Source: Rhizobium sp. Q54
GTDB taxonomy: Bacteria; Pseudomonadota; Alphaproteobacteria; SHVZ01
Direction of reading: 5' to 3'
Assembly: GCA_945871425.1 (NCBI GenBank)
Contig: CAMBVS010000002.1
Coordinates: forward strand, 1-64,000
Length of the DNA stretch: 64,000 bases
The notes beneath the pieces are model-generated. The model made no database searches, was not told the DNA's origin, and worked only from the letters and a program-made list of their open reading frames with translations. This document shows positions 1 through 64,000 of the stretch, one piece after another (the stretch's first letter is position 1; the number at the start of each line of letters is the position of its first letter). The position numbers and the translations under genes are program-made.

Positions 1-120
1 GCCTTCATCACCAAGCACAACGCCGATCCCAAGCCATTTCGCTGGACCAAGTCCGCCGACCACATCCTCGCGTCGATCGAGCGCTTCTGCGTCTACAACA
101 AAACGGCTCAGAACTCATGA
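1..120 (+). CDS. IS630-family transposase, C-terminal fragment (5' end outside window)
   Basis: Thirty-nine residues ending in TGA at 118-120. The text AFITKHNADPKPFRWTKSAD followed by HILASIERFC is the typical C-terminal tail of IS630 DDE transposases, where NADPKPFxWTKxAD is strongly conserved. The DDE catalytic residues lie upstream of the window. The protein would cut and rejoin element ends at TA sites. It lies about 325 bp from a tRNA gene. Confidence 0.8.
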   Translation, partial: AFITKHNADPKPFRWTKSADHILASIERFCVYNKTAQNS

Positions 121-148
121 GACGATGATCTTCTGACCCAGGACACTA
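1..148 (+). mobile_element. right end of an IS630-family insertion sequence
   Basis: The window begins inside this element. It holds the transposase C-terminus and about 28 nt of terminal sequence. The outer end reads ctgacccaggacacta, whose reverse complement starts TAGTGTCCTGGGTCAG and looks like an IS630/Tc1-type terminal repeat finishing on a TA dinucleotide at 147-148, the usual target of this family. The left end is outside the window, so whether the element is complete cannot be judged. Confidence 0.7.
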
Positions 149-215
149 GGACGCTTCGGGCGCGGCGGCAACACCGGCCGAGGAACGAACGCCGGCGCTC
201 CGGCGTTGGCAGGCC

Positions 216-404
216 ATGGGCCGGAAGACCGCGTATTTCCTCGCCATCGTCCTCGGCGCCATGGCCATGGTGCCGAGGGCGACGGCTCCGGCCAATCGGG
301 CCGACCTCCGAGCGCAATGGGAATACTCCCATGCCGTCAATGCAGTCGTGACGTTCGCCGCGCTCTGCTGCTCGGTGATGTCGCAGCTCACCGCACGCGA
401 TTGA
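216..404 (+). CDS. possible small two-helix membrane protein, unrecognised
   Basis: A 62-residue frame starting MGRKTAYFLAIVLGAMAMVP. It has two hydrophobic stretches, at about residues 7-20 and 40-57, around a polar RADLRAQWEYSH segment. No family is recognised. No clear Shine-Dalgarno is visible before the ATG, and a competing frame overlaps it on the same strand. It sits alone between the IS630 end and the tRNA gene. An imperfect palindrome (ATGGGA-ATAC-TCCCAT, 317-332) inside the frame makes the opposite strand look coding too. It may not be a real gene; otherwise 149-444 holds nothing recognisable. Confidence 0.3.
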   Translation: MGRKTAYFLAIVLGAMAMVPRATAPANRADLRAQWEYSHAVNAVVTFAALCCSVMSQLTARD

Positions 405-444
405 GCCCGTGTTTTCGGGTCGTTTCGAAGGGTCGGGAGCTCGG

Positions 445-519
445 TGGTGGGCGCGACAGGGATTGAACCTGTGACCCCTACCATGTCAAGGTAGTGCTCT
501 CCCGCTGAGCTACGCGCCC
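445..519 (-). tRNA. tRNA-Val (anticodon GAC)
   Basis: The minus strand folds as a full cloverleaf. The acceptor stem is GGGCGCG paired with CGCGCCC, the D arm contains TAGCTCAGCGGGAGAGC, and the anticodon stem CTACC/GGTAG encloses TTGACAT with anticodon GAC. The T arm contains GGTTCAATCCC. Discriminator A is followed by an encoded CCA (445-447). GAC reads GTC and GTT valine codons. Confidence 0.95.
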
Positions 520-643
520 GCCCTCTTGGCGGTACCGGCCACCGAGGGCGTGCCTCTACCATCAAAAACGACCGGGGCGCAACAGCCTTGGGCAGCGGCG
601 CGCGCTCCGCTCGACGACGCCGCTTGTCGCGGCGCGAGCTGAT

Positions 644-1522
644 CTAGGGACCGCGGCCGTCGGCGATCCGTCCGGGCCGGCTCTGCCCGGGCGCGGCGAA
701 CGGATCCAGGATCGGGACCAACCCGTGAAGGCGAACCGTCTCCTCCGCCAGCGTCCGATCGGCGGGCAGGCAGACGATGTTGCAGGAGACGACGCCCGGC
801 CAGAAATTCTCGGCGCGCTGTCGATGGTTGGCGGGGTTGAAGAGGGGCGGCCGGTGCCACCAGGCTCGATACCCCAGCGCGTCGAGGCTCATCAGCAGCG
901 CCGGGGCCTTCCTGGAGACTTCCAGATAGACGATCGGCCGGTGGCGCTCGATCGTCGCCGTCGCGCCGGAAACGACGTCGAGCTCCATACCCTCGACGTC
1001 GATCTTGATGAGGTCGCACGCCGGAAGGTCGAGCGCGTCGATGGTCAGAAGCGGGACCGCCTCCGCGGCGACCGCGCGGGTCGGCTGGTCCGTGAAGTCG
1101 CGAAGCGATATGTCGAATCCGCCGAAATTGTCCTCACTCGCGTAGTCGAGGACCGGGACATCGATGTGTCCGGGCTCCTCGCCGACCGCGGCCCTCACGG
1201 GAACCGCAACGGACGCGAGGCTGTTCACCGCGACATTGGCACGGAGGATGCGGTGAAGAAAGGTCTGGGGCTCGAATGCGAGCACACGACCGGTCGGTCC
1301 GGCCGCCCGCGCCAGCGGCACGGTGATGCTGCCGATGTTGGCACCGACGTCGAGGACGGTCGCGCCGGGCCGGACCAGTGAAACCAGGAACGCCACCTCG
1401 ATCTCGCTGTATTCGCCGTAGGCGGCGAGCGACCGGCCGATGTAGAGGTCCGACAACAGGACGAAGAACAGGCCGTGGCGACAGCCCAGAAGCGCGATGG
1501 GGACTTTGTTCGGCTCGGACAT
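644..1522 (-). CDS. FkbM family SAM-dependent methyltransferase
   Basis: A 292-residue protein. The SAM-binding motif DVGANIGSITVPLARAAG (about residues 59-76) is followed by GRVLAFEPQ, and the second half carries DLIKIDVEGMELDVVSGA, the acidic signature of the FkbM/Methyltransf_21 fold. These enzymes usually O-methylate sugars or polyketides, and in proteobacteria often sit in polysaccharide clusters. No glycan genes are adjacent here, so the substrate is unknown. It is divergent from the next gene across about 97 bp and starts at ATG (MSEPNKVPIALLG). The family call is firm and the role open. Confidence 0.85.
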   Translation of the reverse strand: MSEPNKVPIALLGCRHGLFFVLLSDLYIGRSLAAYGEYSEIEVAFLVSLVRPGATVLDVGANIGSITVPLARAAGPTGRVLAFEPQTFLHRILRANVAVNSLASVAVPVRAAVGEEPGHIDVPVLDYASEDNFGGFDISLRDFTDQPTRAVAAEAVPLLTIDALDLPACDLIKIDVEGMELDVVSGATATIERHRPIVYLEVSRKAPALLMSLDALGYRAWWHRPPLFNPANHRQRAENFWPGVVSCNIVCLPADRTLAEETVRLHGLVPILDPFAAPGQSRPGRIADGRGP

Positions 1523-1619
1523 CGCGCTTGCTTCAAATTGCGACAGTTAACCGCCAGCCGAACGTTCCCTCGCCCAGACGATTTCGACCTCCCCTACTCT
1601 CAGTCGGGAGGCCGGTCAA

Positions 1620-2564
1620 ATGCAGGCCCTCGGCATGACGATGACAGCGCCGCCGGATTCGTCTAAATCGCTAGCTATGGACTGTCACGCGGAAGCCTTG
1701 CCCGGCCGCTCGCCGATCACCCTCGCCGAGCCGCGCCTGCTGTCGCTTCCGGTGGTGCTGGCGTCTCCGCACAGCGGCCGGCACTACGCACCCGAGTTCC
1801 TGGCCCTGGTCGAGGTGCCCGAGGGCGAGCTGAGGCGGGCCGAGGACGCCTTCGTCGACCGCCTGTTCGCCGCCGCCCCCGGGCTCGGCGTGCCGCTGCT
1901 CGCGGCCGAGTTCCCGAGGTCGATGGTCGACGTCAACCGGGAGGCCCTCGAGCTCGACCCCGAGATGTTCGACGGCGCATTGCCGGCCGAGGCGAACACG
2001 CGCTCGCCCCGCGTCGCCGCCGGTCTCGGCGCCATCCCCCGGCTTTCGGCCGGCGGGCGCCCGCTTTACCGCCGCCCGCTTCCGGTGGCCGATGCGCTCG
2101 CCTCGATCGATCGCTTCTGGCGTCCCTATCACCGCGCGCTTGCCGGCCTCGTCGACGCGGCCCAGGCGCGCTTCGGCGTCGCCCTCCTGATCGACTGCCA
2201 CTCGATGCCGTCCGCCGGCGGGGTCGGCGACACCGCCGGCGGAGAGACGCTGGCCGACATCGTGCTCGGCGACGCGTTCGGCCAGTCCTGCGACCCGCGT
2301 TTCGTCGAGCGGGCCGAGACCTATCTCGCCGGCCACGGCTACGCCGTCGTCCGCAACACGCCCTATGCCGGCGGCTTCACCACGCGCCACTACGGACGGC
2401 CCGCCGAGGGCATCCACGCACTCCAGATCGAGATCAACCGCGCGCTCTATCTCGACGAGGCGCGCATCGAGCCGATTGCCGCCTTCGCCGCCGTCTCTCG
2501 CGACCTCCTCGGCCTGGTCGAGGCGCTCGGGCAAGCCTCCCTGGAGATCCGCGGCCCGCGATGA
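1620..2564 (+). CDS. N-formylglutamate amidohydrolase family protein
   Basis: A 314-residue zinc hydrolase of the HutG-like N-formylglutamate amidohydrolase family, which releases formate and L-glutamate at the end of one histidine degradation route. Visible motifs are SPHSGRHY (metal His), AEFPRSMVDVNRE and LLIDCHSMPS, with the C-terminal IEINRALYLDE typical of the family. ATG 1620 was chosen because gggagg lies 8 nt upstream; a later ATG at 1677 would also keep the whole domain. No other histidine-utilisation gene is nearby, so the substrate may be another N-acyl amino acid. Its stop overlaps the start of the next gene (ATGA). Confidence 0.85.
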   Translation: MQALGMTMTAPPDSSKSLAMDCHAEALPGRSPITLAEPRLLSLPVVLASPHSGRHYAPEFLALVEVPEGELRRAEDAFVDRLFAAAPGLGVPLLAAEFPRSMVDVNREALELDPEMFDGALPAEANTRSPRVAAGLGAIPRLSAGGRPLYRRPLPVADALASIDRFWRPYHRALAGLVDAAQARFGVALLIDCHSMPSAGGVGDTAGGETLADIVLGDAFGQSCDPRFVERAETYLAGHGYAVVRNTPYAGGFTTRHYGRPAEGIHALQIEINRALYLDEARIEPIAAFAAVSRDLLGLVEALGQASLEIRGPR

Positions 2565-3094
2565 GCGACGAGCCGATCATCCGTCCGGCGACGCCGGCGG
2601 ATCTGCCCGCGATCCAGGCGATCTACGCCCACCACGTCGCCCAAGGCCTTGCCAGCTTCGAGGAGGTGCCGCCGGACGTCGAGGAGATGCGCCGGCGCTT
2701 CGCGACGCTGACCGAGGCGGGTTTCCCCTACCTGGTGGCCGAGGCCGAGGGCCAGGTGCTGGGCTATTCCTATTGCGGCCCCTACCGTCCCCGGCCGGCC
2801 TATCGCTTTTCGGTCGAGAACTCGGTCTATCTGGCGCCCGAAGCGGCGCGGCGCGGTATCGGGCGACGCCTGCTGGAGACGCTGATCGAGCGGGCGACGG
2901 CTCTCGGCAAGCGCCAAATGGTGGCCGTAATCGGCGACAGCGCCAACCATGCCTCGATCGGGCTGCATACGGCGCTGGGCTTCAGGATGGTGGGGAAGGT
3001 CGAAGGTGCGGGCTTCAAGCACGGCCGCTGGGTCGACAGCGTCCTGATGCAACGCCCGCTCGGCCCCGGCGCCTCGACCCCGCCCTCGGCTTGA
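2561..3094 (+). CDS. GNAT N-acetyltransferase, phosphinothricin/methionine-sulfone acetyltransferase type
   Basis: A 177-residue GNAT protein whose start IIRPATPADLPAIQAIYAHH and core YLAPEAARRGIGRRLLETLIERA contain the acetyl-CoA loop RRGIGR. The segment NHASIGLHTALGFRMVGKVEGAGFKHGRW is characteristic of the Pat/Bar/MddA branch, which acetylates the amino group of phosphinothricin-like or oxidised methionine analogues. The ATG overlaps the upstream stop by 4 nt, so the two genes are probably co-translated. The natural substrate cannot be read from sequence. No U-run terminator follows on this strand. Confidence 0.85.
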   Translation: MSDEPIIRPATPADLPAIQAIYAHHVAQGLASFEEVPPDVEEMRRRFATLTEAGFPYLVAEAEGQVLGYSYCGPYRPRPAYRFSVENSVYLAPEAARRGIGRRLLETLIERATALGKRQMVAVIGDSANHASIGLHTALGFRMVGKVEGAGFKHGRWVDSVLMQRPLGPGASTPPSA

Positions 3095-3103
3095 GAGCCG
3101 GCC

Positions 3104-3137
3104 AAAAAAAGAAGAGGCCGTGCCCGAAGGCACGGCC
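3104..3137 (-). terminator. Rho-independent terminator, minus strand
   Basis: Stem GGCCGTGCC/GGCACGGCC (9 bp, 3116-3137) with a UUCG tetraloop, followed on the minus strand by TCTTCTTTTTTT. It ends the candidate small RNA and/or the minus-strand MaoC-HEPN transcript. On the plus strand the hairpin lacks a U-run. Confidence 0.85.
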
Positions 3138-3206
3138 CGAGTTTAGGGAGGAAACGCCCATAAGGGCATTGCGTTGGACGGGCCCGAAGGCTTGCATCCG
3201 CCGCGT
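3104..3206 (-). ncRNA. candidate small RNA with a CCUCCC loop
   Basis: The minus strand has a promoter-like TTGACT (3235-3240), about 100 nt of structured sequence and a perfect terminator. In order the RNA shows a small GCCC-UUAU-GGGC hairpin, a GUUU/AAAC hairpin that puts CCUCCCU (3145-3151) in its loop, and a 9-bp stem GGCCGUGCC closed by UUCG with a UCUUCUUUUUUU tail. Loop-exposed CCUCC motifs that mimic an anti-Shine-Dalgarno are known from alphaproteobacterial small RNAs (the ar14/cuckoo group, Rhodobacter CcsR RNAs). The likeness is judged by eye. It lies 129 bp beyond the stop of a minus-strand gene and could instead be that gene's 3' end. Confidence 0.55.
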
Positions 3207-3211
3207 TGCAA

Positions 3212-3240
3212 TATGTGCTCCCGCGGCGCAGCAAAGTCAA
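3212..3240 (-). promoter_or_regulatory. sigma70-like promoter of the candidate small RNA
   Basis: TTGACT at 3235-3240, a 17-nt spacer, then CACATA at 3212-3217 (minus strand). The -35 box is near consensus and the -10 is weak. The predicted start is near 3206. The surrounding 3180-3330 stretch is noticeably more AT-rich than the flanking genes. Confidence 0.5.
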
Positions 3241-3334
3241 TCCGCGAATTTATCTCTCAATTTGATCAATCGATTAAGTAGCGTTTCACATCGAACCCAA
3301 ACTGGAGCGGGCTAAATATGGTGCGGCGCAACCG

Positions 3335-4123
3335 TCAGCCGATGGGCAGCGCCGGCGACACCGCGCGGGGCAGGTCGAACTGGTCCGAGGCACGGACGTC
3401 GATGTCCGCAACCGAGCGGGCCAGCAGGCTTGAATCCGAGAAGAGCTGATCGACCGTGAGTTCGATCGGCTGACCGACCCGGGCCCGGCCTTCGCGGTCG
3501 GTCCCGGCGAAGCGGCGGGTGGCCAAGCCGCGGTGACGCGCGATCAGGTTGCGGATCTCGACCAGGCGGGCCACCCGGTCGCGGACGCTGTCCTCGACGA
3601 AGAGCGCGAAGCCGAACCGATCGGCGACCCAGCGTTCGAGCGCCTCCAGGCCCGCGGCCGAGAGCTGGAAGACGCGGTCGCGGACCAGGGTATCGACGAT
3701 CTCGTCGACGGAGTCGTGCTCGACCAGAAGCTCGAGCGGCACGCCCTCGCCCGGCCCCAGCGCGCGCGGGTTGTTGACGGCGAGCAGCACGGTCAACTCG
3801 GCGAGATAGGCCAGATAGCTGTCGACGACGCGGCTCAAGACCATGTGCAGGAAGACGTGGCGCTGGCCGCGAAGCGTGCGGGCCATCGCTCCCTCGGCCG
3901 ACGGCACTTGGGCGCCGCCGCCGACGGGGCGGCCGCTGACACCGGGCGGCACCGCCTCGGATGCCAGCCGCGCCATGTCGTCGACGCGAAGCGCCAGGTC
4001 GGAGACGAATCCGATGAAGCGCCAGAGCTCCGCATGGGTGCGGAAGAACCGGGCGCAGGCGTCCGACATCGGATCGGGCGGCAAGGGCGCGGTCGACGCA
4101 GAGGCCGAGTGTCCGCTCTCCAT
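3335..4123 (-). CDS. HEPN-like helical protein, unrecognised
   Basis: A 262-residue, mostly helical protein that I cannot assign to a named family. The second half has EIRNLIARHRG (R191, N192, H197), which fits the Rx4-6H motif of HEPN domains, often RNA-binding or RNase units in toxin-antitoxin and defence proteins. The middle (RHVFLHMVLSRVVDSYLAYL) is helical too. The start ATG 4123 is 1 nt after the stop of the MaoC-type gene, so the two are tightly coupled. The N-terminal 20 residues are low in complexity, and ATG 4069 (MSDACARFF) is an alternative start. The HEPN reading is inferred from one motif. Confidence 0.6.
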   Translation of the reverse strand: MESGHSASASTAPLPPDPMSDACARFFRTHAELWRFIGFVSDLALRVDDMARLASEAVPPGVSGRPVGGGAQVPSAEGAMARTLRGQRHVFLHMVLSRVVDSYLAYLAELTVLLAVNNPRALGPGEGVPLELLVEHDSVDEIVDTLVRDRVFQLSAAGLEALERWVADRFGFALFVEDSVRDRVARLVEIRNLIARHRGLATRRFAGTDREGRARVGQPIELTVDQLFSDSSLLARSVADIDVRASDQFDLPRAVSPALPIG

Positions 4124-4124
4124 C

Positions 4125-4979
4125 TCAGGCCTCCGCCAGCATCGCCTCGCCCTCCATGGCGAGGGCGCCGGTCTCGTTGGCGGCCCAAAGGGCGACCGCC
4201 TTGCCGGACTCCGCCGGCTTGCCGCCGACAGTGAGCGGACGGTCGGCGAAGACCGGCGACAGCGCCCGGAAGCTGAAACCCCGCACGCGGGCATCCGGCC
4301 GCTGCCGTCGCAGAAGGTCGAGCATCAGCGTCGCCTGCAGCGGTCCGTGCACGACCAGGCCGGGATAGCCCTCGATCGCCGTCACGTAAGGATGGTCGTA
4401 GTGGATGCGGTGGCCGTTGAAGGTCAGCGCCGAATAGCGGAACAGCAGGACCGGATCGGGGACCAGACGCCGCGTCCAGGCGGCATCCGCCGGCTGAGGC
4501 TTTGCCGCCGGCGCCGGGTCGCCGGGCTTCGGGCTGCCGCGATAGACGATGTCGTGCTCCTCGTCGAGCGCCAGCACGCCCGCCGAAAGCACCTGATGGC
4601 GCACGGTGACGAAGACGAGAGGACCGGAGCGTCCTTCCTTGGCTTCGACCTTCAGGATCTCCGAATCGCGGCGGATCGGCTCGCCGAGCGGGATCGGCCG
4701 CAGGAAGGTAAGCCGGCTTCCCGCCCACATCCGCCGCGGCAGCGGCACCGGCGGCAGGAATCCGCCCCGCCGCGGATGACCATCGGGACCCAACTCGGAC
4801 GCGGGCTTGGCCTCGAGGAAATAAAGCCAGTGCCAGAGCGGCGGCAGAGCGTCGCCCGCCTTCGGTGGCGGATCGGTGCGATCGAGGGTTGCGGCGAGCG
4901 CCGCGACCGGCGGCAAGGCGGCAATGTCCTCGGCGCTGCTGCGCCGGCCGACCCATGCCTTCAACCCGTCAAGATCCAT
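4125..4979 (-). CDS. MaoC-like (R)-acyl dehydratase / FAS1-type dehydratase
   Basis: A 284-residue double hot-dog protein resembling mesaconyl-C4-CoA hydratase and the HTD2-type hydroxyacyl-thioester dehydratases. Motifs include PPLWHWLYFLEA near residue 45, MWAGSRLTF, and YSALTFNGHRIHYDHPYVTAIEGYPGLVVHGPLQATLM, where FNGHRIHYD carries the hydratase Asp/His pair. It would hydrate or dehydrate a CoA thioester. ATG 4979 has GGAG upstream and fits the family N-terminus. It is the first gene of a two-gene unit with the HEPN-like protein, which is an odd partner. Confidence 0.8.
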   Translation of the reverse strand: MDLDGLKAWVGRRSSAEDIAALPPVAALAATLDRTDPPPKAGDALPPLWHWLYFLEAKPASELGPDGHPRRGGFLPPVPLPRRMWAGSRLTFLRPIPLGEPIRRDSEILKVEAKEGRSGPLVFVTVRHQVLSAGVLALDEEHDIVYRGSPKPGDPAPAAKPQPADAAWTRRLVPDPVLLFRYSALTFNGHRIHYDHPYVTAIEGYPGLVVHGPLQATLMLDLLRRQRPDARVRGFSFRALSPVFADRPLTVGGKPAESGKAVALWAANETGALAMEGEAMLAEA

Positions 4980-5038
4980 TCGGCTCCGTCCCCCGTCCGC
5001 CCGCGACCATAGCTGCGGGCGGCTGTCTGCGGAAGGCG

Positions 5039-6025
5039 TCAGCCCCAGAGCGCGGCTTCGGGAGGCAGGATGCTGCTGCCCTCGAAGACGAGGCCCGGCT
5101 CGCGGTCCTTGGCCAGCAGCAGCGGACCGTCGAGATCGGCCCAACGCGCGGTTTGCGCCACCAGAACCGCCGGCGCCATCGCGAGCGAGGTCGCCAGCAT
5201 GCAGCCGACCATCACCTCGAACCCGGCGGCGCGTGCCGCATCCGCGAGCGCCAGCGCCTCGGTCAGGCCGCCGGCCTTGTCCAGCTTGACGTTGATCGCC
5301 TCGTAGCGGCCCTTGAGCTCGGCCAGGTGATGACGGTCGTGCACGCTCTCGTCGGCGCAGACGATGACCGGGTGCGGCACCGTGGCCAGCACCGCGTCGC
5401 GATCGGAGGGCAGTGGCTGCTCGATCATCTCGACCCCGAGACGCGCGAACTCAGGCGAGAAGCGCGTGAAGTGGTCGATGGTCCAGGCCTCGTTCGGATC
5501 GACGATCAGCCGGGACTTCGGTGCGCCTTCGCGGACGGCGCGGATGCGGGCATCGTCGCCGTCGCCGCCGAGCTTGATCTTGAGCAGCGGCCGGTCCGCC
5601 GAAGCAGCCGCGTCGGCCTTCATCTTCTTAGGATCGTCAAAGCTGATGGTGAAGGCGGTCACCACCGGCTTCGGCGCCGGCCGGCCGGCGAGATCCCACA
5701 CTCGCTTGCCTGCCTTCTTCGCCTCGAGGTCCCAGAGCGCGCAGTCGACGCCGTTGCGCGCGGCACCGGGTTTCAGCCTCTTCTCGAGGCCGGCGCGATC
5801 GAGCCCCTTGGCGATGTCGTCAGCGACGCTCATGATCGTCTCGACGACGCCGTCCATCGACTCGCCGTATCGCTTGTAGGGCACGCATTCAGCGCGGCCG
5901 ACGACGTCGCCATCGGCGATCTCGACCAGGACGACCGGCTGCTGTGTGCGCGTCTCCCGGCTAATCTTGAAGGCGCCCCGGATCGGGAACACCTCCTGAC
6001 GCGCGGCGAGGCGCCTTGGCATCAT
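5039..6025 (-). CDS. dgcA: N-acetyl-D-glutamate racemase DgcA (enolase superfamily, dipeptide-epimerase type)
   Basis: A 328-residue enolase-superfamily protein of the L-Ala-D/L-Glu epimerase branch. Catalytic features are visible: LLKIKLGG (KxK base), DPNEAW, IEQPLP and CADES (metal ligands), and INVKLDKAGG (second Lys). Directly upstream and overlapping by ATGA is a DUF1611 gene, and this pair matches the described DgcN-DgcA route in which D-glutamate is N-acetylated and then racemised on the way to L-glutamate. Dipeptide epimerase activity on muropeptide L-Ala-D-Glu is the main alternative. ATG 6025 is immediately followed by a second ATG at 6022; the choice does not change the domain. Confidence 0.8.
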   Translation of the reverse strand: MMPRRLAARQEVFPIRGAFKISRETRTQQPVVLVEIADGDVVGRAECVPYKRYGESMDGVVETIMSVADDIAKGLDRAGLEKRLKPGAARNGVDCALWDLEAKKAGKRVWDLAGRPAPKPVVTAFTISFDDPKKMKADAAASADRPLLKIKLGGDGDDARIRAVREGAPKSRLIVDPNEAWTIDHFTRFSPEFARLGVEMIEQPLPSDRDAVLATVPHPVIVCADESVHDRHHLAELKGRYEAINVKLDKAGGLTEALALADAARAAGFEVMVGCMLATSLAMAPAVLVAQTARWADLDGPLLLAKDREPGLVFEGSSILPPEAALWG

Positions 6026-7020
6026 CGGAGCACGTCGACGATGGGGGCGACGCCGGTGCGGAGCGGATCGACCGTCGGGAGACCGAGCTTGTCCTCGGTC
6101 TTCTTCAGGAGCTTGATCGCGTCCTTTTCGCCGAGGCGCTGGGTGTTGATGGCGATGCCGACGCACTTCACCTTCGGATTGGTGAGCTGCCCCGCCTCGA
6201 CGTTGCGGGCGATGCAGTCTTCCAGGCTCGGATGCTTGTAGCCGGGGAGGCCGCGCATATGCGGGCGGCCGTGCTCGTGGCAGACCACCATCGCATCCGC
6301 CTGGGAGCCATGGATGAGGCCGAGGGTCACGCCGGCGTAGGAGGCATGGAACAGCGATCCCTGGCCTTCGATCAGGTCCCAGTGATCGGCATCGTTCTCC
6401 GGCGCCAGCCATTCGACGGCTCCCGAGATGAAATCGGAGACCACCGCATCGATGGAGACGCCGCGGCCGGCGATGAAGATGCCGGTCTGGCCGGTGGCGC
6501 GGAAGTCGGCCTTCATCTTGCGGGCCCGCATCTCCCTCTCAAGCGCGAGCGTGGTGAACATCTTGCCGACCGAGCAGTCGGTGCCGACGGTGAGCAGGCG
6601 CTTGCCCTTGCGCTTGATGCCGTTGCCGACATCGAACTCGCGGTCGGGACGGCGGACGTCGAAGAGCGAGCGGCCGTTGGCCTTGGCGGCGGCGGCCAGC
6701 TTCGGCAGGTCGTGCAGGCTGGTGTGCAGGCCGCTCGCGACGTCCATACCCAGTTCGACGGCCTTGACCAGGTGCTTCTCCCAGGAGGCGGGAATGACGC
6801 CGCCGCGATTGGCGACGCCGACCAGGACCGTCTTCACCCCCGCCTTTGCCGCCTGGGCGATGTTCATGTCGGGAATGCCGAGGTCGGCCTTGCAGCCCGG
6901 CAGGCGGAACTGCCCCTTGCACCAGTCCGGGCGCCAGACCTTGACGCCGTTGGCGGTCTTGGCCGCGAGCTGGTCGGCGGCATCGCCGATGAACAGCAGG
7001 TACGGATGCTTGATCTTCAC
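6022..7020 (-). CDS. dgcN: D-glutamate N-acetyltransferase DgcN (DUF1611 family)
   Basis: A 332-residue DUF1611 protein. It begins KIKHPYLLFIGDAADQLAAK and has a P-loop-like VGTDCSVGKMFTTLALE in the C-terminal half, then FRATGQTGIFIAGRGVSIDAV and LIEGQGSLFHASYAGVTLGL, all family hallmarks. DUF1611 proteins paired with an epimerase have been described as D-glutamate N-acetyltransferases (DgcN). GTG 7020 was selected because GGGGGG lies just upstream and the family starts there; upstream in-frame starts add an atypical tail. It overlaps dgcA by 4 nt, forming a two-gene operon. Distinguishing D-Glu from other acyl acceptors needs biochemistry. Confidence 0.8.
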   Translation of the reverse strand: MKIKHPYLLFIGDAADQLAAKTANGVKVWRPDWCKGQFRLPGCKADLGIPDMNIAQAAKAGVKTVLVGVANRGGVIPASWEKHLVKAVELGMDVASGLHTSLHDLPKLAAAAKANGRSLFDVRRPDREFDVGNGIKRKGKRLLTVGTDCSVGKMFTTLALEREMRARKMKADFRATGQTGIFIAGRGVSIDAVVSDFISGAVEWLAPENDADHWDLIEGQGSLFHASYAGVTLGLIHGSQADAMVVCHEHGRPHMRGLPGYKHPSLEDCIARNVEAGQLTNPKVKCVGIAINTQRLGEKDAIKLLKKTEDKLGLPTVDPLRTGVAPIVDVLR

Positions 7021-7132
7021 TTGGAGCCCCCCGAGGCATTGAGAACGGCGCGCGATACTAGCCAAATTTTCCCAATTGGAAAGGCGGGGACGCATGGACA
7101 GGATGACGCGGGCGCCGGCATGATCCCGGCCC

Positions 7133-7711
7133 ATGACCCTGGTCTCCGACGTCCTCGACTTCTGGTTCGGCGCCCCCGGCTCACCCGGCCGCGGCCAGTT
7201 CCGCGAAGCCTGGTTCCGCAAGGACCCGGATTTCGACAATGAAATCCGCCGGCACTTCCTGGAGGCGACCGAGGCGGCGGCGAGAGGAGAGCACGACCGG
7301 CTGCAGGCGGATGCCCGGGGCACGCTAGCGTTGGTCATCCTGCTCGACCAGTTCCCGCGCAACCTCTACCGGAGCCAGGCCAAGGCCTTCGCCGCCGACC
7401 GGAAGGCGCGCGAGGTTGCCGACCTGGCGCTGGCCCGCGGCTTCGACCGCGAGTTCGTGCCCTGCGAGCGGCTGTTTTTCTACCTGCCGTTCGAGCACAG
7501 CGAGAGCCTCCCCGACCAGGAGCGCTCGGTCGCGCTGTTCCGGAGCCTCGCCGGCGAGGAGGCCTGGCTGGAGAAGGGGCTGGAGGCGGCGCTCAAGCAT
7601 CTGCACATCATCCAGCGCTTCGGCCGCTTCCCGCATCGCAACCCGGCGCTGGGGCGCGAGACCACGGTCGACGAGGCGGATTTCCTGAAGCAGCCCGGCT
7701 CGTCGTTCTAG
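7133..7711 (+). CDS. DUF924 family protein
   Basis: A 192-residue protein with the DUF924 signatures: DVLDFWFG near the N-terminus, LALVILLDQFPRNLYR in the middle and FFYLPFEHSE then HLHIIQRFGRFPHRN in the second half. The fold is all-helical and TPR-like, and no enzyme activity is established for the family. It starts about 112 bp from the divergent dgcN gene and precedes ggt by about 90 bp, so DUF924 and ggt may share a transcript. Length is normal for the family. Confidence 0.85.
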   Translation: MTLVSDVLDFWFGAPGSPGRGQFREAWFRKDPDFDNEIRRHFLEATEAAARGEHDRLQADARGTLALVILLDQFPRNLYRSQAKAFAADRKAREVADLALARGFDREFVPCERLFFYLPFEHSESLPDQERSVALFRSLAGEEAWLEKGLEAALKHLHIIQRFGRFPHRNPALGRETTVDEADFLKQPGSSF

Positions 7712-7802
7712 CCGACCATTTGCCGGGGTATCGCCCCTGGGCTAACCTCACAACCGTCAGGGTACCCCCTTTCGCCCGCCCCCTTCCTCCCCGGGAGCCG
7801 TC

Positions 7803-9611
7803 ATGTTCACCACCCGCCCCGAGATCCTCGGCACCTTCGGCGTCGTCGCCTCGACGCACTGGCTCGCCACCCAGACCGGCATGACCATCCTGGAGAAGGA
7901 CGGCAACGCCTTCGATGCCGCCGTCGCCACCGGCTTCGTCCTCCAGCTGGTCGAGCCGCATCTCAACGGCCCGGGCGGCGAGGTACCGATCATCCTGCAC
8001 CACGCCAAGACGCGGGCGACGCGGGTCCTCTGCGGCCAGGGCGTGGCCCCGGCGAAGGCGACGGTCGCGCACTACCGGAGCCTCGGGCTCGACCTGGTTC
8101 CCGGCACCGGGTTCCTGGCGGCGACCACGCCCGGATCCTTCGACGCTTGGATGCTGATGCTTCGGGACTACGGCACCAAGACGGTGCGCGACGTGCTCTC
8201 CCCGGTGATCGCCATGGCCGAGCGGGGCTATCCGCTGGTGCCGCGCATCCCCCAGGCGATCGAGGGCGTCGCCGAGATGTTCCGCAAGGAATGGCCGAGC
8301 TCGGCCGCTATCTACCTGCCGAACGACAGCGTGCCGAAGGCGGGAACGCTGTTCCGCAACCGCGACATGGCGGCCATGTATACGCGGATCGTCAAGGAGG
8401 CCGAGGCCGCCGGCGGCGACCGCGTCCGCCAGATCGAGGCCGCCCGCGCCGCCTTCTACAAGGGCTTCGTCGCGGACGCGATCGACAGGTTCGTCAGGAC
8501 CGAGGTGATGGACACCACCGGGCGCCGGAACGCCGGCCTGATGACCGCCGACGACCTCGCCGGATGGCAGGCCAGCTACGAACAGCCGCTGACCTATCAG
8601 TACGGCCGCTACACGGTGAGCAAATGCGGCACCTGGAGCCAGGGGCCGGTGCTGTTGCAGCAGCTCGCCATCCTGAAGCATCTCGGCATCGACGGCACCG
8701 ACCCGGTCGGCCCTGACTTCGTCCACAAGGTGGTCGAGGCGGCCAAGCTCGCCTTCGCCGACCGCGAGGCCTATTACGGCGACCCGAGCTTCGTGAACGT
8801 GCCGATCGAGACCCTGCTGAGCGAGGGGTACAATGCCGAGCGCGCCAAGCTGGTCGGCGACCGCGCCTCCTACGAGCTGGTCCCGGGCAAGATCGCAGGA
8901 TTCGACAACCGGATCGACTACGCGCTGGCCGCCGCGCAGCACCGGCCGAAGGACTTCGACCGCATCCTCGGCGCCGGCGAGCCGACCGTCCAGGGGCAGG
9001 ACAAGCCGCTGCATCTCCGCGGCGCCGCTGCCGGCGACACCTGCCATCTCGACGTCGTCGACCAGTGGGGCAACATGGTCTCGGCGACGCCGTCGGGCGG
9101 CTGGCTGTCGAGCTCGCCGACGATCCCGGGCCTAGGATTCCAGCTCGGCACCCGCGGCCAGATGTTCTGGCTGGACGAGTCCGCGCCCAATGGCCTGAAG
9201 CCCGGCAAGCGCCCGCGCACCACCCTCACCCCCTCCTTCGCCCATCGCGACGGCGAGGCCTATATGCCGTTCGGCACACCCGGCGGCGACCAGCAGGACC
9301 AGTGGCAGGTGATGTTCTTCCTGCACCATGTCCATCACGACATGAACCTGCAGGCGGCCATCGACTGCCCGGCCTTCCACACCGACCACTTCCCGAGTTC
9401 GTTCTATCCGCGCGGCGCCAAGCCTGGCCGCGTCGTCCTCGAGGGACGCTTCCCCAAGGCGACGGCGGACGCGCTGAAGGCCCGCGGCCACGATGTCGAG
9501 ATGGGCGCGGAATGGACCGAGGGCCGGCTCTCGGCCGCCGCCAAGGACGGCGAGATCCTCAAGGCCGGCGCCAACCCGCGCGGCATGCAGGGCTACGCCA
9601 TCGGCCGCTAA
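7803..9611 (+). CDS. gamma-glutamyltransferase family protein (GGT)
   Basis: A 602-residue Ntn-hydrolase of the GGT family. These are made as a proenzyme that cleaves itself before a threonine; here GDTCHLDVVDQWGNMVSATPS puts that Thr at residue 413. Other motifs are GNAFDAAVATGFVLQLVEPH, GQGVAPAKAT, and near the end FGTPGGDQQDQWQ. There is no signal peptide, so a cytoplasmic location is likely, unlike secreted E. coli GGT. The Cys after the catalytic Thr and the HLNGPGGEV loop indicate a GGT-like subclass whose donor may not be glutathione. ATG 7803 is preceded by cccgggag. A strong terminator follows. Confidence 0.85.
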   Translation: MFTTRPEILGTFGVVASTHWLATQTGMTILEKDGNAFDAAVATGFVLQLVEPHLNGPGGEVPIILHHAKTRATRVLCGQGVAPAKATVAHYRSLGLDLVPGTGFLAATTPGSFDAWMLMLRDYGTKTVRDVLSPVIAMAERGYPLVPRIPQAIEGVAEMFRKEWPSSAAIYLPNDSVPKAGTLFRNRDMAAMYTRIVKEAEAAGGDRVRQIEAARAAFYKGFVADAIDRFVRTEVMDTTGRRNAGLMTADDLAGWQASYEQPLTYQYGRYTVSKCGTWSQGPVLLQQLAILKHLGIDGTDPVGPDFVHKVVEAAKLAFADREAYYGDPSFVNVPIETLLSEGYNAERAKLVGDRASYELVPGKIAGFDNRIDYALAAAQHRPKDFDRILGAGEPTVQGQDKPLHLRGAAAGDTCHLDVVDQWGNMVSATPSGGWLSSSPTIPGLGFQLGTRGQMFWLDESAPNGLKPGKRPRTTLTPSFAHRDGEAYMPFGTPGGDQQDQWQVMFFLHHVHHDMNLQAAIDCPAFHTDHFPSSFYPRGAKPGRVVLEGRFPKATADALKARGHDVEMGAEWTEGRLSAAAKDGEILKAGANPRGMQGYAIGR

Positions 9612-9635
9612 CCCTGGCGGTTCGGCGATGGCGTC

Positions 9636-9662
9636 CTCTCCCCCGCCGGAGGCGGGGGAGAG
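9636..9662. repeat. perfect intergenic palindrome (CTCTCCCCCGCC)
   Basis: A 12-bp perfect stem, CTCTCCCCCGCC pairing with GGCGGGGGAGAG around a GGA loop, lies between the ggt stop and its terminator. A related CCTCTCCC/GGGAGAGG palindrome lies at 25738-25765, so this may be a dispersed palindromic repeat. Function unknown; it could protect the mRNA 3' end. Confidence 0.5.
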
Positions 9663-9698
9663 TTAGGGAGCGGGCCTCATATATCTCTGAAACGACGA

Positions 9699-9724
9699 GG
9701 GCCGCTCCGAGGAGCGGCCCTTTT
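9699..9724 (+). terminator. Rho-independent terminator after ggt
   Basis: Perfect stem GGGCCGCTC/GAGCGGCCC with CGAG loop, followed directly by TTTT then gcttg on the plus strand. It separates ggt from the convergent ridA-like gene, whose stop is 19 bp further on. Confidence 0.85.
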
Positions 9725-9742
9725 GCTTGATGATGCGTCGAT

Positions 9743-10312
9743 CTAGCGGCGACGCGCTTTCTTCGATGCCTTCTTTGCGGTCTTCTTCGGTGCCGGCTTC
9801 TTGGCCGGCCTCTTGGCCGCCTTCTTGGCGGCTTTCTTTACAACCTTCTTCGCCGGCTTCTTGGCCGGCGCCTTCTTCGCAGACTTGCGCGCGGCCGGCC
9901 TAGCAGCCGGCAGATCCCGCATCGCCACCGACTGCGCGGCGATCGCCTCGATCTCCACCAGATATTGCGGCCCGGCCAGGGCCTGGATCACCGCCAGCGT
10001 GGACGCCGGCTTGGCATCGCCGAAGACCCGTGTGCGGGCGGCGCGGAAGGCACCGAGATCGCCCGGGTTGATGATGTAGGAGTTCACCTTCACCAGGTCG
10101 GCGATGCCCATACCGTTGGCTTCGAGGATGGCGACGATGTTGCGGCAGACCTGCTCGGTCTGCGCCTCGACGCCTTCCTTCAACAGACCGTCGGGGCCGA
10201 TCCCGACCTGGCCCGAGATATAGAGGATGCGCGAGTGCGGCGGGATCTCGACCGAGTGGCTGTAGGCGCCGATCGGTGCCGCCACGGTCGGCGGATTGGT
10301 TGCACGGTTCAT
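9743..10312 (-). CDS. RidA family protein with a histone-H1-like Lys/Ala tail
   Basis: A 189-residue protein. Residues 1-125 are a YjgF/YER057c/RidA domain (IPPHSRILYISGQVGIGPDG, KVNSYIINPGDLGAF, GPQYLVEIEAIA), the fold that hydrolyses reactive enamine/imine intermediates; the usual active-site Arg (R-x-x-F in xVRVFVTD) is replaced by Ser/Tyr in the KVNSYI segment, so deaminase activity is uncertain. Residues 135-189 are almost entirely Lys, Ala, Pro and Arg in KKAPAKK-like repeats, as in bacterial histone H1-like proteins. ATG 10312 has GGGGAGG 6 nt upstream. It follows the serine hydrolase gene by 14 bp in the same operon. The tail suggests nucleic-acid or polyanion binding. Confidence 0.85.
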   Translation of the reverse strand: MNRATNPPTVAAPIGAYSHSVEIPPHSRILYISGQVGIGPDGLLKEGVEAQTEQVCRNIVAILEANGMGIADLVKVNSYIINPGDLGAFRAARTRVFGDAKPASTLAVIQALAGPQYLVEIEAIAAQSVAMRDLPAARPAARKSAKKAPAKKPAKKVVKKAAKKAAKRPAKKPAPKKTAKKASKKARRR

Positions 10313-10326
10313 GACTTTCCTCCCCG

Positions 10327-11985
10327 TTATTTGATGCGCTTGAAGACAAGGTCTCGGCAGCGGTTGCTGGACAGAACGAGCGCCGTCACCTTCCCCGCCC
10401 GATCGCGCCGGAACCGGGCCGAGGGTTTGGAGGTCCACTGCATGTGCGGCACCTCGTAGCGGAACGTGTCGGCCATCACCGCCTGCATCGCGGTCCAGGG
10501 TTCGGGATTGGCGTGGCCGACCGCGAGCTTGATCGCGAGATCCCTGCCGCGAACGGCGACCTCGTGGGTGGCGCCGGTCTCGGCGCACTGGTAGCGGCCT
10601 GCGAGTTCCTTCAGCTTGGCCGGTCCCGGCCGCTTCATCGGCGCCGGTTCCCAGGTCATCGGAAGGCCGCCATCGAGCATGCCCGGAAGCTTCTTCGGCT
10701 GGCCGTCCCCGACCGGGATCGGGCCGATGTCGATCAGGAAGTGACCGCCGGTCGTCGCCATGCGGCCGTCGCCGGTCGCCTCCAGGCGCTCCTCGCCGCC
10801 GAGCGTGCCGCCGAAGAGGACGCCGTCCTTCAGCTTGAGCTCGAGCGTGTAGCCGGTCGCCTTGTCGACATAGGTTCCGACCAGACGGTCCAGGCCCGCC
10901 GGCGCCTTCGGCAGCGGCTTCGCCCGCTCGCCGAGCACGATGCCGCCGATCTGGCGGGAGAGCTGGTAGGGAACCATGTCCTCGCGGTTGGAGAGGATGA
11001 TGGTGCCGAGGTCGATCTCGGGGAAGCGCATGAAATGCGTCTTGAACCCGGGAAGGCTGCCGCCATGCCCGAAGGTCTTGAAGCCGCGATAGGGAACGGT
11101 GGTGAGGCCGAGATTGTAGTCGAGAACGCGGCCGTTGGTGAGCTTGCCCGGCTGCAGCAGGTCCAGCAGCAGACCCTTGCGGAAAGGCCCGCCGTCGCGG
11201 AAGGCCTGGTGCCATTTCAACATGTCGGCGAGGCAGGAGACGATGCCCCCGGAGCCCGAGTAGTTCATGCCGTAGATGCCGCGGCGGGCCTTGCCGTCGG
11301 AGTCGAACCAGTATCCGCCCGCCATCTCCATGTCGACTTCGCTCTGGTCGTTGGCGAGCCGGGTGCGGTCCATTCCGAGCGGCCCGAAGAGACGGCGTTG
11401 CAGGGACTCGGCGAGCGAGCAGCCGTCCTTCCGCTCGATCGCCACCTGCACCAGGCGGTAGTTGGTGTTGCAGTAGGAGATCTGGCGGGACGGCGGGAAG
11501 TTGAGCGTCTCGAGGCGGCAGGAGAGATCCATCAGCTGCTCGGCCCGCACATTCGCCGTGCTCGGGCTGCCGGACAGCGTCATCGCCTCGCCGAGATCGC
11601 GGATGCCGCTGGTCATGGTCAGCATCTGGCGGATGCTGACCTGCCTCGACCACGGCTTGAGCTCGGGGACGTGCCTGCCGATCTTGTCGTCGAGCTTCAG
11701 CTTGCCTTCGTCCTGAAGCATGAGGGCAACGGTCGAGAGGAAGTGCTTGGTGACCGAGGCGATGCGATAACGGGTGGTCGGCATGTGCCGGATGCCGTGC
11801 TCGATCACCGCCTCGCCGTAACCGCGCTGATGGATGACCTCGCCGTCCTTGACGACGGCGACCAGCGCGCCCGGCGTCGCCGGCTTGTCCCACTGCGCGA
11901 GGAGCCGGTCGATCGCGTCCGAATAAGCGCCGCGCACCTCGTCCTTGCCCGCGCTCGCGGGCGGGAGCTTCAGCGCAACGGACAT
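10327..11985 (-). CDS. serine beta-lactamase-fold hydrolase, D-aminopeptidase-like
   Basis: A 552-residue protein of the class C beta-lactamase/DD-peptidase family. Catalytic motifs are SVTK (S77, K80), YCN (Y171-N173) and GHGG near residue 305. The last ~200 residues form extra beta-rich domains (LVGTYVDKATGYTLELKLKDG, LAGRYQCAETGATHEVAVRG) like the lipocalin-type domains B and C of the D-aminopeptidase DAP. There is no signal peptide. It would release N-terminal D-residues or hydrolyse small esters or amides. ATG 11985 has GGGAGG 5 nt upstream. It is first gene of the unit with the RidA-like protein and near the D-glutamate genes, which favours a role with D-amino-acid peptides. Confidence 0.8.
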   Translation of the reverse strand: MSVALKLPPASAGKDEVRGAYSDAIDRLLAQWDKPATPGALVAVVKDGEVIHQRGYGEAVIEHGIRHMPTTRYRIASVTKHFLSTVALMLQDEGKLKLDDKIGRHVPELKPWSRQVSIRQMLTMTSGIRDLGEAMTLSGSPSTANVRAEQLMDLSCRLETLNFPPSRQISYCNTNYRLVQVAIERKDGCSLAESLQRRLFGPLGMDRTRLANDQSEVDMEMAGGYWFDSDGKARRGIYGMNYSGSGGIVSCLADMLKWHQAFRDGGPFRKGLLLDLLQPGKLTNGRVLDYNLGLTTVPYRGFKTFGHGGSLPGFKTHFMRFPEIDLGTIILSNREDMVPYQLSRQIGGIVLGERAKPLPKAPAGLDRLVGTYVDKATGYTLELKLKDGVLFGGTLGGEERLEATGDGRMATTGGHFLIDIGPIPVGDGQPKKLPGMLDGGLPMTWEPAPMKRPGPAKLKELAGRYQCAETGATHEVAVRGRDLAIKLAVGHANPEPWTAMQAVMADTFRYEVPHMQWTSKPSARFRRDRAGKVTALVLSSNRCRDLVFKRIK

Positions 11986-12092
11986 GGATTCCTCCCGGTC
12001 GAACGGGCGCCAATACAGGGGCGCCGCACATGAGCCTTCCGGATGGTGCCTTGCCACGCCAGGGCGGTCAAATTCCGGGAAGCGAGAGATCG

Positions 12093-13013
12093 CTATGGCC
12101 TCACGGCGATGTGTTCGACCAACCGTTGGGCCAGCGCGCGGTGCCCGCCTCGATTGAGATGCACCAGATCGAAGAAGAGCGTCCCCGGAAAGGCTTCGGT
12201 CAGATCCAGGCAAACGACACCGGCTGCCCGGCAGGCCTCAAGTGTGACCTGAACAATGCGACGATACTCACCTACGTCGATGCCGTAGTGAGTCGCCATC
12301 GACTGCGTCACGACAGCCGTCGAGAACAAGATCACATGATCCGAAACCCTTCGCGCTTCCGCGATCATCTCCCGCAAGGCGGCGAGATAGCGCGTCAATC
12401 GCACTTCGTCTAGAGTGTAGTCTTCCTTGCGAGTATCCTGGTAAACGAAAAACTGGTTGTCGGGAACGCCTGCGAAGCGAAGAGACTCGTCGAATACCCC
12501 GAACGAAACCAAGCGCTGCAAATTCATGAAATAAATGGCAGGAGGAACCGCAAGCGGGCCAAGCCGTTCATCCTCGTCCCCAGAAAAATCGTTGAACTTG
12601 AAGCTGATGACGAGGTAGTTCGGCCTGACTCCATTCTTCGCGATACGATTGATGATGGCGCGAACATCCGTAACGGTACCGGCCTGGACCGCGAGGTTGA
12701 AGACCCGATAGGCAGGACGAGCCTCCTGGATGCGGGCCGATACGATCTCCCCCTCCGGTAGTCCGAAGCCGTAGGGCTGGGAATCGCCGAGGACGACGAT
12801 GAGTGGCTTCGCGCTTCCCGTCATCCGCCGGGCGATGAACCAGTCGATGAAGCCCAAGCGATAGACCTTGTCGACTCTTCTCACATTGGCTGGCTTGGAT
12901 GACTCCTCGGCCTTCCGGAACAGGAGCTGGTCGCCGACCGCGCCCGCAACAGCGAGCATCGCCACTATGGCGACAAGCACTAGGACCAGATATCTGCCGA
13001 AGCGGTGTGCCAT
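12093..13013 (-). CDS. SGNH hydrolase with an N-terminal membrane anchor
   Basis: A 306-residue protein with one hydrophobic helix at residues 7-27 and a periplasmic SGNH domain. The nucleophile motif is VVLGDSQPYGFG and the Asp/His pair is in FFDLVHLN. Its ATG overlaps the MBOAT stop by 1 nt (TGATG), and the MBOAT+SGNH combination is the standard layout for O-acetylation of a polysaccharide or lipid: the MBOAT moves the acyl group across the membrane and the SGNH partner transfers it. The acceptor is unknown. Base composition is clearly lower in G+C than nearby genes. Confidence 0.8.
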   Translation of the reverse strand: MAHRFGRYLVLVLVAIVAMLAVAGAVGDQLLFRKAEESSKPANVRRVDKVYRLGFIDWFIARRMTGSAKPLIVVLGDSQPYGFGLPEGEIVSARIQEARPAYRVFNLAVQAGTVTDVRAIINRIAKNGVRPNYLVISFKFNDFSGDEDERLGPLAVPPAIYFMNLQRLVSFGVFDESLRFAGVPDNQFFVYQDTRKEDYTLDEVRLTRYLAALREMIAEARRVSDHVILFSTAVVTQSMATHYGIDVGEYRRIVQVTLEACRAAGVVCLDLTEAFPGTLFFDLVHLNRGGHRALAQRLVEHIAVRP

Positions 13014-14503
13014 CAGAAGTTAAAGTAGATAAATTCCGAGTAGCGGCTGCCCATGAAGGACACCGAGACGTAGAGGAGCGCCGATATCGTCAGAGCCCAG
13101 AAGAGGTTCGGCGACCAAGCCAGGCGGGCGAGCAAGGGATTTTCTGGGAGGCGCGGCACAAGGAAGCCGGAAAGGGCGGCCTTCATGACCTGTTGGGTGT
13201 TGGGAAGCATGATGCAGACGACAACGAGGCCTGCCAGAAACAGCAACACCTGATAGCCCTCTCCCTGCGCGCCGCCACGGTCGACGGTCCACGCGTTGCC
13301 CCATGCCATCGCCTTGAGCATCATTGCAGCGCCATCGACGGTCTTGGCGCGGAAGAGGACCCAGGCGACGACCACCGCGACGAAGGTCGCCGCCCAGGAC
13401 AGAATGTGGGCGACCGGTCCAGGCATGACTTGCCTGCGGTCCCCGAACAGCCCCCGCCAAAGATGGTTTACCATGAGAAAGACACCGTGAAGCGCCCCCC
13501 ACAAGACAAAGGTCCAACCGGCCCCATGCCATAGGCCGCCGAGCACCATGACGATGAGGATGTTGAGGTAGCGTCGAGCCGGATGGCGGCGGTTGCCGCC
13601 CAGAGGCAGGTAGAGGTACTCCCGCAGGAACCTGGATAGCGTCATGTGCCAGCGACGCCAAAAATCGATGATCGAGGTCGCCTTGTAGGGTGAATCGAAG
13701 TTCAGCGGCAAACGGAACCCGAAGAGCAAGGCCAGCCCGATGGCCATGTCGGAGTACCCGGAGAAATCGAAATAGATCTGAAGCGTGTAGGCTACCGCAC
13801 CGCCCCAGGCCTCGATCACAGAAAGTGGCGCCCCCTTCTCCGCCGCGCCGAAGACGTCGGTCGCGTAACCGGCAACGGAGTCCGCGATCATCACCTTCTT
13901 GAGCAGCCCGAATGCGAACATCGCGGTACCGCAGGCCACATGCTGGAACCACCACTCCGGCGTATGAGGCTCCCGATGATTCGGAAGCTGACTCAGCAGA
14001 TCATTCTTCAGCACGATCGGGCCAGCGATGAGGTGAGGGAAGAAAGCGATGAAGAACGCGTAGTGGATGAAGTTCCGCTCCGGCGGCTGGCCTCGATAGC
14101 AGTCGACGAGATAGGCGATCTGCTGAAAGGTGAAGAACGAGATCGCCAGGGGCAGCGTGACCTGCAGAGCCACCGGCCAACCGGTGAGCGCAGTCAGGTT
14201 CATCGCAACGAAGGAAGCGTATTTGAAATAGCCGATGATCGATAAGTTGAAGACGAGACCGGCAATCAGCTTGAGAGTCCGGCCACCCGCATTGTTGGAG
14301 AACGACAGACCGAGGCCGTAGTTGACCGCGATCGAGCCGAGGAGCAGCGGAACACTGAGGGCGTTCCAGTATCCATAGAAGCCGAGCGAAACGACCAGGA
14401 GCCAGCCGATCACGGCTCCCGGCGCCACCCATCGAAGGAGGTAGAAACCGGCCAGGGCGAGCGGAAGGAAGCCAAAAAAGAAGGGGTAGGAGTTGAAAAG
14501 CAC
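13013..14503 (-). CDS. MBOAT family O-acyltransferase (AlgI/DltB-like)
   Basis: A 496-residue multi-pass membrane protein. It starts MLFNSYPFFFGFLPLALAGF, typical of AlgI-like MBOATs, and contains FDFSGYSDMAIGLALLFGFRLPLNF, FWRRWHMTLSRFLREYLYLPLGG and GGLWHGAGWTFVLWGALHG with the catalytic His. It passes an acetyl or other acyl group from the cytoplasm to the periplasmic SGNH partner encoded next. The start is GTG (14503). No alginate, cellulose or other exopolysaccharide synthase is in the window. The pair is lower in G+C than its flanks, consistent with acquisition by transfer. Confidence 0.9.
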   Translation of the reverse strand: MLFNSYPFFFGFLPLALAGFYLLRWVAPGAVIGWLLVVSLGFYGYWNALSVPLLLGSIAVNYGLGLSFSNNAGGRTLKLIAGLVFNLSIIGYFKYASFVAMNLTALTGWPVALQVTLPLAISFFTFQQIAYLVDCYRGQPPERNFIHYAFFIAFFPHLIAGPIVLKNDLLSQLPNHREPHTPEWWFQHVACGTAMFAFGLLKKVMIADSVAGYATDVFGAAEKGAPLSVIEAWGGAVAYTLQIYFDFSGYSDMAIGLALLFGFRLPLNFDSPYKATSIIDFWRRWHMTLSRFLREYLYLPLGGNRRHPARRYLNILIVMVLGGLWHGAGWTFVLWGALHGVFLMVNHLWRGLFGDRRQVMPGPVAHILSWAATFVAVVVAWVLFRAKTVDGAAMMLKAMAWGNAWTVDRGGAQGEGYQVLLFLAGLVVVCIMLPNTQQVMKAALSGFLVPRLPENPLLARLAWSPNLFWALTISALLYVSVSFMGSRYSEFIYFNF

Positions 14504-14594
14504 TTATCCGCCAACCTTGGATGCCGTCCGGGACAGCTACGGGAGCCGGCGCGACCGCCGGCCGTCCGCAGTCTTATGGCCCTTGCGCCGCCAG

Positions 14595-15089
14595 TCAAAC
14601 GCCGAGCGTGTCGCGAAGCTGCCGGATCAGCTCGGCCGGCGGCTTTCCGATGTCGAGCATGATCGCGCCCGACGGTTCCTCCAGCGTGGCGAACTGGCTC
14701 GGCAGCAGCGTCGGCGGCATGTATTCGTGCCGACGGCTCGACACCCTGGATCCGACCAGCTCGGGCGTGCCCTTGAGATAGGCGAAGGCGACCTCGGGCC
14801 GGCTGGCCGACAGCCGCTCGCGGTAGGCCTGCTTCAAGGCCGAGCAGGCGAGCACGGTCGGGCGGTCGGTCGCGATCCACTCGCCGATCGCCCGCGCGAG
14901 CGCGTCGAGCCAGGGCCAGCGGTCGGCGTCGTCGAGCGGCCGGCCGCTCCGCATCTTCTCGACATTGGCCGGCGGGTGCCAGCGGTCGCCCTCCTCGAAG
15001 GCCCAGCCGACCGCTTCGGCGAAGCCGCGGCCGACCGTGGTCTTGCCGGAGCCCGAGACGCCCATGAGAACGACTACCTTGATGCTCAC
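14595..15089 (-). CDS. gntK: gluconokinase
   Basis: A 164-residue kinase making 6-phosphogluconate from gluconate and ATP. It has the P-loop GVSGSGKTTVG, the gluconate-binding EGDRWHPPANVEKMRSGRPLDD region and the LACSALKQAYRERL motif, all standard for GntK. GTG 15089 overlaps the gnd stop by 4 nt (GTGA), so I chose it over the TTG two codons earlier. With gnd it forms a short gluconate-to-pentose-phosphate branch. Length is normal. Confidence 0.9.
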   Translation of the reverse strand: MSIKVVVLMGVSGSGKTTVGRGFAEAVGWAFEEGDRWHPPANVEKMRSGRPLDDADRWPWLDALARAIGEWIATDRPTVLACSALKQAYRERLSASRPEVAFAYLKGTPELVGSRVSSRRHEYMPPTLLPSQFATLEEPSGAIMLDIGKPPAELIRQLRDTLGV

Positions 15090-16465
15090 GACCAATCCGC
15101 ATGGTGCATGCCCGGACGGTCGACCCGCTCGAAGCCATGGGCGCCGAAGCCGTCGCGCATCGCCTGGATCATCGCGGTCGAGCCGCGCGCGGTCCTGAGC
15201 GCATCGAGATAGGCGAGCGACGATGAGAGCGCCGGCGCGGCGATACCGTTGGCGGCGGCGAAGGCTACGACACGGCGCCAGCCGGGTTCGCAGGCCGTCA
15301 GCGTCGCCTTGAAACGGGGCGCCAGCAGCAGGTTGGCGAGATCCGGTTCGTCGCCATAGGCGGCCGCGATGTCGGTGAGGAAGCGGGCACGGAGGATGCA
15401 GCCGGCCTGCCAGACCCGCGCCGCCCGGGCGAGGTCGCCGACCCAGCCATGCGCCGCGACGCCGGCGCGGATCAGCTGGAAGCCCTGGGCATAGCAGACC
15501 AGCGTCGAGGCGAAGAGCGCATCGCCGAGATCGGCGCGCACCGCGGCGTCGCCCTTTCGGTCCGGCGCGCCCAATCGGGCGACCGCGTCCTTGCGCTCGG
15601 CCGCGCCCGAGACCGTGCGGGCGAAGACCGCTTCAGAAAGCGTGGGAACGGCGACGCCGAGCGACAGCGCCGCCTCGATCGCCCAGCCGCCGGTGCCCTT
15701 CTGCCCGGCGCGGTCGGAGATCACGTCCAGCAACGGTTTTCCAGTCTCGCGGTCGGAGCGGCCGAGCACGTTCGCGGTCAGCTCAAGAAGATAGGAGGCA
15801 CGCTCGCCCCGCGCCCACCCCTCGGCCTCTATGCGCATCTCGGGAAAGGAGAGCCCGAGCCCGCGCTGCAGGAGCTGCACGGCCTCGGCGATCGCCTGCA
15901 TGACGCCGTACTCGATGGCGTTGTGCGACATCTTGACGAAGTGGCCGCCGGCATCCGGCCCGAACCAGTCGGCGCAGGGTTGGCCGTCGGCACGGGCGGC
16001 GATGGCGTCGAGCCAGGGACGGATGCGGCCATAGGCGGCCTCGGTACCGCCCGACATCAGCGCCGGGCCATGGCGCGCGCCGTCCTCGCCGCCGGAGACA
16101 CCGAGGCCGACGAAGTCGAGCCCCGCCGTCGCCAGGTCGGCGGTCCGTCGCCGCGTGTCCCGCCAGTCGGAATTGCCGCCATCGACGATCATGTCGCCCG
16201 GCGACAGATGAGCACGAAGGTCGGCGGTGGCAGACTCGACCGGGCCGCCGGCATTGACCATCAGCAGCACGGTCCGGGGCGCCGGCAGGCGAGCGATCAG
16301 CGCGCCGATATCGGCGACGATAACCAGGCGGGAATCCGCCGCGAGGCGCGACCGCGCCGCAGCATCGCGGTCGAACACGACCACCGTGACGCCCCGATCC
16401 GCGAGGTTCTGCGCCAGGGCGCCGCCCATCACGCCGGCGCCGATCAGTCCCAATGTCATCGCCAT
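15086..16465 (-). CDS. gnd: 6-phosphogluconate dehydrogenase, decarboxylating
   Basis: A 459-residue NADP-dependent dehydrogenase that turns 6-phosphogluconate into ribulose 5-phosphate and CO2. Visible are the Rossmann motif GLIGAGVMGGALAQNLADRG, the substrate motif DGGNSDWRDTRRR, FVGLGVSGGEDGARHGP and the catalytic GGHFVKMSHNAIEYGVMQ with Lys. KGTGGWAIEAALSLGVAVPT matches the C-terminal helical domain. ATG 16465 is used; a second in-frame ATG lies 6 nt downstream. It is the first gene of the gnd-gntK operon. Confidence 0.9.
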   Translation of the reverse strand: MAMTLGLIGAGVMGGALAQNLADRGVTVVVFDRDAAARSRLAADSRLVIVADIGALIARLPAPRTVLLMVNAGGPVESATADLRAHLSPGDMIVDGGNSDWRDTRRRTADLATAGLDFVGLGVSGGEDGARHGPALMSGGTEAAYGRIRPWLDAIAARADGQPCADWFGPDAGGHFVKMSHNAIEYGVMQAIAEAVQLLQRGLGLSFPEMRIEAEGWARGERASYLLELTANVLGRSDRETGKPLLDVISDRAGQKGTGGWAIEAALSLGVAVPTLSEAVFARTVSGAAERKDAVARLGAPDRKGDAAVRADLGDALFASTLVCYAQGFQLIRAGVAAHGWVGDLARAARVWQAGCILRARFLTDIAAAYGDEPDLANLLLAPRFKATLTACEPGWRRVVAFAAANGIAAPALSSSLAYLDALRTARGSTAMIQAMRDGFGAHGFERVDRPGMHHADWS

Positions 16466-16594
16466 ATCCGTTGGTTACCCGGTATCGGCCAATGCCGCAA
16501 GGCGGGCCATTTGCCAGTGCGAGACGCCCTTGCGAAATCGCAGTGCGAGACGACCGGCTTGCGGCCGTGCTCGTCCTGCGCCGAGAATTCCCCA

Positions 16595-17320
16595 ATGGAA
16601 TCGAGCCTTCATCTCCAGGCCGAACGTGCCGACGGCGCCGCCGTCGGCGCCGCGCTGCCGCTGCCCCGCGGCCGCGATCCGGAGAAGGTGAAGGCTCTCT
16701 TGGACAAGCTGCTGAAGGCCGGCGCCAAGAACGAGACCGCGGATGTTCTGGCCGCCCTCGCCCTCGCGCTCGCCATCAGGACATTGACCGCCCGCCCCGG
16801 CAGCCAGTCGATCGACGCCACCCAGGCGCTGGTCGACGAAGTGCTGGAAGCGGCAAGAGACGCGGAGACCGCCATGACCCGGAAAATCTCGGACATCATC
16901 AAGCGCCAGAAGCTCGCCAAGCTGGCGCCGACCGCAACCGTCCGCCAGGCCTGCAAGCTGATGGCGGAGCGTGCCGTCGGCGCCGTGCTGGTGACGGAGG
17001 CCGGCGGCAGGCTCGCCGGCATCTTCACCGAGCGCGACCTGGTAAAGCGCGTCGCCGCGCCGGGCCTCGACCTCGATGCCACCAAGCTCGTCGAGGTGAT
17101 GACGCCGATGCCGGAGACGATGACACCGAACGACCCGGCTGTGGTGGCGCTCAGGCGCATGCGCGACGGCGGCTTCCGCCATATGCCGATCGTGGACGGC
17201 GACAAGCTGCTCGGCGTCGTCTCCTCCCGCGACTTCCTCGGCTCGGAGATGAAGCAGCTGGAGATCGAGACCGCCTTCCGCTCGGCGGTGCTGGCCGAAG
17301 GATTTCGCCCCACGGCATGA
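16595..17320 (+). CDS. CBS-domain protein with a helical N-terminus
   Basis: A 241-residue protein. Residues about 95-241 form a tandem CBS pair (Bateman module): KISDIIKRQKLAKLAPTATV with AVLVTEAGGRLAGIFTERDLVKR, then LVEVMTPMPETMTPNDPAVV with HMPIVDGDKLLGVVSSRDFL. Such modules sense adenine nucleotides or NAD and regulate partners. The N-terminal ~90 residues are helical and unrecognised (EKVKALLDKLLKAGAKNETADVL). The start at ATG 16595 is uncertain; a start at the MTRKISD methionine would give only the CBS part. It is divergent from gnd. Confidence 0.75.
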   Translation: MESSLHLQAERADGAAVGAALPLPRGRDPEKVKALLDKLLKAGAKNETADVLAALALALAIRTLTARPGSQSIDATQALVDEVLEAARDAETAMTRKISDIIKRQKLAKLAPTATVRQACKLMAERAVGAVLVTEAGGRLAGIFTERDLVKRVAAPGLDLDATKLVEVMTPMPETMTPNDPAVVALRRMRDGGFRHMPIVDGDKLLGVVSSRDFLGSEMKQLEIETAFRSAVLAEGFRPTA

Positions 17321-17411
17321 GCCTGTGACGAAGCGGGGACATGCGCCCCGGGCGACGCCTCATAAGTTTGTTATGGCCGACGGCAATTCACCTGTCAGGA
17401 CATAACGAGTT

Positions 17412-17431
17412 GGCGCACCTTCGCGCCTTTT
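17412..17431 (+). terminator. weak Rho-independent terminator after the CBS gene
   Basis: Short stem GGCGC/GCGCC with a 6-nt loop followed by TTTT on the plus strand, about 90 bp past the CBS gene and before the convergent korB. An inverted repeat GTTATG...CATAAC lies just upstream (17371-17407). The rest of 17321-17515 shows nothing else. Confidence 0.4.
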
Positions 17432-17515
17432 GATCTCTGCTGAACAAAGCCGATTGGAGTATCGCTTAGCACCCGAGAGACGCTTCAGGTTTTCGTGGTC
17501 GAAGCCGCGCCGCCC

Positions 17516-18571
17516 TCACCTTCTCGCCGCGTTGAACTTCTCCAGCGCCGCGGCGCCCGGAACGAGGTCGGCGTCGCCCAGATGGTTGAGCGGCGTCTCG
17601 ATGGTGTTGAGGTGAGCGTGCAGGTCCTTCGGCTCCGGATCGATGTAGAGGAGACCGGTCGCGATCTCGCCCTCGGCGTTCTTCTTCTGCAGGTAGGTCA
17701 GCGCGGCGATGCGGTCATGCGGGTCGTAGTCGGGGGCGAGCTTCCGGAGCTTTAGCACCGAGCCGTCGTGCTGGGTCACCTCCTCGACGGCGCCGGGCGC
17801 GTAGTCCGTGGTGATCTCCGAGCGGACCGGCATGTAGTCGAGCGCGTTCACCGCCTCGTTGTGCTCGCGGACATAGTCGAAGCTCTTGGTCGAGCCCGCG
17901 TGGTTGTTGAAGGCGACGCAGGGCGAGATGCAGTCGATGAAGGCGGCGCCGCTGTGACGGATCGCGCCCTTGATCAGCGGCACCAGCTGGTGCTTGTCGC
18001 CGGAGAACGAGCGGGCGACGTAGGTGGCGCCGAGCTGAAGCGCCAGGCCCACCATGTCGATCGGCGAGTCGTTGTTGTCGGCGCCCCACTTGCTCTTCGA
18101 TCCCGCATCCGCCGTCGCCGAGAACTGGCCCTTGGTCAGGCCGTACACGCCGTTGTTCTCGACGATGTAGACCATGTTGACGCCGCGGCGGATCGAATGC
18201 GCGAACTGGCCCAGGCCGATCGAGGCGGAATCGCCGTCGCCGGAGACGCCGAGATAGATCAGGTCGCGGTTGGCGAGGTTGGCGCCGGTCAGCACCGAGG
18301 GCATGCGGCCATGGACCGAATTGAACCCGTGGCTTTGCCCCAGGAAGTAGGTCGGCGTCTTCGACGAGCAGCCGATGCCGGAAAGCTTGGCGAGGCGATG
18401 CGGCTCGATGTCGAGCTCGTAGCAGGCCTGGATGATCGCGGCCGAGATCGAGTCGTGCCCGCAGCCGGCGCAAAGCGTCGAGACCGAGCCCTCGTAGTCG
18501 CGGCGGGTGTATCCCAGCGCGTTCTTCGGCAGGTCAGGATGGCGGAACTTCGGCTTAGGCAGGTAGCTCAT
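17516..18571 (-). CDS. korB: 2-oxoacid:ferredoxin oxidoreductase, beta subunit
   Basis: A 351-residue thiamine-diphosphate subunit. LCAGCGHDSISAAI with LSGIGCSSKTPTYF supplies the cysteines, and VSGDGDSASIGLGQFAHSIR followed by VENNGVYGLTKGQFS is the TPP/Mg2+ motif. With korA it would oxidatively decarboxylate 2-oxoglutarate or a related 2-oxoacid to the acyl-CoA while reducing ferredoxin; the reverse direction is possible. It overlaps korA by 4 nt. The C-terminal 50 residues are longer than in minimal KorB. Confidence 0.9.
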   Translation of the reverse strand: MSYLPKPKFRHPDLPKNALGYTRRDYEGSVSTLCAGCGHDSISAAIIQACYELDIEPHRLAKLSGIGCSSKTPTYFLGQSHGFNSVHGRMPSVLTGANLANRDLIYLGVSGDGDSASIGLGQFAHSIRRGVNMVYIVENNGVYGLTKGQFSATADAGSKSKWGADNNDSPIDMVGLALQLGATYVARSFSGDKHQLVPLIKGAIRHSGAAFIDCISPCVAFNNHAGSTKSFDYVREHNEAVNALDYMPVRSEITTDYAPGAVEEVTQHDGSVLKLRKLAPDYDPHDRIAALTYLQKKNAEGEIATGLLYIDPEPKDLHAHLNTIETPLNHLGDADLVPGAAALEKFNAARR

Positions 18572-20400
18572 GACACGGCCTTCCGGAAGGGAACGACAGC
18601 CGCCTCTTCGCCGATGGCGTCGGCGACGAACTTGGCGGTGATCGGCGTGCCGTCATAGTGCAGCACGGGAACGAGCTTGGCGGGGTCGATGCCGCACTCG
18701 CTCATCAGGAGGGTGCGGATCTGGCCGTCGCGGTTCTGCTCGACCACGAACACCCGGTCATGCGCGGCGCAGAAGGCGTTGACCTCCTGGGGGAACGGAA
18801 ACGCGCGGAGCCGGAGCGTGTTGAGTTGCACGCCCTCGCCGGCCAGGCGATCGAGCGCCTCGTCCATCGCCGCCGAGGTCGAGCCGTAGTAGATGGCGCC
18901 GAGCTTGGTCGGCTGCGCTGCGTCGCGGCGGATCGGCTGCGGCACCAGCGTCTTCGCGGTGTCGAACTTCCGCATCAGCCGCGTCATGTTCTCGATATAA
19001 GCTGGCCCTTCCTCGGTGTAGCGGGCATAGGCGTCCTTGGTGGTGCCGCGAGTGAAGAACGCACCGCGGGTCGGATGTGTGCCCGGATAAGTGCGGAAGG
19101 GGATGCCGTCGCCGTCGACGTCGAGGTAGCGGCCGAAGGGTTTGCCGGATTCGAGGTCCTCAGCGGTTATCACCTTGCCGCGGTCCATGCGGCGGCTGTC
19201 GTCCCATTTGAACGGCGCCGACAGCCGCTCGTTCATGCCGATCTCAAGGTCGAGCATGACAAAGATCGGCGTCTGCAGCCGGTCGGCGAGATCGAAGGCC
19301 TGGGCGCCGAAGTCGAAGCACTCCTTCGGGTCCTCGGGCAGCAGCAGCACGTGCTTGGTGTCGCCGTGGGAGGCATAGGCGGCCGACAGGATGTCGGCCT
19401 GCTGGGTGCGGGTCGGCATGCCGGTCGACGGCCCGCCCCGCTGCACGTCGAAGATCACCGCCGGGATCTCGGCGAAATATGCCAAGCCGATGAACTCCTG
19501 CATCAACGAGACGCCAGGACCGGATGTCGAGGTGAAGGCGCGGGCGCCGTTCCAAGCGGCGCCGATCACCATGCCGATCGAGGCCAGTTCGTCCTCGGCC
19601 TGGACGATGGCGTAGCGGCGCTTGGTCGTCGTCGGGTCGGTGCGGAAGCGCTTGCAGTGGCTGGCGAAGGCCTCGGCCAGCGACGACGACGGCGTGATCG
19701 GATACCAGGCGCAGACGGTGGCGCCGCCATAGACGGCGCCGAGAGCCGCCGCGGCGTTGCCGTCGATCATGATGCGGTCGCCGACCTTGTCGGAACGCCG
19801 CAGCCGGAGCCCGATCGGGCAGGGCAGATGCTTCAGCGCATAGTCGCGGCCCATATGCATGGCCGCGATGTTCGGCTTGATCAGCTTGTCCTTGCCCCAG
19901 TACTGCTCGGCGATCAGCTTCTCGACGACCTCTACCTCCATGTCGAGCAGCGCCGAGAGCGCGCCGACATACATGATGTTCTTGAACAACTGGCGCTGGC
20001 GGGGATCGGTGTAGGCGGCGTTGCACATCTCGGTCAGCGGCACGCCCAGCACCGTCACGTCGTCGCGGAACTTCGACGGCGGCAGCGGCTTGGTCGAGTC
20101 ATAGAGGACGTAGCCGCCCGGCTCGACCGAGGCCATGTCGGCGTCCCAGGTCTGCGGGTTCATCGGCACCATCAGGTCGACGCCGCCGCGGCTGCCGAGC
20201 CAGCCGGCTTCCGACACGCGGATCTCGTACCAGGTCGGCAGGCCCTGAATGTTGGACGGGAAGATGTTGCGCGGCGTCGCCGGCACGCCCATCCGGAGGA
20301 TGATCTTGCCGAACAGCGTGTTTGCGCTCGCCGAGCCCGAGCCGTTGACGTTGGCGAACTTGATAACGAAATCGTTGACGCGTTCTAGCGGCTTCGGCAT
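18568..20400 (-). CDS. korA: 2-oxoacid:ferredoxin oxidoreductase, fused gamma-alpha subunit
   Basis: A 610-residue fusion. Residues 1-190 are the gamma domain (NDFVIKFANVNGSGSASANT) and the remainder the alpha/pyrimidine-binding domain, with CAWYPITPSSSLAEAF (YPITPS motif), FTSTSGPGVSLMQEFIGLAY and DVQRGGPSTGMPTRTQQAD. This is the KorA architecture of aerobic bacteria and Halobacteria. ATG 20400 lies 16 nt inside the end of the upstream FeS-flavoprotein gene, so the three genes form one translational unit. Confidence 0.9.
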   Translation of the reverse strand: MPKPLERVNDFVIKFANVNGSGSASANTLFGKIILRMGVPATPRNIFPSNIQGLPTWYEIRVSEAGWLGSRGGVDLMVPMNPQTWDADMASVEPGGYVLYDSTKPLPPSKFRDDVTVLGVPLTEMCNAAYTDPRQRQLFKNIMYVGALSALLDMEVEVVEKLIAEQYWGKDKLIKPNIAAMHMGRDYALKHLPCPIGLRLRRSDKVGDRIMIDGNAAAALGAVYGGATVCAWYPITPSSSLAEAFASHCKRFRTDPTTTKRRYAIVQAEDELASIGMVIGAAWNGARAFTSTSGPGVSLMQEFIGLAYFAEIPAVIFDVQRGGPSTGMPTRTQQADILSAAYASHGDTKHVLLLPEDPKECFDFGAQAFDLADRLQTPIFVMLDLEIGMNERLSAPFKWDDSRRMDRGKVITAEDLESGKPFGRYLDVDGDGIPFRTYPGTHPTRGAFFTRGTTKDAYARYTEEGPAYIENMTRLMRKFDTAKTLVPQPIRRDAAQPTKLGAIYYGSTSAAMDEALDRLAGEGVQLNTLRLRAFPFPQEVNAFCAAHDRVFVVEQNRDGQIRTLLMSECGIDPAKLVPVLHYDGTPITAKFVADAIGEEAAVVPFRKAVS

Positions 20401-22175
20401 GCGGTCCCCGCGTGGGTCATCTCGATCAGGAATTTCTGCATGTCCCAGGCGCCGGTGGGGCAGCGCTCGGCACAAAGCCCGCAATGCAGGCAGACGTCCT
20501 CGTCCTTGGCCATGATGCGGCCGGTCTTCAACACGTCGGAGAGATAGAGGTCCTGGGTCCTGTTGCGCGCCGGCTGGGTCAGGCGGCCACGGAGATCGTC
20601 CTCCTCGCCGTTCTCGGTGAAGGTCAGGCAGTCGACCGGACAGATGTCGACGCAGGCGTCGCACTCGATGCAGAGGTTGCGCGCGAACACGGTCTGGATG
20701 TCACAGTTGAGGCAGCGCTGGGTCTCGGAGTAGGCGAGCTTCAGGTCGAAGCCCATCTCGACCTCGACCTTGATGTCCTTCAGCGTCGTGCCGAGGTCGC
20801 GCCACGGCACCTTGTTGCGGATCGCCGCCGAGATGTCGTTGTCGTAGCTCCACTCGTGGATGCCCATCTTCTGGGACGAGACCTGCACCCCCGGCGGCGG
20901 CCTCACCGACAGGTCCTCGCCGTTCAGGAACTTGTCGATCGAGATGGCGGCGTCGTGGCCGTGGGCGACGGCCCAGATGATGTTCTTCGGCCCGAAGGCG
21001 GCGTCGCCGCCGAAGAAGACGTTGGGGATGGTCGACTGCAGGGTCTTGGGATCGACCTTGGGCATGCCCCAGCGGTCGAACTCCATGCCAATGTCGCGCT
21101 CGATCCAGGGGAAGGAGTTCTCCTGGCCGATGGCGACCAGCACGTCGTCGCACTCGATCATCACCTCGGGCTCGCCGGTCGGCACCAGCTCGCGGCGTCC
21201 CTTGGCGTCGATCTTGGCCTCGACCTTATCGAAGCTCATCGCCTTCAACCTGCCGCCCTCGTGGATGAAGGCCTTCGGCACCAGGAAGTTCTTGATCGGG
21301 ATGCCCTCGTGCTGGGCGTCCTCCTTCTCCCAGGGCGACGCCTTCATCTCGCCGAAGCCGGAGCGGACGACGACCGTGACCTCCTCGCCGCCGAGCCGCT
21401 TGGACGACCGGCAGCAGTCCATCGCGGTGTTGCCGCCGCCGAGCACGATGACGCGCTTGCCGATCTTTTCGATGTGGCCGAAGGAGACGCTGGAGAGCCA
21501 GTCGATGCCGATATGGATGTTGGCAGCCGCTTCCTTCCGGCCAGGGATATCGAGGTCGCGGCCGCGCGGCGCGCCGGAGCCGACGAAGATCGCGTCGTAG
21601 CCCTCGTCGATGAGAGACTTCAGGCTGTCGACGCGCTGGCCGAGCCTGAGTTCGATGTTGCCCATGCCGAGGATGTAGCCAACTTCCTCGTCGATCACCT
21701 GTTCCGGCAGGCGGAAGCGCGGGATCTGGCTTCGGATCATGCCGCCGGCCTTGGGATCTGAGTCATAGATGGTGCAGCTGTAGCCGAGCGGCACCAGGTC
21801 GCGGACGACCGAGAGCGAGGCGGGGCCGGCGCCGACGAAGGCGACGCGGCGGTCATTGCCGACAGTCGTCTTCGCCGGCATCAGGCCGCTGACGTCGCCC
21901 TTGTTGTCGGCGGCGACGCGCTTCAGGCGGCAGATCGCGACCGGCTCGGCCTCGATCCGTCCGCGCCGGCAGGCGGGCTCGCAGGGCCGGTCGCAGGTGC
22001 GGCCGAGGATGCCGGGGAAGACGTTGGACTTCCAGTTGACCATGTAGGCGTCGGCGTTTCGGCCGGCCGCGATCAGGCGGATGTATTCGGGGACGGGGGT
22101 ATGGGCCGGACAGGCCCATTGGCAGTCCACGACTTTGTGGAAGTAGTCGGGGTTGGCGATGTCGGTAGGTTGCAC
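20385..22175 (-). CDS. GltD-like FAD/NAD(P) oxidoreductase with 4Fe-4S domains, partner of KorAB
   Basis: A 596-residue flavoprotein. The N-terminal Fer4_20 domain has CQWACPAHTPVPEY and CDRPCEPACRRG; VAFVGAGPASLSVVRDL is the FAD site and VIVLGGGNTAMDCCR the NAD(P) site. The C-terminal ferredoxin module carries CIECDACVDICPVDC and CLHCGLCAERCPTGA (two 4Fe-4S clusters). It resembles the GltD/NfnB family and probably moves electrons between ferredoxin reduced by KorAB and NAD(P)H. It is first in the operon, with GTG 22175 as start. Confidence 0.85.
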   Translation of the reverse strand: MQPTDIANPDYFHKVVDCQWACPAHTPVPEYIRLIAAGRNADAYMVNWKSNVFPGILGRTCDRPCEPACRRGRIEAEPVAICRLKRVAADNKGDVSGLMPAKTTVGNDRRVAFVGAGPASLSVVRDLVPLGYSCTIYDSDPKAGGMIRSQIPRFRLPEQVIDEEVGYILGMGNIELRLGQRVDSLKSLIDEGYDAIFVGSGAPRGRDLDIPGRKEAAANIHIGIDWLSSVSFGHIEKIGKRVIVLGGGNTAMDCCRSSKRLGGEEVTVVVRSGFGEMKASPWEKEDAQHEGIPIKNFLVPKAFIHEGGRLKAMSFDKVEAKIDAKGRRELVPTGEPEVMIECDDVLVAIGQENSFPWIERDIGMEFDRWGMPKVDPKTLQSTIPNVFFGGDAAFGPKNIIWAVAHGHDAAISIDKFLNGEDLSVRPPPGVQVSSQKMGIHEWSYDNDISAAIRNKVPWRDLGTTLKDIKVEVEMGFDLKLAYSETQRCLNCDIQTVFARNLCIECDACVDICPVDCLTFTENGEEDDLRGRLTQPARNRTQDLYLSDVLKTGRIMAKDEDVCLHCGLCAERCPTGAWDMQKFLIEMTHAGTACRSR

Positions 22176-22238
22176 GTCTATGGGCTCCAGCGCGTCCTTC
22201 GAGCCGCCGCCGGAGCGAAGTCCGGCGGTGGCCGGACG

Positions 22239-22469
22239 CTATCTTCCGGCGAGAGTGTCCGCTTCGTCCTCGAGGGCCTCGGCGATGTGAACCATTTCCT
22301 GGCTGATCTCCGGCATCGCCGTCTCCTCGGAGACGACGCGACAGCGTCGCGCCAGCGCGCGCAACCGGTCGGCGCTCACCGATTTCGCCGGCGCTTTCGC
22401 TGGCGCCTTCGCCGGTGCGCGCGCTCGCGCCGGAGTCGCTTTTCGTTTAGCCGTAGCCGTGGTCCGCAT
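22239..22469 (-). CDS. small protein with an Ala/Pro/Lys-rich N-terminus, unrecognised
   Basis: A 76-residue protein. Residues 1-30 are basic and low in complexity (ARARAPAKAPAKAPAK), and 31-76 are a helical, acidic segment (SADRLRALARRCRVV...EISQEMVHIAEALEDEAD). ATG 22469 has GGGAGGG 6-7 nt upstream, which supports translation. No family recognised. A basic tail joined to a small helical unit suggests nucleic-acid or membrane contact, but that is inference. It is 63 bp from the korC-like gene start. Nothing is recognised in 22470-22666. Confidence 0.55.
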   Translation of the reverse strand: MRTTATAKRKATPARARAPAKAPAKAPAKSVSADRLRALARRCRVVSEETAMPEISQEMVHIAEALEDEADTLAGR

Positions 22470-22666
22470 GCGTCTTCCCTCCCTCGAAGTCACTTCTTTT
22501 CAGGCATCTAGCCGAAGCGTTTTTTGGAGAAGCACGTTGGGCCGGCCAACCGGGCCGAAGCCATGGGCAGCTTGCCCCAAGGCGGGCCGGGCTGCAACGA
22601 AAGAGGCTAGGAGCCGGTCCGAGCAATAGCCATGATTCCGGTCGTGGTTATTGCGCGGATAGTCTC

Positions 22667-23098
22667 CTAGGGGGCGGCATCTCCGCGCTGGGCGGCCATG
22701 AGCTGACGGATCAGCTCGATGCGCCGGCGGGTGACCGGGTAGCGCCGGGCCTGCTTCTTGGCTTCTGGTGCCGACAGGCCCCAGCGCTTGGATGCCTGGC
22801 GCCAGAGCAGCATGACCTTGAGCCTGACCGCCGGATCCTTGAGTCGCTTTCGCACCTGCTCGATAGCGGCCCACCCGGCCGCCGCAGCTCGGTGGACCGG
22901 CTGCACCGGATTGCCGATCAGGCCGGGCCAGCCCAACGCCGCCGATTCGAAATGCGCGGCGCAGAACACCAGCAGCCTGTCGTGGTCGTGCTCGGCATAG
23001 GCGTAGTAGGTGCGCCGGGCCTCCGGGTAGCGGGCGACGGCCCCGGGCTCGACCCCGAAACTGACGACGGCAGGTGCATCGCAGACGCAGCATTTCAT
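22667..23098 (-). CDS. hypothetical protein with an N-terminal Cys pair
   Basis: A 143-residue protein beginning MKCCVCDAPAVVSFGVEPG. CCVC plus a later FCAAHFE may form a small zinc site. The rest is helical and basic (LKVMLLWRQASKRWGLSAPEAKKQARRYP). I do not recognise the family. The start ATG 23098 is divergent from the small gene at 23165. Codon usage matches neighbouring genes, so it is likely expressed. Confidence 0.55.
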   Translation of the reverse strand: MKCCVCDAPAVVSFGVEPGAVARYPEARRTYYAYAEHDHDRLLVFCAAHFESAALGWPGLIGNPVQPVHRAAAAGWAAIEQVRKRLKDPAVRLKVMLLWRQASKRWGLSAPEAKKQARRYPVTRRRIELIRQLMAAQRGDAAP

Positions 23099-23164
23099 CG
23101 CTCACAACCTTACCACCACCCCTCGCCTTGCGTCCCGGGGGCCTCTGTGCTCTCCTCGGTCGCC

Positions 23165-23401
23165 ATGGCTACCTCGCCCCGCCAGCAGGTCATGAAACAG
23201 ATCGCCGAGCTCCGTCGGAAGATGGACCCCGACGTTCTGGACTCGGCCGAGCGCATGGCCCGCGCCCATCTGGGACTGCCGTCGAAGCCGAGCGAGGCCG
23301 TCCGCCTGTTCCAGCAGGCGATGTCCGGCAACGGCCGCCAGCGGGCCGAGATCCTGGCCGAGGTCGAGCGCCGCGTCGCTCAGATGAAGACCCGCCATTA
23401 G
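23165..23401 (+). CDS. small helical hypothetical protein
   Basis: A 78-residue polar, helical protein (MATSPRQQVMKQIAELRRKM ... AEVERRVAQMKTRH) with no recognised family. No strong Shine-Dalgarno precedes the ATG. Its TAG stop (23399-23401) overlaps the ATT where the next frame, a membrane protein, begins. The two could be coupled, or one protein joined by a +1 frameshift or a sequence error. Confidence 0.5.
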   Translation: MATSPRQQVMKQIAELRRKMDPDVLDSAERMARAHLGLPSKPSEAVRLFQQAMSGNGRQRAEILAEVERRVAQMKTRH

Positions 23402-23642
23402 CGACGCCGGCGGCGGCCGCTACACCCGGATCGCCCGTTTTCTCTCCTTCCTGTTCGCGCCCACCATCGGCTACGCCGTTTCGCGCGCATTCGACGGCTG
23501 GAGCCATCTGCAGCCATGGGCCGAGGCGATGCCCTGGCTCCGCTACGGCCTCGGCATGGCCGCTCTCGCTGTCGGAGGCTTCGCCGGCTACTGGGCGCTG
23601 CGGGGGCTCTTCCGGCTGGTGGCGCCGCTCTTCCCGCGCTGA
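23397..23642 (+). CDS. two-helix membrane protein without a standard start codon
   Basis: An open frame of about 81 codons (ISDAGGGRYTRIARFLSFLF ... LRYGLGMAALAVGGFAGYWALRGLFRLVAPLFPR, ending TGA) that reads like a small inner-membrane protein, with hydrophobic stretches at about residues 11-27 and 48-66 and Arg-rich flanks. The in-frame stop upstream is at 23385, and between it and the protein body there is no ATG, GTG or TTG. The only candidate near the end of the upstream gene is ATT at 23397, overlapping that gene's TAG (ATTAG). ATT starts are rare but known (infC). It overlaps the 3' end of oxyR on the other strand by 55 nt. Confidence 0.45.
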   Translation: MSDAGGGRYTRIARFLSFLFAPTIGYAVSRAFDGWSHLQPWAEAMPWLRYGLGMAALAVGGFAGYWALRGLFRLVAPLFPR

Positions 23643-24532
23643 CTTTCCGCGATCGTCCGCCCGAGCAGCTCGAAGTCGCCTCGCCGCCCGGTGCCGCGCC
23701 GCCAGGCGAGCCCGATGCGGCGCGATCGCGGCTGGACGTCGAGCGGCCGGGTGACGAGGCCGGTGCCGCGGAGGATGCCGGCATCGACCGCCATCCGCGG
23801 CAGTAGGGTCAGCCCGAGCCCGCCATCGACCATCTGCACCAGCGTGTGCAGGCTGGTCCCCTCGACCGCCGATCCCAGCGAGGTATCGGCAAGGTTGCAG
23901 ACCGACAAAGCATGGGAGCGGAGACAATGCCCCTCCGAGAGCAGCAGCAGCGGCTCGCCGGCCAGGCGCTCGGGCGGGATCGCGGGCAACTTCGCCAGAT
24001 CATGACTCTTGGGAAGGGTCGCCAGGAACTCATCCTCGAACAGGTCCATGGTCTCGGCGGTGCCGCAGTCGCAAGGCAGCGCCAGCAGCAGCACGTCGAG
24101 CGCGCCCGACTCGAGCTGATCGACGATCCGCGCCGTCTGGTCCTCGACCAGCATCAGCCTCAGCTTGGGGAAGGCGCGCCTCAGGCCCGGCAGAACCTTG
24201 GGCAGCAGGAAAGGGCCGATGGTCGGGATCACGCCGAGGCGGACGAGGCCCGAAAGGGGCGCCCGCGTCGCCTGGGCCGCCTCCACCAGGGCCTCCGCCC
24301 CTTCGAGAAGCAGCCGCCCGCGCCTTAAGACCTCCTCGCCGGCGGGGGTGAACAGCACGCGGCGCTTGCCGCGGTCGACCAGGGTCACCCCTAAGGTCGC
24401 CTCCAGGTCCCTCACTCCGGCGCTGAGCGTCGACTGGGTGACGTTCGCCGTTTCGGCAGCGCGGCCGAAATGGCCGGCGCGGGCAAGCGCATCGAGATAG
24501 TGGAGCTGGCGGAGCGTCGGCAGGTTCATCAT
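23588..24532 (-). CDS. oxyR: hydrogen peroxide-sensing LysR regulator OxyR
   Basis: A 314-residue LysR-type regulator with an N-terminal winged helix (LRQLHYLDALARAGHFGRAA, QSTLSAGVRDLE). The sensing domain has both redox cysteines in the OxyR context SEGHCLRSHALSVC (C203, C212), which form the activating disulfide. It is divergent from ahpC, the standard OxyR target. ATG 24532 is followed by a second ATG. The last ~15 residues are Ser/Lys/Arg-rich and overlap a convergent small gene. OxyR rather than another LysR member is well supported by the Cys pair and neighbours. Confidence 0.9.
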   Translation of the reverse strand: MMNLPTLRQLHYLDALARAGHFGRAAETANVTQSTLSAGVRDLEATLGVTLVDRGKRRVLFTPAGEEVLRRGRLLLEGAEALVEAAQATRAPLSGLVRLGVIPTIGPFLLPKVLPGLRRAFPKLRLMLVEDQTARIVDQLESGALDVLLLALPCDCGTAETMDLFEDEFLATLPKSHDLAKLPAIPPERLAGEPLLLLSEGHCLRSHALSVCNLADTSLGSAVEGTSLHTLVQMVDGGLGLTLLPRMAVDAGILRGTGLVTRPLDVQPRSRRIGLAWRRGTGRRGDFELLGRTIAESQRGKSGATSRKSPRSAQ

Positions 24533-24543
24533 CGGAATTTCCG

Positions 24544-24597
24544 ATCATATCATATGAGATAACTCATTGGACCGATCAAGGAATCTCTCCATATTAG
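24544..24597 (+). promoter_or_regulatory. oxyR-ahpC divergent control region with a LysR-type palindrome
   Basis: The inverted repeat TATC-ATATGA-GATA (24548-24561) lies just upstream of a possible ahpC promoter, TTGGAC (24567-24572) and TATTAG (24592-24597), with a long 19-nt spacer. This is where OxyR would be expected to bind. The region is AT-rich compared with both genes. The site is inferred from position and symmetry. Confidence 0.45.
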
Positions 24598-24633
24598 ACG
24601 CATTCCAATTCGCAAAACCTCAGGAGCGTTTCC

Positions 24634-25173
24634 ATGCTGACCATCGGCGACACCTTCCCGGCCTTCCAGCTCAAGGCCGTCGTCTCCCGCGACCCCAAGA
24701 CCGCCTTCGTCGACCTCTCCGACAAGAGCGACGCCGGCAAGTGGAAGGTCGTGTTCTTCTGGCCGAAGGACTTCACCTTCGTCTGCCCGACCGAGATCGC
24801 CGCATTCGGCAAGCTCGCTCAAGAGTTCAAGGACCGCGACACGGTGGTCTACGGCGTCTCGACCGACTCCGAGTTCGTGCACCTGGCCTGGCGCAACAAC
24901 CACCCCGACCTCAAGGACCTGCCGATCCCGATGCTGGCCGATATCAAGCGTGAGCTCTCGCAGTCGCTCGGCATCCTCGACAGGAACGAGGGCGTGGCGC
25001 TGCGTGCGACCTTCATCGTCGATCCCGAGGGCGTCATCCGCTTCGTCGCGGTCAACGACCTCTCGGTCGGGCGCAACCCGCAGGAGGTCATGCGCGTCCT
25101 CGACGCGCTGCAGACCGACGAGCTCTGCCCGTGCAACTGGCAGAAGGGCGACGACGTCCTGAAGGCGGCCTGA
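24634..25173 (+). CDS. ahpC: peroxiredoxin AhpC
   Basis: A 179-residue 2-Cys peroxiredoxin that reduces H2O2 and organic peroxides. The peroxidatic Cys is C51 in [14 protein letters not shown] and resolving cysteines are C165/C167 in [12 protein letters not shown], as in the mycobacterial and alphaproteobacterial AhpC type reduced by AhpD. A good aggagc site precedes ATG 24634. It is co-transcribed with ahpD (2-nt gap) and divergent from oxyR, implying peroxide induction. Confidence 0.95.
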
Positions 25174-25175
25174 GC

Positions 25176-25727
25176 ATGAGCATCGAAACCCTGAAGTCGC
25201 GGCTTCCCGACTACGCCAAGGACCTGAGGCTCAACCTCTCGTCCCTGGCGGCGGAAGCGGCCCTGACCGAGCAGCAGCGTGCTGGCGCGTTCGTCGCCTC
25301 GGCCATCGCGTCCCGCAACCCTGAGGTCATCGCCGGGATCACGGCCGAGTTCGGCCCGAAACTCTCGGCCGAGGCCCTCGAAGCGGCGAAGACCGCAGCC
25401 GCGATCATGGCGATGAACAACATCTACTACCGCTTCGTCCACCTGGCCTCGGCGCCCGACTACAAGACGCTGCCGGCCAAGCTCAGGATGAACGCGCTGG
25501 CGAAGCCGGGCGTCGACAAGGCCGACTTCGAGCTGTGGTCGATCGCTGTCTCCGCCATCAACGGCTGCGGGGCCTGCATCGACTCGCACGAGAAGGTGCT
25601 GCGCGGGCATGGCGTCTCGGTCGAGGCGATCCAGGCCGCGATCCGCATCGCCGCCACCGTTCATGCGGTCGCCGCCACAATCGGCGGTGAGGCGGCGCTG
25701 CAAGGCCAGCTCAAGGCGGCGGCCTGA
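25176..25727 (+). CDS. ahpD: alkyl hydroperoxide reductase AhpD (carboxymuconolactone decarboxylase-like)
   Basis: A 183-residue helical protein with the catalytic pair C131-G-A-C134 in [16 protein letters not shown] and the proton-relay Glu/His residues of AhpD. It reduces AhpC, itself drawing electrons from a dihydrolipoamide system, in place of AhpF. It starts 2 nt after ahpC ends. Confidence 0.95.
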
Positions 25728-25737
25728 CGTTGCTCAA

Positions 25738-25765
25738 AGACCCTCTCCCTCCGGGGAGAGGGTCT
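25738..25765. terminator. hairpin between convergent ahpD and prolyl aminopeptidase genes
   Basis: A 12-bp perfect stem, AGACCCTCTCCC/GGGAGAGGGTCT, with loop TCCG. It begins 11 bp past ahpD and overlaps the stop codon of the opposing gene. No long U-run follows on either strand, so it may be a weak bidirectional terminator or a copy of the CTCTCCC palindromic repeat seen at 9636-9662. Confidence 0.45.
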
Positions 25766-26747
25766 AATTCCTCGGCCCCACCCTCCGCATCTTCAGCCGC
25801 TCCTTCATCCGGTCGAAGGCGGCGCACATGGTCTCGGCCATCGGGGACTCGGTCGTGTTGTGGCCGGCCTCGTTGACGAAGTGCAGCTCCGCCTCGGGCC
25901 AGGCCTGGTGGAGCTGCCAGGCGAGCAGCGGCCGCGTCACCACGTCGTAGCGGCCCTGCACCAGGAGGCAGGGCAGGTGGCGGATCTTGTGCAGGTTGTC
26001 GCGCACGTGGTTCGGCTTCAGGAACGAGCCTTGCGTCACGTAGTGGGTGAAGAAGCGTGCCAGCGGCACGCAGAGCTCGGGCGCCAGCAGCGACTTCACC
26101 ATGTCGTCGGTGGCGTTGAAGGATTGGGTACGGCCGGAGAAGGTGCGGAGCGCGACCGCCGCCGGCAGGTGCACGGAAGGGTCCGGGTCGATCACCCGCT
26201 TGTGGTAGGCCGCCAGCAGATCGCCGCGCTCGGCCTCGGGGATGAAGCGGCTGAACTCGTCCCAGGCTTCGGGAAAGACGTTGCCGATGCCGTGGAACCA
26301 GAAGCGGATGTTCTCGGGATCGCCCATGGTGATGCCGTTCATCACGAATCCGAGGCAGCGCTCGGGATGCGCGATCCCGTAGACCATCGACAGCGTCGAG
26401 CCCCACGAGCCGCCGCTCACCAGCCATTTGTCGACGCCAAAATGCGTCCGCAGGCGCTCGATGTCGTCGACCAGGTGCCAGGTGGTGTTATCCTTCAGTT
26501 CCGCCGTCGGCGTCGACTGACCGGCACCGCGCTGGTCGAACATGCAGATGTCGTAATAGGCCGGGTCGTAGAAGCGACGATAGAACGGCCGTGTCGTGCC
26601 CCCGGGACCGCCATGCAGAAAGACCACGGGCACGCCCTCGGGATTGCCGAGCCGCCACCAGGCGAGCGAGTGCGTGTCGTCGACCTGGAGTCTGCCAGAC
26701 TGGCGCGGCTCGATCTCCGGATAGAGCTTCACCGGATCGAGGGTCAT
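25764..26747 (-). CDS. pip: prolyl aminopeptidase (copy 1)
   Basis: A 327-residue alpha/beta hydrolase that removes N-terminal proline. Motifs are VFLHGGPGGTTRPFYRRFYDP (oxyanion hole HGGPGG), FDQRGAGQSTP, the nucleophile in VSGGSWGSTLSMVY (GGSWGS), VQGRYDVVTRP with the Asp and NEAGHNTTE with the His. The start ATG overlaps the stop of copy 2 by 1 nt (TGATG). The two are clearly duplicates diverged in sequence. Cytoplasmic, as no signal peptide is present. Confidence 0.9.
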   Translation of the reverse strand: MTLDPVKLYPEIEPRQSGRLQVDDTHSLAWWRLGNPEGVPVVFLHGGPGGTTRPFYRRFYDPAYYDICMFDQRGAGQSTPTAELKDNTTWHLVDDIERLRTHFGVDKWLVSGGSWGSTLSMVYGIAHPERCLGFVMNGITMGDPENIRFWFHGIGNVFPEAWDEFSRFIPEAERGDLLAAYHKRVIDPDPSVHLPAAVALRTFSGRTQSFNATDDMVKSLLAPELCVPLARFFTHYVTQGSFLKPNHVRDNLHKIRHLPCLLVQGRYDVVTRPLLAWQLHQAWPEAELHFVNEAGHNTTESPMAETMCAAFDRMKERLKMRRVGPRN

Positions 26748-27724
26748 CAGCGCGGCTTGTGACCGGATGCGGCGAGCCTCGCCTTCATCCGCTCGCAGGC
26801 GGCAGTCAGCGATTCCGCCAGCACCGGCTCGGTCGAGTTGTGGCCGGCCTCGACGACGATCTGCAGCTCAGCCTCAGGCCAGGCCTTCTTCAGCTTGTAG
26901 GCGATCTCCGGCCGGGTCACGACGTCGTAGCGGCCCTGGACGATGATCCCCGGCAGGTGGCGGATCTTCGGCATGTTCTCGATCAGCTGGCCCGGCTTCA
27001 TGAAGAAGCGGTTGACGCAGAAATGCGTGAAGAAGCGTGCCAGCGGCACGCACATCTCCGGCGCCAGCAGCGCCTTGACCGTCTCCTCCGTCGCACGGAA
27101 GGACTGGGTCCATCCGGAGTAGGTGCGAAGCGCGAGCGCGGCAGGAAAATTGACCTTGGGATCGTCGGAGGTCACCCGCCGGTAGTACGCACCCAGCAGG
27201 TCGCCCCGCTCGTCGGCCGGCAGGAAGTTGGCGAAGGCCTCCCAGGCTTCCGGGAACAGGTTGCGGATACCGTAGTACCACCAGTGGATCTCGTCATCGC
27301 CGCCGGTGAAGATGCCGCGCACGATCAGGCCGAGGCAGCGTTCGGGAAAGGCCTGGGCGTAGGCGAGCGAGAGGAAGCTTCCCCAGGAGCCGCCGGTCAC
27401 CAGCCACTTCTCGATGCCGAGATGCTTTCGCAGCTTCTCGATGTCCTCGATCAGGTTCTGCGTGTCGTTGCCTTCGAGCTCCGAGAGCGGCGTCGAGCGC
27501 CCGCATCCGCGCTGGTCGAACAGCGTCACGTCGAAGAAGGCCGGGTCGTAGGTCCGCCGGCTCGCCGGCCGCGTGCCGCCACCCGGGCCGCCATGGAGGA
27601 AGAGCGCGGGCACGCCCTTGGCGTTTCCGACGCGCTCCCAGTGAAGCGTATGCCGATTGTCGACGGCGAGCTTGCCGGTCTCCCTGGGCTCGACCTCGGG
27701 AAAGAGCGGATGGCGTTCGAGCAT
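26747..27724 (-). CDS. prolyl aminopeptidase (copy 2)
   Basis: A 325-residue paralogue of the next gene with the same catalytic set: LFLHGGPGGGTRPASRRTYD, FDQRGCGRSTP, VTGGSWGSFLSLAY, VQGRYDVVTRP and VEAGHNST. Identity is highest around the active site and lowest at the termini, so the duplication is not recent. Retention of both suggests different peptide preferences. It is first in the pair and starts at ATG 27724. Confidence 0.9.
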   Translation of the reverse strand: MLERHPLFPEVEPRETGKLAVDNRHTLHWERVGNAKGVPALFLHGGPGGGTRPASRRTYDPAFFDVTLFDQRGCGRSTPLSELEGNDTQNLIEDIEKLRKHLGIEKWLVTGGSWGSFLSLAYAQAFPERCLGLIVRGIFTGGDDEIHWWYYGIRNLFPEAWEAFANFLPADERGDLLGAYYRRVTSDDPKVNFPAALALRTYSGWTQSFRATEETVKALLAPEMCVPLARFFTHFCVNRFFMKPGQLIENMPKIRHLPGIIVQGRYDVVTRPEIAYKLKKAWPEAELQIVVEAGHNSTEPVLAESLTAACERMKARLAASGHKPR

Positions 27725-27772
27725 GAGAGATCCCCGGTTGGGCGGAGGTGACGCGAAGGACGATTCTCTAAG

Positions 27773-28543
27773 TCAGCGCCAGGCGGTGATGGTGGCTCCG
27801 CCGTCGGCCACCAGCACCTGGCCGGTGACGAAGGCGCCCGCCTTGCTCGCCAGGAACACGGCGATGCCGGCGATGTCGTCGGGCTCCCCGATCCGGCGCA
27901 GCGGATAGCCTGAGATCGCCTTCTCGTAGAGCTCCGGGTTCTCCCAGAGATACCTGGCGAAGTCGGTTCGGACGAGGCCGGGAGCGATGGCATTGACGCG
28001 GACGTTCTTCGGCCCCCATTCGACCGCGAGCTGACGGGCGAGCTGGAAGTCGGCGGCCTTCGAGATACCGTACATGCCGATGCTGCCCGATCCGCGCATA
28101 CCGGCGATCGAGGAGATGATGATCACCGCGCCGTCGCCGCGCGCCGCCATCTCCGGGACCGCCAGGTTGGCGAGCCAGAGGTTGGAGCGGACGTTGCTCG
28201 CCATCACCTTGTCGAAGATCGAGTCGGTGACTTCCGAGAGCGGCCCCGCATGCGGGTTGATCGCGGCGTTGCAGACCAGGATGTCGATCTTGCCGAAAGC
28301 GGCCTTGGCTCCCGCGACCAGGGCCTCGACCGGCTCGCGGTGGCCGATGTTGCAGGCGATCGCCTTGGCCCTGCCGCCGGCCGCCTCGATCTCCTTCACC
28401 ACCGCCTCGCAGGCATCGAGCTTGCGGCTGGAGACCACGACCGAGGCGCCATGCTCGGCCATGGCGAGACAAATGGCACGCCCGATGCCACGGCTGCCAC
28501 CGGTGACGACGGCGACCTTGCCCTTGAGGTCGAACAGCTTCAC
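27773..28543 (-). CDS. short-chain dehydrogenase/reductase
   Basis: A 256-residue classical SDR: cofactor motif VVTGGSRGIGRAICLAMAEHG, NAAIN, catalytic Ser in IIISSIAGM, and YGISKAADFQLAR with Tyr/Lys. The C-terminus DDIAGIAVFLASKAGAFVTGQVLVADGG is typical of FabG-like oxidoreductases. The substrate is unknown. The start is GTG 28543, overlapping the esterase stop by 4 nt (GTGA), so the two enzymes likely act on related substrates. Confidence 0.9.
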   Translation of the reverse strand: MKLFDLKGKVAVVTGGSRGIGRAICLAMAEHGASVVVSSRKLDACEAVVKEIEAAGGRAKAIACNIGHREPVEALVAGAKAAFGKIDILVCNAAINPHAGPLSEVTDSIFDKVMASNVRSNLWLANLAVPEMAARGDGAVIIISSIAGMRGSGSIGMYGISKAADFQLARQLAVEWGPKNVRVNAIAPGLVRTDFARYLWENPELYEKAISGYPLRRIGEPDDIAGIAVFLASKAGAFVTGQVLVADGGATITAWR

Positions 28544-29505
28544 GCGGCGAAGATCTCCTTGATGCCGCGGCCGGCGTCGGCGATCGCCTTCCGGCCGAGC
28601 TCGAGCTCGCGGCTCATGTTCATGAAGCCGTGGATGACGCCGTCGTAGAGATCGAACTTGTGCGGCACCTTGGCGGCCTTGAGCTTCTCCGCCAGCCGGA
28701 CGGTGTCGTCGAGCAGCGGGTCCAGCGACGCCGCATTCAGATAGAGACGCGGCAGCCCCTTGATGTCGGCCAGCAGCGGCGCCGCGCGCGTGTCGGGCGA
28801 GGCCGGGTTGCCGCCGAGCCAGGCGTTCCAGAACCAGCGCATGCGCTCGGTCGAGAGATTAAAGGTACCGCTGCCGAAGCGCTTGTGGCTGTCGGTCTCG
28901 TGATCGGGAGCAAGACAGCCGTAGAAGAGCGCTGCGCCCTTGATCTGCTTGTGGCCGCCGTCGCGGAGACCCACCAGAAGCCCCATCGCCAAGTTGGCGC
29001 CGGCGGAGTCGCCGGCAGCGACGATACGCTCGGGATCGAGGTTGCGGGACGGGCCATCGGAACGGAGCCAGGCGACCGCCGCCATCGCGTCGTCATGCGC
29101 GGCAGGGAACGGATGCTCCGGCGCCAGGCGATAGTCGAGGCCGAGCACCGCTGCCCCGGCCTCGACCGCCAGCATCCGCATCAGCCGGTCATGGGTGTCG
29201 AGGTCGCAAAAGACCCAGCCGCCGCCATGGAGGAAAAGGATGACCGGCAGCTTGCCGGTCGCGCCGGCCGGACGGTAGAGCCGCGCCTTCAAGCCGCGGG
29301 TCGGTCCCGGGATGTAGAGGTCGACCACCTCCATGTCCGGCTTCGGCCAGTTCCAATGGGTCGAGACCCGGTTGGTCAGCGGCCGCGCCTCGGCGAGCGG
29401 GATCTTGGTGGTGTCGGGAAGGCCGAGGCCCACATACCAGGCGATGATCTTGGCCATCTCCGGATGCACGAAGGGGGCGTCTTGGGTGCGGGGGGCGGCG
29501 GTCAT
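28540..29505 (-). CDS. alpha/beta hydrolase of the hormone-sensitive lipase family
   Basis: A 321-residue esterase with the family IV oxyanion motif LFLHGGGWVFCD, nucleophile GDSAGANLAMG, and Asp/His pair in NAASLDPLLDD and DGVIHGFMNM. These hydrolyse short-chain esters or lactones. It is followed by an overlapping SDR. ATG 29505 was chosen; an upstream in-frame start would add an Arg/Gly-rich tail untypical of the family. It is divergent from the VOC pair with 90 bp between. Confidence 0.88.
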   Translation of the reverse strand: MTAAPRTQDAPFVHPEMAKIIAWYVGLGLPDTTKIPLAEARPLTNRVSTHWNWPKPDMEVVDLYIPGPTRGLKARLYRPAGATGKLPVILFLHGGGWVFCDLDTHDRLMRMLAVEAGAAVLGLDYRLAPEHPFPAAHDDAMAAVAWLRSDGPSRNLDPERIVAAGDSAGANLAMGLLVGLRDGGHKQIKGAALFYGCLAPDHETDSHKRFGSGTFNLSTERMRWFWNAWLGGNPASPDTRAAPLLADIKGLPRLYLNAASLDPLLDDTVRLAEKLKAAKVPHKFDLYDGVIHGFMNMSRELELGRKAIADAGRGIKEIFAA

Positions 29506-29595
29506 GGCGGGGATTCGACGGTTGCGGCGGGAGCCGGTACCGTAACCGCCCGTCGGTTCCTCCTGCAATCGCTTCCACGATCCGGAAAGACCCCC

Positions 29596-30441
29596 GTGAC
29601 CTCATCCACCGGAATCACCGGCATCGACCATGCCGTCATCCTCGTCCGCGACCTCGCCGCCGCGGAGACCAACTACAAGCGCCTCGGCTTCCGGCCGACG
29701 CCGAAGGGCCACCACACCAAGCTCGACACCATCAACCACTGCATCATGCTCGAGCGCGACTATTTCGAGGTGCTGGCGGTCGGCAAGCCCGGCCCGTTCA
29801 ACGAGGAGCAGCAGGCGACGCTGAAGGAGCGCGAGGGACTGTGGGCGCTGGCGTTGCAGACCGACGACGCGCGCGCCGCCCATGGCCGGCTGAAGGCGGC
29901 AGGGTTCTCGCCGACCGATCCGGTCGACTTCGCCCGCCCGGTGGAGCTGCCGGGACGGACGACCGAGGCGCGTTTCACCGTCTTCTATTTCGAGCCGGAG
30001 GCCGTGCCCGGCCTTCGGCTGTTCCTCTGCCAGCACTACACCCGCGACGTTGTCTGGCGGCCGGACTATCTCGGCCAGGCCAATGCCGCAAAGTCTCTCT
30101 CCTACGTGACGCTCGCCGTCGATGACCCGGCTGCCGCGGCCAAGGCCTATGGCCGGGTCTTCGGCACCACACCGACGCCATGCCCCGGCGGCTTCACGGT
30201 GCCGGCCGGACAGGCCGAGATCCGCATTCTATCCGGTGCCCAGGCAGGGACCGAATTCACCGGCGACCCGGTCCTTTCTAATCGGCGGCCGGTGCCGCTC
30301 GCCCTTGGGCTTGCGGTCTCGGATCGCCACGCGGCACGCCGCGCCCTCGAATCCCGCGGCGTCCCCATCATGGACACCGCCGGAGGCGGCCTCCGGGTCG
30401 CGTCCTCTCACGCCAACGGCGTCGTCATCGACCTCGTCTGA
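29596..30441 (+). CDS. VOC (glyoxalase/bleomycin-resistance) protein, copy 1
   Basis: A 281-residue protein with two vicinal-oxygen-chelate domains: ITGIDHAVILVRDLAAAETN at the start (metal His) and LSYVTLAVDDPAAAAKAYGR in the second half. VOC proteins include dioxygenases, epimerases and resistance proteins; the specific role is unknown. The start is GTG 29596 with ggaaag upstream. It is followed 11 bp later by a paralogue of the same length. Confidence 0.85.
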   Translation: MTSSTGITGIDHAVILVRDLAAAETNYKRLGFRPTPKGHHTKLDTINHCIMLERDYFEVLAVGKPGPFNEEQQATLKEREGLWALALQTDDARAAHGRLKAAGFSPTDPVDFARPVELPGRTTEARFTVFYFEPEAVPGLRLFLCQHYTRDVVWRPDYLGQANAAKSLSYVTLAVDDPAAAAKAYGRVFGTTPTPCPGGFTVPAGQAEIRILSGAQAGTEFTGDPVLSNRRPVPLALGLAVSDRHAARRALESRGVPIMDTAGGGLRVASSHANGVVIDLV

Positions 30442-30452
30442 AAGGGCGCTCG

Positions 30453-31298
30453 GTGAGTTCGTCCACCGGCATCAAGGGCATCGACCACGCCGCCATCCTG
30501 GTCGCCGATCTGGCCGAGGCGGAAGCCGCCTACCGGCGCCTCGGATTCAGGACGACCCCCATCGGCCGCCACAACAATGTCGGCACGGCCAATCACCTGA
30601 TCATGTTCGACGAGGATTTCTTCGAGATGCTGGGGATCGAGACCCCGACCGACTTCAACAAGCAATGGGCCGACGCCATCGCCGAACGCGAGGGCCTTTG
30701 GGGCCTCGCTTTCACCAGCGATGACGTTCGTGCCACCCACAGGCACCTCAAGGCCGGCGGGTTCTCGCCGACCGATCCGGCCGAGTTCAGCCGCCCGGTC
30801 GATCTCGGCGACAAGGTTTCCCAGGCGAAGTTCACCCTCACCTACCTGGAGCCGACCGCGGTCGAGGGGATCCGGCTCTTCGTCTGCCAGCACCACACGC
30901 CCGAGCTGGTCTGGCGGCCGGAGTATCTCGGACAGCCGAACACCGCCACGTCGCTCGCCCATGTGACGCTGGCCGTGGACGACCCTGCCGCCGCAGCCGC
31001 GGCCTATGGCCGGTTCGCCGGCACGACGCCGGTTCCGCGACCCGGCGGCATCGACATACCCGGAAAGCGGGCGTCGATCCGGCTGCTGTCACCGGAACAA
31101 ACCGCCATCGAGTTCGCCGGCGACCCCGTTCTCCGCTACAGGCGACCGGTGCCGATCGGCGTCGGATTCAACGTTTCAGATCGGGGCGCCGTGCGGGCGA
31201 TCCTGAACCGGGCCGGGGTGCCCTTCCACGAGACCGCCTCGGACGCAATCCGCGTCGGTTCGGCCGAAGCCTGCGGCGTTGCCTTGGATTTTGCGTGA
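30453..31298 (+). CDS. VOC (glyoxalase/bleomycin-resistance) protein, copy 2
   Basis: A 281-residue tandem paralogue of the previous gene (IKGIDHAAILVADLAEAEAAYR and LAHVTLAVDDPAAAAAAYGR; shared KAAGFSPTDP-type and LFVCQH-type segments). The start is GTG 30453. The pair probably shares a transcript and arose by local duplication. The likely metal site His is kept in both domains. Confidence 0.85.
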   Translation: MSSSTGIKGIDHAAILVADLAEAEAAYRRLGFRTTPIGRHNNVGTANHLIMFDEDFFEMLGIETPTDFNKQWADAIAEREGLWGLAFTSDDVRATHRHLKAGGFSPTDPAEFSRPVDLGDKVSQAKFTLTYLEPTAVEGIRLFVCQHHTPELVWRPEYLGQPNTATSLAHVTLAVDDPAAAAAAYGRFAGTTPVPRPGGIDIPGKRASIRLLSPEQTAIEFAGDPVLRYRRPVPIGVGFNVSDRGAVRAILNRAGVPFHETASDAIRVGSAEACGVALDFA

Positions 31299-31382
31299 TC
31301 GGGGAGGGCGCTAGCTCGTAAAGGCATTGTTAACCTTGTCGCCTTAGTCTGACGCTCGATAGGCGCAGCTAGGGACCCGGAC

Positions 31383-32882
31383 ATGACGACGGCAGCGACG
31401 TTCGCGACGCTTCCACCGGCCAGAAAGCCCGTCGGCGGCCGCCTGCGCGGGGCTCTCCTCGGCCTCGCCGCCGCCGCGCCCGCGGCCATGGTGCTGTTCG
31501 TCGTCGGCGTCGACCAGGCGATCGACAGTGCCGACAATGCCGCCGGCTGGGCGACCTTGACCCTTCTTGCCCCGATCGGTGCCGGCCTCGGCGCCTGGAT
31601 CGGCGCGCTCGGCCTCGGCCGGGCGACCAGCGACGACACCAGCCGGCTGGCGGGTCTGTTGCGGGCGCTCGCCAGCGGCGAGCGCTGCGAACGTCTGGGC
31701 GGTCCCTACCCCCAGAGCGACTTCGGCGACCTCGCCCGCGCCGTGGACGGCGCGGTCGATCGTTTCGCCGAGCTGCGCGAGATGCTGGAGCGGCACCGGC
31801 TGCTGGCCGAGCTGTCGACCGACGTCTTCCTCCGTCTCGCGCCCGATGCGACCTTCCTCGGGGTCTCCGCGCCGGTCACCCGCCTTCTCGGATACGAGCC
31901 GCAGGAGATGATCGGCCGCTCCTGCTACGATTTTATCCACCCCGACGACCTTTCGGTCGCCCGCCAGAACCACGACGTGCTGCTCTCGGGCGGCACGCCT
32001 TCCTCGGCGCTCCGATTCCGGCGCAAGACCGGCGGCTATGTCAGCGTCGAGTTCACCTCGCGGCTCAGGCGCGACCAGCCGGCCGGCCGGGCCGTCGAGA
32101 TCCTCGGCCTCGTCCGCGACATGAGCGAGCGGGCGGAGCATGCCCGTGAGCTCGACCGCGCACGCCGCGACGCGGCGGCGACCGGCAGGTCCCGCTCCTC
32201 GTTCCTCGCCCATATGAGCCACGATCTGCGCACGCCCTTGAACATCATCATCGGACTCTCCCAGATCATCCGCGACCAGATGTTCGGCCCGGTCGGCGTC
32301 CAGCGCTATGTCGACTACGCCCGCGACATCGAATCCAGCGGCCACGACCTGCTCGATCTGATCAACGACCTGCTCGACCTCTCGAAGGTCGAATCCGGGC
32401 GCTGGCAGCTCGAGGAGCGGGCCGTCTCGCTGGCACGCAACGTCGAGGCGGTCTTCACCATGGTCAGCGCCAGGGCGAGGCTTGCCCAGGTGACGATGGA
32501 ATCCAGCATCGCAGCCGACCTGCCGCTGCTTCTCGCCGACGAGCGCGCGGTTCGCCAGATGCTTCTCAATGTTGTCTCGACCGCGCTGAAGCGGGTGACG
32601 CCGGACAGCGTCATCACCGTCGACGGACATGTGGAGAAGGACCAGCTCGTCCTCGTGGTCCAGGGTGCGGCCCGATCGGTGGAGTCGCGCGACGGCTATG
32701 CCAAGGATTCTCTGGACGGCTCGGTCGGCCTGACGCTCGCCTCCGACCTGATGCGGCTGCATGGCGGGCGCCTCGACCTGCAGACCTCCGGCGGCCGCTT
32801 CGTGGTAACCACCGCCTTCCCGGTCGAGCGCAGCCTGACCTCCCTGGCGCCCGCTCCGGCGGCGCTCCGGCTGGTCAGCTAG
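31383..32882 (+). CDS. PAS-domain histidine kinase with a degenerate ATP-binding domain
   Basis: A 499-residue protein: two membrane helices at residues 24-42 and 56-78, a PAS domain (about 140-250, LLGYEPQEMIGRSCYDFIHPDD), a HisKA dimerisation domain with intact H-box FLAHMSHDLRTPLN (H280), and a C-terminal HATPase region. The last is decayed: the N-box reads MLLNVVSTALKR (Asn replaced by Thr), the DxGxG G1 box is absent, and G2 is only GSVGLTLA. It may therefore be phosphorylated in trans or act as a phosphatase or scaffold. ATG 31383. It converges on pxpA, the two stops sharing one CTAG. Confidence 0.85.
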   Translation: MTTAATFATLPPARKPVGGRLRGALLGLAAAAPAAMVLFVVGVDQAIDSADNAAGWATLTLLAPIGAGLGAWIGALGLGRATSDDTSRLAGLLRALASGERCERLGGPYPQSDFGDLARAVDGAVDRFAELREMLERHRLLAELSTDVFLRLAPDATFLGVSAPVTRLLGYEPQEMIGRSCYDFIHPDDLSVARQNHDVLLSGGTPSSALRFRRKTGGYVSVEFTSRLRRDQPAGRAVEILGLVRDMSERAEHARELDRARRDAAATGRSRSSFLAHMSHDLRTPLNIIIGLSQIIRDQMFGPVGVQRYVDYARDIESSGHDLLDLINDLLDLSKVESGRWQLEERAVSLARNVEAVFTMVSARARLAQVTMESSIAADLPLLLADERAVRQMLLNVVSTALKRVTPDSVITVDGHVEKDQLVLVVQGAARSVESRDGYAKDSLDGSVGLTLASDLMRLHGGRLDLQTSGGRFVVTTAFPVERSLTSLAPAPAALRLVS

Positions 32883-33655
32883 CCGATCACCTCCGCCATC
32901 GGGCGGATGCGCACCCCATCGGCTTCCAGGACCTCGCGGACGCGGCGCGCCATGGCGACAGCCTCCGGGTTGTCGCCATGCACACAGACCGTGTCGATCG
33001 ACACCGGCACGCGGCTGCCGCCGACGCTGACGATGGCGCGCTCGCGAACCATGGCAAGCACCCGCCGCGCCGCCACCTCCGGATCGTGCAGGACCGCGCC
33101 TGGCAGCTTCCGCGAGGTCAGCGTGCCGTCGTCCTGATAGGTGCGGTCGGCATAAACCTCGCGCGCCAAGCGGAGATTGTGACGCTGCCCCGCCCGCTCC
33201 ATCGCGGTTCCCGGCATGACCACGAAGATGGCGTCGGGGGCGGCATCGCGGATGGCGCGGGCGACGCCGTCGGCCATCGCCTCGTCGACCGCGATCAGGT
33301 TGCCGAGCGACCCGTGGGTCTTGACGTGGCTCATCCGGTGGCCGACCGAGCGCGCGATCGCCTGCAGGGCGCCGATCTGGTAGACGACCTCCTTGGCCAC
33401 GTCCTCGGGCGGCTCGCCCATGATCGGGCGCCGGCCGAAGCCCCAGAGGTCGCGGAAGCTCGGATGCGCCCCGACAGCGACCCCGTTGACCTTCGCCGTT
33501 CGCACGGTCTCGTGCATGACCAGGGGATCGCCGGCATGGAAGCCGCAGGCGACGTTGGCCGAGGACACGATCGCCAGCATGGCCGCGTCGTCGCCGAGCT
33601 TGTAGACTCCGAAGCTCTCGCCCATGTCGCTGTTGAGATCGACCGCCACGCTCAT
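32879..33655 (-). CDS. pxpA: 5-oxoprolinase subunit A (LamB/YcsF family)
   Basis: A 258-residue protein starting MSVAVDLNSDMGESFGVYKLGDD, with NVACGFHAGDPLVM, GAHPSFRDLWGFGRR and VKTHGSLGN, diagnostic of PxpA. With PxpB and PxpC it forms the ATP-dependent 5-oxoprolinase that opens pyroglutamate to glutamate. It is transcribed away from pxpBC across a 45-bp gap instead of in the usual single operon. ATG 33655. Confidence 0.92.
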   Translation of the reverse strand: MSVAVDLNSDMGESFGVYKLGDDAAMLAIVSSANVACGFHAGDPLVMHETVRTAKVNGVAVGAHPSFRDLWGFGRRPIMGEPPEDVAKEVVYQIGALQAIARSVGHRMSHVKTHGSLGNLIAVDEAMADGVARAIRDAAPDAIFVVMPGTAMERAGQRHNLRLAREVYADRTYQDDGTLTSRKLPGAVLHDPEVAARRVLAMVRERAIVSVGGSRVPVSIDTVCVHGDNPEAVAMARRVREVLEADGVRIRPMAEVIG

Positions 33656-33700
33656 GGCTTCCTCTCGCACCGGATTACCCATCGAGGATAGCACGGCGCC

Positions 33701-34423
33701 ATGACCGGCGAGCGCCCGCGCCTCCTGCTTGCCGGCGACACCGCGCTCACGGTCGAGCTCAGCGACACCGTCGACCCTGCGATCAACGCCCGGGTGATCG
33801 CCCTCGACCGCGCGCTTGCCGATGCCAAGCTTTCGGGCATCGTCGAGACCGTGCCGACCTATCGCTCGCTTCAGATCCACTACGACCCCGAGGCAATCTC
33901 GATCGAGACGCTGACGGCAACGATCGAGCGCCTTGCCGTCGACCTCGATGACACGCTTGCCGCGGGGCGACGCTGGACGGTGCCCGTCGCCTATGGCGGC
34001 CAGCACGGGATCGATCTGGATGCGGTCGCCGAGCGCACCGGCCTGACCGCCGACGAGGTGGTGGAGCGCCACATGGCCGGCGACTACCGGGTCTACATGA
34101 TCGGCTTCCAGCCGGGTTTCACCTATCTCGGCGGGCTCGATCCCAAGCTGCATCTGCCGCGACGGGAGACGCCGCGCCTGAAGACACCGGCCGGCACCAT
34201 CTCGATCGGCGGCATTCAGGCCGCCGTCGCCTCGATCGAGGCGCCGAGCGGCTGGCACCTGCTGGGCCGGACGCCGGTCCGCGCCTTCGATGCCGCCCGC
34301 ACGGATCCCTTCCTGTTCCGGCCCGGCGACCGCATCCGTTTCGAGCGCATCTCCGCCGCCGACTTCGACACGCTCTCGCAGCGCGCCGAGGACGGGTGGT
34401 CGCCGCCCTGCGAGGCCGCATGA
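33701..34423 (+). CDS. pxpB: 5-oxoprolinase subunit B (KipI family)
   Basis: A 240-residue protein with the KipI/PxpB signatures: GDTALTVELSDTVDP, PTYRSLQIHYDP, YMIGFQPGFTYLGGLD, LHLPRRETPRLKTPAGTI and GWHLLGRTPVRAFD. It pairs with PxpC as the biotin-independent carboxylase-like half. It overlaps pxpC by 4 nt. Confidence 0.92.
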   Translation: MTGERPRLLLAGDTALTVELSDTVDPAINARVIALDRALADAKLSGIVETVPTYRSLQIHYDPEAISIETLTATIERLAVDLDDTLAAGRRWTVPVAYGGQHGIDLDAVAERTGLTADEVVERHMAGDYRVYMIGFQPGFTYLGGLDPKLHLPRRETPRLKTPAGTISIGGIQAAVASIEAPSGWHLLGRTPVRAFDAARTDPFLFRPGDRIRFERISAADFDTLSQRAEDGWSPPCEAA

Positions 34424-35454
34424 GTCCCCCCCTCCTTCGCTGTGTCGACCCCGGGCCGCTGGCGACGATCCAGGATTCGGGGCGGCATGGCTGGCAGCGC
34501 TTCGGCGTCTCGGTCGCCGGCGCCATGGACCCGGTCGGTCTCGCCATCGCCAATCTGCTGGCCGGCAACCCGCCGGGTACCGCGGCGATCGAGGTGACCC
34601 TGCTCGGCGGTACCTGGGAAGCCGGTGCGGACTCCGTCCGCCTCGCCATCGGCGGCGCCGATTTCTCCCTCACCATCGACGGCCGCCCGGCTGCGCCCGG
34701 CCGCGCCCATACGCTCCAGCGCGGCCAGAGGCTGGCGCTCAGCGCGGCGGCGAATGCCGCCCGCGGCTATCTCGCCGTCGCCGGCGGCTTCGACTTCGAG
34801 GCGGTGCTCGGCAGCCGCTCGACCCATCTCCGCTCGCGTCTCGGCGGCATCGACGGCGGCCCGATCCGCACCGGACAGGAACTGCCACTCGCGCTCGCCT
34901 CGGCGCCGGCTGGGCCTGACCTCGCGCTCGATCCGGCGGCCCTGCCGGCAAGGCCCGCCCGCATCCGCGCCATCCCCGGGCCGCAGGACGACGCCTTCAC
35001 GCGCGAGGGACTGGAGACGCTGTTCTCCGCCGACTACACGGTGACGCCGGAAGCCGACCGCATGGGCGCACGGCTCTCCGGGCCAAAGGTCCAGCATGCC
35101 GGCGGCTATAACATCGTCTCCGACGGCATCGCGCCGGGCTCCATCCAGGTTCCCGGCGCTGGCCAGCCGATCGTGCTGTTCGCCGACCGCCAGACCACCG
35201 GCGGCTATCCGAAGATCGCGACGGTGATTTCCGCCGACCTGGGGTTCCTGGCACGCTGCCGGCCGGGCGATGTCGTCCGCTTCGCACGGACCGATCTCGC
35301 CGGCGCCGCCATGCATCGCCGGGCGCTGGCCGATCAGCTTCGCCGGTTCGCCGCCGCACTCGCCCCCGCACGGGGAACGGCCTCGCTCGACAGCGCCCGG
35401 CTTCTCGCCCACAACCTCGTCGACGGTGTCACCGACGCCCTGGCCGAGCCATGA
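34420..35454 (+). CDS. pxpC: 5-oxoprolinase subunit C (KipA family)
   Basis: A 344-residue biotin-dependent-carboxylase-like protein: DPGPLATIQDSGRHGWQRFG, SVAGAMDPVGLAIANLLAGN, RGYLAVAGGFD, GSRSTHLRSRLGG, DRMGARLSGP and the closing FADRQTTGGYPKIATVISADL. ATG 34420 overlaps the pxpB stop (ATGA). Its own stop overlaps the Sel1 gene, so four genes 33701-37336 look like one transcription unit. Confidence 0.92.
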   Translation: MSPPLLRCVDPGPLATIQDSGRHGWQRFGVSVAGAMDPVGLAIANLLAGNPPGTAAIEVTLLGGTWEAGADSVRLAIGGADFSLTIDGRPAAPGRAHTLQRGQRLALSAAANAARGYLAVAGGFDFEAVLGSRSTHLRSRLGGIDGGPIRTGQELPLALASAPAGPDLALDPAALPARPARIRAIPGPQDDAFTREGLETLFSADYTVTPEADRMGARLSGPKVQHAGGYNIVSDGIAPGSIQVPGAGQPIVLFADRQTTGGYPKIATVISADLGFLARCRPGDVVRFARTDLAGAAMHRRALADQLRRFAAALAPARGTASLDSARLLAHNLVDGVTDALAEP

Positions 35455-36383
35455 TCCGCGCCCTCCTGATCCTTCTGCTACTGACGTTTCCTGCCAGCGC
35501 CGACGACAAGTCGGATGCGGTCGCGGCCTACAAGGCGGGCGATCTCACCACCGCCTATCGGATGTTCGGCAGGATGGCGCAGGCAGGCGATGTCGAGTCG
35601 ATCTTCTATCTCGGCGCCATCGCCTACAAGGACGGCATGGCGGTCGATGCCGCCCGCTGGTTCTGCCGCGCCGCCGAAAACGGCCATGTCGGCGCCCAGC
35701 ACAATTGCGCCGTCCTCTCCTATCGCGGCCTCGGCACGCCCCAGCGCAAGGACGACGCACGGCGATGGTTCGCTGCTGCAGCCGATCGCGGCCACCTCGG
35801 GTCCGCCGCCTCGCTCGGCGCCATGCTGCTGGAGGGCGAGGGCGGGCCGGAGGACGTGGCGGGCGGGCTCGCCTGGCTCGGCTGGGCCGCCGCAGGCAAC
35901 CAGTCGCAGGCGCTGTTCGCCCTCGCCAACGCCCACGAGCTCGGCCGCGGCGTTCGCCGCGATCCGAAGGCGGCCTTCGACTTTTACCGTCGCGCCGCCA
36001 TCGCCGGCCATGGCGAGGCGGAGAACGCGATCGGCAACTTCCACCTCTTCGGCGCCCACGGCCTGAAGGAGGACCCGGCGGAGGCGATGCGGTGGTTCCG
36101 CAGGGCCGCCGGTCACAATAATCCTGCCGGCGCCTTCAACCTCGGCACTATGTTCTGGCGCGGCCAGGGCACGGCGCAGGACAAGGTCGAGGCCTATCGC
36201 TGGTTCGCGACCGCCGGCCTCTACGGCGACGATGCCATGATCAACCGCGTGACCGGCGTCCTCTTCCAGTTGGAAGAGCAGATGAGCGAGGACGAGGTGG
36301 CTCGAGCCCAGGCCGCCGTCCCCGACTGGGAGAACCGGCTCTACCGGCCACCGACGACCCTGGAGAGCCTGGCCGAACCCTGA
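35451..36383 (+). CDS. secreted Sel1-repeat (TPR-like) protein
   Basis: A 310-residue protein with a signal peptide (MIRALLILLLLTFPASADD) and about six Sel1 repeats of ~36 residues (for example AARWFCRAAENGHVGAQHNC, AFDFYRRAAIAGHGEAENAI, AMRWFRRAAGHNNPAGAFNL). Sel1 proteins are periplasmic adaptors in protein-protein contacts. It is coupled to pxpC by ATGA and to the following LysR gene by TGATG. A link to pyroglutamate use is only positional. Confidence 0.88.
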   Translation: MIRALLILLLLTFPASADDKSDAVAAYKAGDLTTAYRMFGRMAQAGDVESIFYLGAIAYKDGMAVDAARWFCRAAENGHVGAQHNCAVLSYRGLGTPQRKDDARRWFAAAADRGHLGSAASLGAMLLEGEGGPEDVAGGLAWLGWAAAGNQSQALFALANAHELGRGVRRDPKAAFDFYRRAAIAGHGEAENAIGNFHLFGAHGLKEDPAEAMRWFRRAAGHNNPAGAFNLGTMFWRGQGTAQDKVEAYRWFATAGLYGDDAMINRVTGVLFQLEEQMSEDEVARAQAAVPDWENRLYRPPTTLESLAEP

Positions 36384-37336
36384 TGAGCCTCCGCCAGGAC
36401 CTTCCGTTTCTGAACGCGCTGGCGGTGTTCGAGGTCGCCGCCCGCACCGGCAGCTTCACCGCCGCCGCCCGCGAGCTCGGCATCGCGCAGTCGGCGGTCA
36501 GCCGCCACGTCTCCAACCTCGAACGCTTCTTCGCCATCCAACTGTTCGTCCGCTCCGGCCGGCGCCTCGCGGTGACGGCCGAGGGGCGCAAGCTGGCGGA
36601 CGCGGTCGGCATCGGGCTCGGCCATATCCGCAGCGTCGCGAACGAGATGCGCACCACCCGGGCCGACGCGGTGATCACCATCGCCTGCTCCTATGACGTC
36701 GCCTATCTCTGGCTGATGCCGCGCTTCGGTGCGTTGCGCGGCGAGGTCCCGGACCGCGAGCTGCGCCTGATCACCACCACCGACCATCGCGCCTACGAGG
36801 ATGCGTCGATCGACCTATCGATCCGCTTCGGGCATGCGACCGACTGGCCGGACACGGTCGCGGTGAAGCTGTTCGACGAGGAAGTCTTCCCCGTCTGCTC
36901 GCCCGCCTTCCTCGCAGCACACCCGGAGCTTCGAGACGGCAACCCGCGGTGGCTGGTCAAGCTTCCGCTCCTCCACCTCGAACATAAGGACACGCTGAGG
37001 GGCGTGCGCTGGCGACAATGGTTCGCCCGCGCCGGCGTGCCGGTGCCTCCTGCGGTCGAGGAGCGCAGCTTCCCCAACTATGCCGGCAGCCTGTTCGAGG
37101 CAATTTCCGGCGGCGGCGTCACGCTCGGGTGGAACCACCTGCTCGGCGACTTCATGGAGCGCGGCCTCCTGGTCCGGGCCTCGCCGCTGTCGGTCGAGAC
37201 CGATTGGGGACGCTTCGCCGTGCATCGGGCCGGCCAGGGCTCGGCGGTCGACCGCGTCGCCCGCTGGCTTGCCGCTTCGGTCGGCCAGCCGGCCGGATCC
37301 AGCCCCCTGACGGTGACGTCGCCGCTCGGCCCCTGA
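36383..37336 (+). CDS. LysR-type transcriptional regulator (GcvA-like)
   Basis: A 317-residue regulator. The helix-turn-helix is in VFEVAARTGSFTAAARELGIAQSAVSRHVSNLE (residues 15-47), followed by the substrate-binding domain (ITIACSYDVAYLWLMPRFGALR) of the GcvA/AmpR type. It is the last gene of the pxpBC-sel1 unit, so it may control 5-oxoproline use; no operator is evident. The ATG overlaps the upstream stop by 1 nt. Confidence 0.85.
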   Translation: MSLRQDLPFLNALAVFEVAARTGSFTAAARELGIAQSAVSRHVSNLERFFAIQLFVRSGRRLAVTAEGRKLADAVGIGLGHIRSVANEMRTTRADAVITIACSYDVAYLWLMPRFGALRGEVPDRELRLITTTDHRAYEDASIDLSIRFGHATDWPDTVAVKLFDEEVFPVCSPAFLAAHPELRDGNPRWLVKLPLLHLEHKDTLRGVRWRQWFARAGVPVPPAVEERSFPNYAGSLFEAISGGGVTLGWNHLLGDFMERGLLVRASPLSVETDWGRFAVHRAGQGSAVDRVARWLAASVGQPAGSSPLTVTSPLGP

Positions 37337-37439
37337 CGCGCCATCCATCTCAAAAAGGCATGATCAGCGTCTCGAAGCTGTATTTCGGGGGCTCCAGACG
37401 GCGGGCGTATGCTTCGTTTCCAGATCAAAGGGTCACGGC

Positions 37440-38162
37440 ATGTCCGAAGCCTATCTCGCGTCTCCGAAGCCGGCACAGAAGGGCGGATCGCCTTTCGCCA
37501 TCGACCACGTCTTCATGCTGGTGGAGCCGAAGGCCGGACGCGAGATGGACGCGCTCGCGAAGGGCGGCCTCACCCAGAGCTGGTCGCGCAAGCATGTCGG
37601 CATGGGCACCGCCAACATCTTCCTCTGCTTCGATAACGCCTTTCTCGAACTCATCTGGATCGAGAACGAGGCCGAGGCGGCGACCTCGCCGGTCGGCCTG
37701 CGGCTGATCGAGCGCAAGCGCAAGCGCGACCAGGGCGCGATGCCGTTCGGGCTTGCGCTCCGCGCGCCGGAGCCGGAGGTCCCGTTCCCGTTCGAGGGCT
37801 GGCAGTTCAAGCCGCCCAGCGTCTCCGACATGAAGAATGTCGTGACCGTCGCCAATTCGAGCGACGACATCACCCAGCCTTTCCTGTTCCGCGGACAGCG
37901 CAGCACTCCGCCGAAGGAGTGGACCGACGGGCTCTCGGGCCAGCGGCAGCGGCCGGGCGGCTTCGGCGACATCGTCAAATGGACGCTCGACCTGCCGGCC
38001 GGCGTCACGCCCGGCCCCGACCTCCGCACGCTGCAGGCGCTGGGGCTTCTCACGCTCGGCACCTCGAGCGGGAAGGCGGCGCGCTGGACGGTCGAGGCGG
38101 CGCGTATCGACGGCGGCAAGCCGCGGCGTTTCCATCTGCCGGATTGCACCTTTGAAGACTGA
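37440..38162 (+). CDS. VOC/glyoxalase-like protein
   Basis: A 240-residue protein beginning with a VOC-like beta strand FAIDHVFMLVEPKAGREMDAL, then MGTANIFLCFDNAFLELIWI. It resembles the Glyoxalase_3 group and is unrelated in detail to the tandem VOC pair at 29.6-31.3 kb. The substrate is unknown. ATG 37440 has aaaggg upstream. A peptide-binding protein gene follows in the same direction after 34 bp, so they may be co-transcribed. Confidence 0.7.
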   Translation: MSEAYLASPKPAQKGGSPFAIDHVFMLVEPKAGREMDALAKGGLTQSWSRKHVGMGTANIFLCFDNAFLELIWIENEAEAATSPVGLRLIERKRKRDQGAMPFGLALRAPEPEVPFPFEGWQFKPPSVSDMKNVVTVANSSDDITQPFLFRGQRSTPPKEWTDGLSGQRQRPGGFGDIVKWTLDLPAGVTPGPDLRTLQALGLLTLGTSSGKAARWTVEAARIDGGKPRRFHLPDCTFED

Positions 38163-38196
38163 GCGCTCCAACAGCAGGGAAGAGGGGAGACTCACC

Positions 38197-39753
38197 ATGA
38201 CGAGAATGCTTCGAGCGGGACTTCTTGCGGCGGTCGGCCTTGCCGTCCTCGCCGGCGATGCCGGCGCGCAGAAGACGATGCGGGTCAACATCCACAACGA
38301 CCCGCCGCACATGAACCCCATCATCTACCAGGAGAACATCGCCTATCGGATCATCACCGATATCTACGAGAGCTTCACCGCCTCGACTTCGGATGGCGGC
38401 AACGTGCCGGCGCTGGCGACATCCTGGACCGCGCTCGACGGCGGCCGCCACGGCTTCCGCTTCACGCTGCGCGAGGGCGTGAAGTTCCACACTGGCCGCC
38501 CCTTCGGCGCGAAGGACGTGAAGGCCACCTTCGAAATGATGATGGACCCGAAGTGGAAGGCCGGGAACAACGTCCACTTCCTGCAGACCGTCATCGGCGC
38601 TGCCGAGATGAAGGCCGGCATGCGCACCGATCTTCCGGGCGTGCGTGTCATCGACGACCGCACGGTCGAGGTCGAGTTCACTCAGCCGAGCGTGACCTTC
38701 CCCAACATCCCGATCCAGTTCCTCGACGCCGCTTTCGTCGCCGATCACGGGGCGGAATGGCCAGCCAAGGGCTCCGCAGGCACCGGGCCGTTCCAGCACG
38801 GGGCCAATGCCTGGACGCGCGGCGTCAAGATCGAGACCGTGGCCTATCCGGGCTATTGGGGTGGGGCTCCGAAGATCGCCGGCATCCGCTTCCTGGTCGT
38901 CCCGAATCCGGACACCGTCTTCAACCAGTACGATGCGGGCGAGCTCGACGTCGCCGACCTGCAGGAGACGATGTTCGACCGCGTCATGCGCGATCCCCGC
39001 TACAAGCCGGATCTCGTGCAGGGGCCGCGCGCTGCGGTCTGGTGGATGGGCATGAACCAGAACCATTATGCGCCGTTCAAGGACAAGCGCGTGCGAGAAG
39101 CGGTGTCGCTCGCGATCAACCGCGAGGGGATGATCAACGGCATGTTCCGCGGCGCCGCCTTCTCGATGAACGGCTTCGTGCCGCCCGGCATCGGCGGCTA
39201 CAAGCCGGATCTGCCGGCGCTGGTTTACGACCCGGCGCGCGCCAAGAAGCTGATCGCGGAAGCAGGATATCCGGACGGCAAGGGCCTGCCGCCGATCGCC
39301 ATCGTCGGCTGGCCGGAAACCAAGGACATGATCGCCTATTACGCCGCGCAGATGAAGTCGGTGCTCGGCATGCAGATAAACCCCGAGATCATCGAGCGCG
39401 CGACCTGGATCAAGTCGGTCAATGCCGGCGAGGTCGCGTTCTTCGCCTCGCGCTGGACCGCAAGCTACAACGACCCGGCCGTGTTCCTCGACGAGATGTG
39501 GCACAGCAAGAGCGGCATCAACCGCGCGCGCTGGAAGAACGACGAGTACGACGCGCTTGTCGAGAAGGCGCGTGGTACCACCGATCACGCGGCGCGGCTC
39601 AAGCTGTTCGAGCAGGCGGAGAAGATCCTGATGGCCGACTGGGGCGGCTTCTCGCTGCCGATCCCAGTCACCGCCGGCCTGAGGAAGCCGAATGTGAAGA
39701 ACATCTCCAGCCATCCGGTCGGCTTCCTCATCATCCGCAACGCCGAGATGTGA
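38197..39753 (+). CDS. family 5 extracellular solute-binding protein (orphan)
   Basis: A 518-residue periplasmic binding protein with a signal peptide (LLAAVGLAVLAGDAGAQ). It has SBP_bac_5 features: LATSWTALDGGRHGFRFTLREGVKFHTGRPF, ANAWTRGVKIETVAYPGYWGG and ALAINREGMI-type segments. It would bind a peptide, nickel or other small ligand for an ABC importer. No permease or ATPase gene is adjacent, so it may dock to a transporter elsewhere. ATG 38197 follows gaggggag. The upstream VOC gene may be linked to its ligand. Confidence 0.88.
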   Translation: MTRMLRAGLLAAVGLAVLAGDAGAQKTMRVNIHNDPPHMNPIIYQENIAYRIITDIYESFTASTSDGGNVPALATSWTALDGGRHGFRFTLREGVKFHTGRPFGAKDVKATFEMMMDPKWKAGNNVHFLQTVIGAAEMKAGMRTDLPGVRVIDDRTVEVEFTQPSVTFPNIPIQFLDAAFVADHGAEWPAKGSAGTGPFQHGANAWTRGVKIETVAYPGYWGGAPKIAGIRFLVVPNPDTVFNQYDAGELDVADLQETMFDRVMRDPRYKPDLVQGPRAAVWWMGMNQNHYAPFKDKRVREAVSLAINREGMINGMFRGAAFSMNGFVPPGIGGYKPDLPALVYDPARAKKLIAEAGYPDGKGLPPIAIVGWPETKDMIAYYAAQMKSVLGMQINPEIIERATWIKSVNAGEVAFFASRWTASYNDPAVFLDEMWHSKSGINRARWKNDEYDALVEKARGTTDHAARLKLFEQAEKILMADWGGFSLPIPVTAGLRKPNVKNISSHPVGFLIIRNAEM

Positions 39754-39785
39754 CGTCGCCGGGGGAGGCCTGACGGTCTCCCGCT

Positions 39786-40259
39786 CTACTCCGAAGCCGC
39801 CTCGGCATATTGCCGGAGGATGTCGGGCCAGCCCTTCGGAGAGTCGATCGACGTCCGCACCTTTTCGGCATCGATGCCGAAGCGCTCGAGACAGCGATGC
39901 TCGAGCTCGACCCGGGTCGCATCGCCCTCGGGCGTGAACCGCACCTCGACCTCGGTCTGGAAGTCCGGGGCGTATTGCCATTGCGCGGTGAGCTGCCAGG
40001 CGAGCACGATACGTGCCGGCGGCTCCCACACGAGGACCTTGCCCCAGTCGCATTGCGAGCCGTCCTCGCTGACCTCGTACCAGCGGCCGCCGACGCGCGG
40101 CTCGATCACGCCCGCGGTCATTGCCACCTTGCCGATGTGATGGTCCTTCGGCCACCAGCGGCCGAAGCCGTCGGTGAACACCTGGAAGGCGCGGGCCTGG
40201 GCAGCCTTCACCGTCACGCTGCGGCGCACCGGCGCCGGCTTGATCTTCGTCTCGCTCAC
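39786..40259 (-). CDS. SRPBCC (AHSA1-type) protein
   Basis: A 157-residue START-like protein: RRSVTVKAAQARAFQVFTDGFGRWWPKDHHIG and WGKVLVWEPPARIVLAWQL, typical of AHSA1/activator of Hsp90-like SRPBCC proteins. They often form an operon with an ArsR-type regulator, as here (GTGA overlap), and bind small hydrophobic ligands. GTG 40259 is the start. The function is unknown. Confidence 0.85.
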   Translation of the reverse strand: MSETKIKPAPVRRSVTVKAAQARAFQVFTDGFGRWWPKDHHIGKVAMTAGVIEPRVGGRWYEVSEDGSQCDWGKVLVWEPPARIVLAWQLTAQWQYAPDFQTEVEVRFTPEGDATRVELEHRCLERFGIDAEKVRTSIDSPKGWPDILRQYAEAASE

Positions 40260-40573
40260 CTGGTCTCTCCGTCAGGACGCTCGACCTCGGCCTTGAAAGC
40301 ATCGAGCGCGGTCTCCCAGAACTGGTCGAGCCAGCCGCGGAGCTGGCCGAGGCCGCGAGGGTCGATCCGATAGACCCGCCGCGTTCCCTCCGCATGGTCG
40401 GCCACCAGGCCCGCGTCCTTCAGCACCTTAAGGTGCTGGGTGACGGCCGGCCGGCTCACCGAGAGGCCGCGGGCGATCTCGCCGACGGCGAGAGGCCCGG
40501 GCCGGAGGCGCTCCAGGACTATCCGGCGGGTCGGATCGGACAAGGCGGTGAAAACGGCTGACTGGTAAGGCAT
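40256..40573 (-). CDS. ArsR-type winged-helix repressor
   Basis: A 105-residue metalloregulator-family protein: FTALSDPTRRIVLERLRPGPLAVGEIARGLSVSRPAVTQHLKVLKDAGLV is the winged helix. No ELCVCDL-type metal-binding Cys motif is present, so it likely senses something other than arsenic or cadmium, or acts as a paired regulator of the SRPBCC gene. Two interleaved inverted repeats overlap its start codon, which suggests self-repression. Confidence 0.9.
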   Translation of the reverse strand: MPYQSAVFTALSDPTRRIVLERLRPGPLAVGEIARGLSVSRPAVTQHLKVLKDAGLVADHAEGTRRVYRIDPRGLGQLRGWLDQFWETALDAFKAEVERPDGETR

Positions 40574-40597
40574 TGCTTACCGTAAGTCGTTACTTAC
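40564..40597. promoter_or_regulatory. two interlocked inverted repeats over the arsR start (operator)
   Basis: GGTAAG-6 nt-CTTACC (40564-40581) covers the ATG, and GTAAGT-4 nt-ACTTAC (40582-40597) follows directly upstream. Both share the GTAAG/CTTAC half-site at roughly 12-bp spacing, so repressor dimers could bind one helical face. Likely the operator of the adjacent ArsR-type gene. Confidence 0.6.
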
Positions 40598-40648
40598 CAA
40601 ATCGTCAAGCCGGAAGCTCAGCAGCAATCGCGCCTAAAGCCACTCAGC

Positions 40649-41101
40649 TCAGGAAACGAGACGGGCGTCGAACAGGCGGACGGTCGAGACGAAGCCGGTC
40701 TGGACGTCGGTGCGCGAGCCGAGGTCGAGGACACCCTCGACCGCGACCGGAATGCCGGTCTCCGCCATGCCCAGCTTGGCGCCGAAATAGGCGACGAGGC
40801 TATCCCCCGGCAGGTCGAGCGCGCCCAGGCAATGCGGGCATCCGACCATCGGCTGGCCCGCCAGGACCAGGAACGGCGCCGCCCGCCCGCCGGCATGGGG
40901 GGCGAGGAAACCCTCGACGCGGACGCGCTGGCCCGCCAGTTTTCGCACCTTGGACGAATACTCGACGCCCGGCAGCTCGGGCTCGCGATGGATCTCTTCG
41001 AGGGCGACACGCGCCGGCCCGGCCTTCGCCTCACCGAGCCCGAAGGCGGCGAGAGCAACGAAGCTGGTGGACAAACGAAGCGCGTTGCGGCGATTGATCA
41101 T
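40649..41101 (-). CDS. exported protein, OB-fold-like (DUF3299-like)
   Basis: A 150-residue protein with an N-terminal NRRNALRLSTSFVALAAF signal that has two arginines (Tat-like), cleaved near GEAKA. The mature part (VRVEGFLAPHAGGRAAPFLVLAGQPMVGCPHCLGALDLPG) contains a CPHC pair, and resembles DUF3299-type small periplasmic proteins. CPHC might bind a metal or be redox active. No partners are obvious. ATG 41101 with the divergent receiver-Hpt gene 65 bp away. Confidence 0.5.
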   Translation of the reverse strand: MINRRNALRLSTSFVALAAFGLGEAKAGPARVALEEIHREPELPGVEYSSKVRKLAGQRVRVEGFLAPHAGGRAAPFLVLAGQPMVGCPHCLGALDLPGDSLVAYFGAKLGMAETGIPVAVEGVLDLGSRTDVQTGFVSTVRLFDARLVS

Positions 41102-41166
41102 GGCGAGTCTCTCCGGCGGCGCGAATACTTAGACACATATAATATAACATCGGAAATGGGCGGTCC

Positions 41167-41892
41167 ATGACCTCTGGTTCTCCGGCTCTTCGCGGACGAC
41201 GTCTTCTCGTCGCCGACGCCAATGCGATGCGGCGGGAGGCGATTGCCCGGATCCTGACCGAGATCGGTGCGGCGGCCGAGCTTGCATCGACCCTACATCA
41301 GGCCCTCGATCTCCTCGAAGCCTCCGACTTCCACGGCGTGATCCTGGGCGAGCGCCTCGGCGACGGGGACGGGACGGTCCTGGCGCGAGCCATCCGGACC
41401 TCGCCCGCTCTCTTCGAACTCCGCCTGGTGATCGTTTCCAGCGCCGCGCCACCCGACGGGATCGACGCCGCCTGCGCATGGCCGGTCTCGCCCGAGAGCC
41501 TGACCTCAGCCCTCACCGGACCGGCCAGCCGCAGTGCGGGCGAGACCACCGACGCACCGATCCTGGACCTGGCCGAGCTGGAATCGATCGCGGGCGGGAT
41601 GACGCCGGAGCTCGTGGCCATGCTACAGCGATTTGCCGGCCAAGCGAGACAGCTGGCAACGGAGGCGATGGCCGCCGCGAACGACCTGGACTCCGAAGCC
41701 GCCCAAGGACGTGCCCATGCGCTGAAAGGAGCGGCGTTCAGCGCCGGTGCGATGCGGCTCGGCCGGGCGGCACGGGCCTTTGAGGTTGCCGTAGCGGTCT
41801 CGGATTGGGATACCGCGACCGGCATCGATCTCATCGGCGAGGCGACGGCGCTTGCGAGAGCGATCCTGGAGTTGCCCGAGCCAACGGCTTGA
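41167..41892 (+). CDS. pseudo-receiver plus histidine phosphotransfer (Hpt) protein
   Basis: A 241-residue two-domain protein. Residues 12-115 have a receiver fold (RLLVADANAMRREAIARILTEIGA) but the phospho-acceptor Asp is replaced by Gly (GVILGERL, G61), and the conserved Lys is lost (CAWPVSPE). Residues 132-235 form an Hpt domain with intact GRAHALKGAAFSAGAMRLG (H184, K187). It would carry phosphate on the His only. It is followed 33 bp later by a CheY-like receiver, a plausible partner. ATG 41167. Confidence 0.85.
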   Translation: MTSGSPALRGRRLLVADANAMRREAIARILTEIGAAAELASTLHQALDLLEASDFHGVILGERLGDGDGTVLARAIRTSPALFELRLVIVSSAAPPDGIDAACAWPVSPESLTSALTGPASRSAGETTDAPILDLAELESIAGGMTPELVAMLQRFAGQARQLATEAMAAANDLDSEAAQGRAHALKGAAFSAGAMRLGRAARAFEVAVAVSDWDTATGIDLIGEATALARAILELPEPTA

Positions 41893-41925
41893 AGCAGTGT
41901 CCAGCCATCCATAGACTTCGACGCC

Positions 41926-42345
41926 GTGCCGGACCAACCCGCCAGCGCCAACGAGCGTTACAAGACCTTCACGGTCCTGGTCGTCGACGATCAGGAAGCC
42001 GTACGGGATTCGGTTCGGCTGATGCTGCGTTCGCTCGGTTTCGGCGCCATCCTCGAGGCCGGCAACGGCGAGGCCGCGAAGGAGCAATACGCCAACCGGC
42101 CGTCCGACCTCATCATCTGCGATATCAACATGACGCCTACCAATGGCTTCGCCTTCGTCAAATGGGTACGCCAGCGCAACAGCGGCAGCTTCCGCACGCC
42201 GATCCTGTTCCTGACCTCGCATACCGAGCGCGAGGTGGTGATGAAGGCGAAGGAAGTCGGGATCGACGGCTTCCTGGTGAAGCCCGTCGGCATCGCCGAC
42301 CTGACCGTCCGCGTCGATCGCGCGATGCGCATCTACGTGCGCTAG
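41926..42345 (+). CDS. CheY-like single-domain response regulator
   Basis: A 139-residue receiver with complete chemistry: VLVVDDQEAVRDSVRLML (acid pair), LIICDINMTPTNG (Asp acceptor), FLTS (Thr/Ser) and FLVKPVG (Lys). There is no output domain, so it acts by protein contact or as a phosphate sink. The start is GTG 41926. It probably receives phosphate from the Hpt protein just upstream. It converges on aroA, the two stops sharing one CTAG. Confidence 0.88.
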   Translation: MPDQPASANERYKTFTVLVVDDQEAVRDSVRLMLRSLGFGAILEAGNGEAAKEQYANRPSDLIICDINMTPTNGFAFVKWVRQRNSGSFRTPILFLTSHTEREVVMKAKEVGIDGFLVKPVGIADLTVRVDRAMRIYVR

Positions 42346-43700
42346 GAAAGACTGACGGGCACGCCGAGGGCTGCGATCTCCTCGAAGAACACCGGGCAAG
42401 TCTTCGACACGCAGCCCGGATCGGCGAGACGCACGCCGTCCGCTGCCGCTCCCAACACCGCCAGCGACATGGCGACGCGATGGTCGTCATGGGTGTCGAG
42501 CTCTGCGAAGCGCGGCCGCCCGGGCTGGACGACCAGCCCGTCCGGCCGCTCCTCGACGCCGACGCCGAGCTTGGCGAGCGCGTCCGCCATGACGCGGATG
42601 CGGTCGCTCTCGTGCTTGCGGATGTGGGCGACGCCGGTCATGGTGATCGGTGCGTCGGCAAAGGGTGCCAGCGCCGCCAAGGTCAGCGTCGCATCCGACA
42701 TCGGCTTCATGTCGACGGAGAACCCGCCCTTCAGCCGCTCAGGCCCGGAAAGCGTCACGCGGCCGGCCGTGCGCTCTACCGTGCAGCCCATTCGTTCCAA
42801 AACATCGATCAGCCTGAGATCGGGCTGGCGCGTCGCGGTGCCGATGTTGTCGATGACGATGCGCCCCCGCGTGACCGCGGCCAGCGCCAGAAAATAGGTG
42901 GTGGTGGACGCATCCGCCTCGATGGCGAAGGCGACGCCGCGATAACGCCCGGGCTGGGCGTCGAAGCGGGTGAGCGCCTCGTCATGAGCGATGGCGACGC
43001 CGAAGGCCGCCATCGCATCCAGCGTCATGCGGACATAATCGGCCTGGACGATGTGATCGACGACGTCGAGCCTGACCGGCGCCGCCGCCAAGGGCGCTGC
43101 GATCAGGGCGCCCGAGATGAACTGGCTGGAGACCTTGCCGGACATGGTGACCCGGCCGCCCTTGAGCCCATGGGCAGTGACGATCATCGGGAAGCCGCCG
43201 GGCTCACCCTCATGCGCGATCTCGGCACCGAGCGCCGTCAGCGCGTCGATAAGGGGTGCCACCGGCCGGCGGGTGAGCTGCCGGCTGGCGGTGACGCGAT
43301 AGCGGCCCGCGGATGACGCCGCGAGAACACCCGGCAGAAAACGACCGATGGTACCGGCCGAGCCGACGAATAGTTCGGCCGAGGCGACCGGCCAGCGCGA
43401 GCCGGCGCCCTGGATGCGCGCTGTCGTGCCCTCGATCTCGACCCCGACCCCGAGCCGCTTCAGCGCATCGATGCACCAGTAGGAATCATCGCTCCGCAGC
43501 AGGCCGGTGAGCACCGACGAGCCTTCCGCCGCCCCGGCCAGGATCAAGGCCCGGTTGGTGAAGCTCTTGCTGCCGGGGACGGTGACGGTGCCGGAGATCG
43601 GCCGGCCGGCAGGGCGCAACTCGGCGAAACGGATTCCCTGAAGCCCGGCCCAGGGCGAGCGGCCATCGGCATCGCCGGCGTGATCTGCAGTATCGATCAT
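42342..43700 (-). CDS. aroA: 3-phosphoshikimate 1-carboxyvinyltransferase (EPSP synthase)
   Basis: A 452-residue EPSP synthase, the penultimate enzyme of the shikimate route. Motifs include TVPGSKSFTNRALILAG, LFVGSAGTIGRFLPG, ASRQLTRRPVAPLIDAL, GKVSSQFISGALIAAP and THDDHRVAMSLAVLG. The usual NAGT of class I enzymes is replaced by SAGT, and class II features (DKSISHR, GNAATGCR) are absent. ATG 43700 was chosen over an upstream TTG. Other shikimate genes are not in the window. Confidence 0.88.
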   Translation of the reverse strand: MIDTADHAGDADGRSPWAGLQGIRFAELRPAGRPISGTVTVPGSKSFTNRALILAGAAEGSSVLTGLLRSDDSYWCIDALKRLGVGVEIEGTTARIQGAGSRWPVASAELFVGSAGTIGRFLPGVLAASSAGRYRVTASRQLTRRPVAPLIDALTALGAEIAHEGEPGGFPMIVTAHGLKGGRVTMSGKVSSQFISGALIAAPLAAAPVRLDVVDHIVQADYVRMTLDAMAAFGVAIAHDEALTRFDAQPGRYRGVAFAIEADASTTTYFLALAAVTRGRIVIDNIGTATRQPDLRLIDVLERMGCTVERTAGRVTLSGPERLKGGFSVDMKPMSDATLTLAALAPFADAPITMTGVAHIRKHESDRIRVMADALAKLGVGVEERPDGLVVQPGRPRFAELDTHDDHRVAMSLAVLGAAADGVRLADPGCVSKTCPVFFEEIAALGVPVSLS

Positions 43701-43783
43701 GAGCAGAAGGTATAGCGGTCCCGGCAAAGCCGGTCCAATGCCGACCGCTGGGCCAGGGCCGCGGCGTCGCGCTATGGTCGCTC

Positions 43784-46333
<2,550 letters not shown>

Positions 46334-46341
46334 CTATGGGA

Positions 46342-46370
46342 AACCTAGTGTCGGTTCACGCAGTCGTCAA
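46342..46370 (-). promoter_or_regulatory. sigma70-like promoter of leuA
   Basis: Minus-strand TTGACG (46365-46370), a 17-nt spacer and TAGGTT (46342-46347). The predicted start near 46331-46335 coincides with the leader ATG. This is the only good -35 match in the leuA upstream region. Confidence 0.55.
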
Positions 46371-46440
46371 CCCTCGGCCCTTGCGCTACCGCCCAGCGCC
46401 GCTAGTTTGCGGCGGGATTTACCTCGATCGGGGGCGTGCA

Positions 46441-47361
46441 TTGGCTCGGTATCTGGTCACCGGCGGGGCCGGCTTCATCGGCTCGCATCTGGTCGATGCG
46501 CTCCTGGCGCGGGGCGACGAGGTGGTCGTCCTCGACGACCTCTCGACCGGGCGCCGCTCGAACCTGCCGCCCGGGGTCCGGTTGATCGAGGCCGACGTCG
46601 CCGATGCCGCGGCGGTCAAGGCCGCAATCGATGGCGCCGACGGCTGCTTCCACCTGGCGGCGATCGCCTCGGTCCTGCGCTCGAACGAAGACTGGCTCGG
46701 GACCCATCGCGCCAACCTGACCGGCAGCATCACCGTGTTCGACGCAGCGAGGCGCGCGCGGAACGGCACCCCGATCCCCGTCGTCTACGCCTCCTCCGCC
46801 GCCGTCTATGGCGACTGCCAGGAGCTTCCGCTGGCGGAGACCGCGCCGACACGGCCACTGACTGCGTACGGCGCGGACAAGCTCGGCAGCGAGCTGCATG
46901 CGCGCGTCGCCGGCGTCGTCCACGGCGTGCCCACCACCGGTATGCGCTTCTTCAACGTCTACGGTCCGCGTCAGGATCCGAAGTCGCCCTACTCCGGCGT
47001 CATCTCGGTCTTCGCCGAGTGCGTCCTCACCGGACGGCGCATCGGCATCCACGGCGACGGCGGCCAGACCCGTGATTTCATCTTCGTCGCCGACGTCGTC
47101 GACCACCTGGTCGCGGCGATGTCGACCTCGACGCCCGAGGCGCGCGTCTTCAATGTCTGCACCGGCAAAGCCACCTCGATCCTCCATCTCGCCCGAACGA
47201 TGATGAAGGCCGCGGGCCACACCTTTGAGATCCGCCATGGTCCGGCGCGAGCCGGCGACATCCGCGCCTCGATCGGTGATCCGTCGCGGGCGATCGCCGG
47301 GCTCGGGCTCCGCGCCTCGACCTCACTCCCCGACGGTCTTTGCGCCCTCTTGGTCGTATGA
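46441..47361 (+). CDS. NAD-dependent epimerase/dehydratase (GalE-like)
   Basis: A 306-residue extended [26 protein letters not shown] (NAD), VVYASSAAVYGD, and AYGADKLGSELH (catalytic Tyr and Lys), with RFFNVYGPRQDP and DGGQTRDFIFVADVV. It changes the configuration of a nucleotide sugar, most like UDP-glucose 4-epimerase. The start is TTG 46441, supported by GGGGG 6 nt upstream and the family N-terminus; no in-frame ATG or GTG lies close. The stop overlaps the SAM hydrolase start by ATGA. Confidence 0.85.
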   Translation: MARYLVTGGAGFIGSHLVDALLARGDEVVVLDDLSTGRRSNLPPGVRLIEADVADAAAVKAAIDGADGCFHLAAIASVLRSNEDWLGTHRANLTGSITVFDAARRARNGTPIPVVYASSAAVYGDCQELPLAETAPTRPLTAYGADKLGSELHARVAGVVHGVPTTGMRFFNVYGPRQDPKSPYSGVISVFAECVLTGRRIGIHGDGGQTRDFIFVADVVDHLVAAMSTSTPEARVFNVCTGKATSILHLARTMMKAAGHTFEIRHGPARAGDIRASIGDPSRAIAGLGLRASTSLPDGLCALLVV

Positions 47362-48089
47362 TCCTGCTCTTCACCGACTTCGGCCTCGCCGGTCCCTATA
47401 TCGGGCAAATGAAGGCCGTGCTGCATCGCGAGGCGCCGGGGATTCCGGTCATCGGCCTCTTCGCCGACGCGCCGGCCTTCGATGCCCGACGCTCGGCCTA
47501 CCTGCTGGCGGCCTATGCGAGCGAGTTCCCGCCACCAGCGACGTTCCTCGCCGTCGTCGATCCCGGCGTCGGCGGCGACCGCCGGGCGATCGTGGTTGAG
47601 GCCGACGGCCGCCGTTTCGTCGGCCCCGACAACGGGCTGTTCGAGCTGGTGTGGCGGCGGGCGACCCAGCGGCGGACCCTCGCCATCGACTGGCGCCCGG
47701 ACCGACTCTCTTCCTCATTCCACGGCCGCGACCTCTTCGCGCCGGTGGCGGCGCGCCTGGCTTCGGGACAGGGCGTGGCGCTCTCGGCCGTCGACGGCCT
47801 CGCGGCGGCGCCGCGCGCCTGGCCGGATGACCTAAGGGAGATCGTCTATATCGACCACTACGGCAACGCCATGACCGGTCTCCGCGCCGAGGCTGTCCCG
47901 GCGGGAGCGATGGTCGAGATCGGCGGCCGCCGCCTCGCCCGGCTCCGCACCTTCTCCGACGCCGGCGAGGGTGCGGCCTTCTGGTACGAGAACGCCAACG
48001 GCCTGATCGAGGTCGCCGTCAACCGGGGCCGGGCCGATCGCGACCTCGGTCTCGCCGTCGGCAGCCCGCTCCGGATCAGCCTGGGTTGA
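47358..48089 (+). CDS. SAM hydroxide adenosyltransferase (DUF62 family)
   Basis: A 243-residue protein starting MILLFTDFGLAGPYIGQMKA with FLAVVDPGVGGDRRAIVVEA and FVGPDNGLFELV, the DUF62/SalL-like signatures. Family members use water to split S-adenosylmethionine into adenosine and methionine; halogenating relatives are fluorinase and chlorinase. Halide specificity is not indicated. ATG 47358 lies in the end of the epimerase gene. Confidence 0.88.
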   Translation: MILLFTDFGLAGPYIGQMKAVLHREAPGIPVIGLFADAPAFDARRSAYLLAAYASEFPPPATFLAVVDPGVGGDRRAIVVEADGRRFVGPDNGLFELVWRRATQRRTLAIDWRPDRLSSSFHGRDLFAPVAARLASGQGVALSAVDGLAAAPRAWPDDLREIVYIDHYGNAMTGLRAEAVPAGAMVEIGGRRLARLRTFSDAGEGAAFWYENANGLIEVAVNRGRADRDLGLAVGSPLRISLG

Positions 48090-48096
48090 GGCCCTC

Positions 48097-48927
48097 CTAC
48101 TCGCCCTGCTGAAGCAGCTTCCCCTGGCGCCTGGCCCAGCGGAAGGCGACGAAGAAGAGAACGATGCCGATGATGATGTAGACGCCATCGACGATGAGCG
48201 CGCCGGCGAGCAGATCCCAGCGGAAGACGCCCTCGTACATCACCGCCCGCATGCCCTCGAAGACATAGGCCGCCGGTGTCAGCCAGGCGACCGGCTGCAG
48301 CCAGCCGGGCAATGTGGAGATCGGGTAGTAGATGCCGCTGATCGGTGCGAAACCGAAGACGGTGGCCCAGGCGAAGCTTTCGGCTCCGGCGCCAAAGCGA
48401 AGGATGAGGCCGCAGACGGCGAGCCCGATGCCCCAACCCATGATCATCAGGCAGGTGAAGAACGGGATCAGCGGCAGGCCGAGGTCGAAGATCGAGAAGT
48501 GATAGAGCGGGATCGCCAGCAGGACCGCCGGCCCGACGCCGATCGCCGTCCGGATGATGCTCATGACCATGAGCCCGAGCGCGAACTCCGTCGGCTTCAG
48601 CGGCGTCACGAACAGATTGGCGAGATTGCGCGACCAGTGCTCCTCGAGGAAGGAGACGGTGATGCCGAGCTGAGCGCGGAAGACGATGTCCCACAGCAGC
48701 ACGGCGGCCAGCAGCACGCCGGTCGCGCGCGCGACCCAGCTCGAATGGCCGATGAAGAACTGGGTGGTGAAGCCCCAGATGATCATCTGCATGGTCGGCC
48801 AGTAAGCGAGCTCGACGATCCGCGTCCACGACCCCTTCAGGAGATAGTAGTGGCGGAGCACGATGGCGCCGATGCGGCCGAAGGAAAGCCCGACCGGCGA
48901 TTTCTGGCGGAGGCGGATCGACGTCAT
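48097..48927 (-). CDS. ABC-2 type exporter permease
   Basis: A 276-residue integral membrane protein with six hydrophobic helices, starting GAIVLRHYYLLKGSWTRIVELAYWP and containing SFLEEHWSRNLANLFVTPLKPTEF and GFAPISGIYYPISTLPGWLQP, as in ABC-2 permeases. It would pair with the ATPase encoded just upstream (4-nt overlap) to export a lipid, sugar or drug. The substrate is not shown. Confidence 0.88.
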   Translation of the reverse strand: MTSIRLRQKSPVGLSFGRIGAIVLRHYYLLKGSWTRIVELAYWPTMQMIIWGFTTQFFIGHSSWVARATGVLLAAVLLWDIVFRAQLGITVSFLEEHWSRNLANLFVTPLKPTEFALGLMVMSIIRTAIGVGPAVLLAIPLYHFSIFDLGLPLIPFFTCLMIMGWGIGLAVCGLILRFGAGAESFAWATVFGFAPISGIYYPISTLPGWLQPVAWLTPAAYVFEGMRAVMYEGVFRWDLLAGALIVDGVYIIIGIVLFFVAFRWARRQGKLLQQGE

Positions 48928-49667
48928 TCCGCGGCAAGCCCTTGCTGGCGGGCGATGTCCAGGAACACCTGCTCGAGGTTGTCGCGGCCGTAGCGGCTGA
49001 TCAGGTCCTCGGGCGCGCCGCGATCGACGATCCGTCCCTGGCGCATCACCAGCACATGCCGGCAGAGCCGCTCGACCTCGCCCATGTTGTGGGAGGCGAG
49101 CAGGATGGTGGCACCGAGGCGGCGCTGGTAGGCCTCGAGGTAGGAGCGCACCCAGTCGCCGGTGTCCGGGTCGAGGGAGGCGGTCGGCTCATCCAGCAGC
49201 AGCAGCTCCGGCTCGTTGATCAGGGCCTTGGCGAGGGCGACGCGCGTGCGCTGCCCGGCCGAGAGGCTGCCGACCGGCCGGTCGGCGAACCCGACGAGGT
49301 CGAGATCCTCGATCAGGCTGGTGATGCGCACATCGATGTCGACGATGCCGTAGAGATAGCCGTAGATCTTCAAGTTCTGCCGGGTGCTGAGGCGATGCGG
49401 CAGGTCCACGTAAGGGGACGAGAAGTTCATCCGCGGCAGCACATGGGCACGCTCGTGGCGCATGTCGCGGCCGAGGACGCGGATCTCGCCCGCGGTCGGC
49501 TCGAGCAGGCCGAGCAGCATGGCGAGCGTCGTCGTCTTGCCGGCGCCGTTGCCGCCGAGCAGCGCCACGGTGGTGCCGGCCTGGACCTCGAAGGTGAGGC
49601 CGTCCACCGCCGTCACCTTCTCGAAGCGCTTGGTGAGGCCGACGACCTCGATTGCGGGATGAGCCAT
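48924..49667 (-). CDS. ABC exporter ATP-binding protein
   Basis: A 247-residue ATPase: Walker A GGNGAGKTTT, signature LSAGQRTRVALAKAL, Walker B LLLLDEPTASLD and H-loop ASHNMGEVERLC. ATG 49667 fits the family N-terminus (MAHPAIEVVGLTKRF). The gene pair (48097-49667) forms a complete ABC-2 transporter. It is divergent from regB with about 40 bp between, so the promoters overlap. Confidence 0.92.
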   Translation of the reverse strand: MAHPAIEVVGLTKRFEKVTAVDGLTFEVQAGTTVALLGGNGAGKTTTLAMLLGLLEPTAGEIRVLGRDMRHERAHVLPRMNFSSPYVDLPHRLSTRQNLKIYGYLYGIVDIDVRITSLIEDLDLVGFADRPVGSLSAGQRTRVALAKALINEPELLLLDEPTASLDPDTGDWVRSYLEAYQRRLGATILLASHNMGEVERLCRHVLVMRQGRIVDRGAPEDLISRYGRDNLEQVFLDIARQQGLAAE

Positions 49668-49707
49668 CGAGGGAATATAGGGAGGGATCGATGACGAGGC
49701 CAAGAGC

Positions 49708-51030
49708 GTGACCGCCCGCGCAGACTCGACCCGGCCGACACCGGCCTACGCCATTCCCCGGTCGGTTCCGTCCGGCCCGGTGCGCTTCCGCACGCTGATG
49801 CTGATCCGCTGGATCGGCGTGATCGGCCAGGCCGTCGCGCTCTTCGTCGTCCATGTCGGTTTCAGCCTCGATCTGCCGATGGTGCTGGCGCTCGGCATCG
49901 TCGGGGTCTCCGGCCTCCTCAACCTGGTCCTGCTGCTGAGCCCGCCATCGGGCGGGCGCATCGATCACCGCCAGGCGACGCTGTTCCTCACCTATGACCT
50001 TCTCCAGCTCGCGGCGCTGCTGTTCCTGACCGGAGGCCTCTACAACCCCTTCGCGGTGCTGATCCTGGCGCCGGTGACGATCTCGGCGACCGTGCTCTCG
50101 CGCCACACCACGATCGCGCTCTCCGTGCTCGCGATGTTCCTGGTCTCGATCCTGGCGTTCTGGCATCTGCCGCTGCCCTCGCCGGTCCTCTGGGTCGAGC
50201 CGTCGCGGCTGGTGGCGCTCGGGCTCTGGGTCGCGCTGGTCTGCGCCATCGTCTTCATGGCGAGCTACACCTTCGCCGTCGCCGAGGAGGCGAGGCGGAT
50301 GTCGGACGCCCTGTCGGCGACCCAGATGGCCCTTGCCCGCGAGCAGCGGGTCTCGGCGCTCGGCGGCCTCGCGGCGGCCGCAGCGCATGAGCTGGGATCG
50401 CCGCTCTCGACCATCGCCGTCGCCGCCAAGGAGCTGGCCCGCGAGGTCCCGGCCGATTCGCCCTATGCCGACGACGTCCGCCTGCTGGTGAGCCAGAGCC
50501 GCCGCTGCAGCGAGATCCTGGCCCAGCTCTCGCGCCTGCCCGAGGAGGTCGACCCAGCGACACCCTTCGAGCGCCTGCCGCTCTCGGCCCTGGTCGAGCT
50601 GGCGGCGCTCCCCTACGAGAAGGACGACATCGAGGTCGACTTCCACCAGCGGGCCGAGGGCGGTTCGCCGGAGCCGGTGGTCCCGCGGACGCCCGAACTA
50701 CTGCACGGTCTTGGCACGCTCATCCAGAACGCGGTGCAGTTCGCCAAGACCCGGGTCGCGGTCGAGACCGGCTGGGACGAGGCCGAGGCCCGGGTCACCA
50801 TCCTCGACGACGGCCCGGGCTTCTCGCCGGTGGTCCTGGCCGAGCTTGGCGAGCCCTATGTTTCCAGCCGATCGGGCGGCGGCGGCCATATGGGCCTCGG
50901 CGTCTTCATCGCCCTCTCCCTCCTCGACCGCGGCGGGGCGGCCGTCGCCTTCGACAACCGGCCGGAAGGCGGCGCCCGGGTTGTGATCCGCTGGGATCGC
51001 GCCATACTGGAGGGAGGCCGCACCCCATGA
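49708..51030 (+). CDS. regB: redox sensor histidine kinase RegB/PrrB-type
   Basis: A 440-residue kinase with six membrane helices (about residues 35-190). It carries the RegB-specific ubiquinone-binding heptapeptide GGLYNPF (109-115), an H-box in AAAAHELGSPLSTIA (H227), and C267 in QSRRCSEILAQL, the redox cysteine of the family. The HATPase has TLIQNAVQFAK (N-box), ILDDGPGF and MGLGVFIALS. It senses quinone and redox state and phosphorylates RegA. GTG 49708; the stop overlaps regA (ATGA). Confidence 0.93.
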   Translation: MTARADSTRPTPAYAIPRSVPSGPVRFRTLMLIRWIGVIGQAVALFVVHVGFSLDLPMVLALGIVGVSGLLNLVLLLSPPSGGRIDHRQATLFLTYDLLQLAALLFLTGGLYNPFAVLILAPVTISATVLSRHTTIALSVLAMFLVSILAFWHLPLPSPVLWVEPSRLVALGLWVALVCAIVFMASYTFAVAEEARRMSDALSATQMALAREQRVSALGGLAAAAAHELGSPLSTIAVAAKELAREVPADSPYADDVRLLVSQSRRCSEILAQLSRLPEEVDPATPFERLPLSALVELAALPYEKDDIEVDFHQRAEGGSPEPVVPRTPELLHGLGTLIQNAVQFAKTRVAVETGWDEAEARVTILDDGPGFSPVVLAELGEPYVSSRSGGGGHMGLGVFIALSLLDRGGAAVAFDNRPEGGARVVIRWDRAILEGGRTP

Positions 51031-51584
51031 GCGAGACCGCGATGACCAGGTCGCCGGACGACCAGAACCTCCTGATCGTCGACGACGACGAGCCGCTGCG
51101 GACCCGCCTCGCCCGCGCGCTGGAGAAGCGGGGCTTCGTCGTCGCCACCGCCGAGTCCGTCGCCGACGGCAAGGCCCACGCGACCGCATCGCCCCCGGCC
51201 TTCGCCGTGGTCGATCTCAGGCTCGGTGACGGCAGCGGCCTCGACGTCGTCCAGGCCCTGAGAGACGCCCGCGCCGACGTGCGCGTGGTCGTGCTGACCG
51301 GCTACGGCAACATCGCGACCGCGGTCGCGGCGGTGAAGGCCGGCGCCGTCGACTACCTGCCGAAGCCCGCGGACGCGGACGCGATCGAGGCGGCGCTCCG
51401 CGCCCACGCCCAGATCATGCCGGCCCCGCCGGAAAACCCTATGTCCGCCGACCGCGTGCGCTGGGAACACATCCAGCGGGTCTTTGAGCAATGCGACCGC
51501 AACGTCTCCGAGACGGCGCGACGGCTCCGGATGCACCGGCGCACGCTCCAGCGCATTCTCGCCAAGCACGCGCCCCGGGACTGA
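51027..51584 (+). CDS. regA: redox response regulator RegA/ActR-type
   Basis: A 185-residue regulator. The receiver has LLIVDDDEPLRTRL, Asp63 in FAVVDLRLGDGSG and YLPKPAD; the C-terminal Fis-type helix-turn-helix NVSETARRLRMHRRTLQRILAKHAPRD is nearly invariant in RegA/PrrA/ActR. It controls respiration, carbon and nitrogen fixation genes under low oxygen. No operator is identified in the window. Confidence 0.95.
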   Translation: MSETAMTRSPDDQNLLIVDDDEPLRTRLARALEKRGFVVATAESVADGKAHATASPPAFAVVDLRLGDGSGLDVVQALRDARADVRVVVLTGYGNIATAVAAVKAGAVDYLPKPADADAIEAALRAHAQIMPAPPENPMSADRVRWEHIQRVFEQCDRNVSETARRLRMHRRTLQRILAKHAPRD

Positions 51585-51756
51585 TCCGCTACCCCCGGTC
51601 GAGGGACTCTTGACTCCTCCCGGTTCCTCGGCTGGGACGCGTCTTAGGTTATCGTACAAGTAAACGCCCACAGAAACGGATCAGCCGTCCCAAGCGGCGA
51701 AGCCGGAATTTGAACCCGGCAGGATCCTCATCAACGGGCGACCAGGGAGGAAAACC

Positions 51757-53301
51757 GTGAAGAGACATACAACGACCGTCGTCGGCTTTACCGTTGCGCT
51801 GGCGCTTCTAGGAGCGGCGTGGCCGTCCTCGGACGCCCGGGCTCAGGCCGGCGGCCTTGCCGCCTCCGGGCTGGTCGGCAAGCTGGAGGGACCCGAGCTC
51901 GTGCTCGACAAGGCCCAATGGCCGAAAACCTTCAACGAAGCGCCCGACCTCGCGGCCCTGGTTAAGGCCGGCAAGCTTCCGGCGGTGAAGGACCGGCTGC
52001 CCGAGGAGCCTCTGGTTGTGAAGCCGCTACAGCAGGTCGGCAAGTACGGCGGCACCTGGCGGCGCGGATTCCTCGGACCCGGCGACGTCGAGAACGGCAA
52101 CCGCCTCAACGCCTCCGACAAGCTGCTGTTCTGGGATTTCAACGGCACCAAGATCGTCCCCAGCGTCGCCAAGGCCTGGGAGATGACCCCCGACGGCAAG
52201 ACCATCCGCGTCTGGCTCAGGAAGGGCATGAAATGGTCGGACGGCGCGCCCTTCACCGCTGACGATTTCGTCTTCTGGTACGAGGACCTCTACCTCAACA
52301 AGGACGTGGTGCCCTCGCCGATCGCCGACATGGCGGCCGGCGGCAAGCAGGGCAAGGTCATCAAGATCGACGAGACCACGGTCGAGTTCCAGTTCGAGAA
52401 CCCGCACTTCCTGTTCGTCGAGCTGCTCGCCGGCGACACGCTGATCGGCGGCGGCCAGTCGGTGCGCCAATCCCAGGGCTTCACCTTCGGCGCCTATTCG
52501 CCGAAGCACTATCTGAAGCAGTTCCTGCCGAAGTACTCCTCCGAGGACGCCGTAAACCAGAAGGCCCGCGCCGCCGGCTACGAGAACTGGGTCAAGGCGA
52601 TCCACGTCCACAAGGACTGGTCGCTCAATTCCGAGCTGCCGACGCTCGGCCCCTGGAAGATGGTGCGGTCGATCAACTCGCCGACCTGGGTGCTGGAGCG
52701 CAATCCCTACTACTGGGCGGTCGACACCGCCGGCAACCAGCTTCCCTACATCGACCGGGTGGTGCTGACGCTGGCCGAGGACGCCGAGGTGGTCAACTTG
52801 AGGGCCGTCGCCGGCACCTATGACATGCAAGAGCGGCACATCACCTTGAGCAAGCTGCCCGTCATCCTCGAGAACCAGCAGAAAGGCGGCTACAAGGTCC
52901 ATCTCGACCTGGCCCTGCACGGCGCCGACACGGTGCTGCAGGTGAACCAGAGCTTCCGCGCCGATCCAGAGATCGCCAAGTGGCTGACCAACGCCGACTT
53001 CCGCCGGGCGCTTTCGCTCGGCATCGACCGAGACCAGCTGAACGAGACCTTCTGGCTCGGCATCGGCACCACCGGCTCAACGGTGCCCGCCTCCTCCTCG
53101 CCCTACAACCCGGGCAAGGAGTGGGACAAGAAGTGGTCGACGCTCGACGTCGCCAAGGCCAACCAGATGCTGGATGCGATCGGGCTGACCAAGAAGGACG
53201 GCGAGGGCTTCCGCGTGCGCACCGACAACGGCGAGCGGCTGCGCAAGTCCGCGGCGATCATGGGCCCGAAATGGTTTACCCAGCGCCGAACCGTCTCGTA
53301 G
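51757..53301 (+). pseudogene. family 5 solute-binding protein, truncated by an IS6-family fragment
   Basis: The first ~496 codons are a SBP_bac_5 protein with a signal peptide (LLGAAWPSSDARAQ) that closely matches the 682-residue gene downstream (LPAVKDRLPEE, KYGGTWRRGFLGPGDVENGN, ERNPYYWAVDTAGNQLPYID, DFRRALSLGIDRDQLNE). At about 53241, after TDNGERLR, homology stops and the frame runs about 19 codons into antisense IS6 transposase sequence, losing about 180 C-terminal residues. Junction microhomology (gcgc) fits an insertion-deletion event. Whether the shortened protein folds is unknown. Start GTG 51757 with agggagg upstream. Confidence 0.8.
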
Positions 53302-53435
53302 GAAACCGTGATACCGCGCTCCGACAACAGATCTTCGACGTCGCGGAGGCTCAGGGTGAACCGGAGATCGAACCAGATCGCCCGGTGAATGATCGCAGGC
53401 GGGATCCGGTAGCCGGAATAGCTGATTTTGCTCAT
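53241..53435 (-). mobile_element. IS6-family (IS26-like) transposase N-terminal fragment
   Basis: From ATG 53435 the minus strand encodes MSKISYSGYRIPPAIIHRAI, then WFDLRFTLSLRDVEDLLSER and YETVRRWVNHFGPMIAADLR, the conserved N-terminal ~65 residues of IS6-family transposases (HTH region). The catalytic DDE part is missing and the frame continues into the inverted binding-protein gene. No GGCACTGTTGCAAA-type terminal repeat was found, so this is a remnant that cannot move by itself. Confidence 0.8.
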
Positions 53436-53566
53436 CTACTGGGCTAACGGATCGCCGCAGCGGTCGCCAGCCGGCTATCAACGTGACCATGCTCAGACTC
53501 GGGATGGACGGTCGCTCTTGTCCCTTCCCGCGGCGCCTCGCTTGCTGCCAAGGACCAGAACGGCCC

Positions 53567-53596
53567 TTGACCCCGCGGCGAGCAGGTGTGCTTTAC
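53567..53596 (+). promoter_or_regulatory. possible promoter of the complete peptide ABC operon
   Basis: TTGACC (53567-53572) with a 17-18 nt spacer to GCTTTA/CTTTAC (53590-53596). It lies about 50 bp upstream of the GTG of the intact binding-protein gene and downstream of the IS6 remnant, so it could give this operon its own promoter. The rest of 53436-53647 holds nothing recognised. Confidence 0.4.
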
Positions 53597-53647
53597 TGCG
53601 CCTAACAAGTCGGGCGGGTTGCCGACCTCGACGGAAAGGGAGGAAAC

Positions 53648-55696
53648 GTGGCTATCGGATCGCAGTTCTTGGCCCGATTGGTGCTGGGCTCGGCTCTCGT
53701 GACCGGCATTGTGCCGGCCGCATTGGCGCAGTCTTCTCTCGGACAATCCGGACTCGTCGGACAGCCCGAGGGCATCACGATCATTGCCGACCCGGCCCAA
53801 TGGCCGAAGAGCTTCAATGAGGCCCCGCAGCTCGCAGAGCTGGTCAAGCAGGGCAAGCTGCCCGCGGTCAAGGACCGGCTTCCCCAAGATCTGATGGTCA
53901 TCAAGCCGGTCAAGGAGATCGGCAAGTATGGCGGCGTCTGGCGTCGCGGCTTCACCGGTCCCGGCGACAACGAGAACGGCAACCGGATCAATGCCTCCGA
54001 TCGCCCGATCCTGGTCGATCACACCGGCGCCAGTCCTAACCCGTCGCTCGCCAAGGCTTGGAAGATGAGCGACGACGGCAAGACCTTCACGCTCAACCTT
54101 CGCCGCGGCCTGCGCTGGTCCGACGGCGCGCCGATGACGGCGAACGATTTCGTGTTCTGGTTCGAGGACATCTACGGCAACAAGGACATCGTGCCAACTC
54201 CGATCTCCGACCTGTCCCCCCAGGGAAAACCCGGGCGCATGGTCAAGGTCGACGACTACACGGTGAACTTCGAGTTCGACGTGCCGTTCTTCCTGTTCGA
54301 GGACCTGATGGCCGGCGATACGCTGATTGGCGGCGGCCAGGCGGTGCGCCAGTCCGACAAGCGCAGCCACGGCGGCTACGCGCCGGCGCATTACCTCAAG
54401 CAGTTCCTTCCCAAATACGCGCCGGGCGGGCTCGACGGCGCAAATGCCGCGGCGAAGGCCGAGGGCTATGATAACTGGGTCGCGCGCCTGCACTTCAAGA
54501 AGGACTGGTCGCTCAATCCGGAGCTGCCGGTCCTCGGGCCCTTCAAGACCACCCAGGCGATCAACAAGGCCACCTGGGTGATGGAGCGCAATCCGTACTA
54601 CTGGGCGGTCGACACGGCGGGCAACCAGTTGCCTTACATGGACGGCGTCGTGATGACGCTGGCCGAGAATCTCGAGGTGCTGAACCTGCGCGCGATGGCC
54701 GGCGAGTATGACCTGCAGGAGCGCCACATCGACATCGGCAAGCTGCCGGTGATCCTCGAGAACCAGACCCGCGGCAAGTACAAGGTCCATCTTGACCTCG
54801 CAAGCAACGGCTCGGACGCGGTCTACTACCTCAACCAGAGCTACGACGCGGATCCGGAGGTCGCGAAGTGGCTGCGCAACGTCGATTTCCGCCGCGCGCT
54901 GTCGCTGGCCCTCGATCGCAAGCAACTCAACGAGGCGTTCTGGCTCGGCGTCGCCGTACCGGGCTCGGCCGCACCCGGCGAATCGCTGCCCTATTTCCCC
55001 GGCCCGGGCTGGCGCGAGAAATGGTCGACCTTCGACCAGAAGATGGCCAACGAGATGCTCGACAAGATCGGGCTTTCGAAGAAGGACGCCCAGGGCTTCC
55101 GCGTGCGCACTGACAACGGCCAGCGCCTGCGGCTGCAGATTCAGGCGGTGCAGGCCTTCCTCCCCTGGCCCAAGATCTCGGAGATGGTCGCCGACCAGTG
55201 GGGGAAGGTCGGGATCCAGGCCGACGTGCGCGACACCGAGCGCACGCTGGCGATGACCCGCAGCGGCAACAACGAGCACCAGATCATGGTGTGGACCAAC
55301 GGCGGGACCGAACTGCTCTACCTGTTCCCGCGCCACGCGATCCCGGTCGAAGCGCATCCCAGCGAGGCCTTCATGGGTCCGGAGCATGGCAAGTGGTTCG
55401 TCTCGGGTGGCACGCAGGGCAAGAAGCCCGAGGATCCCGAGATCCTCAAGATCTTCGACCTCTTCCGCTCGGCCGCCGGCCAGAAGACCGACGGTCGCAT
55501 CAAGACCGCGCAGGAGATCTGGAAGATCGTGATCGACCAGCAATACGGCATCGCGACGGTCGGCCAGTCCTCGGCGCTGATGGGCGTGCGCCTGGTGAGC
55601 AACCGGCTCGGCAACATCCCCAGCCGCAACTGCATCGCGCAGCACTGCCGCACGCCGGGCGGGGCGCATCCGGAGACGTGGTTCTATAAGAATTGA
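53648..55696 (+). CDS. family 5 solute-binding protein of a peptide ABC importer
   Basis: A 682-residue periplasmic protein with a signal peptide (LVTGIVPAALAQ). It is longer than DppA (~510 residues), like the large alphaproteobacterial binding proteins, and contains VWRRGFTGPGDNENGNRINAS, RSDKRSHGGYAPAHYLK, ERNPYYWAVDTAGNQLPYMD and a Cys pair (NCIAQHC) near the C-terminus. The ligand is probably an oligopeptide or opine-like molecule. GTG 53648 with aaagggaggaaac upstream. First gene of the five-gene operon; the truncated upstream paralogue is its duplicate. Confidence 0.9.
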   Translation: MAIGSQFLARLVLGSALVTGIVPAALAQSSLGQSGLVGQPEGITIIADPAQWPKSFNEAPQLAELVKQGKLPAVKDRLPQDLMVIKPVKEIGKYGGVWRRGFTGPGDNENGNRINASDRPILVDHTGASPNPSLAKAWKMSDDGKTFTLNLRRGLRWSDGAPMTANDFVFWFEDIYGNKDIVPTPISDLSPQGKPGRMVKVDDYTVNFEFDVPFFLFEDLMAGDTLIGGGQAVRQSDKRSHGGYAPAHYLKQFLPKYAPGGLDGANAAAKAEGYDNWVARLHFKKDWSLNPELPVLGPFKTTQAINKATWVMERNPYYWAVDTAGNQLPYMDGVVMTLAENLEVLNLRAMAGEYDLQERHIDIGKLPVILENQTRGKYKVHLDLASNGSDAVYYLNQSYDADPEVAKWLRNVDFRRALSLALDRKQLNEAFWLGVAVPGSAAPGESLPYFPGPGWREKWSTFDQKMANEMLDKIGLSKKDAQGFRVRTDNGQRLRLQIQAVQAFLPWPKISEMVADQWGKVGIQADVRDTERTLAMTRSGNNEHQIMVWTNGGTELLYLFPRHAIPVEAHPSEAFMGPEHGKWFVSGGTQGKKPEDPEILKIFDLFRSAAGQKTDGRIKTAQEIWKIVIDQQYGIATVGQSSALMGVRLVSNRLGNIPSRNCIAQHCRTPGGAHPETWFYKN

Positions 55697-55725
55697 CCCG
55701 CGTTCCAGACAGCGCCACTGAAGGG

Positions 55726-55752
55726 CAGCCCGCGGTTCGTCACCGCGGGCTG
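55726..55752 (+). other. intercistronic hairpin between binding protein and permease
   Basis: Stem CAGCCCGCGG/CCGCGGGCTG (10 bp) with a 7-nt loop, 9 bp before the permease ATG and without a U-run. Such hairpins after binding-protein genes stabilise the upstream mRNA, giving more binding protein than permease; that role is inferred. Confidence 0.55.
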
Positions 55753-55760
55753 ACCTGCTC

Positions 55761-56753
55761 ATGGTGACGTACATCCTGCAGCGCCTCGGGCTCGCGCTCC
55801 TGACGATCTTGGCGATCTCGGTCGTCTCCTTCGTGATCATCCAGCTGCCGCCCGGCGATTTCGTCGACACCTACATCACCAACCTCGCCGCCTCCGGCTC
55901 GGCCGTGCGGGCCGAGGAGGCGGCGGCGCTGCGCATCCAGTACGGGCTCGACCAGCCGATCTGGGTCCAGTACTGGAAATGGCTCTCGCGCGTCGCGACC
56001 GGCGACTTCGGCATGTCGATGGAATGGGGCCGCCCGGTCCTCGAAGTGATCGGCGACCGACTCTGGCTCACCATCGTGATCTCGATCGCGGCGATCCTGG
56101 TCACCTGGGGCATCGCGCTACCGATCGGCATCTACTCGGCGGTGCGCCAGTACTCGATTCCCGATTACGTCTTCACGCTGATCGGCTTCGTCGGCCTCGC
56201 GGTGCCGAACTTCCTGCTCGCGCTGATCATCATGTATTTCGGATTCAAGCTCTTCGATCTCAACATCGGCGGGCTGTTCTCGGCCGAGTACCAGCTGGCA
56301 CCCTGGTCCTGGGGCAAGATCTGGGACCTGACCAAGCACCTGCCGCTGCCGGCCGTCATCCTGGCGCTCGCCGGCACCGCGCAGCTGATCCGCATCATGC
56401 GCGCCAACCTGCTCGACGAGCTGCGCCGGCCCTATGTCACGACGGCGCGCGCCCGCGGTCTGCCGGAATGGCGCGTGATCATGAAGTACCCGGTGCGCGC
56501 GGCGCTCAATCCCTTCGCCAGCACCATCGGCTATCTCCTGCCCTTCGTCGTCTCGGGCTCGATCGTCGTGTCGCTGGTGCTGTCGCTGCCGACCGTCGGC
56601 CCGCTCCTGCTGCGTTCGCTGATCGCCCAGGACATGTTCCTCGCCGGCACGATCGTGCTGCTGCTTGGCGTGCTCACCGTCATCGGCACCTTCATCTCGG
56701 ACCTGATCCTGATGTGGATCGACCCGCGCATTCGGGCGGGCATGCACGGATGA
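55761..56753 (+). CDS. peptide ABC transporter permease (DppB-like)
   Basis: A 330-residue permease with six hydrophobic helices, starting YILQRLGLALLTILAISVVSF. It carries the EAA-loop-type segment AGTAQLIRIMRANLLDELRRPYVTTARARGL, which contacts the ATPase, and VAVPNFLLALIIMY-like helices. It overlaps the next permease by 4 nt (ATGA). Confidence 0.92.
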   Translation: MVTYILQRLGLALLTILAISVVSFVIIQLPPGDFVDTYITNLAASGSAVRAEEAAALRIQYGLDQPIWVQYWKWLSRVATGDFGMSMEWGRPVLEVIGDRLWLTIVISIAAILVTWGIALPIGIYSAVRQYSIPDYVFTLIGFVGLAVPNFLLALIIMYFGFKLFDLNIGGLFSAEYQLAPWSWGKIWDLTKHLPLPAVILALAGTAQLIRIMRANLLDELRRPYVTTARARGLPEWRVIMKYPVRAALNPFASTIGYLLPFVVSGSIVVSLVLSLPTVGPLLLRSLIAQDMFLAGTIVLLLGVLTVIGTFISDLILMWIDPRIRAGMHG

Positions 56754-57889
56754 GCGCGCCGACCCAGACCGCGGCGGCCAGCCCGCTCGTCACCGTCGCC
56801 GAGGAGAAGGTCGCCGCGGCGACCCAGCTGCAGCTGACCTGGTGGCGGTTCCGCAAGCACAGGCTCGCGGTCGCCAGTGGCATCCTGGTGATCCTGTTCT
56901 ACATCGGCGCGATCTTCGCCGACTTCCTTGCCGTGACCGAACCGCACGCCACCGAGGCGGCGCGCAGCTACATCCCGCCGCAGGCCATCCACTTCTTCGA
57001 CGAGGACGGCAGCTTCAAGCCGCATGTCTATGCGCTCAAGGGCCGGCGCGATATGCGCACCTTCAAGCTGATCTACGCGCCCGACCCTGCCGACAAGCGC
57101 TACCTGCGCCTGTTCGCCGATGGCTACAGCTACAACCTGCTCGGCATCTTCGAGACCAACCGCCATCTCATCGGCCTCGATCGCGGCAAGGCCGAGGACG
57201 CGCTGTTCCTGCTCGGCACCGACCAGCTCGGCCGCGACGTGTGGTCCCGCCTGATGCTCGCCACCCGCACCTCGCTGTTCATCGGCCTGATCGGCGTCGG
57301 GCTGTCGCTATTCCTCGGCGTGCTGCTCGGCGGCATATCGGGACTCTATGGCGGCGTCGTCGACACGGTGATCCAACGCGTCATCGAGATCCTGCGCTCG
57401 ATCCCGACGATCCCCTTGTGGATGGGACTGGCCGCGGCGCTGCCGAACACCTGGTCGGTGACGCAGGTCTACATCGCGATCACCGTCATCATCTCGCTGA
57501 TCGGCTGGACGGAGCTCGCGCGGGTCGTGCGCGGCCGCTTCCTCGCGCTGCGCGAGGAGGACTTCATCACGGCGGCCGAGCTCGCCGGCGCCTCGCGGCT
57601 GCGCATCATCTTCCGCCATATGGTGCCGTCCTTCCTGTCGCACATCATCGCGGCCGTGAGCCTGGCGCTGCCGGCGATGATCATCAGCGAGACCACGCTG
57701 TCCTTCCTCGGCCTCGGCCTGCGCCCGCCCGCGATCTCCTGGGGCGTGCTGCTGCAGGACGCGCAGAACATCCAGGCGCTCGGCATCGCGCCCTGGCTGC
57801 TGGTCGTCGCCGTTCCCGTCATCATCGTCATCCTCGCGTTCAACTTCCTCGGCGACGGCCTCAGGGATGCGGCGGACCCTTATGGGTGA
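56750..57889 (+). CDS. peptide ABC transporter permease (DppC-like)
   Basis: A 379-residue permease. A first helix at about residues 40-60 is followed by an unusually long periplasmic loop (about 65-165: FDEDGSFKPHVYALKGRRDM, YSYNLLGIFETNRH) before the five core helices. FLLGTDQLGRDVWSRL and ISLIGWTELARVVRGRFLALREEDFITAAELAGAS match the DppC motifs and EAA loop. Such long loops occur in YejE/agropine-type importers. It overlaps the next gene by 8 nt. Confidence 0.92.
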   Translation: MSAPTQTAAASPLVTVAEEKVAAATQLQLTWWRFRKHRLAVASGILVILFYIGAIFADFLAVTEPHATEAARSYIPPQAIHFFDEDGSFKPHVYALKGRRDMRTFKLIYAPDPADKRYLRLFADGYSYNLLGIFETNRHLIGLDRGKAEDALFLLGTDQLGRDVWSRLMLATRTSLFIGLIGVGLSLFLGVLLGGISGLYGGVVDTVIQRVIEILRSIPTIPLWMGLAAALPNTWSVTQVYIAITVIISLIGWTELARVVRGRFLALREEDFITAAELAGASRLRIIFRHMVPSFLSHIIAAVSLALPAMIISETTLSFLGLGLRPPAISWGVLLQDAQNIQALGIAPWLLVVAVPVIIVILAFNFLGDGLRDAADPYG

Positions 57890-58891
57890 GCCCATTCTCT
57901 CGGTACGGGATCTCGAAACCTTCTTTCGACCGGACGAGGGCATCGTGCGCGCGGTCGACGGGGCGTCCTTCGACCTCTATCCCGGCCGTACCCTGGGGAT
58001 CGTCGGCGAGTCGGGTTGCGGGAAGAGCGTTACCGCGCGATCGATCCTTCGCATCGTCGATCACCCCGGAAAGGTCGAACGCGGCGAGGCGTTGCTGCGA
58101 CGAGGCGATGGTCGGATCGTCGATCTGGTCGCGATAGACGCAAAGAGCGCGGAGATGCGAGACATCCGCGGCGGCGAGATCGGCTACGTCTTCCAGGAAC
58201 CGATGAGCTCGCTCTCGTCCTTTCACACCATCGGCAACCAGGTCGTCGAAGCCATCCGCCTGCATCGCGCGGTGTCCGCAAAGGAGGCGAGAGACCGGGC
58301 GATCGAGCTGCTGCAGCTGGTCGGTATCCCCAGGCCCGAGCAACGAGTCGACTCCTACTCCTTCGAGCTCTCCGGCGGCCTCCGCCAACGGGTCATGATC
58401 GCCCTCGCCCTCGCCGCCGAGCCGCGCATCCTGATCGCCGACGAGCCGACCACCGCGCTCGACGTCACCACTCAGGCCCAGATCCTCGAGCTCATCAGGA
58501 AGATCCAGGCCGACCGCAACCTAGCGGTCATCTTGATCACCCATGACATGGGTGTCATCGCCGAGATGGCCGACTCCGTCTCGGTCATGTATCTCGGAAA
58601 AGTCGTCGAGTCGGGGCCGGTCGACACCATCTTTCACGCGCCGCGACATCCCTATACGCAGGCGCTCCTGCGCTCTATTCCCTCGGTGCTCGCCGAGCCG
58701 CGATCGCGCCTCACGACCATCGCCGGCAGCATCCCGCATCCCTACGCGCGACCGCCGGGCTGCCCGTTCCATCCGCGTTGCCAGAACTTCATGCCCGGCA
58801 CCTGCGATCGGAGCGCGCCGCCGGTGACGAGGCTCGACCCGGAGCATGAGGTCCGCTGCTTCCTCTACGAGGCGCCAGCCGAGGCCGTCGC

Positions 58892-58895
<4 letters not shown>
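57882..58895 (+). CDS. peptide ABC transporter ATPase (DppD-like)
   Basis: A 337-residue ATPase: Walker A GESGCGKS, signature [16 protein letters not shown], Walker [13 protein letters not shown] and H-loop ITHDMG. The C-terminal oligopeptide_ABC tail has [20 protein letters not shown] 57882, inside the permease 3' end. It overlaps the next ATPase by ATGA. Confidence 0.93.
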
Positions 58896-59908
<1,013 letters not shown>

Positions 59909-59926
59909 CCGCCGACGACGATGTGG

Positions 59927-61156
59927 TCAGATCCGGCGTTCCGACTGGATCATCTTGTCGATGATCCGGCCCTGGAACATGGTGATGCCCATCGATTGGC
60001 CGAAGCGGATCGCCTCCTCGGAATCGCAGCGGCAGAGGATGATGCGGGCCCGGCCGGAGCGGTCGATGTGCTCCTTGATCTCGGTCTGACGGCGCCCGGT
60101 CGCGTCGTCGTTCATGTCCGGAGTCCACACCAGCTTGATCAGGTCGAGGCCGAGACGCTCGCGGTCGATGAACTGAAGCGTCAGGTGGTTCATGCCGTCG
60201 AGGCAGATGCGGTATCCGCGCTCGCGCATGAAGTCGCGGGCGAACATGAAGGCGCCCATGTCGCCGAAGATATCGATCTTCTGCAGCTCGATCACCACCG
60301 TGCCGCGGGCGACCGCCTTCAGCGAGGAGTCGAAGTTGAGGAAGGCCGGCGACAGGATGGTGCCGACATTCATGTTGATCGAGAAGGAGCTGGCGATCGT
60401 GGTGTCGTCGTTGCGCATCAGCAGCGACAGCATGCGCTGGTCGAGCACGTGCGTCAGATGCTGGAACAGCCAGATGTTGCCCGAGAGGTCGTATTCCGGC
60501 AGCACCGTCGACTGCAGGTCGGCGATCGAGATGTAGAGCTCGCGGAACACCGGCTGCGGCGTCGTCGAACCCGGTGCGATCGCGCAGACCGGCTGGCGGC
60601 GCATCAGGTTCGAGAGATCGGCGCGCTGGAGGAAGCCTTCGAGCTTTCCGAGCTGCTCCGGATCGATCGGCTTCCGGGTGTTCTTGTTCTTGAACTCGGC
60701 GGCCTGCTCGGCGGAGACCGAGAGGCGAGACTTCCGCTCCCTCTCCCGGTGCGCCTGCTGCACCATCTGGAAGACTTCGTCGTACTGGAGCTCGAGGTTG
60801 TACCAGGTGCAGAAGCGCGCCAGATCCTCCTCGTCCTCGCCCTGGCTGAGCGGATCCTCGCTGAAGAGGAAGCGCACCTTCATCACCGCGGTGTCGATGT
60901 CGGTGACCGACGCCCCCTTGCAGACGAAGAAGATGTCGGAGTTCGACATGATGAAGGTCTGGCCTTCGAAGTTCTGCACGATGCCTTCGAAGGTCGCCGC
61001 CGCGATCTTGATGTGATAGTCGCGCCGGTTCTGGGGCCGAAGCCGCGAGAGGTGGATGTGGACCGCCCGCCGGCCCTCGAGATTCTTCCCGAGCCGCTGC
61101 AGGTAGTCCATCAGCATGTATTCTTGGCTGGGCGCGCGCGAACCCGGCGTAGTCAT
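59927..61156 (-). CDS. degenerate EAL-domain-like protein
   Basis: A 409-residue cytoplasmic protein. Residues 230-409 resemble an EAL fold, but EAL is changed (VFRELYISIADLQST), the second motif reads VVIELQKIDIF and the DDFG loop reads YRICLDGMNHLTLQF, so cyclic-di-GMP hydrolysis is unlikely. The N-terminal half (about 1-150: YLQRLGKNLEGRRAVHIHLS) is unrecognised. Similar alphaproteobacterial proteins are often receptors or adaptors. ATG 61156 chosen over an upstream start because the AT-rich upstream stretch looks non-coding. Confidence 0.65.
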   Translation of the reverse strand: MTTPGSRAPSQEYMLMDYLQRLGKNLEGRRAVHIHLSRLRPQNRRDYHIKIAAATFEGIVQNFEGQTFIMSNSDIFFVCKGASVTDIDTAVMKVRFLFSEDPLSQGEDEEDLARFCTWYNLELQYDEVFQMVQQAHRERERKSRLSVSAEQAAEFKNKNTRKPIDPEQLGKLEGFLQRADLSNLMRRQPVCAIAPGSTTPQPVFRELYISIADLQSTVLPEYDLSGNIWLFQHLTHVLDQRMLSLLMRNDDTTIASSFSINMNVGTILSPAFLNFDSSLKAVARGTVVIELQKIDIFGDMGAFMFARDFMRERGYRICLDGMNHLTLQFIDRERLGLDLIKLVWTPDMNDDATGRRQTEIKEHIDRSGRARIILCRCDSEEAIRFGQSMGITMFQGRIIDKMIQSERRI

Positions 61157-61417
61157 GTCGCCGGCGCCCCTGTCAAAACGACCACCCCATAATGCATCGA
61201 ACCCATGTCGAACCTTAACGCCACGCTCGGGTTCCGTCCATGCGACCACCGCCGAGCCTTGGCCAATGCAAGGATTGGATAACAAAACCTTACAATTTGT
61301 CTATAACAATCCGGGGCTTGGCCATGAGAAGGCCATGGTTTCGTGCGCAACTTGGCGATTGCGTGGGCTTCGGCTACACGCTTCGACCATGCCTCGGCTT
61401 CGGGAGATTCGGACGCG
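61157..61417. promoter_or_regulatory. divergent intergenic region between EAL-like and decarboxylase genes
   Basis: About 260 bp without a gene. An AT-rich stretch at 61271-61312 contains TATAAC (61301-61306) on the plus strand, a possible -10 for the decarboxylase operon, but no good -35 at 16-18 bp. No palindrome was found that could be named as an operator. Confidence 0.35.
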
Positions 61418-62359
61418 ATGCAGCTCAGAAAACGGGTTTTGGTCACCGGCGGCGCCGGATTCCTCGGCTCCCACCTGTGCGAACGCCTGATCGCCGCCGG
61501 CAACGACGTGCTGTGCGTCGACAATTATTTCACCGGCACCAAGGACAATATCGGCGGGCTGCTGACGAATCCGCATTTCGAACCGATGCGGCAAGACGTC
61601 ACCTTCCCGCTCTACGTGGAGGTCGACGAGATCTTCAACCTCGCCTGTCCGGCGTCACCCATCCACTACCAGTTCGACCCGGTGGCGACGACCAAGACTT
61701 CGGTCCATGGCGCCATCAACATGCTGGGCCTAGCCAAGCGGGTGAAGGCCAAGATCATGCAAGCCTCCACCAGCGAGGTCTATGGCGATCCGATCGAGCA
61801 TCCGCAGACCGAGTCGTACCGCGGCAACGTCAATCCGATTGGCCCCCGTGCCTGCTACGACGAGGGCAAGCGCTGCGCCGAGACGCTCTTCTTCGACTAC
61901 CACCGCCAGCATAAGGTCCGGATCAAGGTCGCGCGGATCTTCAACACCTATGGCCCGCGCATGCACCCGAACGACGGCCGCGTCGTCTCCAACTTCGTGC
62001 TCCAGGCGCTCCGTGGGCAGCCGATCACGCTCTATGGCAGCGGCAGCCAGACTCGGGCCTTCTGCTACGTCGACGACCTGATCGAAGGCTTCCTCAGGCT
62101 GATGGCGACCGGCGACGACTTCACCGGGCCGGTCAATCTCGGCAACCCGGTCGAGATCCCGGTGAAGGAGCTGGCCGAGCGCATCATCAAGCTGACGGGC
62201 TCGGCCTCGACCCTCGTCTACAAACCGCTTCCCCAGGACGATCCCACGCAGCGCTGCCCGGACATCACGCTCGCCCGCTCGAAGCTGGGCTGGGAGCCGA
62301 CGGTCCCGCTGGAGGCCGGCCTCAAGCGCACGATCGACTACTTCCGCGCCTTCGTATGA
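61418..62359 (+). CDS. UDP-glucuronate decarboxylase (UXS-type SDR)
   Basis: A 313-residue extended [59 protein letters not shown], and [16 protein letters not shown] (catalytic Tyr-Lys in the YDEGK form of UXS). It makes UDP-xylose, a donor for envelope polysaccharide. ATG 61418 with gggag about 12 nt upstream. Its stop overlaps hldE (ATGA), tying it to LPS synthesis. Confidence 0.9.
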
Positions 62360-63825
62360 CCGAGCGGTCCGATCTCGCTCAGCGGGTCGCCGACTTCGCC
62401 AAGGCGCGGATCCTCTGCGTCGGCGACGTGATGCTCGACCGATACGTCTACGGCACGGTCGAGCGCATCTCGCCGGAGGCGCCGATCCCGATCCTGGCCG
62501 TCTCCCGCGAGACGGCGATGCTGGGCGGCGCCGGCAACGTGGTGCGCAACCTCGCCGCCCTCAAGGCGAGCTGCTGCTTCGTCTCTCTGATCGGCGAGGA
62601 CCCGGCCGGACGCGAGGTGACCCACCTGATCGCGGCCGAGCCTTCGGTCGAGCCCAACCTGCTGCCGGAACCGGACCGCGTCACCACCATCAAGGTGCGC
62701 TACGTCGCGGGATCGCAGCAGCTGCTGCGTGCCGACCGTGAGACGGTCCGGCCCGCAAAGCCGCACACCGAGGCCGAGCTGGTCCGCCGCGCCGCCGACG
62801 ACCTCAAGCACTGCCAGGCCGTGGTTCTCTCCGACTACGGCAAGGGCGTGCTGTCCGACGACGTCATCGGCCGGATCATCGCCGCTGCCCGCGCCCAGGG
62901 CCGGCCGGTGGTGGTCGATCCGCGAGGCAGCGATCCCAAGCGCTACGCCGGCGCCACCGTGATCACGCCGAACCGGCGTGAGCTCGGCGAGCTCGCCGGA
63001 CAGCGGATCGGCGCACCCGAGCAGATCCGTGACGCCGCGCGCGGGGTCATGGCGAAGGGCGGCATCGAGGCCGTGCTGGTGACGTTGAGCCAGGACGGCA
63101 TGGCCCTGTTCACGGCCAGAGGCGAGGAGCACCATCTGCGGGCCGAGGCGCGCGAGGTCTACGACGTCTCCGGCGCCGGCGACACGGTCGTGGCCCTGCT
63201 GGCCTGCGGGCTGGCGTCCGGGCTCTCCCTCGTCGACGCGGCAAGGCTCGCCTCGGTCGCCGCCGGCATCGTCGTCGGCAAGACCGGGACCGCCGTGGTT
63301 CATCCTGAAGAGCTGGTGTTCGCGCTTCGGGCCGAGGATCTGCGGTTTGGCGAGGCCAAGGCTGCCAGTCTGGACCAGGCCCTGGAGCGGGTCGCCGGCT
63401 GGCGCCGGCAGGGCTTTCGTATCGGCTTCACCAACGGCTGCTTCGACCTGCTCCACCCCGGGCATGTTTCCCTGCTGGCCCAGGCGCGGTCGCGATGCGA
63501 CAAGCTGATCGTCGCCATCAACTCCGATGCCTCGGTCTCCCGTCTCAAAGGTCCGGAGCGCCCGGTCCATTCCGAAGCCTCCCGCGCCGCCGTGCTCGGA
63601 TCGCTCGCCACCGTCGACCTGGTCGTCGTCTTCGGCGAGGACACGCCGCTCGAGATCATCCGGGCCCTCAAGCCCGACCTGCTGGTGAAGGGCGCCGACT
63701 ATACGGTCGACACGGTCGTCGGCGCCGACGTGGTCCACAGCTATGGCGGCGAGGTCTATCTGGCCGAGCTTGCCGAGGGCCATTCGACCACCGACGTCAT
63801 TCGCCGGATGGGCGGCAAGCGCTGA
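62356..63825 (+). CDS. hldE: bifunctional heptose kinase/adenylyltransferase HldE
   Basis: A 489-residue protein. Residues 1-320 are a PfkB-type kinase ([36 protein letters not shown]) making D-glycero-beta-D-manno-heptose 1,7-bisphosphate. Residues 345-489 are a cytidylyltransferase-fold domain ([17 protein letters not shown] with HxGH) making ADP-heptose for the LPS inner core. Both active sites are intact. ATG 62356. Confidence 0.94.
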
Positions 63826-63826
63826 C

Positions 63827-64000
63827 CTAGATCAGGGTTCCCTGGTCGGCGGCCGTCTTCGGCTTTCGCTTCGCCTCGCCTTCGGCCAAAGCCGTCCGCT
63901 CGCCGTCGGCGAAGCGGAGGTTGATACGCTCGCCTCCCCTGACCTCGGCTGCCGACGTCACCGGCGCGCCCGAGCGGTCGCGCACCAAGACGAAGCCGCG
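63827..64000 (-). CDS. xseA: exodeoxyribonuclease VII large subunit, C-terminal part (5' end outside window)
   Basis: The last 57 codons on the minus strand: RGFVLVRDRSGAPVTSAAEV then RGGERINLRFADGERTA and a Lys/Ala-rich end, matching the C-terminal GYAVVRDxxGxxVxSAxxVxxGxxLxxxFxDG element of XseA. The enzyme degrades single-stranded DNA together with XseB. The start and catalytic region lie beyond position 64000. Confidence 0.8.
   Translation of the reverse strand, partial: RGFVLVRDRSGAPVTSAAEVRGGERINLRFADGERTALAEGEAKRKPKTAADQGTLI

Follow-up and report, generated by a model that had tools for sequence, protein, structure and literature searches.

On comparative sequence evidence, the minus-strand segment at positions 3174–3101 of the window (the whole stretch of 64,000 nucleotides that was analyzed) is a genuine, conserved small RNA gene, by which the known family αr8 gains a member from an unstudied lineage. 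The favored reading, with a probability of about 0.9, is that of an αr8 RNA with a predicted minus-strand promoter of its own and an intrinsic terminator, which would act by Hfq-assisted seed pairing and would be repressed by PhaR. In the cmscan analysis, the model RF00519 (suhB/MmgR, αr8 family) matched this segment over its full length (model positions 1–77 of 77) with 63.2 bits, the cut-off being 41. With the Rfam covariance models, searching the window gave an E-value of ~1e-10 and searching a 600-base stretch gave one of ~1e-12. The 5′ end of the transcript probably lies further upstream, near 3203, as judged from the predicted promoter. Of 60 sampled relatives, 32 carried RF00519 above the cut-off; every one of the five other genomes of the genus was among them, as was the only other genus in the family. 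A first-pass annotation of this DNA had proposed a candidate small RNA at this place, and the full-length match and the conserved stems show it to be real. The features of the locus are listed in the table.

Table. Features of the αr8 locus and its surroundings (positions in the window).
Feature	Position	Strand	Basis
αr8 (suhB/MmgR/SisA) small RNA	3101–3174	−	RF00519 match over whole model
Hairpin SL1 (AAUGCCC UUAU GGGCGUU)	3153–3170	−	Fold; compensatory GC→AU in two relatives
Conserved 10-mer UUUCCUCCCU, anti-Shine-Dalgarno seed	3145–3154	−	Exact sequence
Rho-independent terminator, UUCG tetraloop stem and U-rich tract	3105–3138	−	Terminator scan; compensatory pairs
Extra 5′ hairpin segment, outside the family core	3174–3200	−	Fold of 3203–3101; genus alignment
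Predicted promoter: −35 TTGACT 3240–3235, −10 CATATT 3215–3210	3210–3240	−	Conserved in all congeners
Predicted PhaR/AniA-type palindrome 1, TGCGCCGCG	3222–3230	−	Fits YGCRNYGCR core (PMC12542648); genus-conserved
Predicted PhaR/AniA-type palindrome 2, TGCAACGCG	3202–3210	−	Motif match; genus alignment
N-formylglutamate amidohydrolase (FGase), convergent with the small RNA	1620–2561	+	Pfam PF05013, E 2.9e-77
GNAT acetyltransferase, overlaps FGase, convergent with the small RNA	2561–3094	+	Pfam PF13420/PF00583

The 74-nt RNA was predicted to fold with −32.4 kcal/mol, compared with −20.0 ± 3.0 for dinucleotide shuffles (z −4.1). Because loop lengths vary, RNAalifold on a plain MAFFT alignment was uninformative, and the stems were then compared sequence by sequence, in relatives that had been picked by the RF00519 model, so that the stems are partly biased towards that model. 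The terminator stem (3138–3115), which had been described from the outset as a UUCG terminator and was recovered by the terminator scan, has 10 pairs, the UUCG loop and a U-rich tail, and showed many compensatory pair changes among the relatives. In SL1, paired replacements of GC by AU were seen in 2 of 29 sequences. The conservation of stems in related genomes that the first-pass annotation had called for as a check was thus present, with compensatory changes. That annotation had counted three hairpins, the 5′-most of which (about 3200–3174) was missing in two of six congeners (L013 and L015) in the genus alignment. It had also described the region as AT-rich; this held for the upstream DNA (3203–3334, 50% GC; whole window 67%) but not for the small RNA itself, which has 62% GC.

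The anti-Shine-Dalgarno motif CCUCCCU reported earlier is present at 3151–3145 of the minus strand, inside the exact family 10-mer (3154–3145), and UUCCUCCC did not vary in 27 aligned relatives. The motif had been placed in a GUUU/AAAC hairpin loop; in the minimum-energy fold, however, it is left unpaired in the stretch that separates SL1 from the terminator, and the first two U of the 10-mer may pair in SL1. The αr8 structure in the literature (PMC12559287) agrees with a single-stranded seed between hairpins. The GUUU/AAAC hairpin found no support: it showed no compensatory changes, and 3 of 29 sequences have A·C at the closing pair. All four of its pairs could form in 21 of the 29 sequences, GUUU itself belonging to the fixed seed, and the pair breaks wherever the G of GUUU turns to A. 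It is possibly a weak alternative structure.

Upstream of the RNA, the −35 element was invariant in the genus alignment, the block TTGACTTtGCTGCgnCGCGGg was nearly invariant within the genus, and the promoter block 3240–3200 was kept in all congeners and, for the most part, in the family's other genus. The spacer between −35 and −10 is long (19 nt, or 18 nt if ACATAT is taken as the −10), for which reason the consensus scanner made no promoter call. The minus-strand promoter of the first-pass annotation, with TTGACT and a −10-like CATATT conserved in the genus, is therefore retained as a predicted element, and sequence evidence supports it together with the anti-Shine-Dalgarno motif.

Most αr8 RNAs adjoin an N-formylglutamate amidohydrolase gene (PMC12559287), and this canonical neighborhood was found here as well. 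Convergent FGase was present at 22 of 30 RF00519 loci selected by the model, 12 of which had a GNAT gene between FGase and the RNA. A test set unbiased by the RNA model was obtained by fetching 80 loci via the FGase protein alone, some of them cut by contig ends. RF00519 was detected in 49 of these 80 loci, on the strand opposite to FGase in all 49 and downstream of FGase in 48. Additionally, a tRNA-Val(gac) gene lies upstream of FGase at 445–519 of the window (minus strand); a tRNA gene likewise lies on the opposite strand upstream of FGase in most loci from other alphaproteobacteria, which gives a conserved arrangement tRNA-FGase-(GNAT)-αr8 in alphaproteobacterial FGase loci. On the same strand as the small RNA and upstream of it, an ORF was listed at 3335–4294 (minus strand, 319 aa, start uncertain).

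The two predicted PhaR/AniA-type palindromes flank the −10 element, palindrome 1 lying between −35 and −10 and palindrome 2 just past −10. The search motif YGCRNYGCR is the core of the PhaR motif in PMC12542648. It was found within 50 nt upstream in 18 of the 30 model-selected loci (mononucleotide shuffle mean 0.7, maximum 5) and within −68 to +8 in 29 of the 49 FGase-chosen RF00519 loci (dinucleotide shuffle mean 6.0, maximum 15, 200 shuffles). At least two genomes are common to both sets, and the palindrome counts are not independent events because the sequences are related. When the half-sites were spaced by 0, 2, 3 or 4 instead of 1 in the FGase-chosen set, the motif was found in 1, 18, 1 and 4 of the 49 loci, respectively; most of the 18 loci with spacing 2 seem to belong to a Reyranella-like clade that has TTCGCAGGTGCAC. 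A further peak of PhaR palindromes was seen in this set 178–112 nt upstream of αr8. Among ten loci inspected, most of those with the motif at this distance resemble Reyranella/Enhydrobacter, with one common site at about −145, and the peak appears to be largely one clade.

PhaR and two phasins are encoded in the genome, with a palindrome upstream of all three genes. At the phasin locus L033 (about 1188–1252) the palindromes TGCACTGCA and TGCAGTGCA lie at −118 and −62, respectively, and at L034 (about 1348–1356) TGCACTGCA lies at −33. The palindromes upstream of both phasin genes suggest that a PhaR regulon works in this lineage. In S. meliloti the mmgR promoter has a PhaR site to which purified PhaR binds (PMC12542648), and the same article relates, from Ceizel Borella 2018, that MmgR is raised on loss of PhaR. 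The conserved palindromes suggest that many lineages have kept the carbon-storage control of S. meliloti mmgR; the conservation of the palindromes is the one point that goes somewhat beyond the literature found.

By analogy, we infer a mode of action like that of the αr8 RNAs of S. meliloti and C. crescentus. The RNA would be transcribed from its own conserved minus-strand promoter and stop at the strong intrinsic terminator. Its single-stranded 10-mer would most likely pair, assisted by Hfq, with mRNAs at Shine-Dalgarno regions resembling GGGAGGAAA and lower the translation of these targets. PhaR (AniA) would probably repress the small RNA promoter, and such repression would tie the RNA to polyhydroxybutyrate and the carbon-storage state. 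SisA of C. crescentus represses mRNAs via the same seed (PMC12559287), and in S. meliloti phasin protein levels are reduced by MmgR, for which no direct target is proven. A search for hfq gave no hit in this draft, which is 83% complete, or in three of the five congeners; since the gene is present in the other two congeners and in the family relative, a gap in the draft is likely. For the phasins and phaR as pairing targets, the duplex energies were within those of shuffles; the start regions of the phasins paired no better than shuffles, and hence these proteins are unsupported as direct targets.

Targets were screened among the genes of the genus with AGGGAGGAA, the 9-nt complement of the seed, located 4–11 nt before ATG. 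Three genes of this genome carried it before ATG, two of them encoding family-5 solute-binding proteins, and throughout the genus solute-binding proteins made up 14 of the 25 genes so found. A control with the strong Shine-Dalgarno sequence AAGGAGGAA gave 7 of 25, namely five by Pfam and a further two, L171 and L173, that are evidently orthologous to L153/L157. The enrichment over this control was not significant (Fisher p 0.08, and ~0.3 with orthologues collapsed) and is a lead only. Tentatively, PhaR control of FGase-linked αr8 may be an ancestral, widely kept alphaproteobacterial circuit, with periplasmic solute-binding proteins as the main targets of silencing by the RNA in this genus; we consider this combined proposal doubtful. 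If it were true, carbon-storage status would set nutrient uptake.

These target data bear on another reading, in which the αr8 RNA would be an AbcR-like regulator with periplasmic solute-binding proteins of ABC and TRAP transporters as main targets and no special link to polyhydroxybutyrate. The share of solute-binding proteins among the seed matches would fit such a role, as would the absence of any match to ar15 (AbcR) in the genus. However, the control weakens the former point, the ar15 search lacked a positive control, and the PhaR palindromes point to a link with carbon storage, so that this alternative seems rather unlikely. The segment could also be no independent RNA but just part of the transcript of the upstream ORF (minus strand, about 4294–3335), as its 3′ untranslated region or terminator, given that this ORF ends just upstream of the segment on the same strand. 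We regard this as very unlikely: the promoter block is kept as described above, the RNA and FGase are conserved together across the class, the αr8 RNAs known from S. meliloti and C. crescentus are transcribed on their own, and a Pfam search with the ORF gave no match.

The first-pass annotation had assigned the RNA to another family, that of the ar14 or cuckoo/CcsR-type small RNAs with a CCUCCC loop, with which it shares the exposed CCUCCC motif and an intrinsic terminator. The search with the Rfam ar14 model that it had proposed was carried out and gave no match up to an E-value of 1, whereas RF00519 matched strongly over its full length; membership in ar14 was refuted by this comparison of covariance models. 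The cuckoo/CcsR RNAs are tandem hairpin RNAs with CCUCCUCCC loops. CCUCCUCCC is absent from the sequence and a single RNA stands at the locus in place of a tandem array, so that the likeness to cuckoo/CcsR extends to the CCUCCC motif only. With the canonical αr8 neighbor FGase adjacent as well, this assignment is extremely improbable, and the αr8 reading is preferred.

A second small RNA candidate was observed in the same genome, at L002:1501–1576 (minus strand; G000:C62:4747–4822). It consists of an SL1 hairpin, a single-stranded GCCUCCCUGUUCAACU and a UUCG terminator, and it scored below the cut-offs of both SorX (36.6 bits, cut-off 46.6) and suhB (31.4 bits, cut-off 41). About 100 nt at this locus hardly vary among the six genomes of the genus. 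By eye, its flanking genes are a probable molybdopterin oxidoreductase (MsrP-like) and a LysR-type gene.

Apart from the conservation of the palindromes, these results amount to the correct annotation of a known RNA and add an unstudied lineage to a small RNA family that is widespread in the alphaproteobacteria. Among the closest known systems, MmgR of S. meliloti (RF00519) resembles this RNA in the full-length model match, the order of hairpin, 10-mer and terminator, the PhaR palindrome in the promoter, and the phaR and phasin genes in the genome. In contrast, two palindromes are present here while one is listed for mmgR (PMC12542648), and the RNA of this unstudied lineage has an extra 5′ hairpin. 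SisA of C. crescentus (αr8) shares the same 10-mer UUUCCUCCCU and the linkage to FGase (PMC12559287); Caulobacter, however, has four siblings and the sponge CrfA, whereas here there is one clear copy and one sub-threshold SorX/αr8-like candidate. With ar14 (NfeR1) and cuckoo/CcsR the RNA has in common an anti-Shine-Dalgarno motif of the CCUCCC type, and it differs from them in its locus, in being a single RNA, and in lacking a match to the ar14 model.
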